This document shows, in pieces, positions 1-42,315 of a stretch of 42,315 nt of DNA. Below the pieces are notes generated by a model that saw only the letters and a program-made list of their open reading frames with translations, was not told the DNA's origin and ran no database searches. The position numbers and the translations under genes were made by a program. Position 1 is the stretch's first letter. Every line of letters starts with the position of its first letter. The stretch covers positions 1-42,315 of the forward strand of contig JANWYD010000028.1 in NCBI GenBank assembly GCA_025057155.1. The letters are read 5' to 3'. This DNA comes from Chloroflexaceae bacterium (GTDB lineage: Bacteria > Chloroflexota > Chloroflexia > Chloroflexales > Chloroflexaceae).

Positions 1-1
1 A

Positions 2-1471
2 AGGCTGACCTACACCCTGCGCGTGCGCAACGTGGGCAACCGCGGGGCCACGGGAGTGGAGGTGCGTGATACGCTGCCCGCTGGTGTGAGCTTCGTGGAG
101 GCCAGCGACGGCGGCACGGAGAGTGGGGGGGTAGTTGCCTGGCCGCCCTTCGACCTGCCTGGCGGCGCGGAGGTTGTTCGCACCGTCACCGTGCAGGTAG
201 CCAATCCTTTCGTTGACCCCGGTGGAGCAATCATCAACGTCGCCGCCGCTGGCGACGACGGGGCCAATGGCGCTGACCCGACCCCGGCCAACAATACAGC
301 CAGCGACACCGACTACGTGCGGCCCGACCTGGCGCTGACCAAGAGCGACGGCGGGGCCAGCGCCGAGCCAGGTGGCCTGATCCGCTTCCTGCTCTCCTAT
401 ACCAACACCGGTGGCATTAATGTCACCGGAGTGACCCTGCGCGAGCGGGTGCCGCTGAACACCAGTTTCGACGCCAGTCTGGCCGAGAATGCCGGCTGGA
501 CCTGCGCCCCTGATGCCAGCGCGGGCAGCGAGTGCGTCTACACCGTGGGCGACCTCCCTGCGGGCGCTTCGGACACGGTCAGCTTCGTGGTGCGGGTGAA
601 CAACCCGCTGCCAGCGGGGGTGACCGAGGTGGTCAACGCGGCGCGTATCAGCGACGATGGCGCGCGGGGACCCGACCGCGACTCCGCCGATAATCAGGCC
701 AGCGACTCCACGCCGGTGTCTGCGGCGCCCGACTTGCGCCTGAGCAAGAGCACGGGCGGCGTCGCGCCAATGCCGGGGCGCCCCCTGCCCTACCGGCTGG
801 ATTACCGCAATGTGGGCAACCAGGAGGCCACAGGAGTGGTCATCCGCGAGACCGTGCCGGACAATACCAGCTTTAGCGCCGCAGGCAGCAGCGCAGGCTG
901 GAGTTGCCGGGATGGCGCTCCGGCGGGCAGCACCTGCCTCTTCAATCTGGGCAGCGTGCCCGCGGGAACCGGCGGCGACGTGACCTTCACCGTCGTTGTG
1001 GACGATCCCGTGCCTCCCGGTGTGACCGTGATCGTGAACATGGCCAGCATCAGCGATGATGGGGCCAACGGCGGCGATCCGACGCCCGATAACAACAGCG
1101 CGACGGTGAACTCGCCGTTCAGCCCCACGGCCGTCACCCTGGTGCACTTCAGCGCCACGCGCGCCGATGAGGGCGTGGTGGTGCGCTGGACCACAGGGAT
1201 CGAGATTGACACGGCTCACTTCCGGATCTACCGCAGCGAGACGGCGACGCGCGCCGGGGCGATCCAGATTGCCGAGGTGGTGAGCCGGGGCAACGCGACC
1301 GGCGGCGCAAGCTACCGCGTGGTTGACACTGACGCCGAAGCGGGCCGAAATTACTGGTACTGGCTCGTGGAGGTGGAGACCGACGGCGACGAGACCGTCT
1401 ACGGTCCGGTACGGCTCGCTGGCGGTCTCAGCGGAGGCTTCCAGGTCTACCTGCCACTGTTGAGACGGTGA
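2..1471 (+). CDS. Secreted DUF11-repeat surface protein, C-terminal part (5' end outside window)
   Basis: The frame is open from base 2, so the start lies upstream of the window; 489 residues are visible. About three tandem DUF11-type beta-sandwich repeats can be seen, each with an N-V-G-N or T-N-T-G core, a P-x-x-T/V-S-F strand and a recurring D-D-G-A-N/R-G-x-D segment ending in D-N-N/D-N-Q. A fibronectin-III-like module follows (about residues 375-475; V-x-F-S-A-T-R-A-D-E-G-V-V-V-R-W). The protein ends in F-Q-V-Y-L-P-L-L-R-R. DUF11 repeats are typical of long, stalk-like surface or adhesin proteins. The last residues resemble the tails of two other secreted proteins in this window (24814 and 27023), suggesting a shared anchoring signal. 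It converges with the small membrane protein at 1637-2107. Domain type is clear; the ligand is unknown. Confidence 0.85.
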   Translation, partial: RLTYTLRVRNVGNRGATGVEVRDTLPAGVSFVEASDGGTESGGVVAWPPFDLPGGAEVVRTVTVQVANPFVDPGGAIINVAAAGDDGANGADPTPANNTASDTDYVRPDLALTKSDGGASAEPGGLIRFLLSYTNTGGINVTGVTLRERVPLNTSFDASLAENAGWTCAPDASAGSECVYTVGDLPAGASDTVSFVVRVNNPLPAGVTEVVNAARISDDGARGPDRDSADNQASDSTPVSAAPDLRLSKSTGGVAPMPGRPLPYRLDYRNVGNQEATGVVIRETVPDNTSFSAAGSSAGWSCRDGAPAGSTCLFNLGSVPAGTGGDVTFTVVVDDPVPPGVTVIVNMASISDDGANGGDPTPDNNSATVNSPFSPTAVTLVHFSATRADEGVVVRWTTGIEIDTAHFRIYRSETATRAGAIQIAEVVSRGNATGGASYRVVDTDAEAGRNYWYWLVEVETDGDETVYGPVRLAGGLSGGFQVYLPLLRR

Positions 1472-1495
1472 GGGATCCGGTTGCTGGACTGGCAA

Positions 1496-1528
1496 GGGGT
1501 GTGGGGAAACCCGGTTTCCCCGCACCCC
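1496..1528. terminator. Long hairpin between convergent genes, containing a repeated 19-bp palindrome
   Basis: Arms 1496-1510 and 1514-1528 pair over 15 bp with one mismatch (a G-U pair in RNA) around a 3-nt loop. It sits between the stop codons of two convergent genes and probably terminates transcription both ways, although no T-tract follows. Its core (1503-1521) is the perfect palindrome GGGGAAACCCGGTTTCCCC, which recurs exactly at 35093-35111, so it may be a dispersed repeat used as a terminator. Confidence 0.55.
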
Positions 1529-1636
1529 TGCCTGTCTACAGGAAAACAGGAAAGGGCCGGAAGTGCAAGAAACGCTTCCAGCCCCGCACTTTACTATGTT
1601 GGTAACCGACCCGCGGCAACCTGGAGGTTCGATTGG

Positions 1637-2107
1637 CTAACGGCTCTTACGCTTCCGTTCGCGGCGCGCCTCGCGCCGTCCGGTAGTGGCAACCGGCCGT
1701 GGCGCCTCGGCGCTGGTATCACCGGTAGTGACCTTTGGCGTGGGACGCGCGCCGCGGCCCCTGGCAACAGCTGCGCGTTCAAGGCCCGGCAGCACGCTGC
1801 GCATATAGTAGACGACATATCCAGCGACGCTAGCTTCGATCAGCGCCTGGATCCAGAACCAGATCCGCTGATTGAACACAGGGACGTTCAGCAGGCGCAG
1901 AGCGCCGATGAGCACGCCTACCCCACCAAGGATCATCAGGGCGATCCCGAGCTGGCGCATGAACGTCTGGCGGGCGGGGTTGCGTTCGGTATGCCGGAAG
2001 GTCAGATACGCGCCAGCGCCTACCCCCAGGATCTGGATGATAAAGAACGTCCAGGCGAGGGGGCCAAAGGCAGGATCAGGCGTGGTGAGATAGCTGAAGA
2101 TCCCCAT
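1637..2107 (-). CDS. Small membrane protein, three predicted TM helices, unknown function
   Basis: This 156-residue protein starts at ATG 2105-2107. I prefer it to the in-frame ATG 37 codons upstream because the upstream segment is basic and does not look like protein, and because a GGAGG lies about 12 nt before 2107. Three hydrophobic segments are visible at about residues 17-37 (F-F-I-I-Q-I-L-G-V-G-A-G-A), 53-73 (A-L-M-I-L-G-G-V-G-V-L-I-G) and 84-103 (aromatic W-F-W-I-Q). A strongly basic, low-complexity cytoplasmic tail follows and ends K-R-K-S-R. I do not recognise a family. It is monocistronic and convergent with the DUF11 gene. Confidence 0.7.
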   Translation of the reverse strand: MGIFSYLTTPDPAFGPLAWTFFIIQILGVGAGAYLTFRHTERNPARQTFMRQLGIALMILGGVGVLIGALRLLNVPVFNQRIWFWIQALIEASVAGYVVYYMRSVLPGLERAAVARGRGARPTPKVTTGDTSAEAPRPVATTGRREARRERKRKSR

Positions 2108-2481
2108 ATGGCGATGCGCCTCCGAAGGAGCGGCAAGGATGCGGAAGCGACGGCGATTATAACAGTCGCCTCTCCGCGCGTCAACCGTGAGGGATATGAC
2201 ATAACCGTCAGATCTCATTGCAGGAACAGCGCAGAATCTGCCGCGCAGGCCTCACGAGCCAGGGTGTTGATTTTGGCGGCATAGCGCAAAAAACCACCTT
2301 TGTCGGCGGCTATGCCGCACCGACTACCAGAGGCGAAAGCCGTACGTGTCCTGATTTCACAATTTACTCACGTAGACGAGGCAAAAAGGATGAGTTAAAA
2401 TCAGGTTATCACCCGCTGCATCCGGTGCGCTATTCGACGAAACTGCCGGACGAGCCGCTAAGTGGTTGTAGCTATCTAATA

Positions 2482-5400
2482 ATGAGCCAGATCCCCGCAG
2501 CGCCATACCCGTATCCGCCTCTCAACACTGCCCGGCTGGTAGAGTTGACCCATGCCGCTAATCTGCGCGATCTGGAGCGGCGGGCGGAGATGCTGCTGGC
2601 TGAGGCTTTTCCCGAGGCCACGAGCAGCCTGGTCTGGGCTGACGTCCCGGTGAAGGCCGAGGTGAATGACGCATTGCTGGTACGCACCCGTCACGGAGCG
2701 CTCGGATCGGAAAGAACGTTCATCGAGGTGGCGTTGCCCCTGCAAGCTGCCGGCCAGGTCGTTGGCCGGTTGATCGTGCGCCCCGAATATCTCAGCCCGG
2801 AGCGAGAACAGTGGCTTAAGCTGTTCGCAGCCCTGCTCGCCTCCGCCTTTCTGGCCCTGCAGGGCGCGCAGCATATAGCGCCCCCGTCGCTGGAACAACG
2901 GCGAGCGAGCCTGCGTGAACGGCTGCACCTGCTACGCGGCGAAGGGGACACCGATGCGCTCCTGGCGGACCTGACAGCCCTGGTGCAGCAGACCTGCGGT
3001 ATGCCGGTGGTGTACTGGGCTTTGCGCTACCGGGGGAACGAATGGGTCGAGATGCGCTACCTGCTCACCCCTACTCGCGCCGAGCGCCCGAGGCTTTTCT
3101 GGCGCATTCAGGCCGGTCTCAGCAGCAAGGCCATCGAGATGGGTCAGGCCATCGAGACTGATAATTACCTGTATGCGTGCAACGAACTGGGGGTAACTCC
3201 GGTTATTCATCCCGGTCTGCCGACGTCATATGCCTGGCACGCGCTACCGTTGCAGGATCGCGGCACGGTGCTGGGAGTGCTGGTGGTGTTTAGCGATCGC
3301 CCCGAGTTGCGCCTGGCCCCTGAGGATCGTGAACTGTTGCACTGGTTGGCCGGTGAAGCCGCGGGCATCGTCCATGTGGCCCTGCGCCACGAACGCGCCG
3401 TTGAGGAAGTGCGGCGACGCCAGGCCCTGAACCAGATTACCCGCCGCCTTACCTCCAGTCTCGATCCCGAGCGCGTCATCGAGCTGATCGTGGAACAGGC
3501 GCCGGTCTTGCTCGATGCCGAAGAGAGCAGCCTGTTGCTCCTCGATGAGCAAACCGGCGAACTTGAGTTCCGCTACGCGGCCGGCCCTGCCGGGCACCGG
3601 CTTCTAGGGCAGCGCCTGCCGGCGGGCAAGGGGGTGGCCGGTTACGTGGTCAGCAGCGGACAGCCAACCATCGTGAACGATACGCAGAGCGACGGCCGGT
3701 TTTACCGGGCGATGGATGGCGACAGCGGGTTTCAGACCCGTTCGATCCTGGCCGTGCCGTTGCATGGGATTGATGGGGTCAAGGGTGTGATCGAGGTGCT
3801 CAATCGCCACGACAACGCACCCTTCGTTGAGGACGACCGCGTCCTGCTGGAGGCGCTGGCCGATCACGCGATGATCGCCCTGGAGAACGCGCGGCGCTTT
3901 GCCTCGGTTGATCGCGCCCTCGCCCGGCGCGCCCAGGAGCTGGATCGCAGCAATGAACGTTTACGGGCCATTCTGCGCGCCTCGAATATGCTCCGCGTGG
4001 AGCAGCAGGCGGATGTGCTGGCCAGCCAGATTGCCGAGATTGTGAGCGCCAGTTCCGGCTTTCGGCTGGCAAGTGTGGCCCTCGTGCAGCGGCAGCGCAC
4101 TACTGAGCCGGCACTGCGCCTCGCTGCGGTCGCTGGCTTTGCTAAGCCGTCGTCGGCGCCGTTCGTGACGCTGGCGCAGTTCAGCGCCCTCCTCCGCGCA
4201 GAGAACGCGCGGGGCAGTCTGACCTACTTGATCGAGGATGGAACCGGCGCCGAGCTCGAGCTGTGGCCATTTCCGACGCCGGTGAGCGCCGTCGCGGCTA
4301 CGGCAGAGACGCCTCCCCGCGAAATCTGGCGGAACGGCGATGTGCTGGTCTGTCTGTTGCGGAATAGCCGTAACGAGTTGCTCGGCGCGCTGGCCCTTGG
4401 CGACCCTGAGGACGGTCTACGTCCCAGTCCCGAGCAGGTGCAGATCCTCGAGATCCTTGCTAACCAGGCCGCTTCGGCTATCGAGAACGCCTACCTGTAC
4501 GCGGCCCAACAGCACAATCTGAGCCGCATGACTGCGCTCAACGGCTTCGCGCGCGCCCTGAGCACCACCCTGCGTTCGCCCCAGCAGATCCTTGCCCTTA
4601 CCGCCAGCGGCATGCTGGAGATGAGCGGCGCCCGTTGGGCGACGGTCTTTCTGCCCGATCCTGCGGCTCCGGCGCTCGAACGGGCCTTTCATACCGGGGC
4701 GCCGTGCACCGCGGTTGCCGAGGCGGAACAGCTCGCGCGCCAGGCCAGCATGGCCCGCCGGCCCCTCAGCCGCCTGCCGGCCCCGGATCATGAGGGGATG
4801 CTGGCCGTGCCCCTGCGTGGCGCGGGAACCACCCTTGGCGCCATCTGCATCGGCTTCGAGGCCGGCCTGCCCGACACGGGCGATGTCGAAAGTCTGGCGC
4901 TCTTTGCCAGTCAGGCCGCTTCCGCGATTGATGGTCTGCATTTGCTCGCCCAGGTCCGTCGGGGCCACGATCAACTTGCCTCGATTATGGCTTCTACCCG
5001 CGAGGGTATGCTCCTGGTAGATGAGACCGGGCAGGTCGCCGTGGTCAATAGCGCGTTCTACCATCTGGCTTCTGTCGAGACGTGGGCCAGCGTTCCGACC
5101 GATCTGACAGGCATGCCCATGGCCGAGATTCTAGAGCGTTGGCAGGCGACGGCGCCGTTTCCGCCCCACGAGTTTGCGCTGCTGGCCGATGGCCTCGCCG
5201 CAGTGGCCGGCGGGCGTGACAGCTTTGTGGTGGGCCAGTTCAATGGCCCGGGGCCGGGCCTCCAGGCCCTGGAGTGGACGGTGCTGCGCGTAACCAATGA
5301 GGGAGATCTGGCGCATCGCGAAATGGCTGCACCTGGTCCAGGCTGGCCAATTCTCCTCACCGTGCGCGATATTACCGCGGCAAAAGTGGCCGAACGCTTG

Positions 5401-6117
5401 CGTCAGGATCTGGCCAGCATGATGGTTCACGATCTGCGTAGCCCGCTGACCAGCATCATTACCTCGATTGATATGATTCTCCGCGGCGTCGTTGGCGGAG
5501 TTTCGGATAAACAGCGCGAGATTCTGAAGATCTGTCTTGCCAGCGCGCAGAACCTGCTTAATTTGATCAGTATGCTGCTGGATATTAGCCGGCTCGAAGA
5601 TGGCGCCATGCCGATCGAGTTGTCCAGCATAGAGGTCGCTCCTCTTGTCCAGCGGGCGTTGGAAACGGTTCGCCCCATCGCGCAGGACAAACGCATCACC
5701 ATTGAGGTCCTGTGCGATCCTGACATGCCTCGCGTCTGCGCCGATGCGGAGTTGATCTTGCGTGTGTTGCAAAATCTTCTTGATAATGCGGTAAAATACA
5801 GCCCCGCCGACGAACGGGTGCTGCTCACTGTCAGCCTCCATGAGCCGTCGCTGGTGCGGTTTAGCATAAGGGATAATGGTATCGGCATTAAAGCAAGTGA
5901 TCTGGAGACGATCTTTGTCAAGTTCGCGCAGGCCGGCAATCAGCGCCAGAAGGGCAGTGGTCTGGGTCTGACCTTCTGCAAGCTCGTGGTTGAGGCCCAC
6001 GGCGGGCGGATCTGGGTTGAAAGCGCTCCCGGCAAGGGCAGCACGTTCCATTTTACGTTGCCTGTGGCGAGCAGGGACGATGTAGCGCATGCTTCAGACT
6101 CGGGTGTTCAGAGTTAA
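2482..6117 (+). CDS. Multi-GAF/PAS sensor histidine kinase (1211 aa)
   Basis: This is a soluble sensor kinase with no membrane segments. From ATG 2482 the order is: a GAF-like segment (about 10-135), GAF (143-306), GAF (312-473; G-V-A-G-Y-V-V-S-S-G-Q-P core), GAF-like (492-673), GAF-like (680-823), PAS (828-970), HisKA with phospho-acceptor H983 in M-V-H-D-L-R-S-P-L, then HATPase_c (about 1080-1200) with N-box N-L-L-D-N-A-V-K-Y, G1 D-N-G-I-G-I and G2 G-S-G-L-G-L. The frame is open to ATG 2218, but the first 88 codons there do not look like protein. No good ribosome site precedes 2482, so the start is uncertain. The GAF stack suggests a cytoplasmic small-molecule, redox or light input. No partner regulator is adjacent; the next gene is another kinase. 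Confidence 0.88.
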   Translation: MSQIPAAPYPYPPLNTARLVELTHAANLRDLERRAEMLLAEAFPEATSSLVWADVPVKAEVNDALLVRTRHGALGSERTFIEVALPLQAAGQVVGRLIVRPEYLSPEREQWLKLFAALLASAFLALQGAQHIAPPSLEQRRASLRERLHLLRGEGDTDALLADLTALVQQTCGMPVVYWALRYRGNEWVEMRYLLTPTRAERPRLFWRIQAGLSSKAIEMGQAIETDNYLYACNELGVTPVIHPGLPTSYAWHALPLQDRGTVLGVLVVFSDRPELRLAPEDRELLHWLAGEAAGIVHVALRHERAVEEVRRRQALNQITRRLTSSLDPERVIELIVEQAPVLLDAEESSLLLLDEQTGELEFRYAAGPAGHRLLGQRLPAGKGVAGYVVSSGQPTIVNDTQSDGRFYRAMDGDSGFQTRSILAVPLHGIDGVKGVIEVLNRHDNAPFVEDDRVLLEALADHAMIALENARRFASVDRALARRAQELDRSNERLRAILRASNMLRVEQQADVLASQIAEIVSASSGFRLASVALVQRQRTTEPALRLAAVAGFAKPSSAPFVTLAQFSALLRAENARGSLTYLIEDGTGAELELWPFPTPVSAVAATAETPPREIWRNGDVLVCLLRNSRNELLGALALGDPEDGLRPSPEQVQILEILANQAASAIENAYLYAAQQHNLSRMTALNGFARALSTTLRSPQQILALTASGMLEMSGARWATVFLPDPAAPALERAFHTGAPCTAVAEAEQLARQASMARRPLSRLPAPDHEGMLAVPLRGAGTTLGAICIGFEAGLPDTGDVESLALFASQAASAIDGLHLLAQVRRGHDQLASIMASTREGMLLVDETGQVAVVNSAFYHLASVETWASVPTDLTGMPMAEILERWQATAPFPPHEFALLADGLAAVAGGRDSFVVGQFNGPGPGLQALEWTVLRVTNEGDLAHREMAAPGPGWPILLTVRDITAAKVAERLRQDLASMMVHDLRSPLTSIITSIDMILRGVVGGVSDKQREILKICLASAQNLLNLISMLLDISRLEDGAMPIELSSIEVAPLVQRALETVRPIAQDKRITIEVLCDPDMPRVCADAELILRVLQNLLDNAVKYSPADERVLLTVSLHEPSLVRFSIRDNGIGIKASDLETIFVKFAQAGNQRQKGSGLGLTFCKLVVEAHGGRIWVESAPGKGSTFHFTLPVASRDDVAHASDSGVQS

Positions 6118-6606
6118 CCCCTGCTCCGGGGTTCCGCATAACCAGTCCGTCGCAGGTGGGGAGCAGTGGAGGTGCGATTCAGGCTGTCGGGCTCGTTTAT
6201 ACCATCCGTTAGAGATGGTTCAGAGAAAGCATTCCAGCAAACCAGTCTGGCGGGAGCCTGCACAGGTGCATCTCCTTGCACCTCTCCGACGTAAAATAGC
6301 CGTAAACCTTTTCCCCAGCTCAATTCCAGCGTGCGCATGGCTTATCGAAGCTTGGCCAGCGTAGCGCTGATGACCCAACAGGTTGCCTGGAACTACGCCA
6401 GGCATTGGCTTCGTACCGTGATATGGAGCTCGTCACCACCGGGGAGGCGCCTGGCGGCCCACCGGAGCGACGGGCTTCTTTTGACCTCTAGAAAGGCTTC
6501 GTTTGTGTGCCTGCAGGGTTCCCAAAACAACCCCGATAGACCGGCGCTCCGTGCAGCATGCCGCTTGCCACGCCTGCCCGATAGGGGCAAAACCAGCAGG
6601 TGATCC
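6118..6606. other. Intergenic gap of 489 bp, no convincing gene
   Basis: The open frames here are short, lack ribosome sites and do not resemble known proteins. The only structure seen is a small inverted repeat (arms 6264-6270 and 6277-6283, AGGTGCA/TGCACCT, 6-nt loop), which might help end transcription of the upstream kinase. The gap presumably holds the promoter of the kinase at 6607, but I cannot place one. Confidence 0.4.
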
Positions 6607-8739
6607 ATGACAACGTTTCGACCGCGCACTCTCCTCCTCGTTAGCGCCAGCGTGGCCGACCGTGACGCGCTCCAGCAGGATCTGGCCGATGATCCAGATC
6701 AGACGTATGCCATCGTGCTTTCCGAGCGCAGCGACCAGGCTCTGGAGCGGTGCCGCGATCTCCGTCCGGACTGTGTCGTAATCAGCGACGCGCTTCCTGA
6801 TACGGATTGGGTGGCGCTGGCAGGCGCCTTTCAGACGGTGGCGCCCCCGGCGCCCGCGATTCTGCTGCTGGTTGATCAAGAGTCCTCGCCTCTCGTTTGC
6901 GAAGCGCTGCAACGCGGCGCGTATGACTATGTGGTGCGCGGCAGCTTGCCGCGACGGGTATGGTTAACGGTGCGTAATGCTATCGAGGTCGCCGATCTGC
7001 GCGCAAGCCTGGCGCAACAGCGCCAGGCGCTCGAAGAAAGCGCCGCGCAATACTCCCGCCTCGTGGCCGAACGCGAGGAACTGACCCGGAAAGAGGGCGA
7101 GACCCGACGCCTGATGTACGAGGCTCTGGCGCTCCTCGACACGGTCATCGAATCTGCGCCGGTGGGGTTGGCCTTCGCCGACCGCGATCTCCGCTACGTG
7201 CGCGTAAACAGCGCCCTGGCAGCGATGAACGGCCGCGCGGTCGAAGAGCATCTTGGCCGCCGCCCCTCAGAGATCTTTGGCGACATTGGCGCCGAGTGGG
7301 AGCGCTGGTGGCAGATGGCGCTGACTACTGGCGAACCGATCGTCAACCTGGAGATCAGCGTGATGGTCTCTGGTCGGCGCGAGTACGCGCTGGTGAACTA
7401 CTATCCCGTCCGTGACGCTGACGGCAACCTGCTCGGCGTGGGAACCGTGGTGACGGACATTTCGCAGCGCAAGCGCAGCGAGATTGGCCAGCGAGTGCTG
7501 GCCGCGGCGGGAAGCCTGCTGGCCGCCTCGCCGGATGCGGGCGTGCTTGGTGACGTGGTGCGCACGCTCTTCCCTGATCTGGCCGATTACGGCATGATCC
7601 ATCTTCAGGACGAGCGCGAGGGGTTGCGTCTGGTCGCGGCGGCCCATCGCGACCAGGCGCTTGAAGCGCAACTGGCGATCTGGTTCGGTCCTGAAGCCCT
7701 GGCAAGATCCGGCGACGCGCACCCCGTCGCCAAGGCGGTGGCAGAGGCCCGGACTCTTCTTGACGCCTCCCTTTTCTCCGCCGCCGACGAGGGAACGCTT
7801 CCCGAACAGTTACGGCCGGCGACCAGCGTGATCGCGCCGCTGATCGCCCAGGGGCGCTGCATCGGCGCGATGACGGCGGTTTCAGTGGAAGAAGGACGGC
7901 GCTACATCAGCGAAGAGGTGGCGGTGATCGAGGAAATGGCGCGACGCTGCGCCATGCTTATCGCAGCCGCGCGCTCCTACGAGGAGGTCCGGCAGGCGCG
8001 CGCGGCCGCTGAGACGGCAGTGGAACAGCGCGACCGCTTCATCTCGACGGCGGCCCATGAACTCAAGACCCCTCTGGCGGTGCTGCTGGGCAACGCCCAA
8101 CTGCTGCTGCGCCGCGCCGAGCAGGATTTCACGTTGGACGCGGTTAATCGCCGCAATCTGCGCATCATCCTGGCGCAGGCCCAGCGCCTCAACCGGCTGG
8201 TCGCTATGCTGCTTGACGTGTCCCGTCTGGAGCGCGGTCGTCTGGTGATCCCGCGGCTGCCGGTCGATCTGTGCCGCATCGCCAGCCAGTTAGCCGAAGA
8301 ACTGACCCCGACTCTCATTCGCCACGTGATCAGTCTGGATCTGCCCGATGAACCGGTGCTGGTGGCCGGCGATGAACTGCGGCTGGAGCAGGTGGTGCAG
8401 AATCTCTTGCATAATGCGGTCAAGTACAGCCCGCGAGGCGGTGAAATCCGCATTATCGTTCAGCGCGGCGAGAACGAAGCGCTGCTGAGCGTTTCTGATC
8501 AGGGCATCGGCATCCCGGAGGCCGAGTTGCCGCGCCTCTTTCAGCGCTACTTCCGGGCCTCCAATGCCGAGGCGCGCCAGATCAGAGGCATGGGCTTCGG
8601 TCTCTTCATCGTGCGAGAGATTGTCGAAAGCCATGGCGGGACGGTCGAGGTGCGGAGTGTGGAGGGAAGCGGCAGCACCTTCACCGTGCGCCTGCCATTG
8701 TGGAGGCCGGAGGCGCCCTCAGCGCCCGTTGCACAATAG
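6607..8739 (+). CDS. Pseudo-receiver/PAS/GAF hybrid histidine kinase (710 aa)
   Basis: The domain order is a receiver-like fold (1-120), a coiled coil (about 125-170), PAS (175-295), GAF-like (298-455), HisKA and HATPase_c. The phospho-acceptor is H484 in A-H-E-L-K-T-P-L; the N-box is N-L-L-H-N-A-V-K-Y; the G-boxes are D-Q-G-I-G-I and G-M-G-F-G-L. The N-terminal receiver keeps the phospho-site strand (V-V-I-S-D-A-L-P-D), but the usual acidic pair after strand 1 is V-S-A, so magnesium binding and phosphorylation are doubtful and it may act as a protein-binding module. The start ATG 6607 follows AGCAGGTGATCC. It lies downstream of a second large kinase in the same direction, with 489 bp between them, so joint transcription is not certain. 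Confidence 0.87.
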   Translation: MTTFRPRTLLLVSASVADRDALQQDLADDPDQTYAIVLSERSDQALERCRDLRPDCVVISDALPDTDWVALAGAFQTVAPPAPAILLLVDQESSPLVCEALQRGAYDYVVRGSLPRRVWLTVRNAIEVADLRASLAQQRQALEESAAQYSRLVAEREELTRKEGETRRLMYEALALLDTVIESAPVGLAFADRDLRYVRVNSALAAMNGRAVEEHLGRRPSEIFGDIGAEWERWWQMALTTGEPIVNLEISVMVSGRREYALVNYYPVRDADGNLLGVGTVVTDISQRKRSEIGQRVLAAAGSLLAASPDAGVLGDVVRTLFPDLADYGMIHLQDEREGLRLVAAAHRDQALEAQLAIWFGPEALARSGDAHPVAKAVAEARTLLDASLFSAADEGTLPEQLRPATSVIAPLIAQGRCIGAMTAVSVEEGRRYISEEVAVIEEMARRCAMLIAAARSYEEVRQARAAAETAVEQRDRFISTAAHELKTPLAVLLGNAQLLLRRAEQDFTLDAVNRRNLRIILAQAQRLNRLVAMLLDVSRLERGRLVIPRLPVDLCRIASQLAEELTPTLIRHVISLDLPDEPVLVAGDELRLEQVVQNLLHNAVKYSPRGGEIRIIVQRGENEALLSVSDQGIGIPEAELPRLFQRYFRASNAEARQIRGMGFGLFIVREIVESHGGTVEVRSVEGSGSTFTVRLPLWRPEAPSAPVAQ

Positions 8740-8814
8740 CGCGTGGAAAAACCGTTACGCGTAGTAGCCGGATCTCCAACCAGCAAGCGACCCGATCAAC
8801 GACGCCATCGAGTA

Positions 8815-8839
8815 TGCTGTAGGAACAGCACATGCTGTT
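8815..8839. promoter_or_regulatory. Triple TGCTGT dyad upstream of a small gene
   Basis: Three half-sites alternate in orientation: TGCTGT (8815-8820), AACAGCA (8824-8830) and TGCTGTT (8833-8839). The last two form a perfect 7-bp inverted repeat around CA. The cluster ends 17 nt before the start codon at 8857 and just before its ribosome site. It could be an operator or an mRNA hairpin affecting translation. Which protein binds it, if any, is unknown. Confidence 0.35.
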
Positions 8840-8856
8840 GTGGAAGGATGGAGGTT

Positions 8857-9084
8857 ATGGGGCATCACGTACCGCTCACCGCCCAGCTCGTCGCCGATCT
8901 GTTCCTCGCGATCGAGCAGGATGACCCGCTCGCCGCGCGCCTGGCGACCCAGGCTCTCGCCGAGCGCATCGGCGTGTCGGCAGCCGTGGCGCTTGCCGCG
9001 GCGCTGATCGCCGATCGGTCCCTGCCGCCCGAGCAGACCTCGCATCTGCCCGCGTGGAACCCGACTCTGGCGCGTTGCGCCTGA
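8857..9084 (+). CDS. 75-aa protein of unknown function
   Basis: The ATG at 8857 is preceded by GGATGGAGGTT, a good ribosome site, which decides the start over the in-frame ATG at 8848. The product begins M-G-H-H-V-P-L-T and is largely helical and alanine/leucine-rich, with an acidic stretch (A-I-E-Q-D-D-P) and no membrane segment long enough to be convincing. The end (L-P-A-W-N-P-T-L-A-R-C-A) is irregular. No family is recognised. It is 117 bp downstream of the kinase and might be co-transcribed, but the dyad at 8815-8839 suggests its own control. Confidence 0.5.
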   Translation: MGHHVPLTAQLVADLFLAIEQDDPLAARLATQALAERIGVSAAVALAAALIADRSLPPEQTSHLPAWNPTLARCA

Positions 9085-9243
9085 CCAATGGCGCGTCTGC
9101 CGCCACTCGGTAGCAGTACTGGCCATCACTCGCGTTGTGGCGACGATGGTCGGAAGGGCGCCGTGTTGCCCGGCGTCGGGGGCAAGGGCCCAGATGGCGC
9201 CTCCTGGCCGCACGGTTCAAACGAGCTAGATAATCCGGCCTTT

Positions 9244-9288
9244 ACCTCCACACCTCCACATCTCCACACCTCCCCACCTCCCCACCTC
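9244..9288. repeat. CCTCCACAC minisatellite (copy 1)
   Basis: About five units of a 9-11 nt CCTCCACA/CCCC-type repeat; read on the minus strand it is GGAGGTGTG. It occupies the gap between the 75-aa gene and exonuclease III. The same unit occurs at 29676-29754, 34412-34442 and 40111-40211. Confidence 0.75.
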
Positions 9289-9350
9289 AAGCAGGCGAAC
9301 GTGTAGCGTGACGGTCAAACCGGGGCGTCCGGGTGAGGAAGCGAGCCGCG

Positions 9351-10124
9351 TCACACATCCAGCACCACACTGACCGGACAGTGGTCCGACCCTTCAACCT
9401 CGGTGTGGATCTCTGCGGCGAGCAGCCGCGGCGCCAGACTGGTTGAGACCAGGGCGTAGTCAATGCGCCAGCCGATGTTGCGCTGGCGGGCTCCGGCCCG
9501 CAGCGTCCACCACGAGTAAGCAACGGTATCGGGATGCAGGTGGCGAAAGCTATCCACCAGCCCGCGCGCCAGCAGGGCGCTCAGGGCGGCCCGTTCCTCG
9601 GGCAGGAAGCCCGAGGTGCGCTGATTTTCGCGCGGGCGGGCCAGGTCAATCGCTTCGTGGGCGGTATTGAGGTCGCCAACGACAACCAGGGGCGTACCGG
9701 TGGCGAGTTCGGCCCCTAGAACCGCGCTCAGGCGTTCGGTGAAGGCGAGTTTATGGGCCACCCGTTCCGGGCCGCTGGTGCCGCTGGGCACATAGACATT
9801 GTAGAGAGTGAAGGCCGGAAAGCGCGTGACCAGTACCCGGCCCTCGCTATCGAAGGCCGGATCGCCTAACCCGGCGCGCACCTCCTCAGGCTCGACGCGA
9901 GTAAGGGTGGCGACACCGCTATAGCCCGGACGTTCAGCGGGCAGCCAGTAGGCATGATAGCCCCGTGGCTCGCGCAGCGGCGCTGGAAGTTGCTTCGGTG
10001 CAGCCTTGATCTCCTGGAAGGCCACGATGTCAGCGGAGCAGCGCGCCAGCCATTCCAGCAGACCCTTGCGCGCAACTGACCGGATGCCGTTCACATTCCA
10101 GGAGGTGATGCGGATCGGGGGCAT
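9351..10124 (-). CDS. xthA: Exodeoxyribonuclease III (AP endonuclease)
   Basis: A 257-residue member of the ExoIII/APE family of the endonuclease/exonuclease/phosphatase fold. It removes 3' blocking groups and cleaves abasic sites in base excision repair. Visible motifs are the N-terminal S-W-N-V-N-G-I-R-S, metal ligand E38 in F-Q-E-I-K, the Y-V-P-S-G strand, catalytic G-D-L-N-T-A-H-E, R-I-D-Y-A-L and the C-terminal S-D-H-C-P-V. Length matches the family (250-270 aa). It is transcribed divergently from glgX, 211 bp away, and downstream of it lies only the minisatellite gap. Confidence 0.95.
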   Translation of the reverse strand: MPPIRITSWNVNGIRSVARKGLLEWLARCSADIVAFQEIKAAPKQLPAPLREPRGYHAYWLPAERPGYSGVATLTRVEPEEVRAGLGDPAFDSEGRVLVTRFPAFTLYNVYVPSGTSGPERVAHKLAFTERLSAVLGAELATGTPLVVVGDLNTAHEAIDLARPRENQRTSGFLPEERAALSALLARGLVDSFRHLHPDTVAYSWWTLRAGARQRNIGWRIDYALVSTSLAPRLLAAEIHTEVEGSDHCPVSVVLDV

Positions 10125-10335
10125 GGCTCTTCTACCGCTGTATGCTCGGATGACCTCCGCCCGCCTATGGTATCATATCCGACGTGAGCGCGAGGCCGCC
10201 ATGCCAGGTCTGGCAAACAAAGGAGGGTAAGCGAGAGCGAAGCGGTCTCTAACCCTTCCATCAGACGGGGGTCATAGGGAAACTCTGCTGCCCCGTCGCC
10301 TCCAGTCAGCGGTATTTTCTTGATCGGAGCCGAGC

Positions 10336-12534
10336 ATGTCCGCAATCTGGCCTGGTAAGCCATACCCCCTGGGCGCCACCTGGGATGGACAGGGGGTGAA
10401 CTTCGCGCTCTTCTCGGCCCATGCCACGCGGGTTGAATTGTGTCTCTTCGATGGCCCGGCCGCTGAACGTGAGTCGGTGCGTCTGGCGCTTCCAGAACGC
10501 AGCGAGGATGTCTGGCACGGCTACGTGCCCGGCCTTGGGCCGGGGCAGTTGTACGGCTATCGAGTGTATGGCCCATACAACCCCTCGCACGGGCATCGTT
10601 TCAATCCCTACAAGTTGCTGGTAGACCCCTACGCCCGCGCGTTCCATGGGCGCCTGAGCTGGGACAATGCGCTCTACGGCTACCGCATCGGCAGCCCATA
10701 CACCGACCTGACGATCGGCAAGCGCGACAGCGCCCCCTATACCTTGCGCTCGGTGGTCATTGACCCGCGCTTTGATTGGGCCGATGATCGGCGTCCAAAT
10801 ACTCCGCTGCACGAATCGGTGATCTACGAACTGCACGTCAAGGGTTTTACGCGTCGCCACCCCGACGTGCCGCCCCAGCTCCAGGGCACCTACGCTGCTC
10901 TGGGGTCAGCGCCGGTGATCGCCTATTTGCAGCAGTTGGGGGTGACGGCGGTCGAGTTGCTGCCGGTGCATCATTTTATTGATGATCAGCACCTGATTGA
11001 CAGGGGGTTGGTCAACTACTGGGGATACCAGACTCTGGGCTACTTCGCGCCCGATTCGCGCTACGCCAGTGTGAGCGAACCGGGCGCGCAGGTCAACGAG
11101 TTCAAGCAGATGGTCAAAAACCTGCACGCCGCAGGCATCGAAGTGATCCTCGATGTAGTCTATAACCACACTGCCGAGGGCAATCAACTGGGGCCGACAT
11201 TGTGCTTTCGAGGGATTGACAACGCCGCCTACTACCGGCTCGTGCCCGACAATCCGCGCTACTACCTCGATTACACCGGCACCGGCAACAGTCTGAACAC
11301 CGCCTACCCGCGCGTGTTGCAGTTGGTGATGGACAGCCTGCGCTACTGGGTGCAGGAGATGCATGTGGACGGTTTTCGCTTTGACCTGGCGCGCGCCCTT
11401 ATCCGCGGGGTTGCCGAAGGCGACCGTCCCAGCGCCTTTTTCGATATGATCAAACAGGACCCGGTGCTCTGCCAGGTCAAACTGATCGCCGAACCGTGGG
11501 ATCTGGGCCCCGACGGCTACTGGGTGGGGCGCTTTCCCTCGCCATGGGCGGAGTGGAACGGCCGCTATCGCGACAATGTGCGCAAGTTCTGGAAGGGGGA
11601 TGCCGGTCAGGCGGCCGAGTTTGCCTCGCGGATCATGGGTTCGATGGATCTGTACCGGCACAACGGTCGCCGGCCCTACCACAGCATCAACTATGTCACC
11701 TCGCACGACGGCTTCACCCTGCGCGACCTGGTAAGTTACAACACGAAGCACAACGAGGCCAACGGCGAAGACAACCGCGACGGAGACGAGCACAACAACT
11801 CGTGGAACTGCGGCGTCGAGGGGCCGACGGACGACCCGGCCATCCGCGAGTTGCGCCTGCGGCAGATGCGTAACTTTCTGGCAACCCTGTTCCTCTCGCA
11901 GGGCACGCCGATGTTGCTGGCGGGCGATGAGCGCGGCCGCACCCAGCAGGGCAACAACAATGCCTACTGCCAGGATAACAGCCTCTCGTGGATTGACTGG
12001 TCACCCGATCCGGAGGCCGAGGAGTTGCTGGCCTTCACCCGGAACATGATCGCGCTGCGGCGGCGGCATCCGCTGCTGCGTCGGCGCAATTTCTTCCAGG
12101 GGCCGCTGACGCCCGCCGGAGTGGAATACGATGTAGAGTGGCTCAGTCCTGACGGGCAGGAGATTGGCCCCGCCCTGTGGAACAACCCCGAGTTGCGCTG
12201 CTTCGGGTTGTTGCTCAACGGCCGCGTGATGCGTGAGCAGAACGAGCAGGGCGCGGCAATCCACGATGATGTCTTTCTCATCCTCTTCAACGCCGGTCAT
12301 GAGCCGATCGCCTTCATCCTGCCCGACTGGCCCGATGATCCGCTCTGGGAGGTGCTGGTTGACACTGCCGACCTTGAGCAGAACGGCAAGCGAGTGCCGA
12401 GCAGCGAAATCTATCACATCCAGCCCCGCTCGCTGGTGATGCTGGCCGAACGCGCCAGCAGCCAGAAGGCCGCCCTTCAGCCGGCCGCGCAGACAGCGCC
12501 GGCGAAAAAGACGGTTGCGGCAGGGCGGGGATAG
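10336..12534 (+). CDS. glgX: Glycogen debranching enzyme (GH13_11 isoamylase type)
   Basis: The 732-residue protein has an N-terminal CBM48 domain (P-L-G-A-T-W-D-G-Q-G-V-N-F-A-L-F-S), a GH13 barrel and a C-terminal beta domain. The catalytic triad is seen as nucleophile D350 (G-F-R-F-D-L), acid/base E386 (I-A-E-P-W-D) and D458 (T-S-H-D-G-F); the spacing matches E. coli GlgX closely. It hydrolyses alpha-1,6 branches of limit dextrins during glycogen breakdown. ATG 10336 follows GGAGCCGAGC. A 30-residue alanine/lysine-rich tail follows the last beta strand. No other glycogen gene is adjacent. Function is secure by family. Confidence 0.95.
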   Translation: MSAIWPGKPYPLGATWDGQGVNFALFSAHATRVELCLFDGPAAERESVRLALPERSEDVWHGYVPGLGPGQLYGYRVYGPYNPSHGHRFNPYKLLVDPYARAFHGRLSWDNALYGYRIGSPYTDLTIGKRDSAPYTLRSVVIDPRFDWADDRRPNTPLHESVIYELHVKGFTRRHPDVPPQLQGTYAALGSAPVIAYLQQLGVTAVELLPVHHFIDDQHLIDRGLVNYWGYQTLGYFAPDSRYASVSEPGAQVNEFKQMVKNLHAAGIEVILDVVYNHTAEGNQLGPTLCFRGIDNAAYYRLVPDNPRYYLDYTGTGNSLNTAYPRVLQLVMDSLRYWVQEMHVDGFRFDLARALIRGVAEGDRPSAFFDMIKQDPVLCQVKLIAEPWDLGPDGYWVGRFPSPWAEWNGRYRDNVRKFWKGDAGQAAEFASRIMGSMDLYRHNGRRPYHSINYVTSHDGFTLRDLVSYNTKHNEANGEDNRDGDEHNNSWNCGVEGPTDDPAIRELRLRQMRNFLATLFLSQGTPMLLAGDERGRTQQGNNNAYCQDNSLSWIDWSPDPEAEELLAFTRNMIALRRRHPLLRRRNFFQGPLTPAGVEYDVEWLSPDGQEIGPALWNNPELRCFGLLLNGRVMREQNEQGAAIHDDVFLILFNAGHEPIAFILPDWPDDPLWEVLVDTADLEQNGKRVPSSEIYHIQPRSLVMLAERASSQKAALQPAAQTAPAKKTVAAGRG

Positions 12535-12802
12535 TAGCATTGCGGATGTTGGATTTTACATTTTCGAGATATGGTGTCTCAACGAGAGCGGGGACGCATG
12601 GGCAGTTTTCAACAGTAATTGGCAAAAATTTTGCTTTAGCATGGTTTCATGTTCGCTTTTCTTGCGTAAAATAGTACAATCGCGTTCATATTTGCATTGG
12701 TGTTCTGCGCAACGTTCTTACCATGCTTCGCACTTCGACAAGCAGCACCTTTCTGGCACGGCAATATGTCGCGGTGGCCGCCGCAGAGAGAAAGGGGGGG
12801 AC

Positions 12803-13162
12803 GTGCTTGCGGTTATCGCTGTGCTTCTGGGAGTGTTCCTGGGGGTGCTTATTGCTGGAGGGATAGTGGTTCCGCGGCTTAGCCTGATGCTCAATGAACT
12901 GGCTCTCCTGCGCCGCGAACGAGATCGGCTGCAGGGCGAGCTTGTCGCCCGGCGCGGGGAAGCGGTTGAGGCCCGTAGCCAGGCTTTTCGCTCCGAACAG
13001 GATCTGCTGGCGCTGCGACGGCGGATGATAGTGCTGATCGCCGAACGCGATGCGGCCCGCGCGGCGCAACTCGCAGCCGAAGCGGCCTATCGTGAGTTGC
13101 TCGCCGAGCGGGACCGCCTGCAGGGGGAGCTGGCGCTGATGCGCCGACGCAAGGTTCCGTGA
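12803..13162 (+). CDS. Membrane-anchored coiled-coil protein (119 aa)
   Basis: I start it at GTG 12803, preceded by AAAGGGGGGG, although the frame is open much further upstream; the upstream part does not resemble protein. Residues 1-25 form one hydrophobic helix (V-L-L-G-V-F-L-G-V-L-I-A-G-G-I-V-V). The rest is a charged coiled coil with two similar L-L-R/A-E-R-D-R-L-Q-G-E-L heptad blocks. The layout suggests a membrane-tethered rod facing the cytoplasm, but no family is recognised. It converges with rpmG, its stop lying 5 bp from the rpmG stop. Confidence 0.65.
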   Translation: MLAVIAVLLGVFLGVLIAGGIVVPRLSLMLNELALLRRERDRLQGELVARRGEAVEARSQAFRSEQDLLALRRRMIVLIAERDAARAAQLAAEAAYRELLAERDRLQGELALMRRRKVP

Positions 13163-13167
13163 GAGGG

Positions 13168-13332
13168 CTATTTGGTCTCGCGATAGATCACGTGGCGGCG
13201 CACGATCGGGTCATACTTGCGCAGCTCGAGACGGCTCGGATCGTTGCGGCGATTCTTCATCGTCGTGTAGGTGTGGCCGCTCTCGGTGCTCTTAAGTTTG
13301 ATAATAATGCGATTACCTTTCTTCGAAGCCAT
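13168..13332 (-). CDS. rpmG: 50S ribosomal protein L33, cysteine-free form
   Basis: A 54-residue gene on the minus strand, ATG at 13330-13332. The product begins [19 protein letters not shown] and contains [19 protein letters not shown] and the end Y-R-E-T-K, which is the L33 signature. Zinc-binding L33 forms carry two C-x-x-C pairs; here those positions hold S-T-E-S and D-P-I-V, so this is the zinc-independent (C-minus) type. A strong promoter and a terminator-like hairpin lie upstream. Many genomes carry a C-plus paralogue as well; whether this one does cannot be seen here. Confidence 0.93.
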
Positions 13333-13357
13333 ACCCTTCAATCCTTCTTAACATAGC

Positions 13358-13377
13358 AAAACGCCGCCCGAGCGGCG
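13358..13377 (-). terminator. Terminator-like hairpin in the rpmG leader
   Basis: Read on the minus strand, a perfect 6-bp stem (CGCCGC/GCGGCG) with a TCGG loop is followed directly by TTTT. It lies between the rpmG promoter and its start codon, so it may act as an attenuator rather than a gene-end terminator. No gene upstream on this strand needs one: arsA is transcribed the same way and ends at 13445, so it could instead be arsA's terminator placed downstream of the rpmG promoter. Confidence 0.5.
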
Positions 13378-13388
13378 CACTGGCCGAA

Positions 13389-13417
13389 ATTGTAGCACAC
13401 TGGCCAGCATCAAGCAA
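13389..13417 (-). promoter_or_regulatory. Sigma70-type promoter for rpmG
   Basis: On the minus strand, -35 TTGCTT (13412-13417) and -10 TACAAT (13389-13394) are separated by exactly 17 bp, with TG one base before the -10. The predicted start of transcription is about 50 nt upstream of the rpmG ATG. Confidence 0.6.
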
Positions 13418-13444
13418 GGGGGCAGCTCACGGCCCTGTTGCGTA

Positions 13445-14614
13445 TCACGCCCTATCTTTGCGAAAGGCCACGCGCAGGGCGCTGTTCTCGAAGTAGGCGT
13501 CTCGCGCGCGCAGCCGCGCCAGGGATTGCGGCAACACGATGCGATGGCGGTGCCAGCCCACGGAGATCAGCAGTTCGTCTTCGCTCTGAGCGAGATGGAT
13601 CTGGTCCTCCGAGGCGAACGGCAGGGGCACGATCAGATCGTAGCCGTCGTGCATCTTTTCAACGCGCTGCACAGGACCGCGGTAGAAAAACTCGGCGGGA
13701 TCGCGATCGTGGAAGAGGCGATCAGCGAGCTGGTCAAGCAGATCGGGGCCGATAATCTCGCGGTCAAAGTGGGGGGCGCGCAGGATGGGCAACGGCTCAA
13801 ACATCTCCTCGACCTGGGGAGCGTACTCCTGTTGCATAGCGCGCCAGGCGGCAAAGTGGCGATCCACATCGGCGGGCAGGATGCGGTTGATCACGACCGC
13901 GTCCACAGCGTAGCCAAACAGCGAGAGGTAGGTGAGGCTTCGCTGCGCCTCGCGGATGACCATTTTCTCCAGGTTCATTACAATGCGCGCCGTCGTCACC
14001 TGCTGATCGGTAAGGATGTGGCGCACATCAACCAGGGCGTCAATGGCCTGCTGGGCCGAGGCCAGCACTTCATCCTCGGCGATGGGCATATCGGTGACGC
14101 GCTTGGCCACCGGGCGCACCACCTTGAGCAAGGCCCGCGCGATAGGGAAAAGGCGCGAGATCCACCAGCGCATAATGTCGGGCAGCGACAGGAGCCGCAA
14201 GGTTTCACCGGTGGGCGCGGCGTCAACGACAATCACGTCGTATTTCTGCTCGTCATAATGGCGCTTGATCTGGAGCAGGCTGAACAGCTCTTCCGTTCCG
14301 GGGATGACCGACAACTCGCCCTGAGCGATGGTTTCGACCCCCTGCCAGGCGAGGAGTTCAGACAGGTAGCGCGAGACCTCCCCCCAGCTCGATTCAAGTT
14401 CGTGGAGGGCGTTAATCTCCTGGGCCCAGAGGTTGGGCAGCACCGGCATGGGTTCGGCCCGCAGGTCAACGCCCAGGGAGTCGCCGAGCGAATGGGCCGC
14501 GTCGGTGCTCAGGACAATCGTCCGATAGCCGCGTTGCGCACAGCGCAGGGCTGTAGCCGCAGCCACGCTGGTCTTGCCGACACCGCCCTTACCTGTGTAG
14601 AACAAGATACGCAT
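13445..14614 (-). CDS. ArsA/Get3-type ATPase with HSP20-like C-terminal domain
   Basis: A 389-residue protein from ATG 14614. The deviant Walker A G-K-G-G-V-G-K-T is at residues 8-15, followed by S-T-D-A-A-H-S-L (switch I) and D-A-A-P-T-G-E-T-L-R-L-L (switch II region), typical of the ArsA/Get3 family. The last 70 or so residues form a beta-rich segment (L-I-V-P-L-P-F, D-E-L-L-I-S-V-G) matching the ArsA HSP20-like domain. Only one ATPase domain is present, so it probably dimerises like Get3. No arsenic genes are nearby; a membrane-protein targeting or pigment-complex role is as likely as arsenite transport. The open frame continues upstream of 14614, but that part is unlike the family. Confidence 0.85.
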   Translation of the reverse strand: MRILFYTGKGGVGKTSVAAATALRCAQRGYRTIVLSTDAAHSLGDSLGVDLRAEPMPVLPNLWAQEINALHELESSWGEVSRYLSELLAWQGVETIAQGELSVIPGTEELFSLLQIKRHYDEQKYDVIVVDAAPTGETLRLLSLPDIMRWWISRLFPIARALLKVVRPVAKRVTDMPIAEDEVLASAQQAIDALVDVRHILTDQQVTTARIVMNLEKMVIREAQRSLTYLSLFGYAVDAVVINRILPADVDRHFAAWRAMQQEYAPQVEEMFEPLPILRAPHFDREIIGPDLLDQLADRLFHDRDPAEFFYRGPVQRVEKMHDGYDLIVPLPFASEDQIHLAQSEDELLISVGWHRHRIVLPQSLARLRARDAYFENSALRVAFRKDRA

Positions 14615-14743
14615 GCAGGACCTGTCTCTCGTGCAATGGTCAATCGCGGACGTTCGATCGCGGATCTGGCGCGACGCATCTGGATGCGGTCGGCGTCGTG
14701 CTGATGCCTGAACAGGGCGCCTCGAACTGCACCAGGGCACACT

Positions 14744-14780
14744 GTGTACGTATAGTACACGGCGATGCACCTTCACGCAA
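14744..14780 (-). promoter_or_regulatory. Promoter with overlapping dyad upstream of the ArsA-type gene
   Basis: On the minus strand, -35 TTGCGT (14775-14780) and -10 TACTAT (14752-14757) have a 17-bp spacer. A perfect inverted repeat GTGTAC-N5-GTACAC (14744-14760) covers the -10 and probable start point, as a repressor operator would. The leader to the ATG at 14614 would be about 130 nt. Confidence 0.5.
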
Positions 14781-14825
14781 CAACCGTAGCCGAAAAGTTG
14801 TGGAACTGTTACGTAGGTGGACGGG

Positions 14826-15599
14826 CTATGGTTCACGGGGCGACCACTGGCGCCGGCCTGGAGTGGGCGCACGTTCCGCAAGCTCTACCTGTTCCCACCA
14901 GGTCTGGACGATAGCCAGGCTGGCGCCGTACCAGGGCTGGCCGGGGCGCTGATCGTGCCGCAGGCCGGGGATGATCACGCGGCGCGAGCCTTCCAGCAAG
15001 CCGCTGGAGAGCGGCACGACCCCATCGCCCCACTGGGCGCCTTCGCCGGTAATCAGGGTATAGCTTTGCCAGGCGCTCCGTTCGATCGGGGAGCCGTCAC
15101 GATTGCCAAAGACGCCTTTGCCCATTACGCTGACATAGCGGATGAAGCGCCAGTAGGCGCCGGGGTACTGCGCTTCGGCGAAGGCGATCTGATTCAGACC
15201 GCCCAGACGTCCGCGGCGGGTGGTGCTGTGGGGCGTGCCGAGGGTCACCAGGGTGCTGACGCGCTCGAAGCCGTTGTAGACCAGCCCGCGGGGGCCGTAG
15301 GGCCGGTCGCCCAGGTAAATGCGCGCCAGGATGCCACCGGCGCTGTGGGCGACGATGGTCAGGCGGCGGGCGCGATGCGCGGCGAGGGTTGCTCGCACGG
15401 CCCGATCAATGATGCGCAAGAGGGCGCCGTAGCTATCGCTGGGGATGACGCTGGCCCAGTCGAGCAGGCCAATCGGCGCGATGCTGACCGGGCGGCCGCT
15501 GGCTGTAGCCAGGTGGCGCCGCAGGGTCTCATACTGAGGGGCGCTGCTGCCGAAGCCGCCGACGATGAGTATCGGCTCAGCGCTCAGGGTCTCGCTCAT
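14826..15599 (-). CDS. Lipase-like alpha/beta hydrolase
   Basis: A 257-residue cytoplasmic alpha/beta hydrolase. The strand I-L-I-V-G-G-F-G-S-S opens the fold; the nucleophile elbow is A-H-S-A-G-G; likely Asp and His of the triad lie in W-G-D-G-V-V-P and G-L-R-H-D. T-L-G-T-P-H-S and the overall plan resemble PGAP1/triacylglycerol-lipase-type esterases, also found in Chloroflexia and cyanobacteria. There is no signal peptide, so it is not an obvious secreted lipase. It lies upstream of the ArsA-type gene on the same strand, separated by 211 bp with a separate promoter. Substrate unknown. Confidence 0.8.
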   Translation of the reverse strand: MSETLSAEPILIVGGFGSSAPQYETLRRHLATASGRPVSIAPIGLLDWASVIPSDSYGALLRIIDRAVRATLAAHRARRLTIVAHSAGGILARIYLGDRPYGPRGLVYNGFERVSTLVTLGTPHSTTRRGRLGGLNQIAFAEAQYPGAYWRFIRYVSVMGKGVFGNRDGSPIERSAWQSYTLITGEGAQWGDGVVPLSSGLLEGSRRVIIPGLRHDQRPGQPWYGASLAIVQTWWEQVELAERAPTPGRRQWSPREP

Positions 15600-15802
15600 C
15601 GTTTCTCTCGTGCAGCGACAGGTCAGATGAACGACCCCGGTGGAAAGGGGAGGATGTTCGCGGGCAGATGCAACGCTCGCAACGTCTCCCGTGCGGGGCC
15701 TATTTTCACCTTAGAAGTATAGCATGCTCACGGGGCAGGAGGGAGGGGAGAGGCTCGGCGGCGGGGCCACGGAACATTCTGCCGACACCCCTTGCCCGGC
15801 GG

Positions 15803-15838
15803 CTAATGGAGATTAAGAAGATAATCCGGTATTCGCCA
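15803..15838. repeat. Solo terminus of a MITE-like element
   Basis: These 36 bases match, with only a few differences, the right terminus (reverse strand) of the palindromic element at 34561-34676: a C-T-A-A-T-G-[AG]-A-G-A-T-T-A-A-G-A-A core followed by CCGGTATTCGCC. Only one end is present. It abuts the stop codon of the gene at 15839. Confidence 0.6.
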
Positions 15839-16705
15839 TTAGAACGGATTGGAGGTAGCGCCGTCATGCTTGAACCAGCGCGTGACGAGGGCGATAATCT
15901 CGTCAGCGCCTTCTTCAATTGACTTGTTGGTCAGATTAACAGTGGCCCAGCCATGACTGCGGAAGAGGCGCCGGGCCCATTCGACCTCTTCTTCGGCGCC
16001 CTGGAAGTCAATGTAGCTCTGGCCCATTGAAGCGCCGAAGCGCCGCTGGCGCCAGCGGCGCCGGGCGGCGATCTGCTCGGCGTCAACAATCAGGCCGATG
16101 ACCCGGCGGCGGTCTATGTCGAGGAGGGCCTGGGGCAGCGCGACCTCCTTCACCAGCGGTACATTCGCCACCTTCCAGCCCAGCACGGCCAGGTACATGC
16201 TCAGGGGCGTCTTGCCCACCCGCGAGATCCCGACCAGTACGATTTCGGCGTCGCTCAGATCACTGAGGCGCGCGCCATCGTCGTGCTGCATAGCATACTC
16301 GATGGCTTCCAGGCGTTCGAAGTAGGCCGAGCGGCGCTGCCGGTAGAGACCGCCCTTGCCCACCGGCTCGCGACCGAGCACCGTTGCCAGACGCGAGAGC
16401 ACGCTCCCCACCAGGTCAATCTCGTAGACATGGCGCTCACGAGCCTTGCGCACCAGGTCGCGTCGCAAGTCCGGCTCCATCAGGGTGTGCAGGATGGTGC
16501 CGTTGGTGGCTTCCGCCTGGGCTACCACCTGGGTAAGCTGGGCCGGATCGTGCACGTTTGGCACCACGATCAGGGGCACGTCAACGCCCTCGAACTGGGT
16601 CAGCACCAGGCGTGCAACCTCGGCTGCCACGCCTCCCGCACCCCCTGAGACAATGTACAGCGGCGGGGTATTCGCGCCAGTTGGCTGGCCGTCATCCATA
16701 GGCAC
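15839..16705 (-). CDS. Pyruvate phosphate dikinase/PEP synthase regulatory protein (DUF299)
   Basis: A 288-residue bifunctional kinase/pyrophosphorylase of the PSRP family (DUF299). It inactivates PPDK or PEP synthase by ADP-dependent threonine phosphorylation and reactivates it by phosphate-dependent phosphorolysis. Visible are Y-I-V-S-G-G-A-G near the N-terminus, the family P-loop G-I-S-R-V-G-K-T (159-166) followed by P-L-S-M-Y-L-A, and the late N-L-T-N-K-S-I-E-E segment. About 10-15 residues precede the first strand. Target genes are not in the window. The stop codon abuts the MITE remnant. Confidence 0.92.
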   Translation of the reverse strand: MPMDDGQPTGANTPPLYIVSGGAGGVAAEVARLVLTQFEGVDVPLIVVPNVHDPAQLTQVVAQAEATNGTILHTLMEPDLRRDLVRKARERHVYEIDLVGSVLSRLATVLGREPVGKGGLYRQRRSAYFERLEAIEYAMQHDDGARLSDLSDAEIVLVGISRVGKTPLSMYLAVLGWKVANVPLVKEVALPQALLDIDRRRVIGLIVDAEQIAARRRWRQRRFGASMGQSYIDFQGAEEEVEWARRLFRSHGWATVNLTNKSIEEGADEIIALVTRWFKHDGATSNPF

Positions 16706-16753
16706 TCGTTCTGCTCATAACGCCGGGTTTCGCCAGGCTGCGCCCACCGGGCG

Positions 16754-16786
16754 GGCGCCTCGTCCTGACGCCGGTCAGGAGGCGCC
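16754..16786 (-). terminator. Strong GC hairpin after the DEAD-box helicase gene
   Basis: Arms GGCGCCT+TCCTGAC (16754-16769, with an extra C-G) and GTCAGGA+GGCGCC (16774-16786) form a long stem with a 4-nt loop. It lies 46 bp downstream of the helicase stop and upstream of the next minus-strand gene. No T-tract follows on either strand. Confidence 0.5.
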
Positions 16787-16831
16787 GGAGAAACGGGCTT
16801 GCCCCTAGCGGGGCCCGGCGCAGCGCGGGCG

Positions 16832-18403
16832 TCAGCGTTTCGGCTTGGCCAGCGACACCCGCACGCGCCGGCCGCGCAGGGTTACTCCGGCGAGGCCGTG
16901 GAGCACGCGCTGGGCCTGATCCGAAGGCACCTCGACGAAGGCGAAGCGGTCGTAAATATCAATCGCGCCGATCTGCTTGCCGGAGAGGCCCACCTCATTG
17001 GCAATCGCGCCCACGATATCGGCGGGGCGGATGCGATCAAAGCGGCCAACATCTAGGAACAGGCGCGTCATACCGGCCTCGGTGCCAGCGCTGTCGCCCT
17101 CGACGCTAACCAGCGTATCCTCCTGTTCGACTTCGTTGAGCAGCAGTTTGAAGGCCGCGGCAGCCAGTTCGGTGACATCGTGCTCTTCGGTCATCTCCTC
17201 GACCATCAGCACGTAGGGGTCAAGATTGTCATTGGCGAGCACCTCGCGGAGGGCCTCGCGGAAGGCCTCGCGCCGTCGGGCGGCCACGTCGGCCAGGGTG
17301 GGTAATTTCGCCGGCTGGATGCGCGTGCGGGTGGCTCGTTCGATAAGCTGGAGCTGGCGGCGCTCGCGGGGAGTGATCAGCGTGATGGCGACGCCGGCGC
17401 GCCCGGCGCGCCCGGTGCGACCGATGCGGTGGACGTAGCTCTCAGGGTCGCCCGGCACATCGTAGTTGATCACGTGGCTCACATCGGGGATGTCCAGCCC
17501 GCGAGCGGCTACATCGGTGGCTACCAGCAGTTCGATCTGTCCCTCACGGAAGCGTTTCATCACCCGGTCGCGCATGGCCTGGCTCAGGTCGCCGTGGATC
17601 ACCTCGGCCAGGTAGCCCCGACCCTGCAGGCTCTCGCCGAGCTGGTCGGCCTCGGCGCGGGTGCGGCAAAAGATGATCGCCGAGGCGGGCGTTTCGACAT
17701 CGAGCACGCGGCAGAGGGCGTCGAGCTTTTCACGCGGCAGAATATCGTAGTAAACCTGTTTGATGCGCGGAGCGCTCAGGGTCTCGCTGACCACGCTGAT
17801 GTGCAGCGGATCGCGTGTGTAGCGCCGGGCCAGACTCTGTACGGCTTCGGGCATTGTGGCCGAGAAGAGGGCGGTCTGCCGTTCCGGAGGAGTGTACTGC
17901 AAAATGTACTCGATGTCCTCGGCGAAGCCCATATCGAGCATCTCATCGGCCTCGTCGAGCACAACCGTGCGAATCGCGTCGAGCACCAGCGTGCCGCGGC
18001 GCATGTGGTCCATGATGCGGCCGGGAGTGCCTACCACCACCTGCACCCCTCGCTCCAGGGCGCGCAACTGCCGTTCGATGGGCTGCCCGCCGTAGACCGG
18101 CAGCACGCGAGCCTCGCGGCTCTTGCCATACCGGTAGACCGCCTCGGCTACCTGCATGGCCAGCTCGCGAGTGGGAGCCAGCACCAGCGCCTGGGGCGCC
18201 CGCGTGGGCTGCAACCGCTCGATAATGGGCAGGGCAAAAGCGGCGGTCTTGCCGGTGCCGGTCTGGGCCTGGGCGATGACGTCGCGCCCTGAAAGCATGG
18301 CGGGAATGGCCTGCGCCTGGATCGGCGTCGGCTCGTCGTAGCCAAGCTCGCGGAGCGAAGCCAGCAGCGTCTCACTCAGCCCAAGGGCTTCAAAGGTGGT
18401 CAT
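16832..18403 (-). CDS. DEAD-box RNA helicase with DbpA-type RNA-binding domain
   Basis: A 523-residue CsdA/DeaD-type helicase. Motifs in order: Q-motif (P-T-P-I-Q, 25-29), Walker A A-Q-T-G-T-G-K-T (46-53), P-T-R-E-L (77-81), T-P-G-R (126-129), D-E-A-D (150-153), S-A-T, then H-R-I-G-R-T-G-R-A-G in the second RecA domain. The last 75 residues (from about 449, D-V-G-R-F-D-R-I-R-P-A-D-I-V-G-A-I) are a DbpA RNA-binding domain that recognises structured rRNA. The family acts in ribosome assembly and RNA turnover, often in the cold. It is divergent from the GGDEF gene, with an extended -10 promoter 77 bp upstream. Confidence 0.95.
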   Translation of the reverse strand: MTTFEALGLSETLLASLRELGYDEPTPIQAQAIPAMLSGRDVIAQAQTGTGKTAAFALPIIERLQPTRAPQALVLAPTRELAMQVAEAVYRYGKSREARVLPVYGGQPIERQLRALERGVQVVVGTPGRIMDHMRRGTLVLDAIRTVVLDEADEMLDMGFAEDIEYILQYTPPERQTALFSATMPEAVQSLARRYTRDPLHISVVSETLSAPRIKQVYYDILPREKLDALCRVLDVETPASAIIFCRTRAEADQLGESLQGRGYLAEVIHGDLSQAMRDRVMKRFREGQIELLVATDVAARGLDIPDVSHVINYDVPGDPESYVHRIGRTGRAGRAGVAITLITPRERRQLQLIERATRTRIQPAKLPTLADVAARRREAFREALREVLANDNLDPYVLMVEEMTEEHDVTELAAAAFKLLLNEVEQEDTLVSVEGDSAGTEAGMTRLFLDVGRFDRIRPADIVGAIANEVGLSGKQIGAIDIYDRFAFVEVPSDQAQRVLHGLAGVTLRGRRVRVSLAKPKR

Positions 18404-18479
18404 GAGCGGAACAGGAACCTTTCTGTATGCTCTGGCGCAACTGCGCGAACAACCGAGTTACGTCAGCGTTCGCTTATTA

Positions 18480-18488
18480 ATTATAGCA
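18480..18488 (-). promoter_or_regulatory. Extended -10 promoter for the helicase gene
   Basis: On the minus strand the sequence TGCTATAAT gives a perfect -10 hexamer (18480-18485) with the extended TG. No good -35 lies 16-18 bp upstream, as is usual for extended -10 promoters. The leader would be about 70 nt. Confidence 0.5.
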
Positions 18489-18755
18489 CGAGCTATTGCA
18501 GCCGGGTGACCAGGCCCTGAACCGGACGGTTCTTTACGTTCAGAAGATGCAAATCGTCGCTCCGTCGTCGTTTATATTTATTACCACTACGCAAGTGACG
18601 CTGGCGTCGAGCCTGCCTGGATGACTAAAGTTATCCAGCGACGGTTCGAAAGGGCATAGCCCGGACAGCCGTGCACATCGGGCCGGGGCGTCGGGAAACC
18701 GGTTTGTTCGGCCTTCTCCTGAATCTAATTATCTGGTAGTCGGTGGTAGACACAG

Positions 18756-18774
18756 TATGGTATTCTGTACCATA
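18756..18774. promoter_or_regulatory. Perfect 7-5-7 dyad in a divergent promoter region
   Basis: TATGGTA-N5-TACCATA lies between the divergent helicase and GGDEF genes, about 85 bp upstream of the preferred GGDEF start at 18859. It contains the alternative ATG 18757, an argument against that start. The form suits a dimeric regulator; which one is unknown. Confidence 0.4.
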
Positions 18775-18858
18775 GTTGGCGGTCTGGCGTCCGGCGATCC
18801 TCGAGACTATCGTCCTTCGCCAACCCGTATTTACGACGACATCCTGACAGAGCGGGCG

Positions 18859-20727
18859 ATGACATCCCAACCTCGCATTCTGGTGGCGGATGATGATCCA
18901 GCAATGTGTCTCCTGCTGCGCGAGACGCTGCAAGAGGCCGGGTACGAGGTGCTCATTGCCAATGATGGCGATCAGCTCATCCGCATGGCTCAGGACCATC
19001 CGCCGGATCTGCTGCTGATCGATCTCATCATGCCGTTGATGGACGGTTTTGAGGCCATTCGCCAGTTGCGTAACGATACGCGCACGTCGCATCTGCCGAT
19101 GCTCATACTGACCGCCCGCAGCACCTCGGCCGAAGTGGTGATCGGGTTTGACAGCGGCGCCGATGACTACATTGTCAAACCATACGATATTGATGTGCTG
19201 CTGGCGCGCATCCGCAGCCACCTCCGGCGCGCCGCCAAGCTGCCTGTGCGCAACCCCCTTACCGGGTTGCCGGGCAATGTGCTGCTCCAGGCCGAACTGG
19301 AACGTCAGATCGCCCAGCAGACCCCCTTTGCCCTGCTCTATGTCGATCTCGACAATTTCAAGGCTTTCAATGACGCCTACGGCTTCGCCCGCGGCGACCG
19401 GGCCATCCACACTCTGGCCAGCGTTCTCGCCGGTACCGCCCCGCGCGATGATTTCCTCGGCCACATCGGCGGCGACGACTTTGCTATCATCCACTATGGG
19501 GGTTTCCCTGAGGTCCTGGCCCAACAGATCATTAGCACGTTCGACGAACGGGTGCGCGCCCTCTACGATCCCGAGGATCTGCAGCGCGGGTACTTGCAGG
19601 GAGTTGACCGCCATGGAGTGCCCCGGCAGTTTGGTCTGCTGAGCCTTTCGATTTCAATTGTCACCTCCGAGGGCGGGCGGTTTCGCAGCGTGGACGAGAT
19701 TAGCAAGGTGGCCGCTGAAGTGAAGAGCGCGGCCAAGAGCATCGCCGGCAGCAGTTATGTGCTCGACCGGCGTCTGACGACGAAGCCGTATGCGCACGAA
19801 CGGCGTGGGCAGCCGCGTCCCGCCGCGCTGTTGATCTATCCCCATGAGGGGCTGCGGGCCTCAATCGCCACCAGCTTGCGCTTGCAAGGCTACCGCCTGC
19901 TCATCGCCGCCGATGTGGTACAGGCCCAGGACCAACTGGCCCGCACGCCCGACCCGGCTCTGCTCATCGCCGACACGTCCAACCCGGCGGTCTGGGATCT
20001 CTGGCGGACATTGCCTGCACCTGCCCGCTTTATCGCCGTGGTGGCTGATGAGCCGGCCGCCCGGGCCGCCCGTGAGCGCGGCGCAACCGATGCCGTCATC
20101 GCGACCGACAATCTCGAGGATTTTACCGATCAGCTCCGGGTGCACCTGCCCCGGGCCGATTTCCACGAGGCGGCCGAGGAGCCTGCTCCATCCGACGCTG
20201 CCAGTGTCCCGGCGCAGCCGGTTCAGGCTGCACGGGCGTCGAACGAGGATCCTCTCACGCATCTCGCCAGCCGCCAGTATATTGACCAGCGCCTGCCGGA
20301 ACTGGCGACTCAGGCCCGTCTCGCGGGCCAACCCCTGTCGGTGCTCCGCGCGGATCTGGACCATTTTGCCGAGATCCACCGACGGTGCGGGGAAAGTACG
20401 GCCGAGCAGGTCTTGCGTATCGTCGCCGGGGTTATACGAGCGACCTGCCGGCCCAGCGATGTGGCGGCCCGCTACGGCCCCGATGCCTTTTTGATCGCCC
20501 TTCCCAACACGCCCCTCACCGAGGCGGCGTCCTTTGCCGAACGCCTGCGCCTGGCGGTTGAACGCTACGACTGGAACAGCCTCGCCCGGCGCTTGCGGGT
20601 CACAATTAGCCTGGGTGTGGCGGATGTCAGAGGCGACTCGGCTGAGGAGGGCGTGGGTGTGGCGGATCGACGCCTCTACGCGGCGAAAAGCAGCGGTCGC
20701 AACCAGGTGGTCGCCGAGGATGCTTGA
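18859..20727 (+). CDS. Response regulator with two receiver-like and two GGDEF domains
   Basis: 622 residues from ATG 18859 (M-T-S-Q-P-R-I-L-V-A-D-D-D-P). Order: receiver (1-125; acidic D11-D13, phospho-site D55 in L-I-D-L-I-M-P, K in I-V-K-P-Y-D); GGDEF domain (130-300) with signature G-G-D-D-F at 204-208; a second receiver-like domain (about 315-435) lacking the acidic pocket; second GGDEF-like domain (about 470-622) whose signature is G-P-D-A-F at 540-544, so probably inactive. Diguanylate cyclases make c-di-GMP when phosphorylated; only the first domain looks competent, and its region between signature and end carries a long insertion. The alternative ATG 18757 lies inside a dyad. No partner kinase is adjacent. 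Confidence 0.88.
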   Translation: MTSQPRILVADDDPAMCLLLRETLQEAGYEVLIANDGDQLIRMAQDHPPDLLLIDLIMPLMDGFEAIRQLRNDTRTSHLPMLILTARSTSAEVVIGFDSGADDYIVKPYDIDVLLARIRSHLRRAAKLPVRNPLTGLPGNVLLQAELERQIAQQTPFALLYVDLDNFKAFNDAYGFARGDRAIHTLASVLAGTAPRDDFLGHIGGDDFAIIHYGGFPEVLAQQIISTFDERVRALYDPEDLQRGYLQGVDRHGVPRQFGLLSLSISIVTSEGGRFRSVDEISKVAAEVKSAAKSIAGSSYVLDRRLTTKPYAHERRGQPRPAALLIYPHEGLRASIATSLRLQGYRLLIAADVVQAQDQLARTPDPALLIADTSNPAVWDLWRTLPAPARFIAVVADEPAARAARERGATDAVIATDNLEDFTDQLRVHLPRADFHEAAEEPAPSDAASVPAQPVQAARASNEDPLTHLASRQYIDQRLPELATQARLAGQPLSVLRADLDHFAEIHRRCGESTAEQVLRIVAGVIRATCRPSDVAARYGPDAFLIALPNTPLTEAASFAERLRLAVERYDWNSLARRLRVTISLGVADVRGDSAEEGVGVADRRLYAAKSSGRNQVVAEDA

Positions 20728-20910
20728 AGTTCTTTGAGACATTAATCCGCTCCAGCCCGCGCTAGCGCGTTTCGCATCCCCTGGCCTGCGTCTTATGAGA
20801 ATTTACTGAGGCCTGATCGTAAATCAGAAGGCCGTATAGGGCTTGACCATAACGCGGCCACCGCCGATTCATTGTGGTTGCCACACCAGCTAACACGGAG
20901 GCAACCTTAA

Positions 20911-21855
20911 ATGATGGGACAGGAGTCGCTGCGTGTCACCCCGGTCAAGCTGGTTAGCCGCATTCCGATTCTACTGCCGCCCAGGCGTGGCCGTGGATGC
21001 CCGAAAATCTGTTCCTGCAAGCACTGGTGATCATATATCGTCCGCCACCTGCACATGCCCCACGAACTGTTCAGCATCCTGGCGCAGCCGACCGCTGAGA
21101 TGCGGCGGCTGTGCGCGTTGCGTCTCGTGGATGCGCGTTTTCCTGGCCGGCGTACATGGTAATGACGCCCGGCCGCCATCCCTGCCGGCTCGCCGGCCCA
21201 GATTGGCTGCCCGGAGCGCACCCCGGGTCGCCCTGCTCTAGCCGTGGGCCGCATATGGGCGCGCAGCAGCGATCATAGCACAGTGTTGCGCGTCCGCGGC
21301 GGCGTGTGGCATAAGCAAGACCGCGAAGCGCAGGTTGTGCCCCACACCTCAATGGATACGGAAGCCCACTAGACTAGGTTGGACTGGCATGGCTGGATCT
21401 ACGGCCGGAAACCGCATCTGGTCACCACCATGTGCTGCGGTCTGGATTCCTCTGGCGGCTGAGCTGACCGCTGCCAATGCGGCTGACAACACGCCGGCTC
21501 CAGGCCTGCCGCGGAAACTGCCGGCCGAGATGCGCTTCGCGTTGGGCAGCCAGCCCTGGGTGCAGCGCAGGGCCAGGTAGTCGTGACGATGCGGCGTGGC
21601 GCATACCTTCACACTGACCTGGAAGTGGACGTACATCGCATCTTGCATGCGGTGCGCTCTTAGGCTATCGAGAACCTGAACGAGCAGTTTAAGGGCATCT
21701 TCGATGGCCATGGGTAGACGCCGACCGAGGGCCTGCGCAACCCTCGCCGCCGGGCGCTCGGCGCAGTGTTTGTCTGCCAGTTGACGGTGTGGCGCTGCCA
21801 CCAGCATGGCCTGAACCTCCGCGTCGGCGTGAAAGCGTTTCTCAGAGCCGCCTAA
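20911..21855 (+). pseudogene. Degenerate IS4/IS5-type DDE transposase
   Basis: Fragments of one transposase can be read in shifting frames. They include R-H-L-H-M-P-H-E-L-F-S-I-L-A near 21050, R-G-G-V-W-H-K-Q-D-R-E-A and W-H-G-W-I-Y-G-R-K-P-H-L-V near 21290-21420, P-L-A-A-E-L-T-A-A-N-A-A-D-N near 21450, and [14 protein letters not shown] near 21670, ending A-F-L-R-A-A and TAA at 21853-21855. In-frame stops and at least two frameshifts are present. The G-W-x-Y-G-x-K-x-H-L and late Y/N-E-Q-x-K patterns are typical of IS4/IS5 DDE transposases. Clearly inactive; exact ends and inverted repeats were not identified. Confidence 0.7.
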
Positions 21856-21896
21856 GCATTTATGACCGGGCCTCAACTAGCCTGACGGCGCAACCG

Positions 21897-22160
21897 ATGA
21901 ACGGGCGGCGTGTACGCAAGACTCTCTCCTACTCCAAGCGGCAAGAAGCGCTGGGGGCGGCCTGCGCCTGGAAGGATTGGGTCTACAACCTCACCCGCAC
22001 TGTCGACACCCTCTCGATCCCCGATCGGGACGAGCAGGGACGTCGCCGCTAACGGCGGCAGAAGCTGGCGATGGAGACGGGTCGGACCGTCCACCGTCGG
22101 ACGATCACGGAACTCCTCATCCTCTCCACCGTTGTTGCCCCCAAACCGCTCAACACGTAA
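21897..22160 (+). pseudogene. IS1-like transposase C-terminal fragment
   Basis: The frame reads [15 protein letters not shown] then [15 protein letters not shown], a stop at 22050-22052, and then T-I-T-E-L-L-I-L-S-T-V-V-A-P-K-P-L-N-T and a final stop at 22158-22160. R-K-T-L-S-[FY]-S-K with W-x-W-V-Y-N-L-x-R resembles the C-terminal half of IS1-like transposases found in cyanobacteria and Chloroflexota; the family name is from memory. The N-terminal half is missing and an internal stop is present. Confidence 0.6.
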
Positions 22161-22363
22161 GGGGGAGGTTACCCGATGGCCTGTTACTGAACAAATTGGT
22201 GAAACTATTAACTTTTAACTAATACGATGAATATATATTTATAGAGTCAAGTCAAAGATCCGCTTGAAGGATGTATTTCTGTATGATATTCTAACTGAGG
22301 TTCTATCCTGCTCAATCAAGCTGGTAAGATCGCTAGAGACCTGCTGAAAGCAGAAGACCAACC

Positions 22364-22795
22364 ATGACAATAAAGATCAGTTACCTCTGGGTAACCATTA
22401 TCGCCATCTCGCTGGCAAGCGGACTGGGTGGGTGCATGCAATCTGCATCTAGCCGATCACGTGTTCTGATTGAGTATCACCGAAGCGGCGGGTTTGTCGG
22501 CCTCGATGATCGTCTCATCATCAGAGAGGATGGTGAAACAAGCCTGACCCGTAAGGAACGGCGTTTTAGCTTCACACTTGATCGCGCCACCGTGAACCAA
22601 CTTGCCGACCTCTTTACCACCGCCGGTTTCATGCAACTCCGTAAGGAGTACATGCCTCAGCGTGCAGGTCCCGATCTTTTCACTTACGTGGTGACCTACC
22701 GAGGTCATACAGTGCGAACCATGGACGGTGCTATTCCACCCGCGCTCGATCCAATTCTGGAGCAACTCGATCAGATCGTCGAGAGTCACCAGTAG
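22364..22795 (+). CDS. Emfourin-like lipoprotein, predicted M4-protease inhibitor
   Basis: A 143-residue lipoprotein. Residues 3-23 are hydrophobic and end in the lipobox L-G-G-C, with lipidated C24. Residues about 34-140 resemble emfourin, the protein inhibitor of protealysin-like M4 peptidases: an opening beta strand I-E-Y-H-R-S-G-G-F-V-G-L (S-G-G-F at 41-44), a helix with T-V-N-Q-L-A-D-L-F-T-T-A-G-F, the P-D-L-F-T-Y-V-V-T-Y strand, then T-V-R-T-M-D-G-A-I-P-P-A-L and a final helix. The next gene, 15 bp downstream, is an M4 peptidase, so the pair is a protease-inhibitor operon. Known emfourins are usually cytoplasmic and downstream of the protease; here the protein is lipid-anchored and upstream. 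The ribosome site is weak (AGAAG). Inhibitory function is inferred. Confidence 0.75.
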   Translation: MTIKISYLWVTIIAISLASGLGGCMQSASSRSRVLIEYHRSGGFVGLDDRLIIREDGETSLTRKERRFSFTLDRATVNQLADLFTTAGFMQLRKEYMPQRAGPDLFTYVVTYRGHTVRTMDGAIPPALDPILEQLDQIVESHQ

Positions 22796-22810
22796 TGCGA
22801 GGAGGCAACT

Positions 22811-24814
22811 ATGAAGAGGGTCGCCCTCATCGCTGCCACGCTGATGGCATCGGCGGTGTTGATCACCGCTGTGCCGGCGCAGTCCCAATCGCCTCGGGAT
22901 TCAGCGCTTCAACGCCTCAGTCAGGACGCCCATGGCGCCGAGTTGGAGATCACCTGGAATCCCGAGACAGGTACGCCAAGCTTTATTCGCGGGAACATTG
23001 CTCCGGCTGTGACGGGAGCGCAGGAGCAGGCAACACCGACGCTTAAGGCGCTGGCTGTGGTCGAGCGGTACGCTGATCTCCTGGGCATCGCGGATGCCGA
23101 GCGCGATCTCACCGTTGTGAAGGAAGAGACTGACGAGTTAGGGATGCACCACTTCCTCTTCCAACAGGTATATCGTGGCATTAACGTCTACGGCGGGACG
23201 GTGGCGGTCCACTTTGGCGCCGATGGTGAGACGGTAGTAGCCCTTAGCAATCAGTTCGTGCCTGACATTCATTTGACCGACACTCAGGCGCGTATTACGG
23301 CTGATCAGGCGCTGGCAGCCGCCCGTAAGGCTCTGCCGAATGGAGTGCTCGCTTCAGAAGTGCGGCTAGCAGTCTACCCCACTGCTGATCATCTTGCTGG
23401 CGCTCCGGCGGTTCTGGCCTGGCTGGTCGAACTCCGCGACGATGATCTCCCAGCGCGCAACCTGTATGTGATTGATGCGCTCAACGGGACCATTGTTGAA
23501 GTTCGGAGTCGCTTGTTTGAAGGCCGCATCCGGAATACATATGATGCTAGAAATCGGCGCAGTTTGCCAGGTACGCTGGTGCGCAACGAGGGACAGAATC
23601 CAACAGGGGATGCTGATGTGGATCACGCGCACGACTTTGCCGGCGCCACCTACGATTACTACCGCAACACCCATAACCGTGACAGCTTCAATAACCGGGG
23701 CGCACGAATGATCTCGACTGCAAATTATGGTCGAGGTTACCGGAACGCCTTCTGGAACGGCGAGCAAACGGTCTATGGTGACTATATGGCAGTCCTGGAT
23801 ATTGTTGCCCATGAGTGGACCCACGCCGTAACCGATCACTCGGCCGATCTCGAATACCGCTGGCAGTCAGGAGCGCTCAACGAGAGCTTTTCGGACATTT
23901 TCGCGGCAATGGTGGATCGGAATGACTGGCTGATAGGTGAGGATCTGCCACCATTCATTCTGGGCGGACGCGAGGGCGTCCGCGATCTCGCCAACCCCCC
24001 ACGCTTCGGGCAACCCGACCATACCCGCCATTGGTTAGAAACATGCGCCGACAGTGAAGGCGTGCATACCAACTCCGGCATCGTGAACAAGGCTTACTTT
24101 AATATCGCTCAGGCCATCGGCAAGGACAAGGCCGAGCGGATCTTTTACCGGGCTCTGACAGTCTACCTGCGCCCGAACTCCAGCCTGGAGGATGCCCGCG
24201 CTGCTGCATTACGGGCGACGCAGGATCTTTACAGAATAGATAGCGCTGAGTACCCCAAAGTTCGTGATGGCTTCAGCGCAGTGGGTCTGAACGGGCAATG
24301 GAGTCCGCGGCGTAACAATTGCACCTGTGCAGCGTCTGTCGCGCTAACGAACCAGGCCGTGTTTAGCGGGCCTCTGGCCGCCCTGGAGGCCGCCTCTACG
24401 CTGTATCGGTTCCGTGATCATATGCTAAATGCGACGGAGGCGGGCGAACATTACCGCGTGCTGTATGAGGAACATACCGGGCGGATCAGCGAGCTGCTGA
24501 TGCGGAACCCGGATCTGTGGACGGACAGCGCCCACCTGGTGCAGGCGGTGCTGCCAGGACTGAACGGTCTGATGGACGGACGGGGCGATCAACAGATCGT
24601 GACGCCACAACTGGTCAAGGATACCCTGGCGTTCCTCCACCGGCTGGCCCAGGCGGATCGCGAGGCAGGCGGCGGTCAACTGGCTAATACTATCGAGCGC
24701 GAACGGGCAGTGATTGATTGGAACCGACTGATCGGCATGACCTATGAGGAAGCCTGGCAGTATATTCAGACACGAATGGCAGGCAGCGTATATCTGCCAC
24801 TCGTGATGCGTTAG
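22811..24814 (+). CDS. Secreted M4 (thermolysin-family) metalloprotease
   Basis: 667 residues with an N-terminal signal peptide (A-L-I-A-A-T-L-M-A-S-A-V-L-I-T-A), FTP and PepSY-type propeptide regions (about 40-190), then the M4 catalytic domain. Zinc and catalytic residues are H334-E335-x-x-H338, E358 exactly 20 residues later in N-E-S-F-S-D, and D414/H419 in D-S-E-G-V-H-T-N-S-G, with thermolysin spacing throughout. From residue 531 (L-Y-R-F-R-D) a helical C-terminal domain of about 120 residues follows, then the tail G-S-V-Y-L-P-L-V-M-R. GGAGG is 5 nt before the ATG. It is co-transcribed with the emfourin-like gene. Function as an extracellular protease is well supported. Confidence 0.95.
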   Translation: MKRVALIAATLMASAVLITAVPAQSQSPRDSALQRLSQDAHGAELEITWNPETGTPSFIRGNIAPAVTGAQEQATPTLKALAVVERYADLLGIADAERDLTVVKEETDELGMHHFLFQQVYRGINVYGGTVAVHFGADGETVVALSNQFVPDIHLTDTQARITADQALAAARKALPNGVLASEVRLAVYPTADHLAGAPAVLAWLVELRDDDLPARNLYVIDALNGTIVEVRSRLFEGRIRNTYDARNRRSLPGTLVRNEGQNPTGDADVDHAHDFAGATYDYYRNTHNRDSFNNRGARMISTANYGRGYRNAFWNGEQTVYGDYMAVLDIVAHEWTHAVTDHSADLEYRWQSGALNESFSDIFAAMVDRNDWLIGEDLPPFILGGREGVRDLANPPRFGQPDHTRHWLETCADSEGVHTNSGIVNKAYFNIAQAIGKDKAERIFYRALTVYLRPNSSLEDARAAALRATQDLYRIDSAEYPKVRDGFSAVGLNGQWSPRRNNCTCAASVALTNQAVFSGPLAALEAASTLYRFRDHMLNATEAGEHYRVLYEEHTGRISELLMRNPDLWTDSAHLVQAVLPGLNGLMDGRGDQQIVTPQLVKDTLAFLHRLAQADREAGGGQLANTIERERAVIDWNRLIGMTYEEAWQYIQTRMAGSVYLPLVMR

Positions 24815-24823
24815 CGCTGATGC

Positions 24824-24869
24824 GATCGCCTGTGACTACGAAACTCTATAGTTTCCGTTACGGGCGATC
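24824..24869. terminator. Hairpin downstream of the protease gene
   Basis: GATCGCC (24824-24830) pairs with GGCGATC (24863-24869), and inside it GAAAC pairs with GTTTC around TCTATA. It lies 10 bp after the protease stop and overlaps the end of the minus-strand transposase relic, so it may be the protease operon terminator, a transposon end, or both. Confidence 0.45.
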
Positions 24870-25475
24870 AAACTCCCTCTCAGGAGGACTGCTCCCAGAA
24901 GGATTGAGGAGGTCGTCTCTATAAAAGTACGCCGCGGTCATACAAACCCGGTTGCATGTGACCGTTTCACCTCGTTTGAGTGTCAGGTCGCGGATTGCCG
25001 CTGGTTTCGCTGTTGCGAGTGAGTAGAACGTCTCGCGCAGTACGACACACGCAGTGCGAGCCTTGAGCTATGATAGCGGCTTGCCTAAACGTTCCGTTGA
25101 ACTCGTCACTGCCCAAGGTCGTTACGTCGGCCTCAACTGGAACCAGGGGAGTAAGCTGACCAAGCAACTCGCAGTGCAGCGTCTGCGGCACATGGCCTCG
25201 GTTCGCTTTGACTGCCATCCAAACGAGCGGCGGTGCTCGCCGCTAGTAGAGCACGCTAAGCATCAGGCATATCCGGCCACGTCTGGCGGTGCTGCCAGCG
25301 ATGACGAACACTAGCCCTTTACGCACGAGCAGGCTGAAGAGCACCTGAGTAACTGGCAACATCTAGCGCTTCACCGTCATCTCATCGTGCTTGAGGAAGC
25401 GCCGTAAGCGCATCACCGCGCTCTTATCACAGGCTCGACCACCAGGCGTGTGTTCGACGATGGCTATTCTGTCAT
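24858..25475 (-). pseudogene. Degenerate DDE transposase (IS4-like), minus strand
   Basis: Minus-strand reading gives pieces of an IS4-like transposase: F-S-L-L-V-R-K-G-L-V-F-V-I-A-G-S, then after an in-frame stop L-V-W-M-A-V-K-A-N-R-G-H-V-P-Q, L-V-P-V-E-A-D-V-T-T-L-G-S-D-E-F-N-G-T and H-C-V-C-R-T-A-R-D-V-L-L-T. The strand continues in the next frame (D-L-T-L-K-R-G-E-T-V-T-C-N-R-V-C-M-T) to a TAA at 24858-24860. A D-G-E-F-[DN]-G-T box is expected in the intact protein; here it is S-D-E-F-N-G-T. At least two internal stops and one frameshift make it inactive. Together with 20911-22160 it brackets the protease operon. Confidence 0.65.
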
Positions 25476-25550
25476 GGTTGGCACGTACTCCTTTCACCCC
25501 TCCTTTCCGAACATGTTTTCTGTACGGCAGTCAAAATAAGGACAAAACCC

Positions 25551-27023
25551 ATGAAGCGATACCTGAATTGGATCGCCTGGCTCTGCGTCGTCCTGCCAGG
25601 TCTCCTCATGGCGGTAGTGGGGTTGGCCCAGGAAGTAACCCTGACTTCGTCCACTGCTCGTCCAGCGATCCTTAGCGAAACTCTGCGGATCGGAGGGGGG
25701 AGCGACAAAAACGACCAGCGTGACACTGACATTTATCCTGCGATTGCGCATGATGGAAGGCGCTATCTAGTAGTATGGCTTTCGCCGCGCAATGCCTGGT
25801 CATCTTCAGACGGTCTGGATGTGTACGGTGTATTCCTCGATCAGAATGGCAGTCCGGTTGGCAATGAGTTCCGGATCTCCGACAGCAACACCGTGGCGCG
25901 CAGTGCACCTCCCTCTGTTGCCGCTGGCAACAATGAATTTGCAGTTGTATGGACAGTGCGTGGCAACCCGTGTCGGATCGCTGTCCAGCGTATCGCCGAC
26001 AGTTCGTCCCGCCCGGATAGGACGCTGGTTGAAGGCACAGGGCATCGGCATACGACCTCGCTAGTATACAATGCTACAAACCAGCGCTATGTACTGGCTT
26101 TTGTTGAGGGGGACGATTACCAGGCGCCGACCTTCCTGGGCGCTCAGACGAGCGACTGCGGCAATAATGCCTCGAGCACAAGTCGCATTCGAGCGCTGGA
26201 GTTTGACTTTAGCAGTGAGGGGGAGAGTCCGGTAATCAGGCGAGCTGCTGTTGATGTTTCCGCTGGCAGTAGAGGCGCCTTCCGGCCCCGTCTGGCGCTG
26301 AGCGCCAACCGGTATCTGGTGGTGTGGGAGGATCGGCGCGACGCGGGTGGACAAACGCATCGCTTTGATGTGTTCGCCCAGATCCTTGATGCAGATCTGA
26401 CGCGCATCGGGAACGAGATTCCGCTGGCAACAAACAATGACTATACCAATTATGGCACAACCACAACCTGGACTCCCAGACCCGTCGTTTCCGGGGGCGA
26501 GGGACGCTTCCAGGCATCCTGGTTTGAACGTAGGGAGGAAGAGGACGCGATAGTATGGTTCGTGCGGGGGCGAGTCGTTTCAAGCGATGGAGTAGCTGCA
26601 GGCAATCAATTTACGATAGCAGAAGTGCCTTTTGCCGAAGCGCATTCTGACCAGCCGCCCACCGGGTTTCTGGCAAGCGGGTACCTGGCCGGTATTCAAG
26701 AGTATCTGGTAGGGATCACGATCCATAGTGAAACTGTGTGGGGATACAAGAGCTTCGCGCTTGCCCAGAGAGTGAGTAAAGATGGACAGTTGATCCAGAT
26801 GAATGGCACAGTGCGATCCAGTCCTGGCGTGGGTGATGCGATAGACAATGATACTCGTGATCAGGTTTCTATAGCGCTAGCCATCGCTCCAACTCAGGCT
26901 GACGCAATGGCGGTGTATGCCAAACCCTTGGCCGGCAGGCCTGCACTGGATTACGACGTCTGGAGGGTGCGGATCCAGATAGGGAGTACTCGCACTGTCT
27001 ATTTCCCCACTATCCGTCGGTAG
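25551..27023 (+). CDS. Secreted beta-propeller-like repeat protein with Y-F-P tail
   Basis: 490 residues: an N-terminal signal peptide (L-C-V-V-L-P-G-L-L-M-A-V-V-G-L-A-Q), then several imperfect repeats of about 60-80 residues of the type Y-L-V-V-W-x-x-x-R followed by D-V-x-G/A-x-x-L-D and G-x-x-x-G-N-E, as in bacterial beta-propeller or sialidase-like secreted proteins. The end is T-R-T-V-Y-F-P-T-I-R-R. The repeats carry no catalytic motif that I recognise. ATG 25551 follows AAGGACAAAACCC. It sits just beyond the transposase relic and in the same direction as the M4 protease; the tail links it to the other secreted proteins of the window. Confidence 0.8.
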   Translation: MKRYLNWIAWLCVVLPGLLMAVVGLAQEVTLTSSTARPAILSETLRIGGGSDKNDQRDTDIYPAIAHDGRRYLVVWLSPRNAWSSSDGLDVYGVFLDQNGSPVGNEFRISDSNTVARSAPPSVAAGNNEFAVVWTVRGNPCRIAVQRIADSSSRPDRTLVEGTGHRHTTSLVYNATNQRYVLAFVEGDDYQAPTFLGAQTSDCGNNASSTSRIRALEFDFSSEGESPVIRRAAVDVSAGSRGAFRPRLALSANRYLVVWEDRRDAGGQTHRFDVFAQILDADLTRIGNEIPLATNNDYTNYGTTTTWTPRPVVSGGEGRFQASWFERREEEDAIVWFVRGRVVSSDGVAAGNQFTIAEVPFAEAHSDQPPTGFLASGYLAGIQEYLVGITIHSETVWGYKSFALAQRVSKDGQLIQMNGTVRSSPGVGDAIDNDTRDQVSIALAIAPTQADAMAVYAKPLAGRPALDYDVWRVRIQIGSTRTVYFPTIRR

Positions 27024-27042
27024 GATCTGACAACGAGAGCGA

Positions 27043-27079
27043 AGAGGCCTGAAGTATGCAATCGGCGCCTCAGGCCTCT
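27043..27079 (+). terminator. Hairpin after the repeat-protein gene
   Basis: Arms AGAGGCCTGA (27043-27052) and TCAGGCCTCT (27070-27079) pair perfectly over 10 bp around a 17-nt loop, 20 bp after the stop at 27023. No T-tract follows. Confidence 0.5.
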
Positions 27080-27446
27080 GAAGTTCATGTAGGTGATGAT
27101 TCCATACTGACAATCCGGCGAGGACGCATAGCGGAGCATGCGCATTGTCTGTTGCTTCGCCTGCTTTGCTTCGTCACCTTCAGCTTCTGGATCCTTGTCG
27201 GTAAATTGGGCGTCGCCCATGAAGATACCCTCTTCGCTGGCGCTCTCGCCGCTCTGTGCTCTATCACCTCCACAATCGCCGATGAGCCGTGCGTCAGAGC
27301 CTGCCTCAGTCTACCACTGCGAGGGGCGTTTTGTCGCGCTAGGACGCGCTAGAGTCTGTCAACCTGCGCTCTGACCCGCTTCGTTGGAATAGTAGAGGCA
27401 CACCCGGTTCCTCTCTGCCCGCGCCGGTCGGGAAACAGCAATCCCA
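27080..27446. other. Gap of about 370 bp, no supported gene
   Basis: A 98-codon plus-strand frame (27056-27352) starts inside the terminator hairpin, lacks a ribosome site and resembles no family, so I do not call it. Several shorter frames look like chance. It separates a plus-strand gene from the minus-strand kinase at 27447, i.e. a convergent junction. Confidence 0.4.
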
Positions 27447-28607
27447 TCACCCCAGGGGCAGGCTGAGCCGCGCGGTGGTGCCCTGTCCGGGCGTGCTGGC
27501 AAACTCCAGGCGTCCGCCGTGGCGTTCAACGATGCCCATGCTAACGGCGATCCCCAGCCCGATGCCGGCGCCAACCGGCCGGGTGGTGAAGAATGGCTCC
27601 CCCAGGCGCGCCAGGGTTGCCTCGTCCATGCCTACTCCCGTGTCCACAATCGTAATCACCGCCCGGTCGTTCTCCCGCGCGGTGCTGATCGAGACCGTGC
27701 CGCTCTCCGGAATGGCCTGAATGGCATTTGTGAGCAGGTTGAGCACGACCTGGTTGATCTGACCCGGGGCGCACACCACCGGCGGCAGCGGGCCGTAGTC
27801 TTCAACGATGGTCACTCCGGGCGGGCAGAGGGTGCGGGCGATGCGCACGGTGGCGGCCAGGCTGGCATTCAAATCGGCGGCCTGGACGGTCGGGCTATCG
27901 GGGCGGGCGAAGCTCCGCAGGTCGCGCACGATGCCGGCGATGCGCTCAAGACCCTCCCGGCTCTCGGCCAGGGCGTCGGCGAGATCCTCAGCCAGATCGG
28001 GATCGGGGCTGGCAGCGGCAAGAGCGGGCAACTGCTCGGCCAGGAACTCCAGATTGGCGCTGACAAAGCCCAGGGGCGTATTGAGTTCGTGGGCCACGCC
28101 GGCGACGAGCTGGCCCATGGCGCGTAGCTTCTCCGAGCGCACCAGTTGGGCCTGGGCGTTCTTCAGGTCGGCGTGGGCGCGTTCGAGTTGCAGCAGGGCG
28201 CCCTCCAGTTGCTGATTGGCAGCGGCGAGTTGCGCGGCCAGCGATACTGCTGCGGTCAGCGGCTGGCCGATGGCCGCGACGGCGAAGCGCGCGGCGGGTT
28301 CGGAACGCCAGCGCCAGGCAGTGTAACTTACCGGCAGCGGCGGGGCGTCGGTCTGGGGGTGATACAACTCCCAGTCATGGGCGGCTCCCTGGGTGAGCGC
28401 CTCGGCGATCATCAGCGCAGCCTTCTCGCGGCTGAAGGGGTCAACGACTTCTACGAAGGGCAGGCCGATGAGCGCGTCCGCGGGACGGCCGTAGAGCCGC
28501 GCGGCAGCCAGGTTCAGCGCCAGCACCATCCCCGCGCCGTCAAGCGCGACGAAGGGCAGCGTCGCCTGGGCAAGCATCGGGTCAAGGGAACGCGGGCGAC
28601 TGCTCAT
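27447..28607 (-). CDS. PAS-containing sensor histidine kinase
   Basis: 386 residues with no membrane helix. A PAS-like domain (about 12-115), a coiled coil (120-160; L-E-R-A-H-A-D-L-K-N-A-Q-A-Q-L-V-R-S-E-K) and HisKA with phospho-acceptor H173 in V-A-H-E-L-N-T-P-L-G are followed by HATPase_c with N-box N-L-L-T-N-A-I-Q-A-I, D-T-G-V-G-M and G-I-G-L-G-I. The H-E-L-N-T-P-L-G form marks the HPK4-like class of soluble kinases. Its ATG overlaps the stop codon of the response regulator gene upstream (ATGA, 28604-28607), so the two are translationally coupled and likely partners. Confidence 0.92.
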   Translation of the reverse strand: MSSRPRSLDPMLAQATLPFVALDGAGMVLALNLAAARLYGRPADALIGLPFVEVVDPFSREKAALMIAEALTQGAAHDWELYHPQTDAPPLPVSYTAWRWRSEPAARFAVAAIGQPLTAAVSLAAQLAAANQQLEGALLQLERAHADLKNAQAQLVRSEKLRAMGQLVAGVAHELNTPLGFVSANLEFLAEQLPALAAASPDPDLAEDLADALAESREGLERIAGIVRDLRSFARPDSPTVQAADLNASLAATVRIARTLCPPGVTIVEDYGPLPPVVCAPGQINQVVLNLLTNAIQAIPESGTVSISTARENDRAVITIVDTGVGMDEATLARLGEPFFTTRPVGAGIGLGIAVSMGIVERHGGRLEFASTPGQGTTARLSLPLG

Positions 28608-29575
28608 GGCGATGGCGAGGGTGGCCGGCGTCCGGCGAGGGTCGTGGCGAGCCAGGCGCGGTAGAACACGACCAGGTTGCCGAGCAGTTCCGGCAGCAGC
28701 AGGCGCGCCTCCTCCACGTACACCGTCACCCTGGCGGCGGGGGCGGCGGCGATACGGCGCTTGAGCGCAGTGGTATGGATCTCGACAGCATCGCGGGGGC
28801 CAGCCCAGTGGGTGCCCAGGCGCTCACTCAGGGCGCGCAGGTGGTCGGGCACCGCCGACTGGCCCTGGAAAAAGCGCTGCTCGACGGCCTGGTCCAGCAG
28901 GTCGCCGTATTCGGCGACCAGCCCGTTAAAGGTGGTTGGATCGTACTGGCTGATCGGCGCTTCGGAGGACGGGCCGTTATAAAATGGGTGATTGAACATG
29001 CCCGCAGGCTCGTGGTGGGCTCGGGCATTAGTGCGCTCCCACTGGGCGAAGAGCGCATCGCCATGACCTGAGGCGATCTCGTCGAGCGCCTTGCGCAACT
29101 CGGCCACCTGTTCCTGGGCCCGCGTCACGGCCTCGGCCGTGTTGCGCAGCACGTCGCGTTCGAGGAAGCCGGCCTGATAATCGCGGACGGCCTGTTCCAA
29201 CTGGCGGCGCAACTGGTGGATGTCCCACGGCTTGGGGAGAAAGCCGCGGACATTGCCCAGGTTCAGCGCATCCACCAGCGCGGCCACATCGGTGTAGCCT
29301 GAGATCAGAATGCCGAGGGTTTCGGGGCGAATATCGCGGGCGCGTTCGAGCAACTGCACGCCGCTGATGTCGGGCATGCGCTGGTCAGTGAGGATCACCG
29401 CAATGCGCTCGCGGGCGACAATGTCGAGCGCCGCAGTGGCAGTGGTGGCAGTGAAGACGGTAAACCGATCACGGAGGCTGCGGGCGAGCGAGCGGGTGAC
29501 GTTGGGCTCATCGTCAACGATCAGAATGGCTGGCCGGTCGGGCGCAGCCCCGGGAGTGGAGGCGGGAGCAACCAT
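28604..29575 (-). CDS. Response regulator with unrecognised C-terminal output domain
   Basis: 323 residues. Receiver at about 14-135: acidic V-D-D-E-P, phospho-site D64 in L-T-D-Q-R-M-P-D, S/T in L-I-S-G-Y, and K115 in L-P-K-P-W-D, a form often seen in regulators coupled to HPK4 kinases. A coiled coil (about 140-175) follows. The remaining 150 residues hold a helical segment (P-T-T-F-N-G-L-V-A-E-Y-G-D-L-L-D-Q-A-V-E-Q-R) and V-E-I-H-T-T-A-L-K-R-R followed by L-L-P-E-L-L-G-N-L-V-V-F-Y-R. I do not recognise this as a DNA-binding, HD-GYP or GGDEF output. It overlaps the kinase gene by 4 bp. Confidence 0.85.
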   Translation of the reverse strand: MVAPASTPGAAPDRPAILIVDDEPNVTRSLARSLRDRFTVFTATTATAALDIVARERIAVILTDQRMPDISGVQLLERARDIRPETLGILISGYTDVAALVDALNLGNVRGFLPKPWDIHQLRRQLEQAVRDYQAGFLERDVLRNTAEAVTRAQEQVAELRKALDEIASGHGDALFAQWERTNARAHHEPAGMFNHPFYNGPSSEAPISQYDPTTFNGLVAEYGDLLDQAVEQRFFQGQSAVPDHLRALSERLGTHWAGPRDAVEIHTTALKRRIAAAPAARVTVYVEEARLLLPELLGNLVVFYRAWLATTLAGRRPPSPSP

Positions 29576-29675
29576 CCGGCCCTCCTCACGTGTGCACTGG
29601 AACGTCCGGTTCCTGAACTACGGTTCAAATCCGCTCAACACATTGACCTTTGCGCCCCGCTGTATCCTCTCAGTT

Positions 29676-29754
29676 GTGTGGAGGTGTGGAGGTGTAGAGG
29701 TGTAGAGATGTAGAAATGGGGTTTGCCTGCAAGCCCACAGTTCCACACCTCTAC
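29676..29754. repeat. GGAGGTGTG minisatellite with inverted arm (copy 2)
   Basis: The left arm (29676-29717) has about five GTGGAG/GTGTAGAG units ending T-G-T-A-G-A-A-A-T. A 25-nt loop follows, then CCACACCTCTAC (29743-29754), the reverse complement of the unit. The arrangement matches 40111-40211. It lies upstream of the response regulator gene. Confidence 0.75.
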
Positions 29755-29893
29755 GGACCGGTCATCTGGAGCCGGAGAGCAGCGGCCAGGTTGGAACGCC
29801 CGTCTCTGAACCGTGCCTTTCCCTGATTATACCAGGGGCTGGCAAGGGGGTGGCGCGATGGCGCGATGCGTGCCAGCAGGCGCCAGCGATAGC

Positions 29894-30110
29894 GTTCACA
29901 CCTGCCGAACACGTTTTTACCGCCGAGGGCGCGGAGGAGAGCAGAGGGTTCCCGCCTGCCCGTCCTCCGCGCCTCTCTGCGGTAGACCTGAACGTGCGCC
30001 AGGGGTGCGTGTTCACACCTGGGGTAACAGTAGAGCCTGGGAGCGAGGGCGTCTCGCCCTCGAAGCCATAACGAGGGCTGGAAGCCCTCGCTCCCAGGAG
30101 AAGTGTGAAC
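29894..30110. repeat. Cluster of nested palindromic repeats
   Basis: Two inverted-repeat modules lie side by side. The first pairs 29918-29937 with 29964-29984 (TACCGC...GCGGAGG type). The second pairs CCTGGGAGCGAGGGC (30036-30050) perfectly with its reverse complement (30084-30098) and holds two inner hairpins. GTTCACACCTG occurs at 29894 and 30011, and GTGTGAAC (30103-30110) closes the second module as an inverted copy. No coding sequence is supported. Probably REP/MITE-like elements inserted upstream of the tRNA promoter. Confidence 0.65.
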
Positions 30111-30130
30111 CGTTGCCGCCAGGGCTGCCC

Positions 30131-30159
30131 TTGCGCACCGGGGCAGAGTGTGGTACAGT
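30131..30159 (+). promoter_or_regulatory. Promoter of tRNA-Gly
   Basis: -35 TTGCGC (30131-30136) and -10 TACAGT (30154-30159) have a 17-bp spacer; the -10 ends 9 nt before the mature tRNA 5' end. Confidence 0.55.
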
Positions 30160-30168
30160 TGCGGTAGT

Positions 30169-30244
30169 GCGGGCGTAGCTCAGTTGGTAGAGCATCTGCC
30201 TTCCAAGCAGATGGTCGCGCGTTCGAGTCGCGTCGCCCGCTCCA
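30169..30244 (+). tRNA. tRNA-Gly (anticodon TCC), CCA encoded
   Basis: A complete cloverleaf: acceptor stem GCGGGCG/CGCCCGC, D-loop with A-G-C-T-C-A-G-T-T-G-G, anticodon stem TCTGC/GCAGA with loop CTTCCAA (anticodon TCC, reads GGA), T-loop GTTCGAGTC, discriminator U at 30241 and a genome-encoded CCA (30242-30244). A promoter lies upstream and a classic terminator downstream, so it is a single-gene transcript. Confidence 0.97.
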
Positions 30245-30265
30245 TTCTTCTGGCTTCTGAGGACG

Positions 30266-30294
30266 AAACCCGCCATGCGTCCCGGCGGGTTTTG
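30266..30294 (+). terminator. Rho-independent terminator of tRNA-Gly
   Basis: AAACCCGCC (30266-30274) pairs perfectly with GGCGGGTTT (30284-30292) around a 9-nt loop, ending in TTTT (30290-30293). It lies 22 bp after the tRNA. Confidence 0.8.
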
Positions 30295-30315
30295 CCATTG
30301 ATGAGAACCTCTCTT

Positions 30316-30768
30316 ATGAACCAGAATGCGCAACCGGGGCTGGAGGACGCCATCTGTCTGGCGGCGACGGCGCATGCCGGCCAGGTCTACCCGAGCGTGC
30401 CGCCCCAGCCCTACATCCTGCACCCGCTCCGCCTGGTGGTCCAGGCAAGCTCCGAGGAGGAGCGGATCGTCGCCGCCCTGCACGACGTCGTCGAGGATAC
30501 CCACCTCACCCTTGACGATCTGCGGCGCGCTGGCTACGATGAACGCATCATCACCGCAGTGGACCACCTGACGCGCCGCGAGGGCGAGCCGTATGAGGAG
30601 TACATCGCCCGTCTCAGCGCCGACCCGCTGGCGCGCGCCGTCAAGCTCCTCGATCTCGCCGATAACCTGGCCAACAGCGCCCGCCTTCCGTCCACCCCGG
30701 AGGTGCTGGAACGCATCGCGCGCTACGAATGGGCGCGCGCAAGGATTCTGGCAGGGGAAGCTGCCTGA
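30316..30768 (+). CDS. HD-domain protein, (p)ppGpp-hydrolase-like
   Basis: 150 residues from ATG 30316 (M-N-Q-N-A-Q); an in-frame ATG at 30301 is possible, and neither has a good ribosome site. The sequence follows the SpoT/MESH1 hydrolase plan: A-H-A-G-Q-V-Y, H36 in Y-I-L-H-P-L-R, H56-D57 in A-A-L-H-D-V-V-E-D-T, and D113 in V-K-L-L-D-L-A-D-N-L. These are the expected manganese ligands. There is no synthetase, TGS or ACT domain, so it would be a stand-alone small alarmone hydrolase or a related HD phosphohydrolase. It lies between the tRNA terminator and a bidirectional hairpin, as a single-gene unit. Confidence 0.8.
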   Translation: MNQNAQPGLEDAICLAATAHAGQVYPSVPPQPYILHPLRLVVQASSEEERIVAALHDVVEDTHLTLDDLRRAGYDERIITAVDHLTRREGEPYEEYIARLSADPLARAVKLLDLADNLANSARLPSTPEVLERIARYEWARARILAGEAA

Positions 30769-30773
30769 CCATA

Positions 30774-30798
30774 TAGCGCAACCTGGAGGGTTGCGCTA
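30774..30798. terminator. Bidirectional hairpin between convergent genes
   Basis: TAGCGCAACC (30774-30783) pairs perfectly with GGTTGCGCTA (30789-30798), 5-nt loop. It lies just after the HD gene stop and before the convergent yjbQ stop. Similar GGTTGCGCTA-type palindromes are common in genomes of this kind, so it may be a REP-like repeat used as a terminator. Confidence 0.55.
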
Positions 30799-30827
30799 CA
30801 TAGCCCGGCGTCGCCCTGCCACACCAT

Positions 30828-31232
30828 TCAAGCATCGCGCAGCACCTTGACCAGCACCTCGCGGGTGCGCGGGCCGTCGAACTCGGCCAGGTAGATCGCC
30901 TGCCAGCGCCCCAGCACCAGCCGCCCGCCGCTCACGAAGACGAAATGCGAGAAGCCCATGGCGCTGGCCTGGAGGTGGGAGGCCGAGTTGTCCTCAATGT
31001 GGCGGTAGGCCGGGTCGTTACGCGGAATGAGCCGGCGCAGCACCATCAGCATATCGTGCTGCACGCCGGGGTCGGCGTTCTCCTGGATGGTGATTGCGCA
31101 GGTGGTATGGGGCACATAGAGCAGCACGGTGCCCTCGGTCACCCCCGCCGCCCGCGCGAGGTCTCGCACCTCGCCGGTAATATCCACCAGACACGCCTGT
31201 GCCGGCGTGCGCACCGTCAGCCGTTGGAGCAT
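30828..31232 (-). CDS. yjbQ: YjbQ family protein (UPF0047)
   Basis: 134 residues. ATG 31232 has CGGAGGACCCGTG ahead of it, so the longer open frame is not used. The family signature is clear: P-H-T-T-C-A-I-T-I-Q-E-N (H42-T43-T44), D-P-x-V-x-x-D, a late N-S-A-S-H-L-Q-A-S-A-M-G and G-R-L-V-L-G-R-W-Q. YjbQ proteins form trimers with thiamine-phosphate-synthase-like activity; the true role is debated. It is the last gene of a minus-strand operon, 13 bp after the glycosyltransferase at 31246. Confidence 0.93.
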   Translation of the reverse strand: MLQRLTVRTPAQACLVDITGEVRDLARAAGVTEGTVLLYVPHTTCAITIQENADPGVQHDMLMVLRRLIPRNDPAYRHIEDNSASHLQASAMGFSHFVFVSGGRLVLGRWQAIYLAEFDGPRTREVLVKVLRDA

Positions 31233-31245
31233 CACGGGTCCTCCG

Positions 31246-32805
31246 TCACCGCACCCGCGCGTAGAGCCGGTAGATGCCCTCCCGCGCCACCAGGCGGAAC
31301 TGCCCCGTGGCCAGAACAGGCAGGTACAGGTCCTCCCCGAAACGGCCGATGACCAGGTAGTCGGGATCGCTGGCCAGAGGATCATACTCCACGCGCGCCT
31401 CCGGGTCAACCTGCAAGGAGCGTTTACCCAGGGCCACGTGGATCTGGTCAGGCGGAAAGGTATAGGGCTGGTTCAAGAGGAAGTGCAGTTCGCTCTCATA
31501 GGTCTCGACGCGCGAACCGGGCGGCCGGGCGTTGAGCCAGGCCGCGATGCGCTGCGCCGAGCGGTCATCGGCGGCGTAATTTCTGGCAAGGCTGAGCATG
31601 GTGAGCGGCGCGGCGGCGGCGATCAGCAGCACGGCCAGCAACGCCGCGCCGCCGGCGCGGGTCGGGCGGCGCAGCGTCAGCAGGTCGCCCAGGGCAAGCA
31701 GGCGCTCGCGAAGCGCGAATCCGCCGCTCAGGGCGAAGAGCAACTCCGCCACGAAGAGGCTGGCGACCACGCCGGGGACGGCCATGTAGCGTGGCACGCC
31801 CACGGAGAGACCCAGGAACCAGGCCAGCCAGCTCCCGCAGAAGGCCAGCAGGGTCAGCCGCATGTACCAGGCCGGCGCCCCGGCGCGGGCTGACGCTCGT
31901 TCGCCCCACAGCCGCCATGTTCCCCACAGCAGCCCGCACAGGGCCGGGAAGCCGAAGAACACCAGGTTCTGCAAGGCATAGAGGCGGTGAAACGCAGTCG
32001 GCACGATGGCGAGCATGCTTAGCAGCCCCTCAACCGGCTGGGGCGAGAGCGCCGGGTCGAAGAGCAGCGCCGCGCCCAGCCAGCGCAGCAGGTTCGCGCT
32101 CAGGAATGCGCCGCCCGCCGCCAGGGCGAAGACGCTCGCCACGCGCCACCGGCGGGCTAAAAGCGCCGCCAGTCCCGGCACAAGTAACGAAGCCAGCAGG
32201 AACGGCGCGGTCTGCCCTTTGCTGATCCAGGCCGCCCCGAGGAGCAGCACCGTGGGCGGCAACGCGACCCGCGAACCGCCCAGCGTCGCCCACAGGCCCA
32301 GGTAGCCGGCCAGCAGGTAGAACAGCATGGGCAGCTCGGCCAGCACCTGCCGCCCCTGCAACAGCGGCTGGATCTGAGGGTGGATGGTCAGCAGCAGCGC
32401 GGCGCCGACGGTTGCCCAGGCCAGGCGCCCCTGGTTGAGGCGCGCGCCGAGGGCGGCCAGGAGCAGGATGGACGCCACGGCGCACAGCACGCCAAACAGT
32501 CGGCCCTGCCACAGCCCGACACCGAACAGGCGCATGCTCATTCCGACGGGCAGCGTCGTAGTGAAGGCCGCCTCCAGCCCGGGGGCGGCGGGTTGCCCAT
32601 TGCGCAGGCGACCGTAGTGCCCCGTTTCGACCCAGGTGCGCGCCACCGAGAGTGTCCAGCCCTCGTCCCACCAGATCGGCGGGCCATCAAGGTTCCACAG
32701 TCCTGCCACCAGCAGCGCGAGGGCCAGAGCGGCCCATGCCAGCAACGGCCGCGCCCTGACCGCGATGTCGTCCCGTTCTATGTATGCCGGTGTTGAATGT
32801 TCCAT
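31246..32805 (-). CDS. Polytopic glycosyltransferase (ArnT/PMT-like, GT-C fold)
   Basis: 519 residues from ATG 32805; the longer open frame upstream is basic and unlikely. About ten hydrophobic helices are visible. After the first (A-W-A-A-L-A-L-A-L-L-V-A-G-L-W) comes the catalytic-loop motif W-W-D-E-G-W-T-L-S-V-A, typical of dolichyl/polyprenyl-phosphate-sugar-dependent GT-C enzymes. The C-terminal ~90 residues form an extracytoplasmic domain. It probably transfers a lipid-linked sugar onto a cell-envelope glycan or protein. It is the middle gene of an operon, between the GT87-type gene (28-bp gap) and yjbQ. Confidence 0.82.
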   Translation of the reverse strand: MEHSTPAYIERDDIAVRARPLLAWAALALALLVAGLWNLDGPPIWWDEGWTLSVARTWVETGHYGRLRNGQPAAPGLEAAFTTTLPVGMSMRLFGVGLWQGRLFGVLCAVASILLLAALGARLNQGRLAWATVGAALLLTIHPQIQPLLQGRQVLAELPMLFYLLAGYLGLWATLGGSRVALPPTVLLLGAAWISKGQTAPFLLASLLVPGLAALLARRWRVASVFALAAGGAFLSANLLRWLGAALLFDPALSPQPVEGLLSMLAIVPTAFHRLYALQNLVFFGFPALCGLLWGTWRLWGERASARAGAPAWYMRLTLLAFCGSWLAWFLGLSVGVPRYMAVPGVVASLFVAELLFALSGGFALRERLLALGDLLTLRRPTRAGGAALLAVLLIAAAAPLTMLSLARNYAADDRSAQRIAAWLNARPPGSRVETYESELHFLLNQPYTFPPDQIHVALGKRSLQVDPEARVEYDPLASDPDYLVIGRFGEDLYLPVLATGQFRLVAREGIYRLYARVR

Positions 32806-32833
32806 TGAGACCCGGTTTCGCTGCGGGGCTGTT

Positions 32834-34348
32834 TTAGTAACAGTCCGAGGGCGCTGTGAAGGGCGCAGCCCTCTGCGATCCATTGGTTCCGTTCGCGGCG
32901 GCAGACTCGTCCTGGCTGTGCCATGGCGCGCGCCCGCCGCAGGCGCAACAGGGGTTGCGGGCGGGCGGCGCCTCCCCGCCCCCATCCGACGGGAACGTAG
33001 GTGTGAACCAGGTGTGAGATGTACAGCGCATCAACCCGACCAGCAACAGGCCCATAATCAGGTAGACGCCCCGGTATGACCATGGTTCCGGAAGAAGCAT
33101 CGCGCTCAACAGCGCCGCCGAGAGGATCGCCGGCAGTACCGGCGCCCAGGCGCCGAACGCGCCCCTGGAGAAGCGACCACAGGCTGCCAGCGCCACCGCC
33201 GGCAGCGCCAGGAGGCTGAGGTCGTGGGCGTGTAGATGGGGCGCGACCAGCAGGGTCAGCACAACGGCCGCTCCGACGCTGGTCATCTCCATACGCGCAT
33301 CACCTCGTTGCCAGAGCCATGTGATGGCCGTGATCCCCAGCAGGAATGCGCCCCATTTGATCACGTTTCGCGCCGTCGGGTCCAGGCCGGGCGCCGCGCG
33401 TGCTAGCGCGCCGGTGAGGTTGTACATTGCATCCTGGTTCAGGCCAAAACCCTCGCCCGCATTGCTCAAGGCGATGAGCGCCAGGTAGTCCCGCACGCCC
33501 TCCACGCCGACAAGGGCCACGCTAAGCGCCCCCAGGCCCCCCGCCGAAAGCAGCAACCCTGGCGCGGCGCGGGGGCGGGCAAGCAGCATCGGCACGCCCA
33601 GGGCCAGGGTCAGATGCGGTTTGATCACCGTGAGACCCAGGGCCAGCCCCGCCAGCAGGGGGCGTTGGGCGCGCAGTGCCGCCATCCAGCCGGCCATTCC
33701 CAGCAGAATCAGGGCGGTGTCCTGACCTTTCAATAGGCTGATGAAGGTTGGGTAGAAGATCAGCAGCCCGACGAGCACCAGAAGCGCATCGCCTGATGCT
33801 GGTCGTCGGGCGCGTCTCGATGGATCAGGCGCAGCATTGGCGGGCGCGCTTTCCTGAAGGTGCATTCTGGCGAGAATGAGGGCCGCGATGGCCGCCACTA
33901 CCGTCATCATCCCCACCCAGCGCAGGTACGAGGCCCGATAATCACCGTCAATGCACAGGCCAAGGATCGGCGCGAGAAATGGTGGATGATTGAACGGCAA
34001 CAGACCATTCGCAAAGAAGGCGCCGCCGACGAGGGCATGCTGGATGGCCCGTTGCCGGTCCAGGTCGTACAACTCGCTGAGCGGCGCCGTATTGGCCAGC
34101 CGTCCGGCGGTATAGAAACTCAAAAAATCGACGCCGCGCAGCCAGGGGTCGGCCAGGAGGCCGGTCAGGAGCATAGCGTAAAACCCGCCGCTCAGTCCGG
34201 CGAGAGCCAGGGTGATGGCGACCGGCATCCGCCGGCGGCGTGGGCGCCCGGATGAGGGCGTCGCAGGCGATGCTTCAAGAGCCGACGACTCAGTGGCAGG
34301 CGGCGATGAGGGGGCCATAACGTTCCCGTGCTTGCGCGAAAGCGACAT
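32834..34348 (-). CDS. DUF2029/GT87-type polytopic glycosyltransferase
   Basis: 504 residues with about nine to ten transmembrane helices. The pattern D-F-L-S-F-Y-T-A-G-R-L-A, the long periplasmic segment, F-N-H-P-P-F and L-L-K-G-Q-D-T-A-L-I-L-L with a L-T-V-I-K-P-H-L motif fit the DUF2029 (GT87) family of polyprenyl-phosphate-dependent mannosyltransferases. The 40 N-terminal residues are P/S/A-rich and probably cytoplasmic. The last ~60 residues (after T-S-H-T-W-F) are cysteine-, proline- and glycine-rich (N-P-C-C-A-C-G-G) and unlike the family, suggesting read-through after loss of the original stop. First gene of a three-gene operon. Confidence 0.8.
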   Translation of the reverse strand: MSLSRKHGNVMAPSSPPATESSALEASPATPSSGRPRRRRMPVAITLALAGLSGGFYAMLLTGLLADPWLRGVDFLSFYTAGRLANTAPLSELYDLDRQRAIQHALVGGAFFANGLLPFNHPPFLAPILGLCIDGDYRASYLRWVGMMTVVAAIAALILARMHLQESAPANAAPDPSRRARRPASGDALLVLVGLLIFYPTFISLLKGQDTALILLGMAGWMAALRAQRPLLAGLALGLTVIKPHLTLALGVPMLLARPRAAPGLLLSAGGLGALSVALVGVEGVRDYLALIALSNAGEGFGLNQDAMYNLTGALARAAPGLDPTARNVIKWGAFLLGITAITWLWQRGDARMEMTSVGAAVVLTLLVAPHLHAHDLSLLALPAVALAACGRFSRGAFGAWAPVLPAILSAALLSAMLLPEPWSYRGVYLIMGLLLVGLMRCTSHTWFTPTFPSDGGGEAPPARNPCCACGGRAPWHSQDESAAANGTNGSQRAAPFTAPSDCY

Positions 34349-34411
34349 CCTTTACCCGCAGTGTACCCTACGGAGCGTACCAGCAAGCTAAAGGGGCGCG
34401 CTGGATAATGG

Positions 34412-34442
34412 GGTGTGGAGGTGTGGAGGTGTGGAGGTGTAG
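34412..34442. repeat. GGAGGTGTG minisatellite (copy 3)
   Basis: Three perfect 9-nt units (GTGTGGAG + G) and a final GTGTAG, in the gap upstream of the GT87 gene. Same unit as at 9244, 29676 and 40111. Confidence 0.75.
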
Positions 34443-34560
34443 CGAATTCGTCATACGAGCACCGTTGCGACTGGCGCGGGATCACCAGATGCTCTTCCGG
34501 CTTCTCCGGCCTGCTGCGGGCTAACGCCCTCAGGGACTTTTCTGAAATCAGCCAGGGCTT

Positions 34561-34676
34561 ATGAAGATTAAGAATTAAATCCGGTATAGCCCCCGCGCAG
34601 GCGGGCTTCAGCGGTAGCCTGCGGCTTCAGCCGCCGGGCTATAGGGCGAATACCGGTTTATATTCTTAATCTTCAT
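34561..34676. repeat. MITE-like palindromic element, about 116 bp
   Basis: The ends are inverted repeats: ATGAAGATTAAGAATT at the left, and its near-complement ending TTCTTAATCTTCAT at the right, followed inwards by CCGGTA and ATAGCCC/GGGCTAT. The middle (about 34593-34635) contains GCGGGCTTCAGC/GCTTCAGCCGC-type hairpins. No coding capacity. A solo copy of the right end is at 15803-15838. Confidence 0.65.
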
Positions 34677-34683
34677 TAGTAGT

Positions 34684-34814
34684 CTGTGAGCGAAGTTTGC
34701 TTGCCTTTCCGCCCCCCTTCCCAACCTCCCCCTGTCGGGGGAGGAACCGGACTCCCTCCCCCAGCGGGGGAGGGTTGGGGAGGGGGCGGAGGCGCCGAAA
34801 AACTTCGTTCACAG
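34684..34814. repeat. Second MITE-like element with double hairpin
   Basis: CTGTGAGCGAAGTT (34684-34697) and AACTTCGTTCACAG (34801-34814) are inverted repeats differing at one base pair. Between them are two GC-rich hairpins: CCTCCCCC-N-GGGGGAGG (about 34726-34745) and CCCTCCCCCAGCGGGGGAGGG (about 34753-34773). The double-hairpin core recurs in reverse orientation at the right end of the window (42244-42315). It starts 7 bp after the previous element. Confidence 0.65.
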
Positions 34815-35079
34815 AGTAATTAGCCCGCAGCGTTCGGCGGTACCGGAGTCTAATGCTTAAAGATCATCAGATGATCTCAGGCCGGATCATGATACCGCGC
34901 GAAGATGTTCGCCGGATGTTCCAGGTCCGGGAAGGGAGCGCGGCGCATCAATGGTTCCTCCGGCGCTGCTGATGCAGGCGTACCGGCGCCCTTCAAACGG
35001 AAGATCGAATGCGATGCGTATTGTAGCATTCTCCGGCTTGGTGTGCGCTGCGATTGTGGTATAGTGCCGGAAGCGAGGG

Positions 35080-35165
35080 TTGGGGAGGGCGCGGGGAAAC
35101 CCGGTTTCCCCGTGCTCCCGCCCGCAGGGAGGGTCCGGGAGGGGGAAACCCTCCCAGGAGAAAAC
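35080..35165. repeat. Composite G-rich palindromic repeat
   Basis: Contains the exact 19-bp palindrome GGGGAAACCCGGTTTCCCC (35093-35111) also found at 1503-1521, followed by CCCGCCCGCAGGGAGGG and GGGAGGGGGAAACCCTCCC-type hairpins. It ends 50-60 bp upstream of the nucleotidyltransferase start. The gap 34349-35218 (870 bp) otherwise holds only the elements listed, with no supported gene. Confidence 0.55.
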
Positions 35166-35218
35166 TTCTTCGGACCTCACCGGCTTGCCAGATCTGTGAG
35201 TTCTGGGAGGCAGGCACG

Positions 35219-35635
35219 ATGACCGACGCGATTGCCCCGGAGCGGCTGGCGGCCCTGCGTGCCTGGTGCGCGCAGCGTGGGATCGTGGTCGCGGCGCTCT
35301 TCGGCTCGCGCGCCACCGGGCGCGCGAGCGAGCAGAGCGACTACGACCTGGCGCTCACCCCCGCCCCCCCTCCCGCCGAACGGCTGGACTGGCAGGCGGA
35401 GCTGGAGGCCATCCTCGACCGGGACGTGGATCTGGTCTTCCTGTCACCCGAAACCGACCCGGTGCTGGGCTGGGAGATCGCCCGCAATGGCCGCCTGCTC
35501 TACGAGGCCCGCCCGGGGGACTGGGCGGCCTGGCGCGCCCGGCTCTGGCACGCCTACAACGACGCGCTGCCCTTCCGCCGCGCTCTGGAGGAGTCCCTGC
35601 GGCGCTACGCCGAGGAGGTGCGGCGTGTCACGTGA
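35219..35635 (+). CDS. MntA-type nucleotidyltransferase antitoxin (MNT domain)
   Basis: 138 residues from ATG 35219, preceded by GGGAGG (8-nt spacing). The minimal nucleotidyltransferase signature G-S-x10-D-x-D is exact: G29-S30 in L-F-G-S-R-A-T-G-R, D41-Y-D43, and third carboxylate D71 in D-R-D-V-D-L-V-F-L. In type VII toxin-antitoxin systems MntA AMPylates and silences the HEPN toxin HepT. The partner gene should follow directly; here a frame overlapping the stop codon by 11 bp starts like HepT but stops after 29 codons (35625-35714). MntA length is typical. The antitoxin is probably now orphaned. Confidence 0.85.
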   Translation: MTDAIAPERLAALRAWCAQRGIVVAALFGSRATGRASEQSDYDLALTPAPPPAERLDWQAELEAILDRDVDLVFLSPETDPVLGWEIARNGRLLYEARPGDWAAWRARLWHAYNDALPFRRALEESLRRYAEEVRRVT

Positions 35636-35714
35636 GGTGCTGGCGCGCAAACTGGCCCGGCTCCGCTTCATCGCCGAAGCGGAACAGTGGAAGACGGAGG
35701 AAGATCAGGCGTAA
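35625..35714 (+). pseudogene. Truncated HEPN toxin (HepT) remnant
   Basis: GTG 35625 overlaps the mntA stop by 11 bp, the usual arrangement of this pair. The product reads (M)-S-R-E-V-L-A-R-K-L-A-R-L-R and matches the usual first helix of HepT-like HEPN toxins. It then continues F-I-A-E-A-E-Q-W-K-T-E-E-D-Q-A and stops at 35714. The RNase motif R-x4-6-H and the remaining ~100 residues are absent. Whether this was a deletion or a frameshift is not clear; the sequence after the stop is the promoter of the next gene. Confidence 0.6.
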
Positions 35715-35766
35715 CCTGCCTGCCTCCGAAGTCGCGTGTGGATCATCCCTGGAAACATCCTTCCAC

Positions 35767-35772
35767 TATAAT
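35767..35772 (+). promoter_or_regulatory. Consensus -10 (TATAAT) for the downstream glycosyltransferase
   Basis: A perfect TATAAT lies 8 nt before the in-frame ATG 35780 and 32 nt before ATG 35804. No clear -35 is seen. Its position means a transcript would begin near 35779, which favours the start at 35804. Confidence 0.45.
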
Positions 35773-35803
35773 AGAACCGATGCCTGATAGCGGAGTCCAG
35801 GGG

Positions 35804-37375
35804 ATGCTCACGGACATACGCTCTGCCCCCACCGTTCCCGCTCTGAGCCGCCTGCGGCCCGCCTGGCGCAGCCTTGCCTTACTGGCGGGGCTGACCCTCC
35901 TGGGCATGGGCTTGCGCCTGTTTCGTCTGCATTACGCTGGCTACTGGCACGACGAAGTGATCTCCATCTTCGCCGCTCGGGCCTCCGCGGGTGAGATCTA
36001 CCGCTCAATCACCGCCAGTGACACCCATCCGCCCCTCTACCACATCCTCCTGCACTTCTGGGGTCGCCTGTTCGGCTATGAATTGATAGCCGCGCGGCTC
36101 TTTTCGGTCGTGCTCAGCACGCTGTGCATTCCGGTCACCTGGCTGCTGGGTCGCGCTCTCGCCGGTCCCGGAGCGGGCCTGCTGGCCGCCGCGCTGATGG
36201 CGCTCTCCCCCTTTCAGATCTTTCATGGCCAGCAGGCGCGGATGTACCCGCTGCTCACCCTCGCAGCGCTACTGGCGTTGCTCAGTTTCTGGCATGCCTG
36301 GGAGAAAGGAGCCGTGTGGCGCTGGGCGCTCTTCGCCCTGGCGACGGCTGCCGGCTTCTACACGCACGTCTACTTCAGCTTCTCGGCGCTGGGCCTGGGC
36401 CTGTGGGCGATCTACGTCAGCGCCCGCCAGCGGCGGATTGACCAGCGGGCCTGGACGGGCCTGATCCTCGCGACTTGCGTGGCCGTGCTCCTGTTTGTCC
36501 CCTTCCTGCCGACCATGCTCGCGCTGACCGGCGGCGTGGTCAGCAACTTCTGGATCCGCGCCAACACGCCGCTCGACTGGTTATTCGCCTTGATCGCCAT
36601 CCTGAACAACGCAACCGCCCTCGATGGGCGCGCGCCATATGGAGTGTTGCTGTTCCTCTACGTGGCAGCCGCCGGCGCCCTGGTGCTGGCGGCCAGCGTG
36701 GCTTTGCGCGGCTGCCGGCGGGCCGATCCCGCCTGGCGCGGCTGGAGTTTGCTGCTCTTCGCCATCCTCACGCCCTGCCTGACGGCCACGCTGCTCTCGC
36801 TGACGGTGCGGCCAATCCTCCTCGACCGCTCGCTGATCGGCGTCAGCGGGCCGCTCTTCGTCCTGCTAGGCTGGACCGCCGTTCGTGGCTGGGCGCGTCC
36901 CCTGACCCGCATCACTGCGGTCGCCACGTTGAGCAGCGTGCTCATCGGGTTGACCCTGACGTACCCGGTGAGCCCCCGACCCCACTCGCTCCAACCACTC
37001 ATCGAAACCGTCTTCCGCGAGCGTCAACCCGGCGACGCAGTTATCGTGCTCGACTGGCAGAGTTTCGACCTTACAGCCCTGCTGTACCCCGACGCGCCGG
37101 ATGTCTATGTCGGCTCATCGGAAGCCGACATCGCCTACTGGCAACGCCGGATGGCGTTCATGGGCTGGCACACCCCGGACCAGGTCGGCCCGCCCGCAGC
37201 CTACGCCGGGCGTGTCCGGCGGATCTGGGTTCTGGGCACGCCCTATACCTATCCGGAGACGTGGAACGCCGTCACGTCCTGGCTGGACGCTCACGGGCGC
37301 GTGGTAGAGGAGCGGGAGATGGCGGCGGGCGAGGTCGGATGGCTCCTCGTCTATGCAATGGCGCCGGCGCCGTGA
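35804..37375 (+). CDS. Polytopic GT39/PMT-like glycosyltransferase
   Basis: 523 residues from ATG 35804, preceded by GGAGTCCAGGGG. The alternative ATG 35780 would lie right at the transcript start. About ten transmembrane helices; the first is followed by the GT-C motif Y-W-H-D-E-V-I-S-I-F-A-A and later T-H-P-P-L-Y-H-I-L-L-H-F-W-G. H-G-Q-Q-A-R-M-Y follows the third or fourth helix. The C-terminal ~130 residues form a soluble domain (D-A-V-I-V-L-D-W-Q-S). This is the PMT/GT39-like family of lipid-linked-sugar transferases acting on the outer face of the membrane. Acceptor unknown. Confidence 0.82.
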   Translation: MLTDIRSAPTVPALSRLRPAWRSLALLAGLTLLGMGLRLFRLHYAGYWHDEVISIFAARASAGEIYRSITASDTHPPLYHILLHFWGRLFGYELIAARLFSVVLSTLCIPVTWLLGRALAGPGAGLLAAALMALSPFQIFHGQQARMYPLLTLAALLALLSFWHAWEKGAVWRWALFALATAAGFYTHVYFSFSALGLGLWAIYVSARQRRIDQRAWTGLILATCVAVLLFVPFLPTMLALTGGVVSNFWIRANTPLDWLFALIAILNNATALDGRAPYGVLLFLYVAAAGALVLAASVALRGCRRADPAWRGWSLLLFAILTPCLTATLLSLTVRPILLDRSLIGVSGPLFVLLGWTAVRGWARPLTRITAVATLSSVLIGLTLTYPVSPRPHSLQPLIETVFRERQPGDAVIVLDWQSFDLTALLYPDAPDVYVGSSEADIAYWQRRMAFMGWHTPDQVGPPAAYAGRVRRIWVLGTPYTYPETWNAVTSWLDAHGRVVEEREMAAGEVGWLLVYAMAPAP

Positions 37376-37452
37376 GGGGCCGCTTATACCAACGTCCGTT
37401 GAACGCCGTGCGCGCACATCAGCGCCAGCGCTCACCGGGATGCCATATCCGG

Positions 37453-37484
37453 CAATCCAAAATCCAAAATCCCCAATCCAAAAT
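37453..37484. repeat. Short A-rich direct repeats (AATCCAAA)
   Basis: Four AATCC(A)AAA-type units in 32 bp, between convergent genes (stop 37375 plus, stop 37489 minus). Such heptamer/octamer runs are known in cyanobacterial and Chloroflexota genomes. It might weakly serve as a 3' boundary. Confidence 0.6.
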
Positions 37485-37488
37485 CGTA

Positions 37489-38463
37489 TTACCCTGTCGG
37501 TTTGGCGATCGACGTGTCCCACCAGCGCAGGCGCAGGGACAGGACGCCGCCGAGGAGGCTGTAGAAGATGATCAAAAATCTAATTATTAATGCAACTGAT
37601 AGGGCGCCCGCCATTGGCACACCGTAGCTGGTGAGGATCAAGACGTAAGCGCCTTCCATTGCTCCCAGGCCATTTATGCTGATCGGAATAAGCAAAGTTA
37701 ATGACCCGCCGATAACAAGCCAGATAGCCATTTCCGGTGCATAATATAGTGTTAAAGCACAAAGAGTGCTGGCATGAGCTAGAACCAGGAATAAGGCCGA
37801 TAGAACTGAGAGGCCATAGGATGCCAGGATGAGGCGCAACCGTTCAGTTCTTGCTAGTTCTTGTATTGTTACAGAATTGGGGATTAGTTTAGAGCGATAA
37901 TTCTGTATCCAGCTTCTTATAATATCCGAATCTCGCTTCCAGATCAGGATTAATATGATCATGCCAGTCAGTAGAAATATATGTGTAAGAATTTTTAATC
38001 GCTCCGATGACATGCTATTAAATATATCCTTTGCTAAAGGCGGAAGACCAAGAGCAAGTCCTGGCACAATAAATATCAAAAGACCAAGCAAGCCCAATAT
38101 TCTGTCAAGTGTAACAGACCAGATAGCCTGCCAGAATGATAAATGTTTGCTCAGGAGCGCTGCGCGAATGCCATCTCCTCCGATGCCTGTAGGCAGAAAG
38201 TTATTACTAAAAATACCGGCGCCGTAGTAGCTGAGTATAACCGCAAAAGATAAACATCTTGGCGGAATTAGTAGTTTCCAGCGAAGCGTATTGATCAAAT
38301 GACTAAATAATACACACAATATAGCGATGAATAGCCAATTCCAGTTTGCACTGCGGGCCGTTTTCTCGAGAGAGGACCAATCGGTTGTTGCGCTTAACCA
38401 AAGTAATAGTCCAGATGTCAGGATAATCTGGATTGCCCGGATTAAGGATGTTTTATTGATCAT
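37489..38463 (-). CDS. LPG-synthase-TM/UPF0104 membrane protein
   Basis: 324 residues, about eight transmembrane helices. F-S-N-N-F-L-P-T-G-I-G-G-D-G-I-R near residue 90 and L-L-I-P-I-S-I-N-G-L-G-A-M-E-G near 265 are the family's two conserved loops (lysylphosphatidylglycerol synthase TM region, also called UPF0104). Members without the aminoacyl-transfer domain, like this one, are thought to be lipid or polyprenol flippases linked to glycan assembly. The gene is noticeably AT-rich (many TTA, ATA, AAT codons) compared with its neighbours, suggesting acquisition from elsewhere. It is followed, on the same strand, by nothing before the convergent gene. Confidence 0.85.
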   Translation of the reverse strand: MINKTSLIRAIQIILTSGLLLWLSATTDWSSLEKTARSANWNWLFIAILCVLFSHLINTLRWKLLIPPRCLSFAVILSYYGAGIFSNNFLPTGIGGDGIRAALLSKHLSFWQAIWSVTLDRILGLLGLLIFIVPGLALGLPPLAKDIFNSMSSERLKILTHIFLLTGMIILILIWKRDSDIIRSWIQNYRSKLIPNSVTIQELARTERLRLILASYGLSVLSALFLVLAHASTLCALTLYYAPEMAIWLVIGGSLTLLIPISINGLGAMEGAYVLILTSYGVPMAGALSVALIIRFLIIFYSLLGGVLSLRLRWWDTSIAKPTG

Positions 38464-38517
38464 GCAAATGCCTGTTTAAAACGATCTCCGAGGGCTGCAG
38501 GATGATCCTGGGATGAA

Positions 38518-39246
38518 CTATTTCCTTTCGGCAAGAACGAAAATTTCGTCGCCAATACGTGAGGAATTAAGTGTGAATAAGACGTAGATCAAGTTGGCAA
38601 TCAGTCTCCGGGTCGGTCCAAAAGATCCGGATGTTCCGCGACCTCCCGTAAGATTGAGAACGTCACGATAAAGCGGTGAATAGAAGGGGAATCCCCATTC
38701 GACAACCTTGCGCACCTGTAAGCCTGTTGCCTCAACTTTGCCAACTAGCTCGCCATAAGCATAGTTGCGCACGTGGCCAACCGCTTTAGTTTCAAAACGA
38801 CGCATTCGCCCCTGAACTGTTGATATCACAAGGTATTTGCCAGTCATTGCAGCCAGGTGGCGTAGCGCCGCTCGATCGTCAGGAATGTGTTCCAGCACTT
38901 CGCTGCAAATAACTAGATCAAATTGATGGTTCAGGTTCCCACGCTCCAGGTCAAAAACCAGATACGTGCCGCCGGGTACTTGCCAGCGCGCCATGCGTAT
39001 CGCAGAGGTCGAGAAGTCAGCGCCGTACAACCTGGCCCGGGGAAATTCTCGACGCATCTCAGCAAGCAATGATCCCTGTCCACAGCCAACATCCAGCACT
39101 GTATCAAACTGTAGCGGCCTCACCAGAGAGAGGATGTTGCGCCGAATGTGGCGAGACATAGGACCATAACGCTTCATTTCATCCCAGACTTGCCATAGAT
39201 CATTGTAATCTTTTGCGTCCATGCAGTTTTGAATGTCGATATCCAT
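38518..39246 (-). CDS. Class I SAM-dependent methyltransferase
   Basis: 242 residues. The SAM-binding motif V-L-D-V-G-C-G-Q-G is at about 50-58, followed by Y-G-A-D-F-S (acidic ribose-binding end of strand 2) and D-L-V-I-C-S-E-V-L-E-H-I-P, the family motif of Methyltransf_11/23 enzymes. The last part (F-P-F-Y-S-P-L-Y-R) is typical of envelope- or sugar-linked methyltransferases. It is moderately AT-rich. It lies 20 bp from a second methyltransferase upstream and 54 bp before the AT-rich membrane protein, so all three are probably one operon. Substrate unknown. Confidence 0.85.
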   Translation of the reverse strand: MDIDIQNCMDAKDYNDLWQVWDEMKRYGPMSRHIRRNILSLVRPLQFDTVLDVGCGQGSLLAEMRREFPRARLYGADFSTSAIRMARWQVPGGTYLVFDLERGNLNHQFDLVICSEVLEHIPDDRAALRHLAAMTGKYLVISTVQGRMRRFETKAVGHVRNYAYGELVGKVEATGLQVRKVVEWGFPFYSPLYRDVLNLTGGRGTSGSFGPTRRLIANLIYVLFTLNSSRIGDEIFVLAERK

Positions 39247-39266
39247 ATCGGTTCAGTCCTATGGTT

Positions 39267-40091
39267 CTAAAAAACTGATTTATCTTCCCCACGTTCGAAC
39301 ACAAACTCGTTGATCCCCGTCGGCGTCGCGTCCGGCACGACCCGCAGCAGGCGAAAGCCCAGGGGGGTGACAAACGCTGCAACTTCGTCGGCGGTCGCGT
39401 ACTCGTAGGGATAGCCGCCCACCCAGTCAATCACGTCGTACCAGAAGTCCATCCCCCGTTGCTTTTCCAGCGGATTGCGCCGGGTTACGAGCAGCTCGGC
39501 AATGTAGATCAGCGCCGCAAACGGCGGGATCACCCCTCGCTGCACCCAGGCGGGAGCCTGATTGTAGGATCGCTTGATAATGCGCCAGATTGGCGACGTC
39601 ATGTGCCGTTTGTAGATCCCCAGGACCAGGACGCCCCCCGGCGCCACCAGGCGCGTCGTGTTGCGAATGGCGTCCCACATAGCCCCCGTGTGGTGCAGCG
39701 AGCCCCAGGCGTAGACCAGATCGAAACGTCCGAGTTTTTCGAGCGCCTGCTGATCCAGAATCGATATTTGCAGAAAGGTGATGGGCGCCTCCGGGCGCAG
39801 CCGGGCGCGGTTCGCTTCCGATGCCGCAATCGAGCGCGGGTTGATGTCAATGCCCACTACCTGCCTGGCGCCAAGACAGTGCGCCGCGATGGTGAAGAGA
39901 CCGCTGCCGCAACCAATATCAAGGACCGAGGCGCCGTCCAGACGATCCCGCTGCAATAACTCCCGGAGCGACTGCATGGCCGTCGTGAGCCGTTGCTCGT
40001 TGATCAGGGCATCCGAGAACGCCTGCCAGTTGGCCCCGAAGTCGAAGCCCGGCACAGATGGCGTGGTGGTTGATGAATGCGAGTAACCCAT
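39267..40091 (-). CDS. Class I SAM-dependent methyltransferase
   Basis: 274 residues. Motif I V-L-D-I-G-C-G-S-G at 56-64, motif II V-V-G-I-D-I-N-P-R, then D-L-V-Y-A-W-G-S-L-H-H-T-G, the ubiquinone-type methyltransferase pattern. The region after motif III (Y-K-R-H-M-T-S-P-I-W-R) and a C-terminal G-I-N-E-F-V-F-E-R-G-E-D-K suggest a lipid, quinone or sugar substrate, but the exact one cannot be told. It is first gene of the minus-strand set 40091-37489 and its GC content is higher than that of the next two genes. Confidence 0.83.
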   Translation of the reverse strand: MGYSHSSTTTPSVPGFDFGANWQAFSDALINEQRLTTAMQSLRELLQRDRLDGASVLDIGCGSGLFTIAAHCLGARQVVGIDINPRSIAASEANRARLRPEAPITFLQISILDQQALEKLGRFDLVYAWGSLHHTGAMWDAIRNTTRLVAPGGVLVLGIYKRHMTSPIWRIIKRSYNQAPAWVQRGVIPPFAALIYIAELLVTRRNPLEKQRGMDFWYDVIDWVGGYPYEYATADEVAAFVTPLGFRLLRVVPDATPTGINEFVFERGEDKSVF

Positions 40092-40110
40092 GGCTCCCTG
40101 GTTCTAGGTT

Positions 40111-40211
40111 GTGGAACTGTGGAGGTGTGGAGATGTGGAGCTGTAGAAATATTGCCCGGTCCCGCACCTCCACACCTCTACATCTCCACACCTCCACACC
40201 TCCACACCTCC
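40111..40211. repeat. GGAGGTGTG minisatellite, inverted-arm copy overlapping asnB (copy 4)
   Basis: The left arm 40111-40150 (GTGGAACTGTGGAGG... ending GTAGAAAT) and the right arm 40164-40211 (CACCTCCACACC units) are inverted copies; 23 bp of them can pair with one mismatch. The right arm encodes the last residues of the asparagine synthase, ending V-W-R-C-G-G-V-E-M, and its stop codon. Confidence 0.75.
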
Positions 40212-42070
40212 AGCATCAGCAGCGCCCAGAGCTTCTTGCCGTGGTTGGCGCGCCCGCTCTGGTGCGCGGCGAGGAGGGCCTGCACCGCTTCGGGGCGCAG
40301 CCAGGTGCGCAGCGCCTCGCTCCGCAGCCGCTCCTCCGCCCAGTCGCGCAACTCGCCGCGCAGCCACTGGCCCACCGGCACGCCGAAGCCTTGCTTGCCC
40401 CGCGCCGCCACCGCCGGGGGCAGTTTGTCGCCAAAGGCCGCCCGCAGCAGCCACTTCCCGCGCCGTCCGCGCACCTTGAAGCGCGCCGGCAGCCGTGCGG
40501 TCCATTCCACCCACTCGGCGTCGAGGAAGGGCGCCCGCGCCTCCAGCGAGTGGGCCATGGTCATGCGGTCGGTCTTCGGCAGCAGGTCGCCCGCCAGGTA
40601 GGTAACGTGGTCGGCGGCCAGGGTGCGGTCGAGCAGGCTCTCGGCCCGCGCGCCGTCGTAGGCCGCGGCGATCCAGTCGGCGCTGTCCACCCCGGCCAGC
40701 GCCGCGCGCAACTCGGGCTGGTAGAGGTCCAGTTTCTCGGTATGGGTAAAGTACGACCCCCAGCGGGCCAGCGAGGCTTTGTGGGTGGTGGCCGAGAATT
40801 GCCCCAGGCGCTTAAGGCCGGTGAGCGGGTTGCGATCCTCGGGCAGCCAGGCCGGCTCAGGGAGCAGGGCCGCCGCAGCCGGCACGGCCTGCTGAGTCAC
40901 CCAGCGCGGCAGGGCGGCGTAGGGGCGCAGCCAGCCGTCGAGCACGTAGCGCCGGTAGCCCGCCAGGGTCTCGTCGCCGCCGTCGCCGCTGAGGGCCACC
41001 GTCACGTGCTGGCGAGTCTGCCGGGCCAGTTCGTAGAGCGGCAGAGCCGCCGGGTCGGCGAAGGGTTCGTCCACCGCGCGCGCCACGCCTTCGATCACCG
41101 CTGTGAGATCGGCAGGTCGGAAGATGAACTCGTGGTGCTCCGTACCGTAACGGACGGCGACCTGCCGGGCGTACCCGGTTTCGGAGAAGTGGCGCTCCTC
41201 GAAGCCGATGGAGAAGGTGCGCACCGGCGCGCTCGTCCGTTCAGCCATCAGGGCCACGATGATGGACGAGTCGATCCCGCCGCTGAGGAAGGCCCCCAGG
41301 GGCACGTCGCTGACCAGTTGCCGCTCGACCGCGGCAGGCAGCAGCAGGCGCGCCTGTTCAATTGCCTCCTCATCGCTCAGGTTCCATTTCGGCTCGAAGG
41401 CCAGTTGCCACCAGCGCTCGACCACGGGGGCCTTGCCGGCTTCGAGCACCAGTTTGTGCGCTGCCGGCAGGCGCCGGATGCCAGCGTAGATCGTCAACGG
41501 GTCGGGAATATACTGGAGGGTCAGATAGTGGTGCAGGGCCAGCAGGTCCACCTCGCGCTCGACCCAGGGCACGGCCAGCAGGGCCTTGGCCTCGGAGCCC
41601 CAGACCAGGCCCCGGGGTCCGTGGCTCCAGTAGAGCGGCTTTTCACCCATGCGGTCGCGGGCGAGCAGCAGGCGCCGGCGCGGCGCGTCCCAGAGGGCGA
41701 AGGCGAACATGCCGTTGAGCCGGAGGAGCATGGCGTCGCCCCACTGCTCGTAGGCGTGGACGAGCACCTCGGTGTCGCTGTGGGTGGCGAAGCGGTGGCC
41801 CAGGCGCTCAAGCTCGGCGCGCAGATCGCGGAAGTTGTAGATCTCGCCGTTGAAGACCACGGCTATGCTGCCGTCTTCATTGAAGATCGGCTGATCGCCG
41901 CCGCTCAGGTCAATGATCGCCAGGCGGCGCATGGCCATGCCCAGGGGCCCGGCCAGGAAGACCCCGGCGCTGTCCGGGCCGCGGTGGCGCAGCGCGGCGT
42001 TCATGCGCTCCAGCGCCGCGCGCTCGACCGGCTGCCCGTCATTTCGCCAGATGCCGCAGATGCCGCACAC
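40178..42070 (-). CDS. asnB: Glutamine-hydrolysing asparagine synthase (AsnB type)
   Basis: 630 residues. The start is GTG 42070 (first residues M-C-G-I-C-G-I-W), with catalytic C2 of the Ntn glutaminase domain. Then R-H-R-G-P-D-S, F-N-G-E-I-Y-N-F and S-D-T-E-V-L-V-H in that domain; in the synthetase domain L-S-G-G-I-D-S-S (ATP-PPi loop) and A-L-S-G-D-G-G-D-E. It forms asparagine, or an amidated cell-wall or glycan precursor as in some AsnB homologues, from aspartate and glutamine. Its last 9 or so residues are encoded by minisatellite DNA. It is located ahead of two methyltransferases and a lipid-flippase-like gene, so a role in surface glycan modification is possible. Confidence 0.92.
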   Translation of the reverse strand: MCGICGIWRNDGQPVERAALERMNAALRHRGPDSAGVFLAGPLGMAMRRLAIIDLSGGDQPIFNEDGSIAVVFNGEIYNFRDLRAELERLGHRFATHSDTEVLVHAYEQWGDAMLLRLNGMFAFALWDAPRRRLLLARDRMGEKPLYWSHGPRGLVWGSEAKALLAVPWVEREVDLLALHHYLTLQYIPDPLTIYAGIRRLPAAHKLVLEAGKAPVVERWWQLAFEPKWNLSDEEAIEQARLLLPAAVERQLVSDVPLGAFLSGGIDSSIIVALMAERTSAPVRTFSIGFEERHFSETGYARQVAVRYGTEHHEFIFRPADLTAVIEGVARAVDEPFADPAALPLYELARQTRQHVTVALSGDGGDETLAGYRRYVLDGWLRPYAALPRWVTQQAVPAAAALLPEPAWLPEDRNPLTGLKRLGQFSATTHKASLARWGSYFTHTEKLDLYQPELRAALAGVDSADWIAAAYDGARAESLLDRTLAADHVTYLAGDLLPKTDRMTMAHSLEARAPFLDAEWVEWTARLPARFKVRGRRGKWLLRAAFGDKLPPAVAARGKQGFGVPVGQWLRGELRDWAEERLRSEALRTWLRPEAVQALLAAHQSGRANHGKKLWALLMLEVWRCGGVEM

Positions 42071-42243
42071 GATCGAGGCTCCCTTCTGCGCGATGGTTTA
42101 CCGGAGGCATTGTAGCAAGCGGGTGTTACCGGTGTAGCAAGCAGGCATATGGTTGCGCTGCGCAGCCTCTTGCGCACCTGTTGGGGGGCGGGCGCAGACC
42201 TCCGTTTTGTTCCACCCTCTGTAAACACAGTCTTGCGCTACAC

Positions 42244-42315
42244 CCTCGCCCCCTCCCCAACCCTCCCCCGCTGGGGGAGGGAGTCCGGCTCCTCCCCCCA
42301 ACGGGGGGAGGCTGG
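42244..42315. repeat. Double-hairpin repeat, inverted copy (runs off the window)
   Basis: CCTCCCCAACCCTCCCCC, GCTGGGGGAGGGAGTCCGG and CTCCTCCCCCCAACGGGGGGAGG form two hairpins. The reverse complement matches the core of the element at 34684-34814, including ACCGGACTCCCTCCC-type spacer. The terminal inverted repeats of that element are not visible here, and the copy may continue beyond 42315. Confidence 0.6.

Follow-up and report, generated by a model that had tools for sequence, protein, structure and literature searches.

Within the window, by which we mean the whole stretch of 42,315 nucleotides that was analysed, three genes on the forward strand form a cassette. A gene for an emfourin-like predicted lipoprotein is followed by one for an M4 (thermolysin-like) protease precursor and by a third for a secreted-looking protein. 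Their positions, and that of the insert that carries them, are collected in Table 1. No convincing promoter was found upstream of the lipoprotein-M4 pair, nor was a convincing terminator or a repeat at the ends of the insert.

Table 1. Features of the cassette, in window positions
Feature	Position	Strand	Basis
Emfourin-like predicted lipoprotein, 143 aa	22364..22795	+	ORF; Pfam Emfourin and DUF6438; AF2 model
C24 codon, predicted lipidation site, lipobox AISLASGLGGC	22433..22435	+	Regex match
D104 codon, near-invariant Asp, candidate zinc ligand	22673..22675	+	Conservation; ligand role inferred from emfourin mechanism
15-bp gap; AGGAGG at 22800-22805 is the likely ribosome-binding site for the protease	22796..22810	+	Read from sequence
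M4 (thermolysin-like) protease precursor, 667 aa	22811..24814	+	Pfam domains; thermolysin alignment
HEWTH zinc motif, H334-H338 of the M4	23810..23824	+	Alignment with thermolysin
M4 C-terminal region, residues 497-667, ending VYLPLVMR	24299..24811	+	No Pfam family at E ≤ 0.1
Third cassette gene, 490-aa secreted-looking protein, ending VYFPTIRR	25551..27023	+	Relatives directly 3' of M4 in L098, L049, L052
Insert of ~6.65 kb carrying the cassette	20730..27382	.	Flanking genes adjacent in three congeners; GC

The genes of the cassette and the insert

In a Pfam scan, the 143-aa protein matches Emfourin (PF20242) at 1.4e-7 over residues 71-135, with 32.2 bits against a cut-off of 27, so that the emfourin-resembling domain described in an earlier note on this DNA is borne out at the level of the family. 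The fit to DUF6438 (PF20033) nearly equals it (5.3e-7, 30.3 bits against a cut-off of 30, residues 62-138). Five M4-linked relatives were scanned as well; three lie under the Emfourin cut-off of 27 (26.2, 26.1 and 21.9 bits) and two well over it (52.0 and 51.3). A PDB sequence search gave no significant match with the window protein or with alignment A3, and a canonical family relative, L032, matches the solved emfourin 6zyg at 4.1e-5. For conservation and tree building, rows that had fewer than 80 residues or contained unknown letters were removed, and the remaining 114 were cut to 62 by near-identity. The S-G-G-F, F-T-Y and D-G-A-I-P-P stretches that had been picked out by eye are present, and G42 (60/62), G43 (59/62), D104 (61/62), Y108 (58/62) and P125 (57/62) are near-invariant among these rows; D104 is kept in all 24 rows of the cytoplasmic type. 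The lipobox proposed at C24 was recovered by a regular expression, as AISLASGLGGC ending at that cysteine; this lipoprotein call and the lipobox counts below are regex matches.

The second gene encodes FTP, PepSY, Peptidase_M4 and Peptidase_M4_C domains (Pfam), and its product matches the thermolysin precursor 5a3y at 1.6e-71. In an alignment with thermolysin, H334-E-W-T-H338, E358, D414 and H419 fall on the corresponding residues, and so do Y349 and the N-A-F-W stretch; in thermolysin these residues have catalytic roles. The description of a complete M4 protease starting 15 bp after the lipoprotein gene is thereby upheld. Its N-terminus is signal-like as judged by eye, which agrees with the signal peptide that had been ascribed to it. 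The last ~170 residues match no Pfam family up to E 0.1, and the very end scores 11.7 bits against the putative YLP-box sorting motif NF050076, below the cut-off of 15. A C-terminal end of the form VY[LFVM]P, which resembles this putative motif, is common to the window M4, the third-gene product and proteins in L034, L035, L049, L052, L111 and L128.

The protein of the third gene has no significant match in Pfam, NCBIfam, the PDB (single and profile searches) or PADLOC. Relatives of the gene lie directly downstream of an M4 gene in L098 (51% identity), G039 (39%) and G040 (40%). Among the 158 genomes of the class that were surveyed, the own genome included, it occurs in three, each time with the lipoprotein-M4 pair; it also occurs in L098, a Chloroflexi MAG.

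The genes that flank the cassette are direct neighbours in the congeners G025, G026 and G027, where they stand 15 to 135 bp apart as measured by the ends of the protein matches. In a fourth congener, G024, they lie on separate contigs, so all three testable congeners are without the insert. GC is 0.51-0.60 over 22000-27499 and ~0.64 over 21000-21999; outside it is mostly 0.61-0.69, with one interval at 0.56. None of the four small ORFs at 20907-22218, also in the insert, matches a Pfam family up to E 0.1. The insert with its three-gene cassette was probably acquired; loss of the region from the congeners is the less likely alternative.

Recurrence of the pair and other settings of the family

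Across the 158 genomes, Emfourin matches were found in 38, relatives of the window lipoprotein in 32 and M4_C matches in 57. There were 45 Emfourin match rows, of which 37 were read in 36 regions and 8 weak ones were left out; our own profile did not recover the two rows read in G019 and G109. The 62 rows fall into four settings, A to D, assigned by genomic context. A same-strand M4 gene lies within ~2 kb of 32 of them (11 of type A, 20 of the cytoplasmic type and 1 canonical).

In type A, the emfourin-like gene stands directly upstream of a same-strand M4 gene. This order was found at 11 non-redundant places in Chloroflexota, the window among them (the others are L098, G001, G007, G008, G010, G011, G012, G039, G040 and G068), so the earlier note's suggestion of looking for the pair elsewhere in this phylum was rewarded. 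The G011 contig holds just the start of the M4 gene beside the emfourin-like gene, and a frameshift splits the M4 gene in G039 and the emfourin gene in G068. Between the window and L098, the emfourin-like proteins are 56% and the M4s 55% identical. The lipobox expression, which was searched in the part before the domain in emfourin-like rows and in the first 60 residues of control ORFs, is positive in 9/11 type A, 17/24 type B, 0/24 type C and 0/3 type D rows, and in 42/1659 other ORFs.

The genome G006, a single contig of the genus Chloroflexus, to which G008 also belongs, can be aligned on either flank with the loci of G007 and G008, and the M4 gene in between is absent. At this site, which holds the M4 pair in related species, G006 keeps a remnant of the emfourin lipoprotein gene (L041 6981-7492) broken into two frames by a frameshift, and no M4_C match at 1e-5 was found anywhere in the genome. 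Because this gene order is found 11 times and the remnant has decayed where the M4 is missing, a chance neighbourhood of lipoprotein and M4 was rejected. The protease can exist without the emfourin-like gene, as in G032, whose M4 shares 55% identity with the G001 enzyme and has none found nearby.

Type B comprises the 24 of 62 rows with no same-strand M4 found nearby, many of them viewed with ~1.5 kb of flank per side and the G006 remnant counted among them. The emfourin-like family is therefore not used only for neighbouring M4s. In L110 (7740-13654, Kribbella monticola), which is of this type, an emfourin-like lipoprotein gene faces two M4 genes on the opposite strand ~1.5 kb off. Relatives 36% identical to the window lipoprotein occur in the Methanomicrobiales archaea L099 and L100, with a lipobox by regex in L099 and none in L100; no M4 was found within the regions read of these two loci. 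In the plasmid collection, one weak place was found, in an 11.9-Mb record of Nonomuraea gerenzanensis.

Type C consists of cytoplasmic-type relatives downstream of a large M4 gene, which lies 1.0-2.0 kb upstream in 20 of the 24 rows. The intervening genes were read in one locus of this type, L054 (7666-12746, G000:C3), where the own genome has a second M4 cluster of an export-like M4, PrsW-like and PsbP-like membrane proteins (the latter just under its cut-off) and a cytoplasmic-type emfourin-like protein. That an exported protease should have its inhibitor in the cytoplasm is odd. In G061, L039 3-347 holds a partial, weakly matching gene for an emfourin-like lipoprotein (21.5 bits) that is truncated at the contig end and directed away from the type C cluster's M4. 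The poorly resolved tree, which has few columns, places type C in one group and type A in two parts mixed with type B rows.

Type D is the canonical arrangement. In the family relative L032, a canonical emfourin follows a protealysin-like M4 by 4 bp, and the window arrangement is therefore really different; the view that an inhibitor gene placed before its protease departs from known emfourins was thus well founded. In an Acidobacteria MAG (L103 7653-8348), a short canonical emfourin and a longer emfourin-like gene whose product has a signal-like N-terminus stand in tandem, with no M4 found in the locus. The literature covered, to which the emfourin discovery (2021) and NMR-structure papers did not belong, contained no description of a lipobox emfourin upstream of a secreted-type M4.

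Predicted fold of the emfourin-like domain

An AF2 model of residues 24-143 (22433-22792), built from 15 alignment rows, has a mean pLDDT of 90.9 and the secondary structure order ββββαββα. With Foldseek, its nine top PDB matches all come from Mago nashi complex entries (E 4.4e-5 to 2.0e-3), with a TM of 0.51-0.60 by query length. With VIA-align, Mago nashi is matched at Z 11.8 over 109 residues with an rmsd of 3.0, and the best unrelated entry among the matches listed has Z 5.2. Mago nashi presumably has the same strand and helix order as the model. The solved emfourin 6zyg is absent among the 50 matches listed by VIA-align, which is not counted as proof of a different fold.

The short canonical emfourin of L103 (Emfourin 39.5 bits; model pLDDT 78.9) was also modelled. 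In VIA, Mago again comes first (Z 7.8), followed by 6zyg (Z 4.9, rmsd 6.5, 18% identity) and SSI-type inhibitors (3.8-4.8). With Foldseek, no match reaches E 0.001 or better, and Mago ranks 12th (E 0.11) behind sermetstatin and others. For this model, a common arrangement may suffice to give Z 7.8, and the rest of its modelling alignment consists of longer, mostly exported relatives that may pull it towards their shape. The fold check named in the earlier note thus came out divided: the canonical relative does list 6zyg, whereas the window model is best matched by Mago nashi and does not have 6zyg among the 50 matches listed.

A search for the same link in sequence was unsuccessful. When the window protein was scanned against Pfam up to E 10, with the HMMER filters on, which drop most weak matches, there was no row for Mago (PF02792). 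Across the 158 genomes, PF02792 gives 11 weak matches, none above the cut-off and none at an emfourin-like place found by the survey. The hhalign comparison of the emfourin-like profile with Mago scores 18.9 (probability 3.8%); none of 300 column shuffles reaches this value, and a reversed Mago scores 19.0. As these tests gave no support over the controls, only a resemblance of fold to Mago is claimed.

The models suggest that emfourins may have a Mago-type fold, the canonical ones minus one hairpin, although for the canonical form the suggestion is weak. It is also conceivable, if rather doubtful, that emfourin-like proteins and Mago share the fold by descent, so that the exported, longer ββββαββα form would be the older one, canonical emfourin would have lost the hairpin, and Mago would have arisen from such a prokaryotic protein. 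We rate the Mago-like fold suggested by the model as the boldest lead of this work and its meaning as the least certain part. No mention of a likeness between the emfourin and Mago folds was found in the literature covered, outside of which the emfourin NMR-structure paper falls. Should the likeness reflect descent, it would offer a prokaryotic lead on the origin of a core protein of the exon junction complex, and we know of no earlier one.

Proposed function and comparison with known systems

The reading that we favour, and hold to be reasonably probable, is that the locus is a protease cassette, probably acquired, whose membrane-tethered M4 inhibitor serves self-protection; binding of the inhibitor to the protease and inhibition are predicted. 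Emfourin has been described as inhibiting protealysin and thermolysin, binding protealysin 1:1 at the active-site region and being encoded with it (PMC9505478). On this model, the genes of the cassette would be transcribed together and, with the inhibitor gene first in order, the inhibitor would be made before the enzyme. The first product would be exported, lipidated at C24 and held at the membrane's outer face, the second would be exported as a precursor and mature outside, and the third would be a secreted partner. The tethered inhibitor would bind the active site of the mature M4, the loop of D104 probably reaching the zinc and the S-G-G loop lying beside it. It would thereby shield the envelope of the producer after removal of the propeptide, and enzyme released to a distance would stay active.

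According to the emfourin NMR paper, an aspartate reportedly reaches the zinc and a hydrophobic loop is said to fill the substrate site. We infer that D104 is this aspartate because it is kept in all but one of the 62 rows and because of this emfourin mechanism. Chloroflexus and related bacteria are commonly regarded as lacking an outer membrane.

The lipoprotein might instead be a membrane-tethered folding or tethering factor, in the manner of lipase foldases, that holds or helps the M4 at the surface and is not mainly an inhibitor. The gene is encoded first beside an export-like precursor and conserved with it, and binding without inhibition would fit the same genetics. We nevertheless consider this unlikely: the M4 already has FTP and PepSY propeptide domains, which normally provide the folding help in this family, an inhibitor gave the Pfam family its name, and relatives exist with no M4 found nearby.

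Little probability is also given to the idea that the M4 and the third protein act on other cells, with the lipoprotein as the immunity protein. A set of three genes on an insert that three congeners lack would suit such an antagonism module, and an immunity role of emfourin towards protealysin has been proposed (PMC9505478). Against it, no delivery system or toxin domain was recognised, the M4 domains are ordinary, and there was no match in PADLOC, which covers anti-phage defence only. It differs from self-protection mainly in the target. That the lipoprotein should be a surface protein of the DUF6438 type whose function is unrelated and whose place beside the protease is happenstance is very improbable: it clears the DUF6438 cut-off, and 24 of the 62 relatives have no same-strand M4 found adjacent, but the same order occurs 11 times, in two parts of the poorly resolved tree, and the remnant has decayed where the M4 is missing.

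It is usually the propeptide that prevents a secreted protease from harming its maker. If the self-protection reading is true, a lipid-anchored inhibitor encoded before the protease would be a different safeguard, one that protects the surface only and leaves the released enzyme active. Emfourins would then be extended from intracellular protealysins to exported enzymes of the thermolysin type, a function would be suggested for many uncharacterised lipoproteins with an emfourin-like domain, and tools against thermolysin-type proteases might be gained.

The closest known system is emfourin itself (M4in, the protealysin inhibitor of Serratia proteamaculans; PF20242, 6zyg), which the window protein resembles in its Pfam match, the conserved G-G loop and Asp, and the M4 gene partner. 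The prototype from S. proteamaculans reportedly has no export signal, and its gene is said to stand after that of a protealysin-type protease. The window protein departs from it in the lipobox, in the position of its gene before that of the M4 and, in the model, in an extra beta hairpin relative to the short canonical relative. The partners differ too, being an intracellular, short-propeptide protealysin in the prototype and an FTP/PepSY precursor here. The lipobox and the place before an FTP/PepSY M4 are departures from traits of the prototype, not of the Pfam family. DUF6438 is matched just over its cut-off across a similar stretch; its Pfam entry gives no function, and we know of none.

Mago nashi, of the eukaryotic exon junction complex, is alike in fold to the window model and shows no sequence similarity to it over controls. 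The SSI family (sermetstatin, SSTI) is a different family, some members of which inhibit metalloproteases. Its weak fold likeness is to the canonical relative in L103, at Z values below the level that would mean more than a common arrangement; the snapalysin complex 4hx3, an SSI-type inhibitor with a metalloprotease, is among the Foldseek matches of that model. On the enzyme side, the window M4 is like thermolysin, bacillolysin and aureolysin in its active-site residues and its FTP and PepSY propeptide, and differs from these M4s by its C-terminal region of ~170 residues with a YLP-like end and by the adjacent emfourin-like gene.
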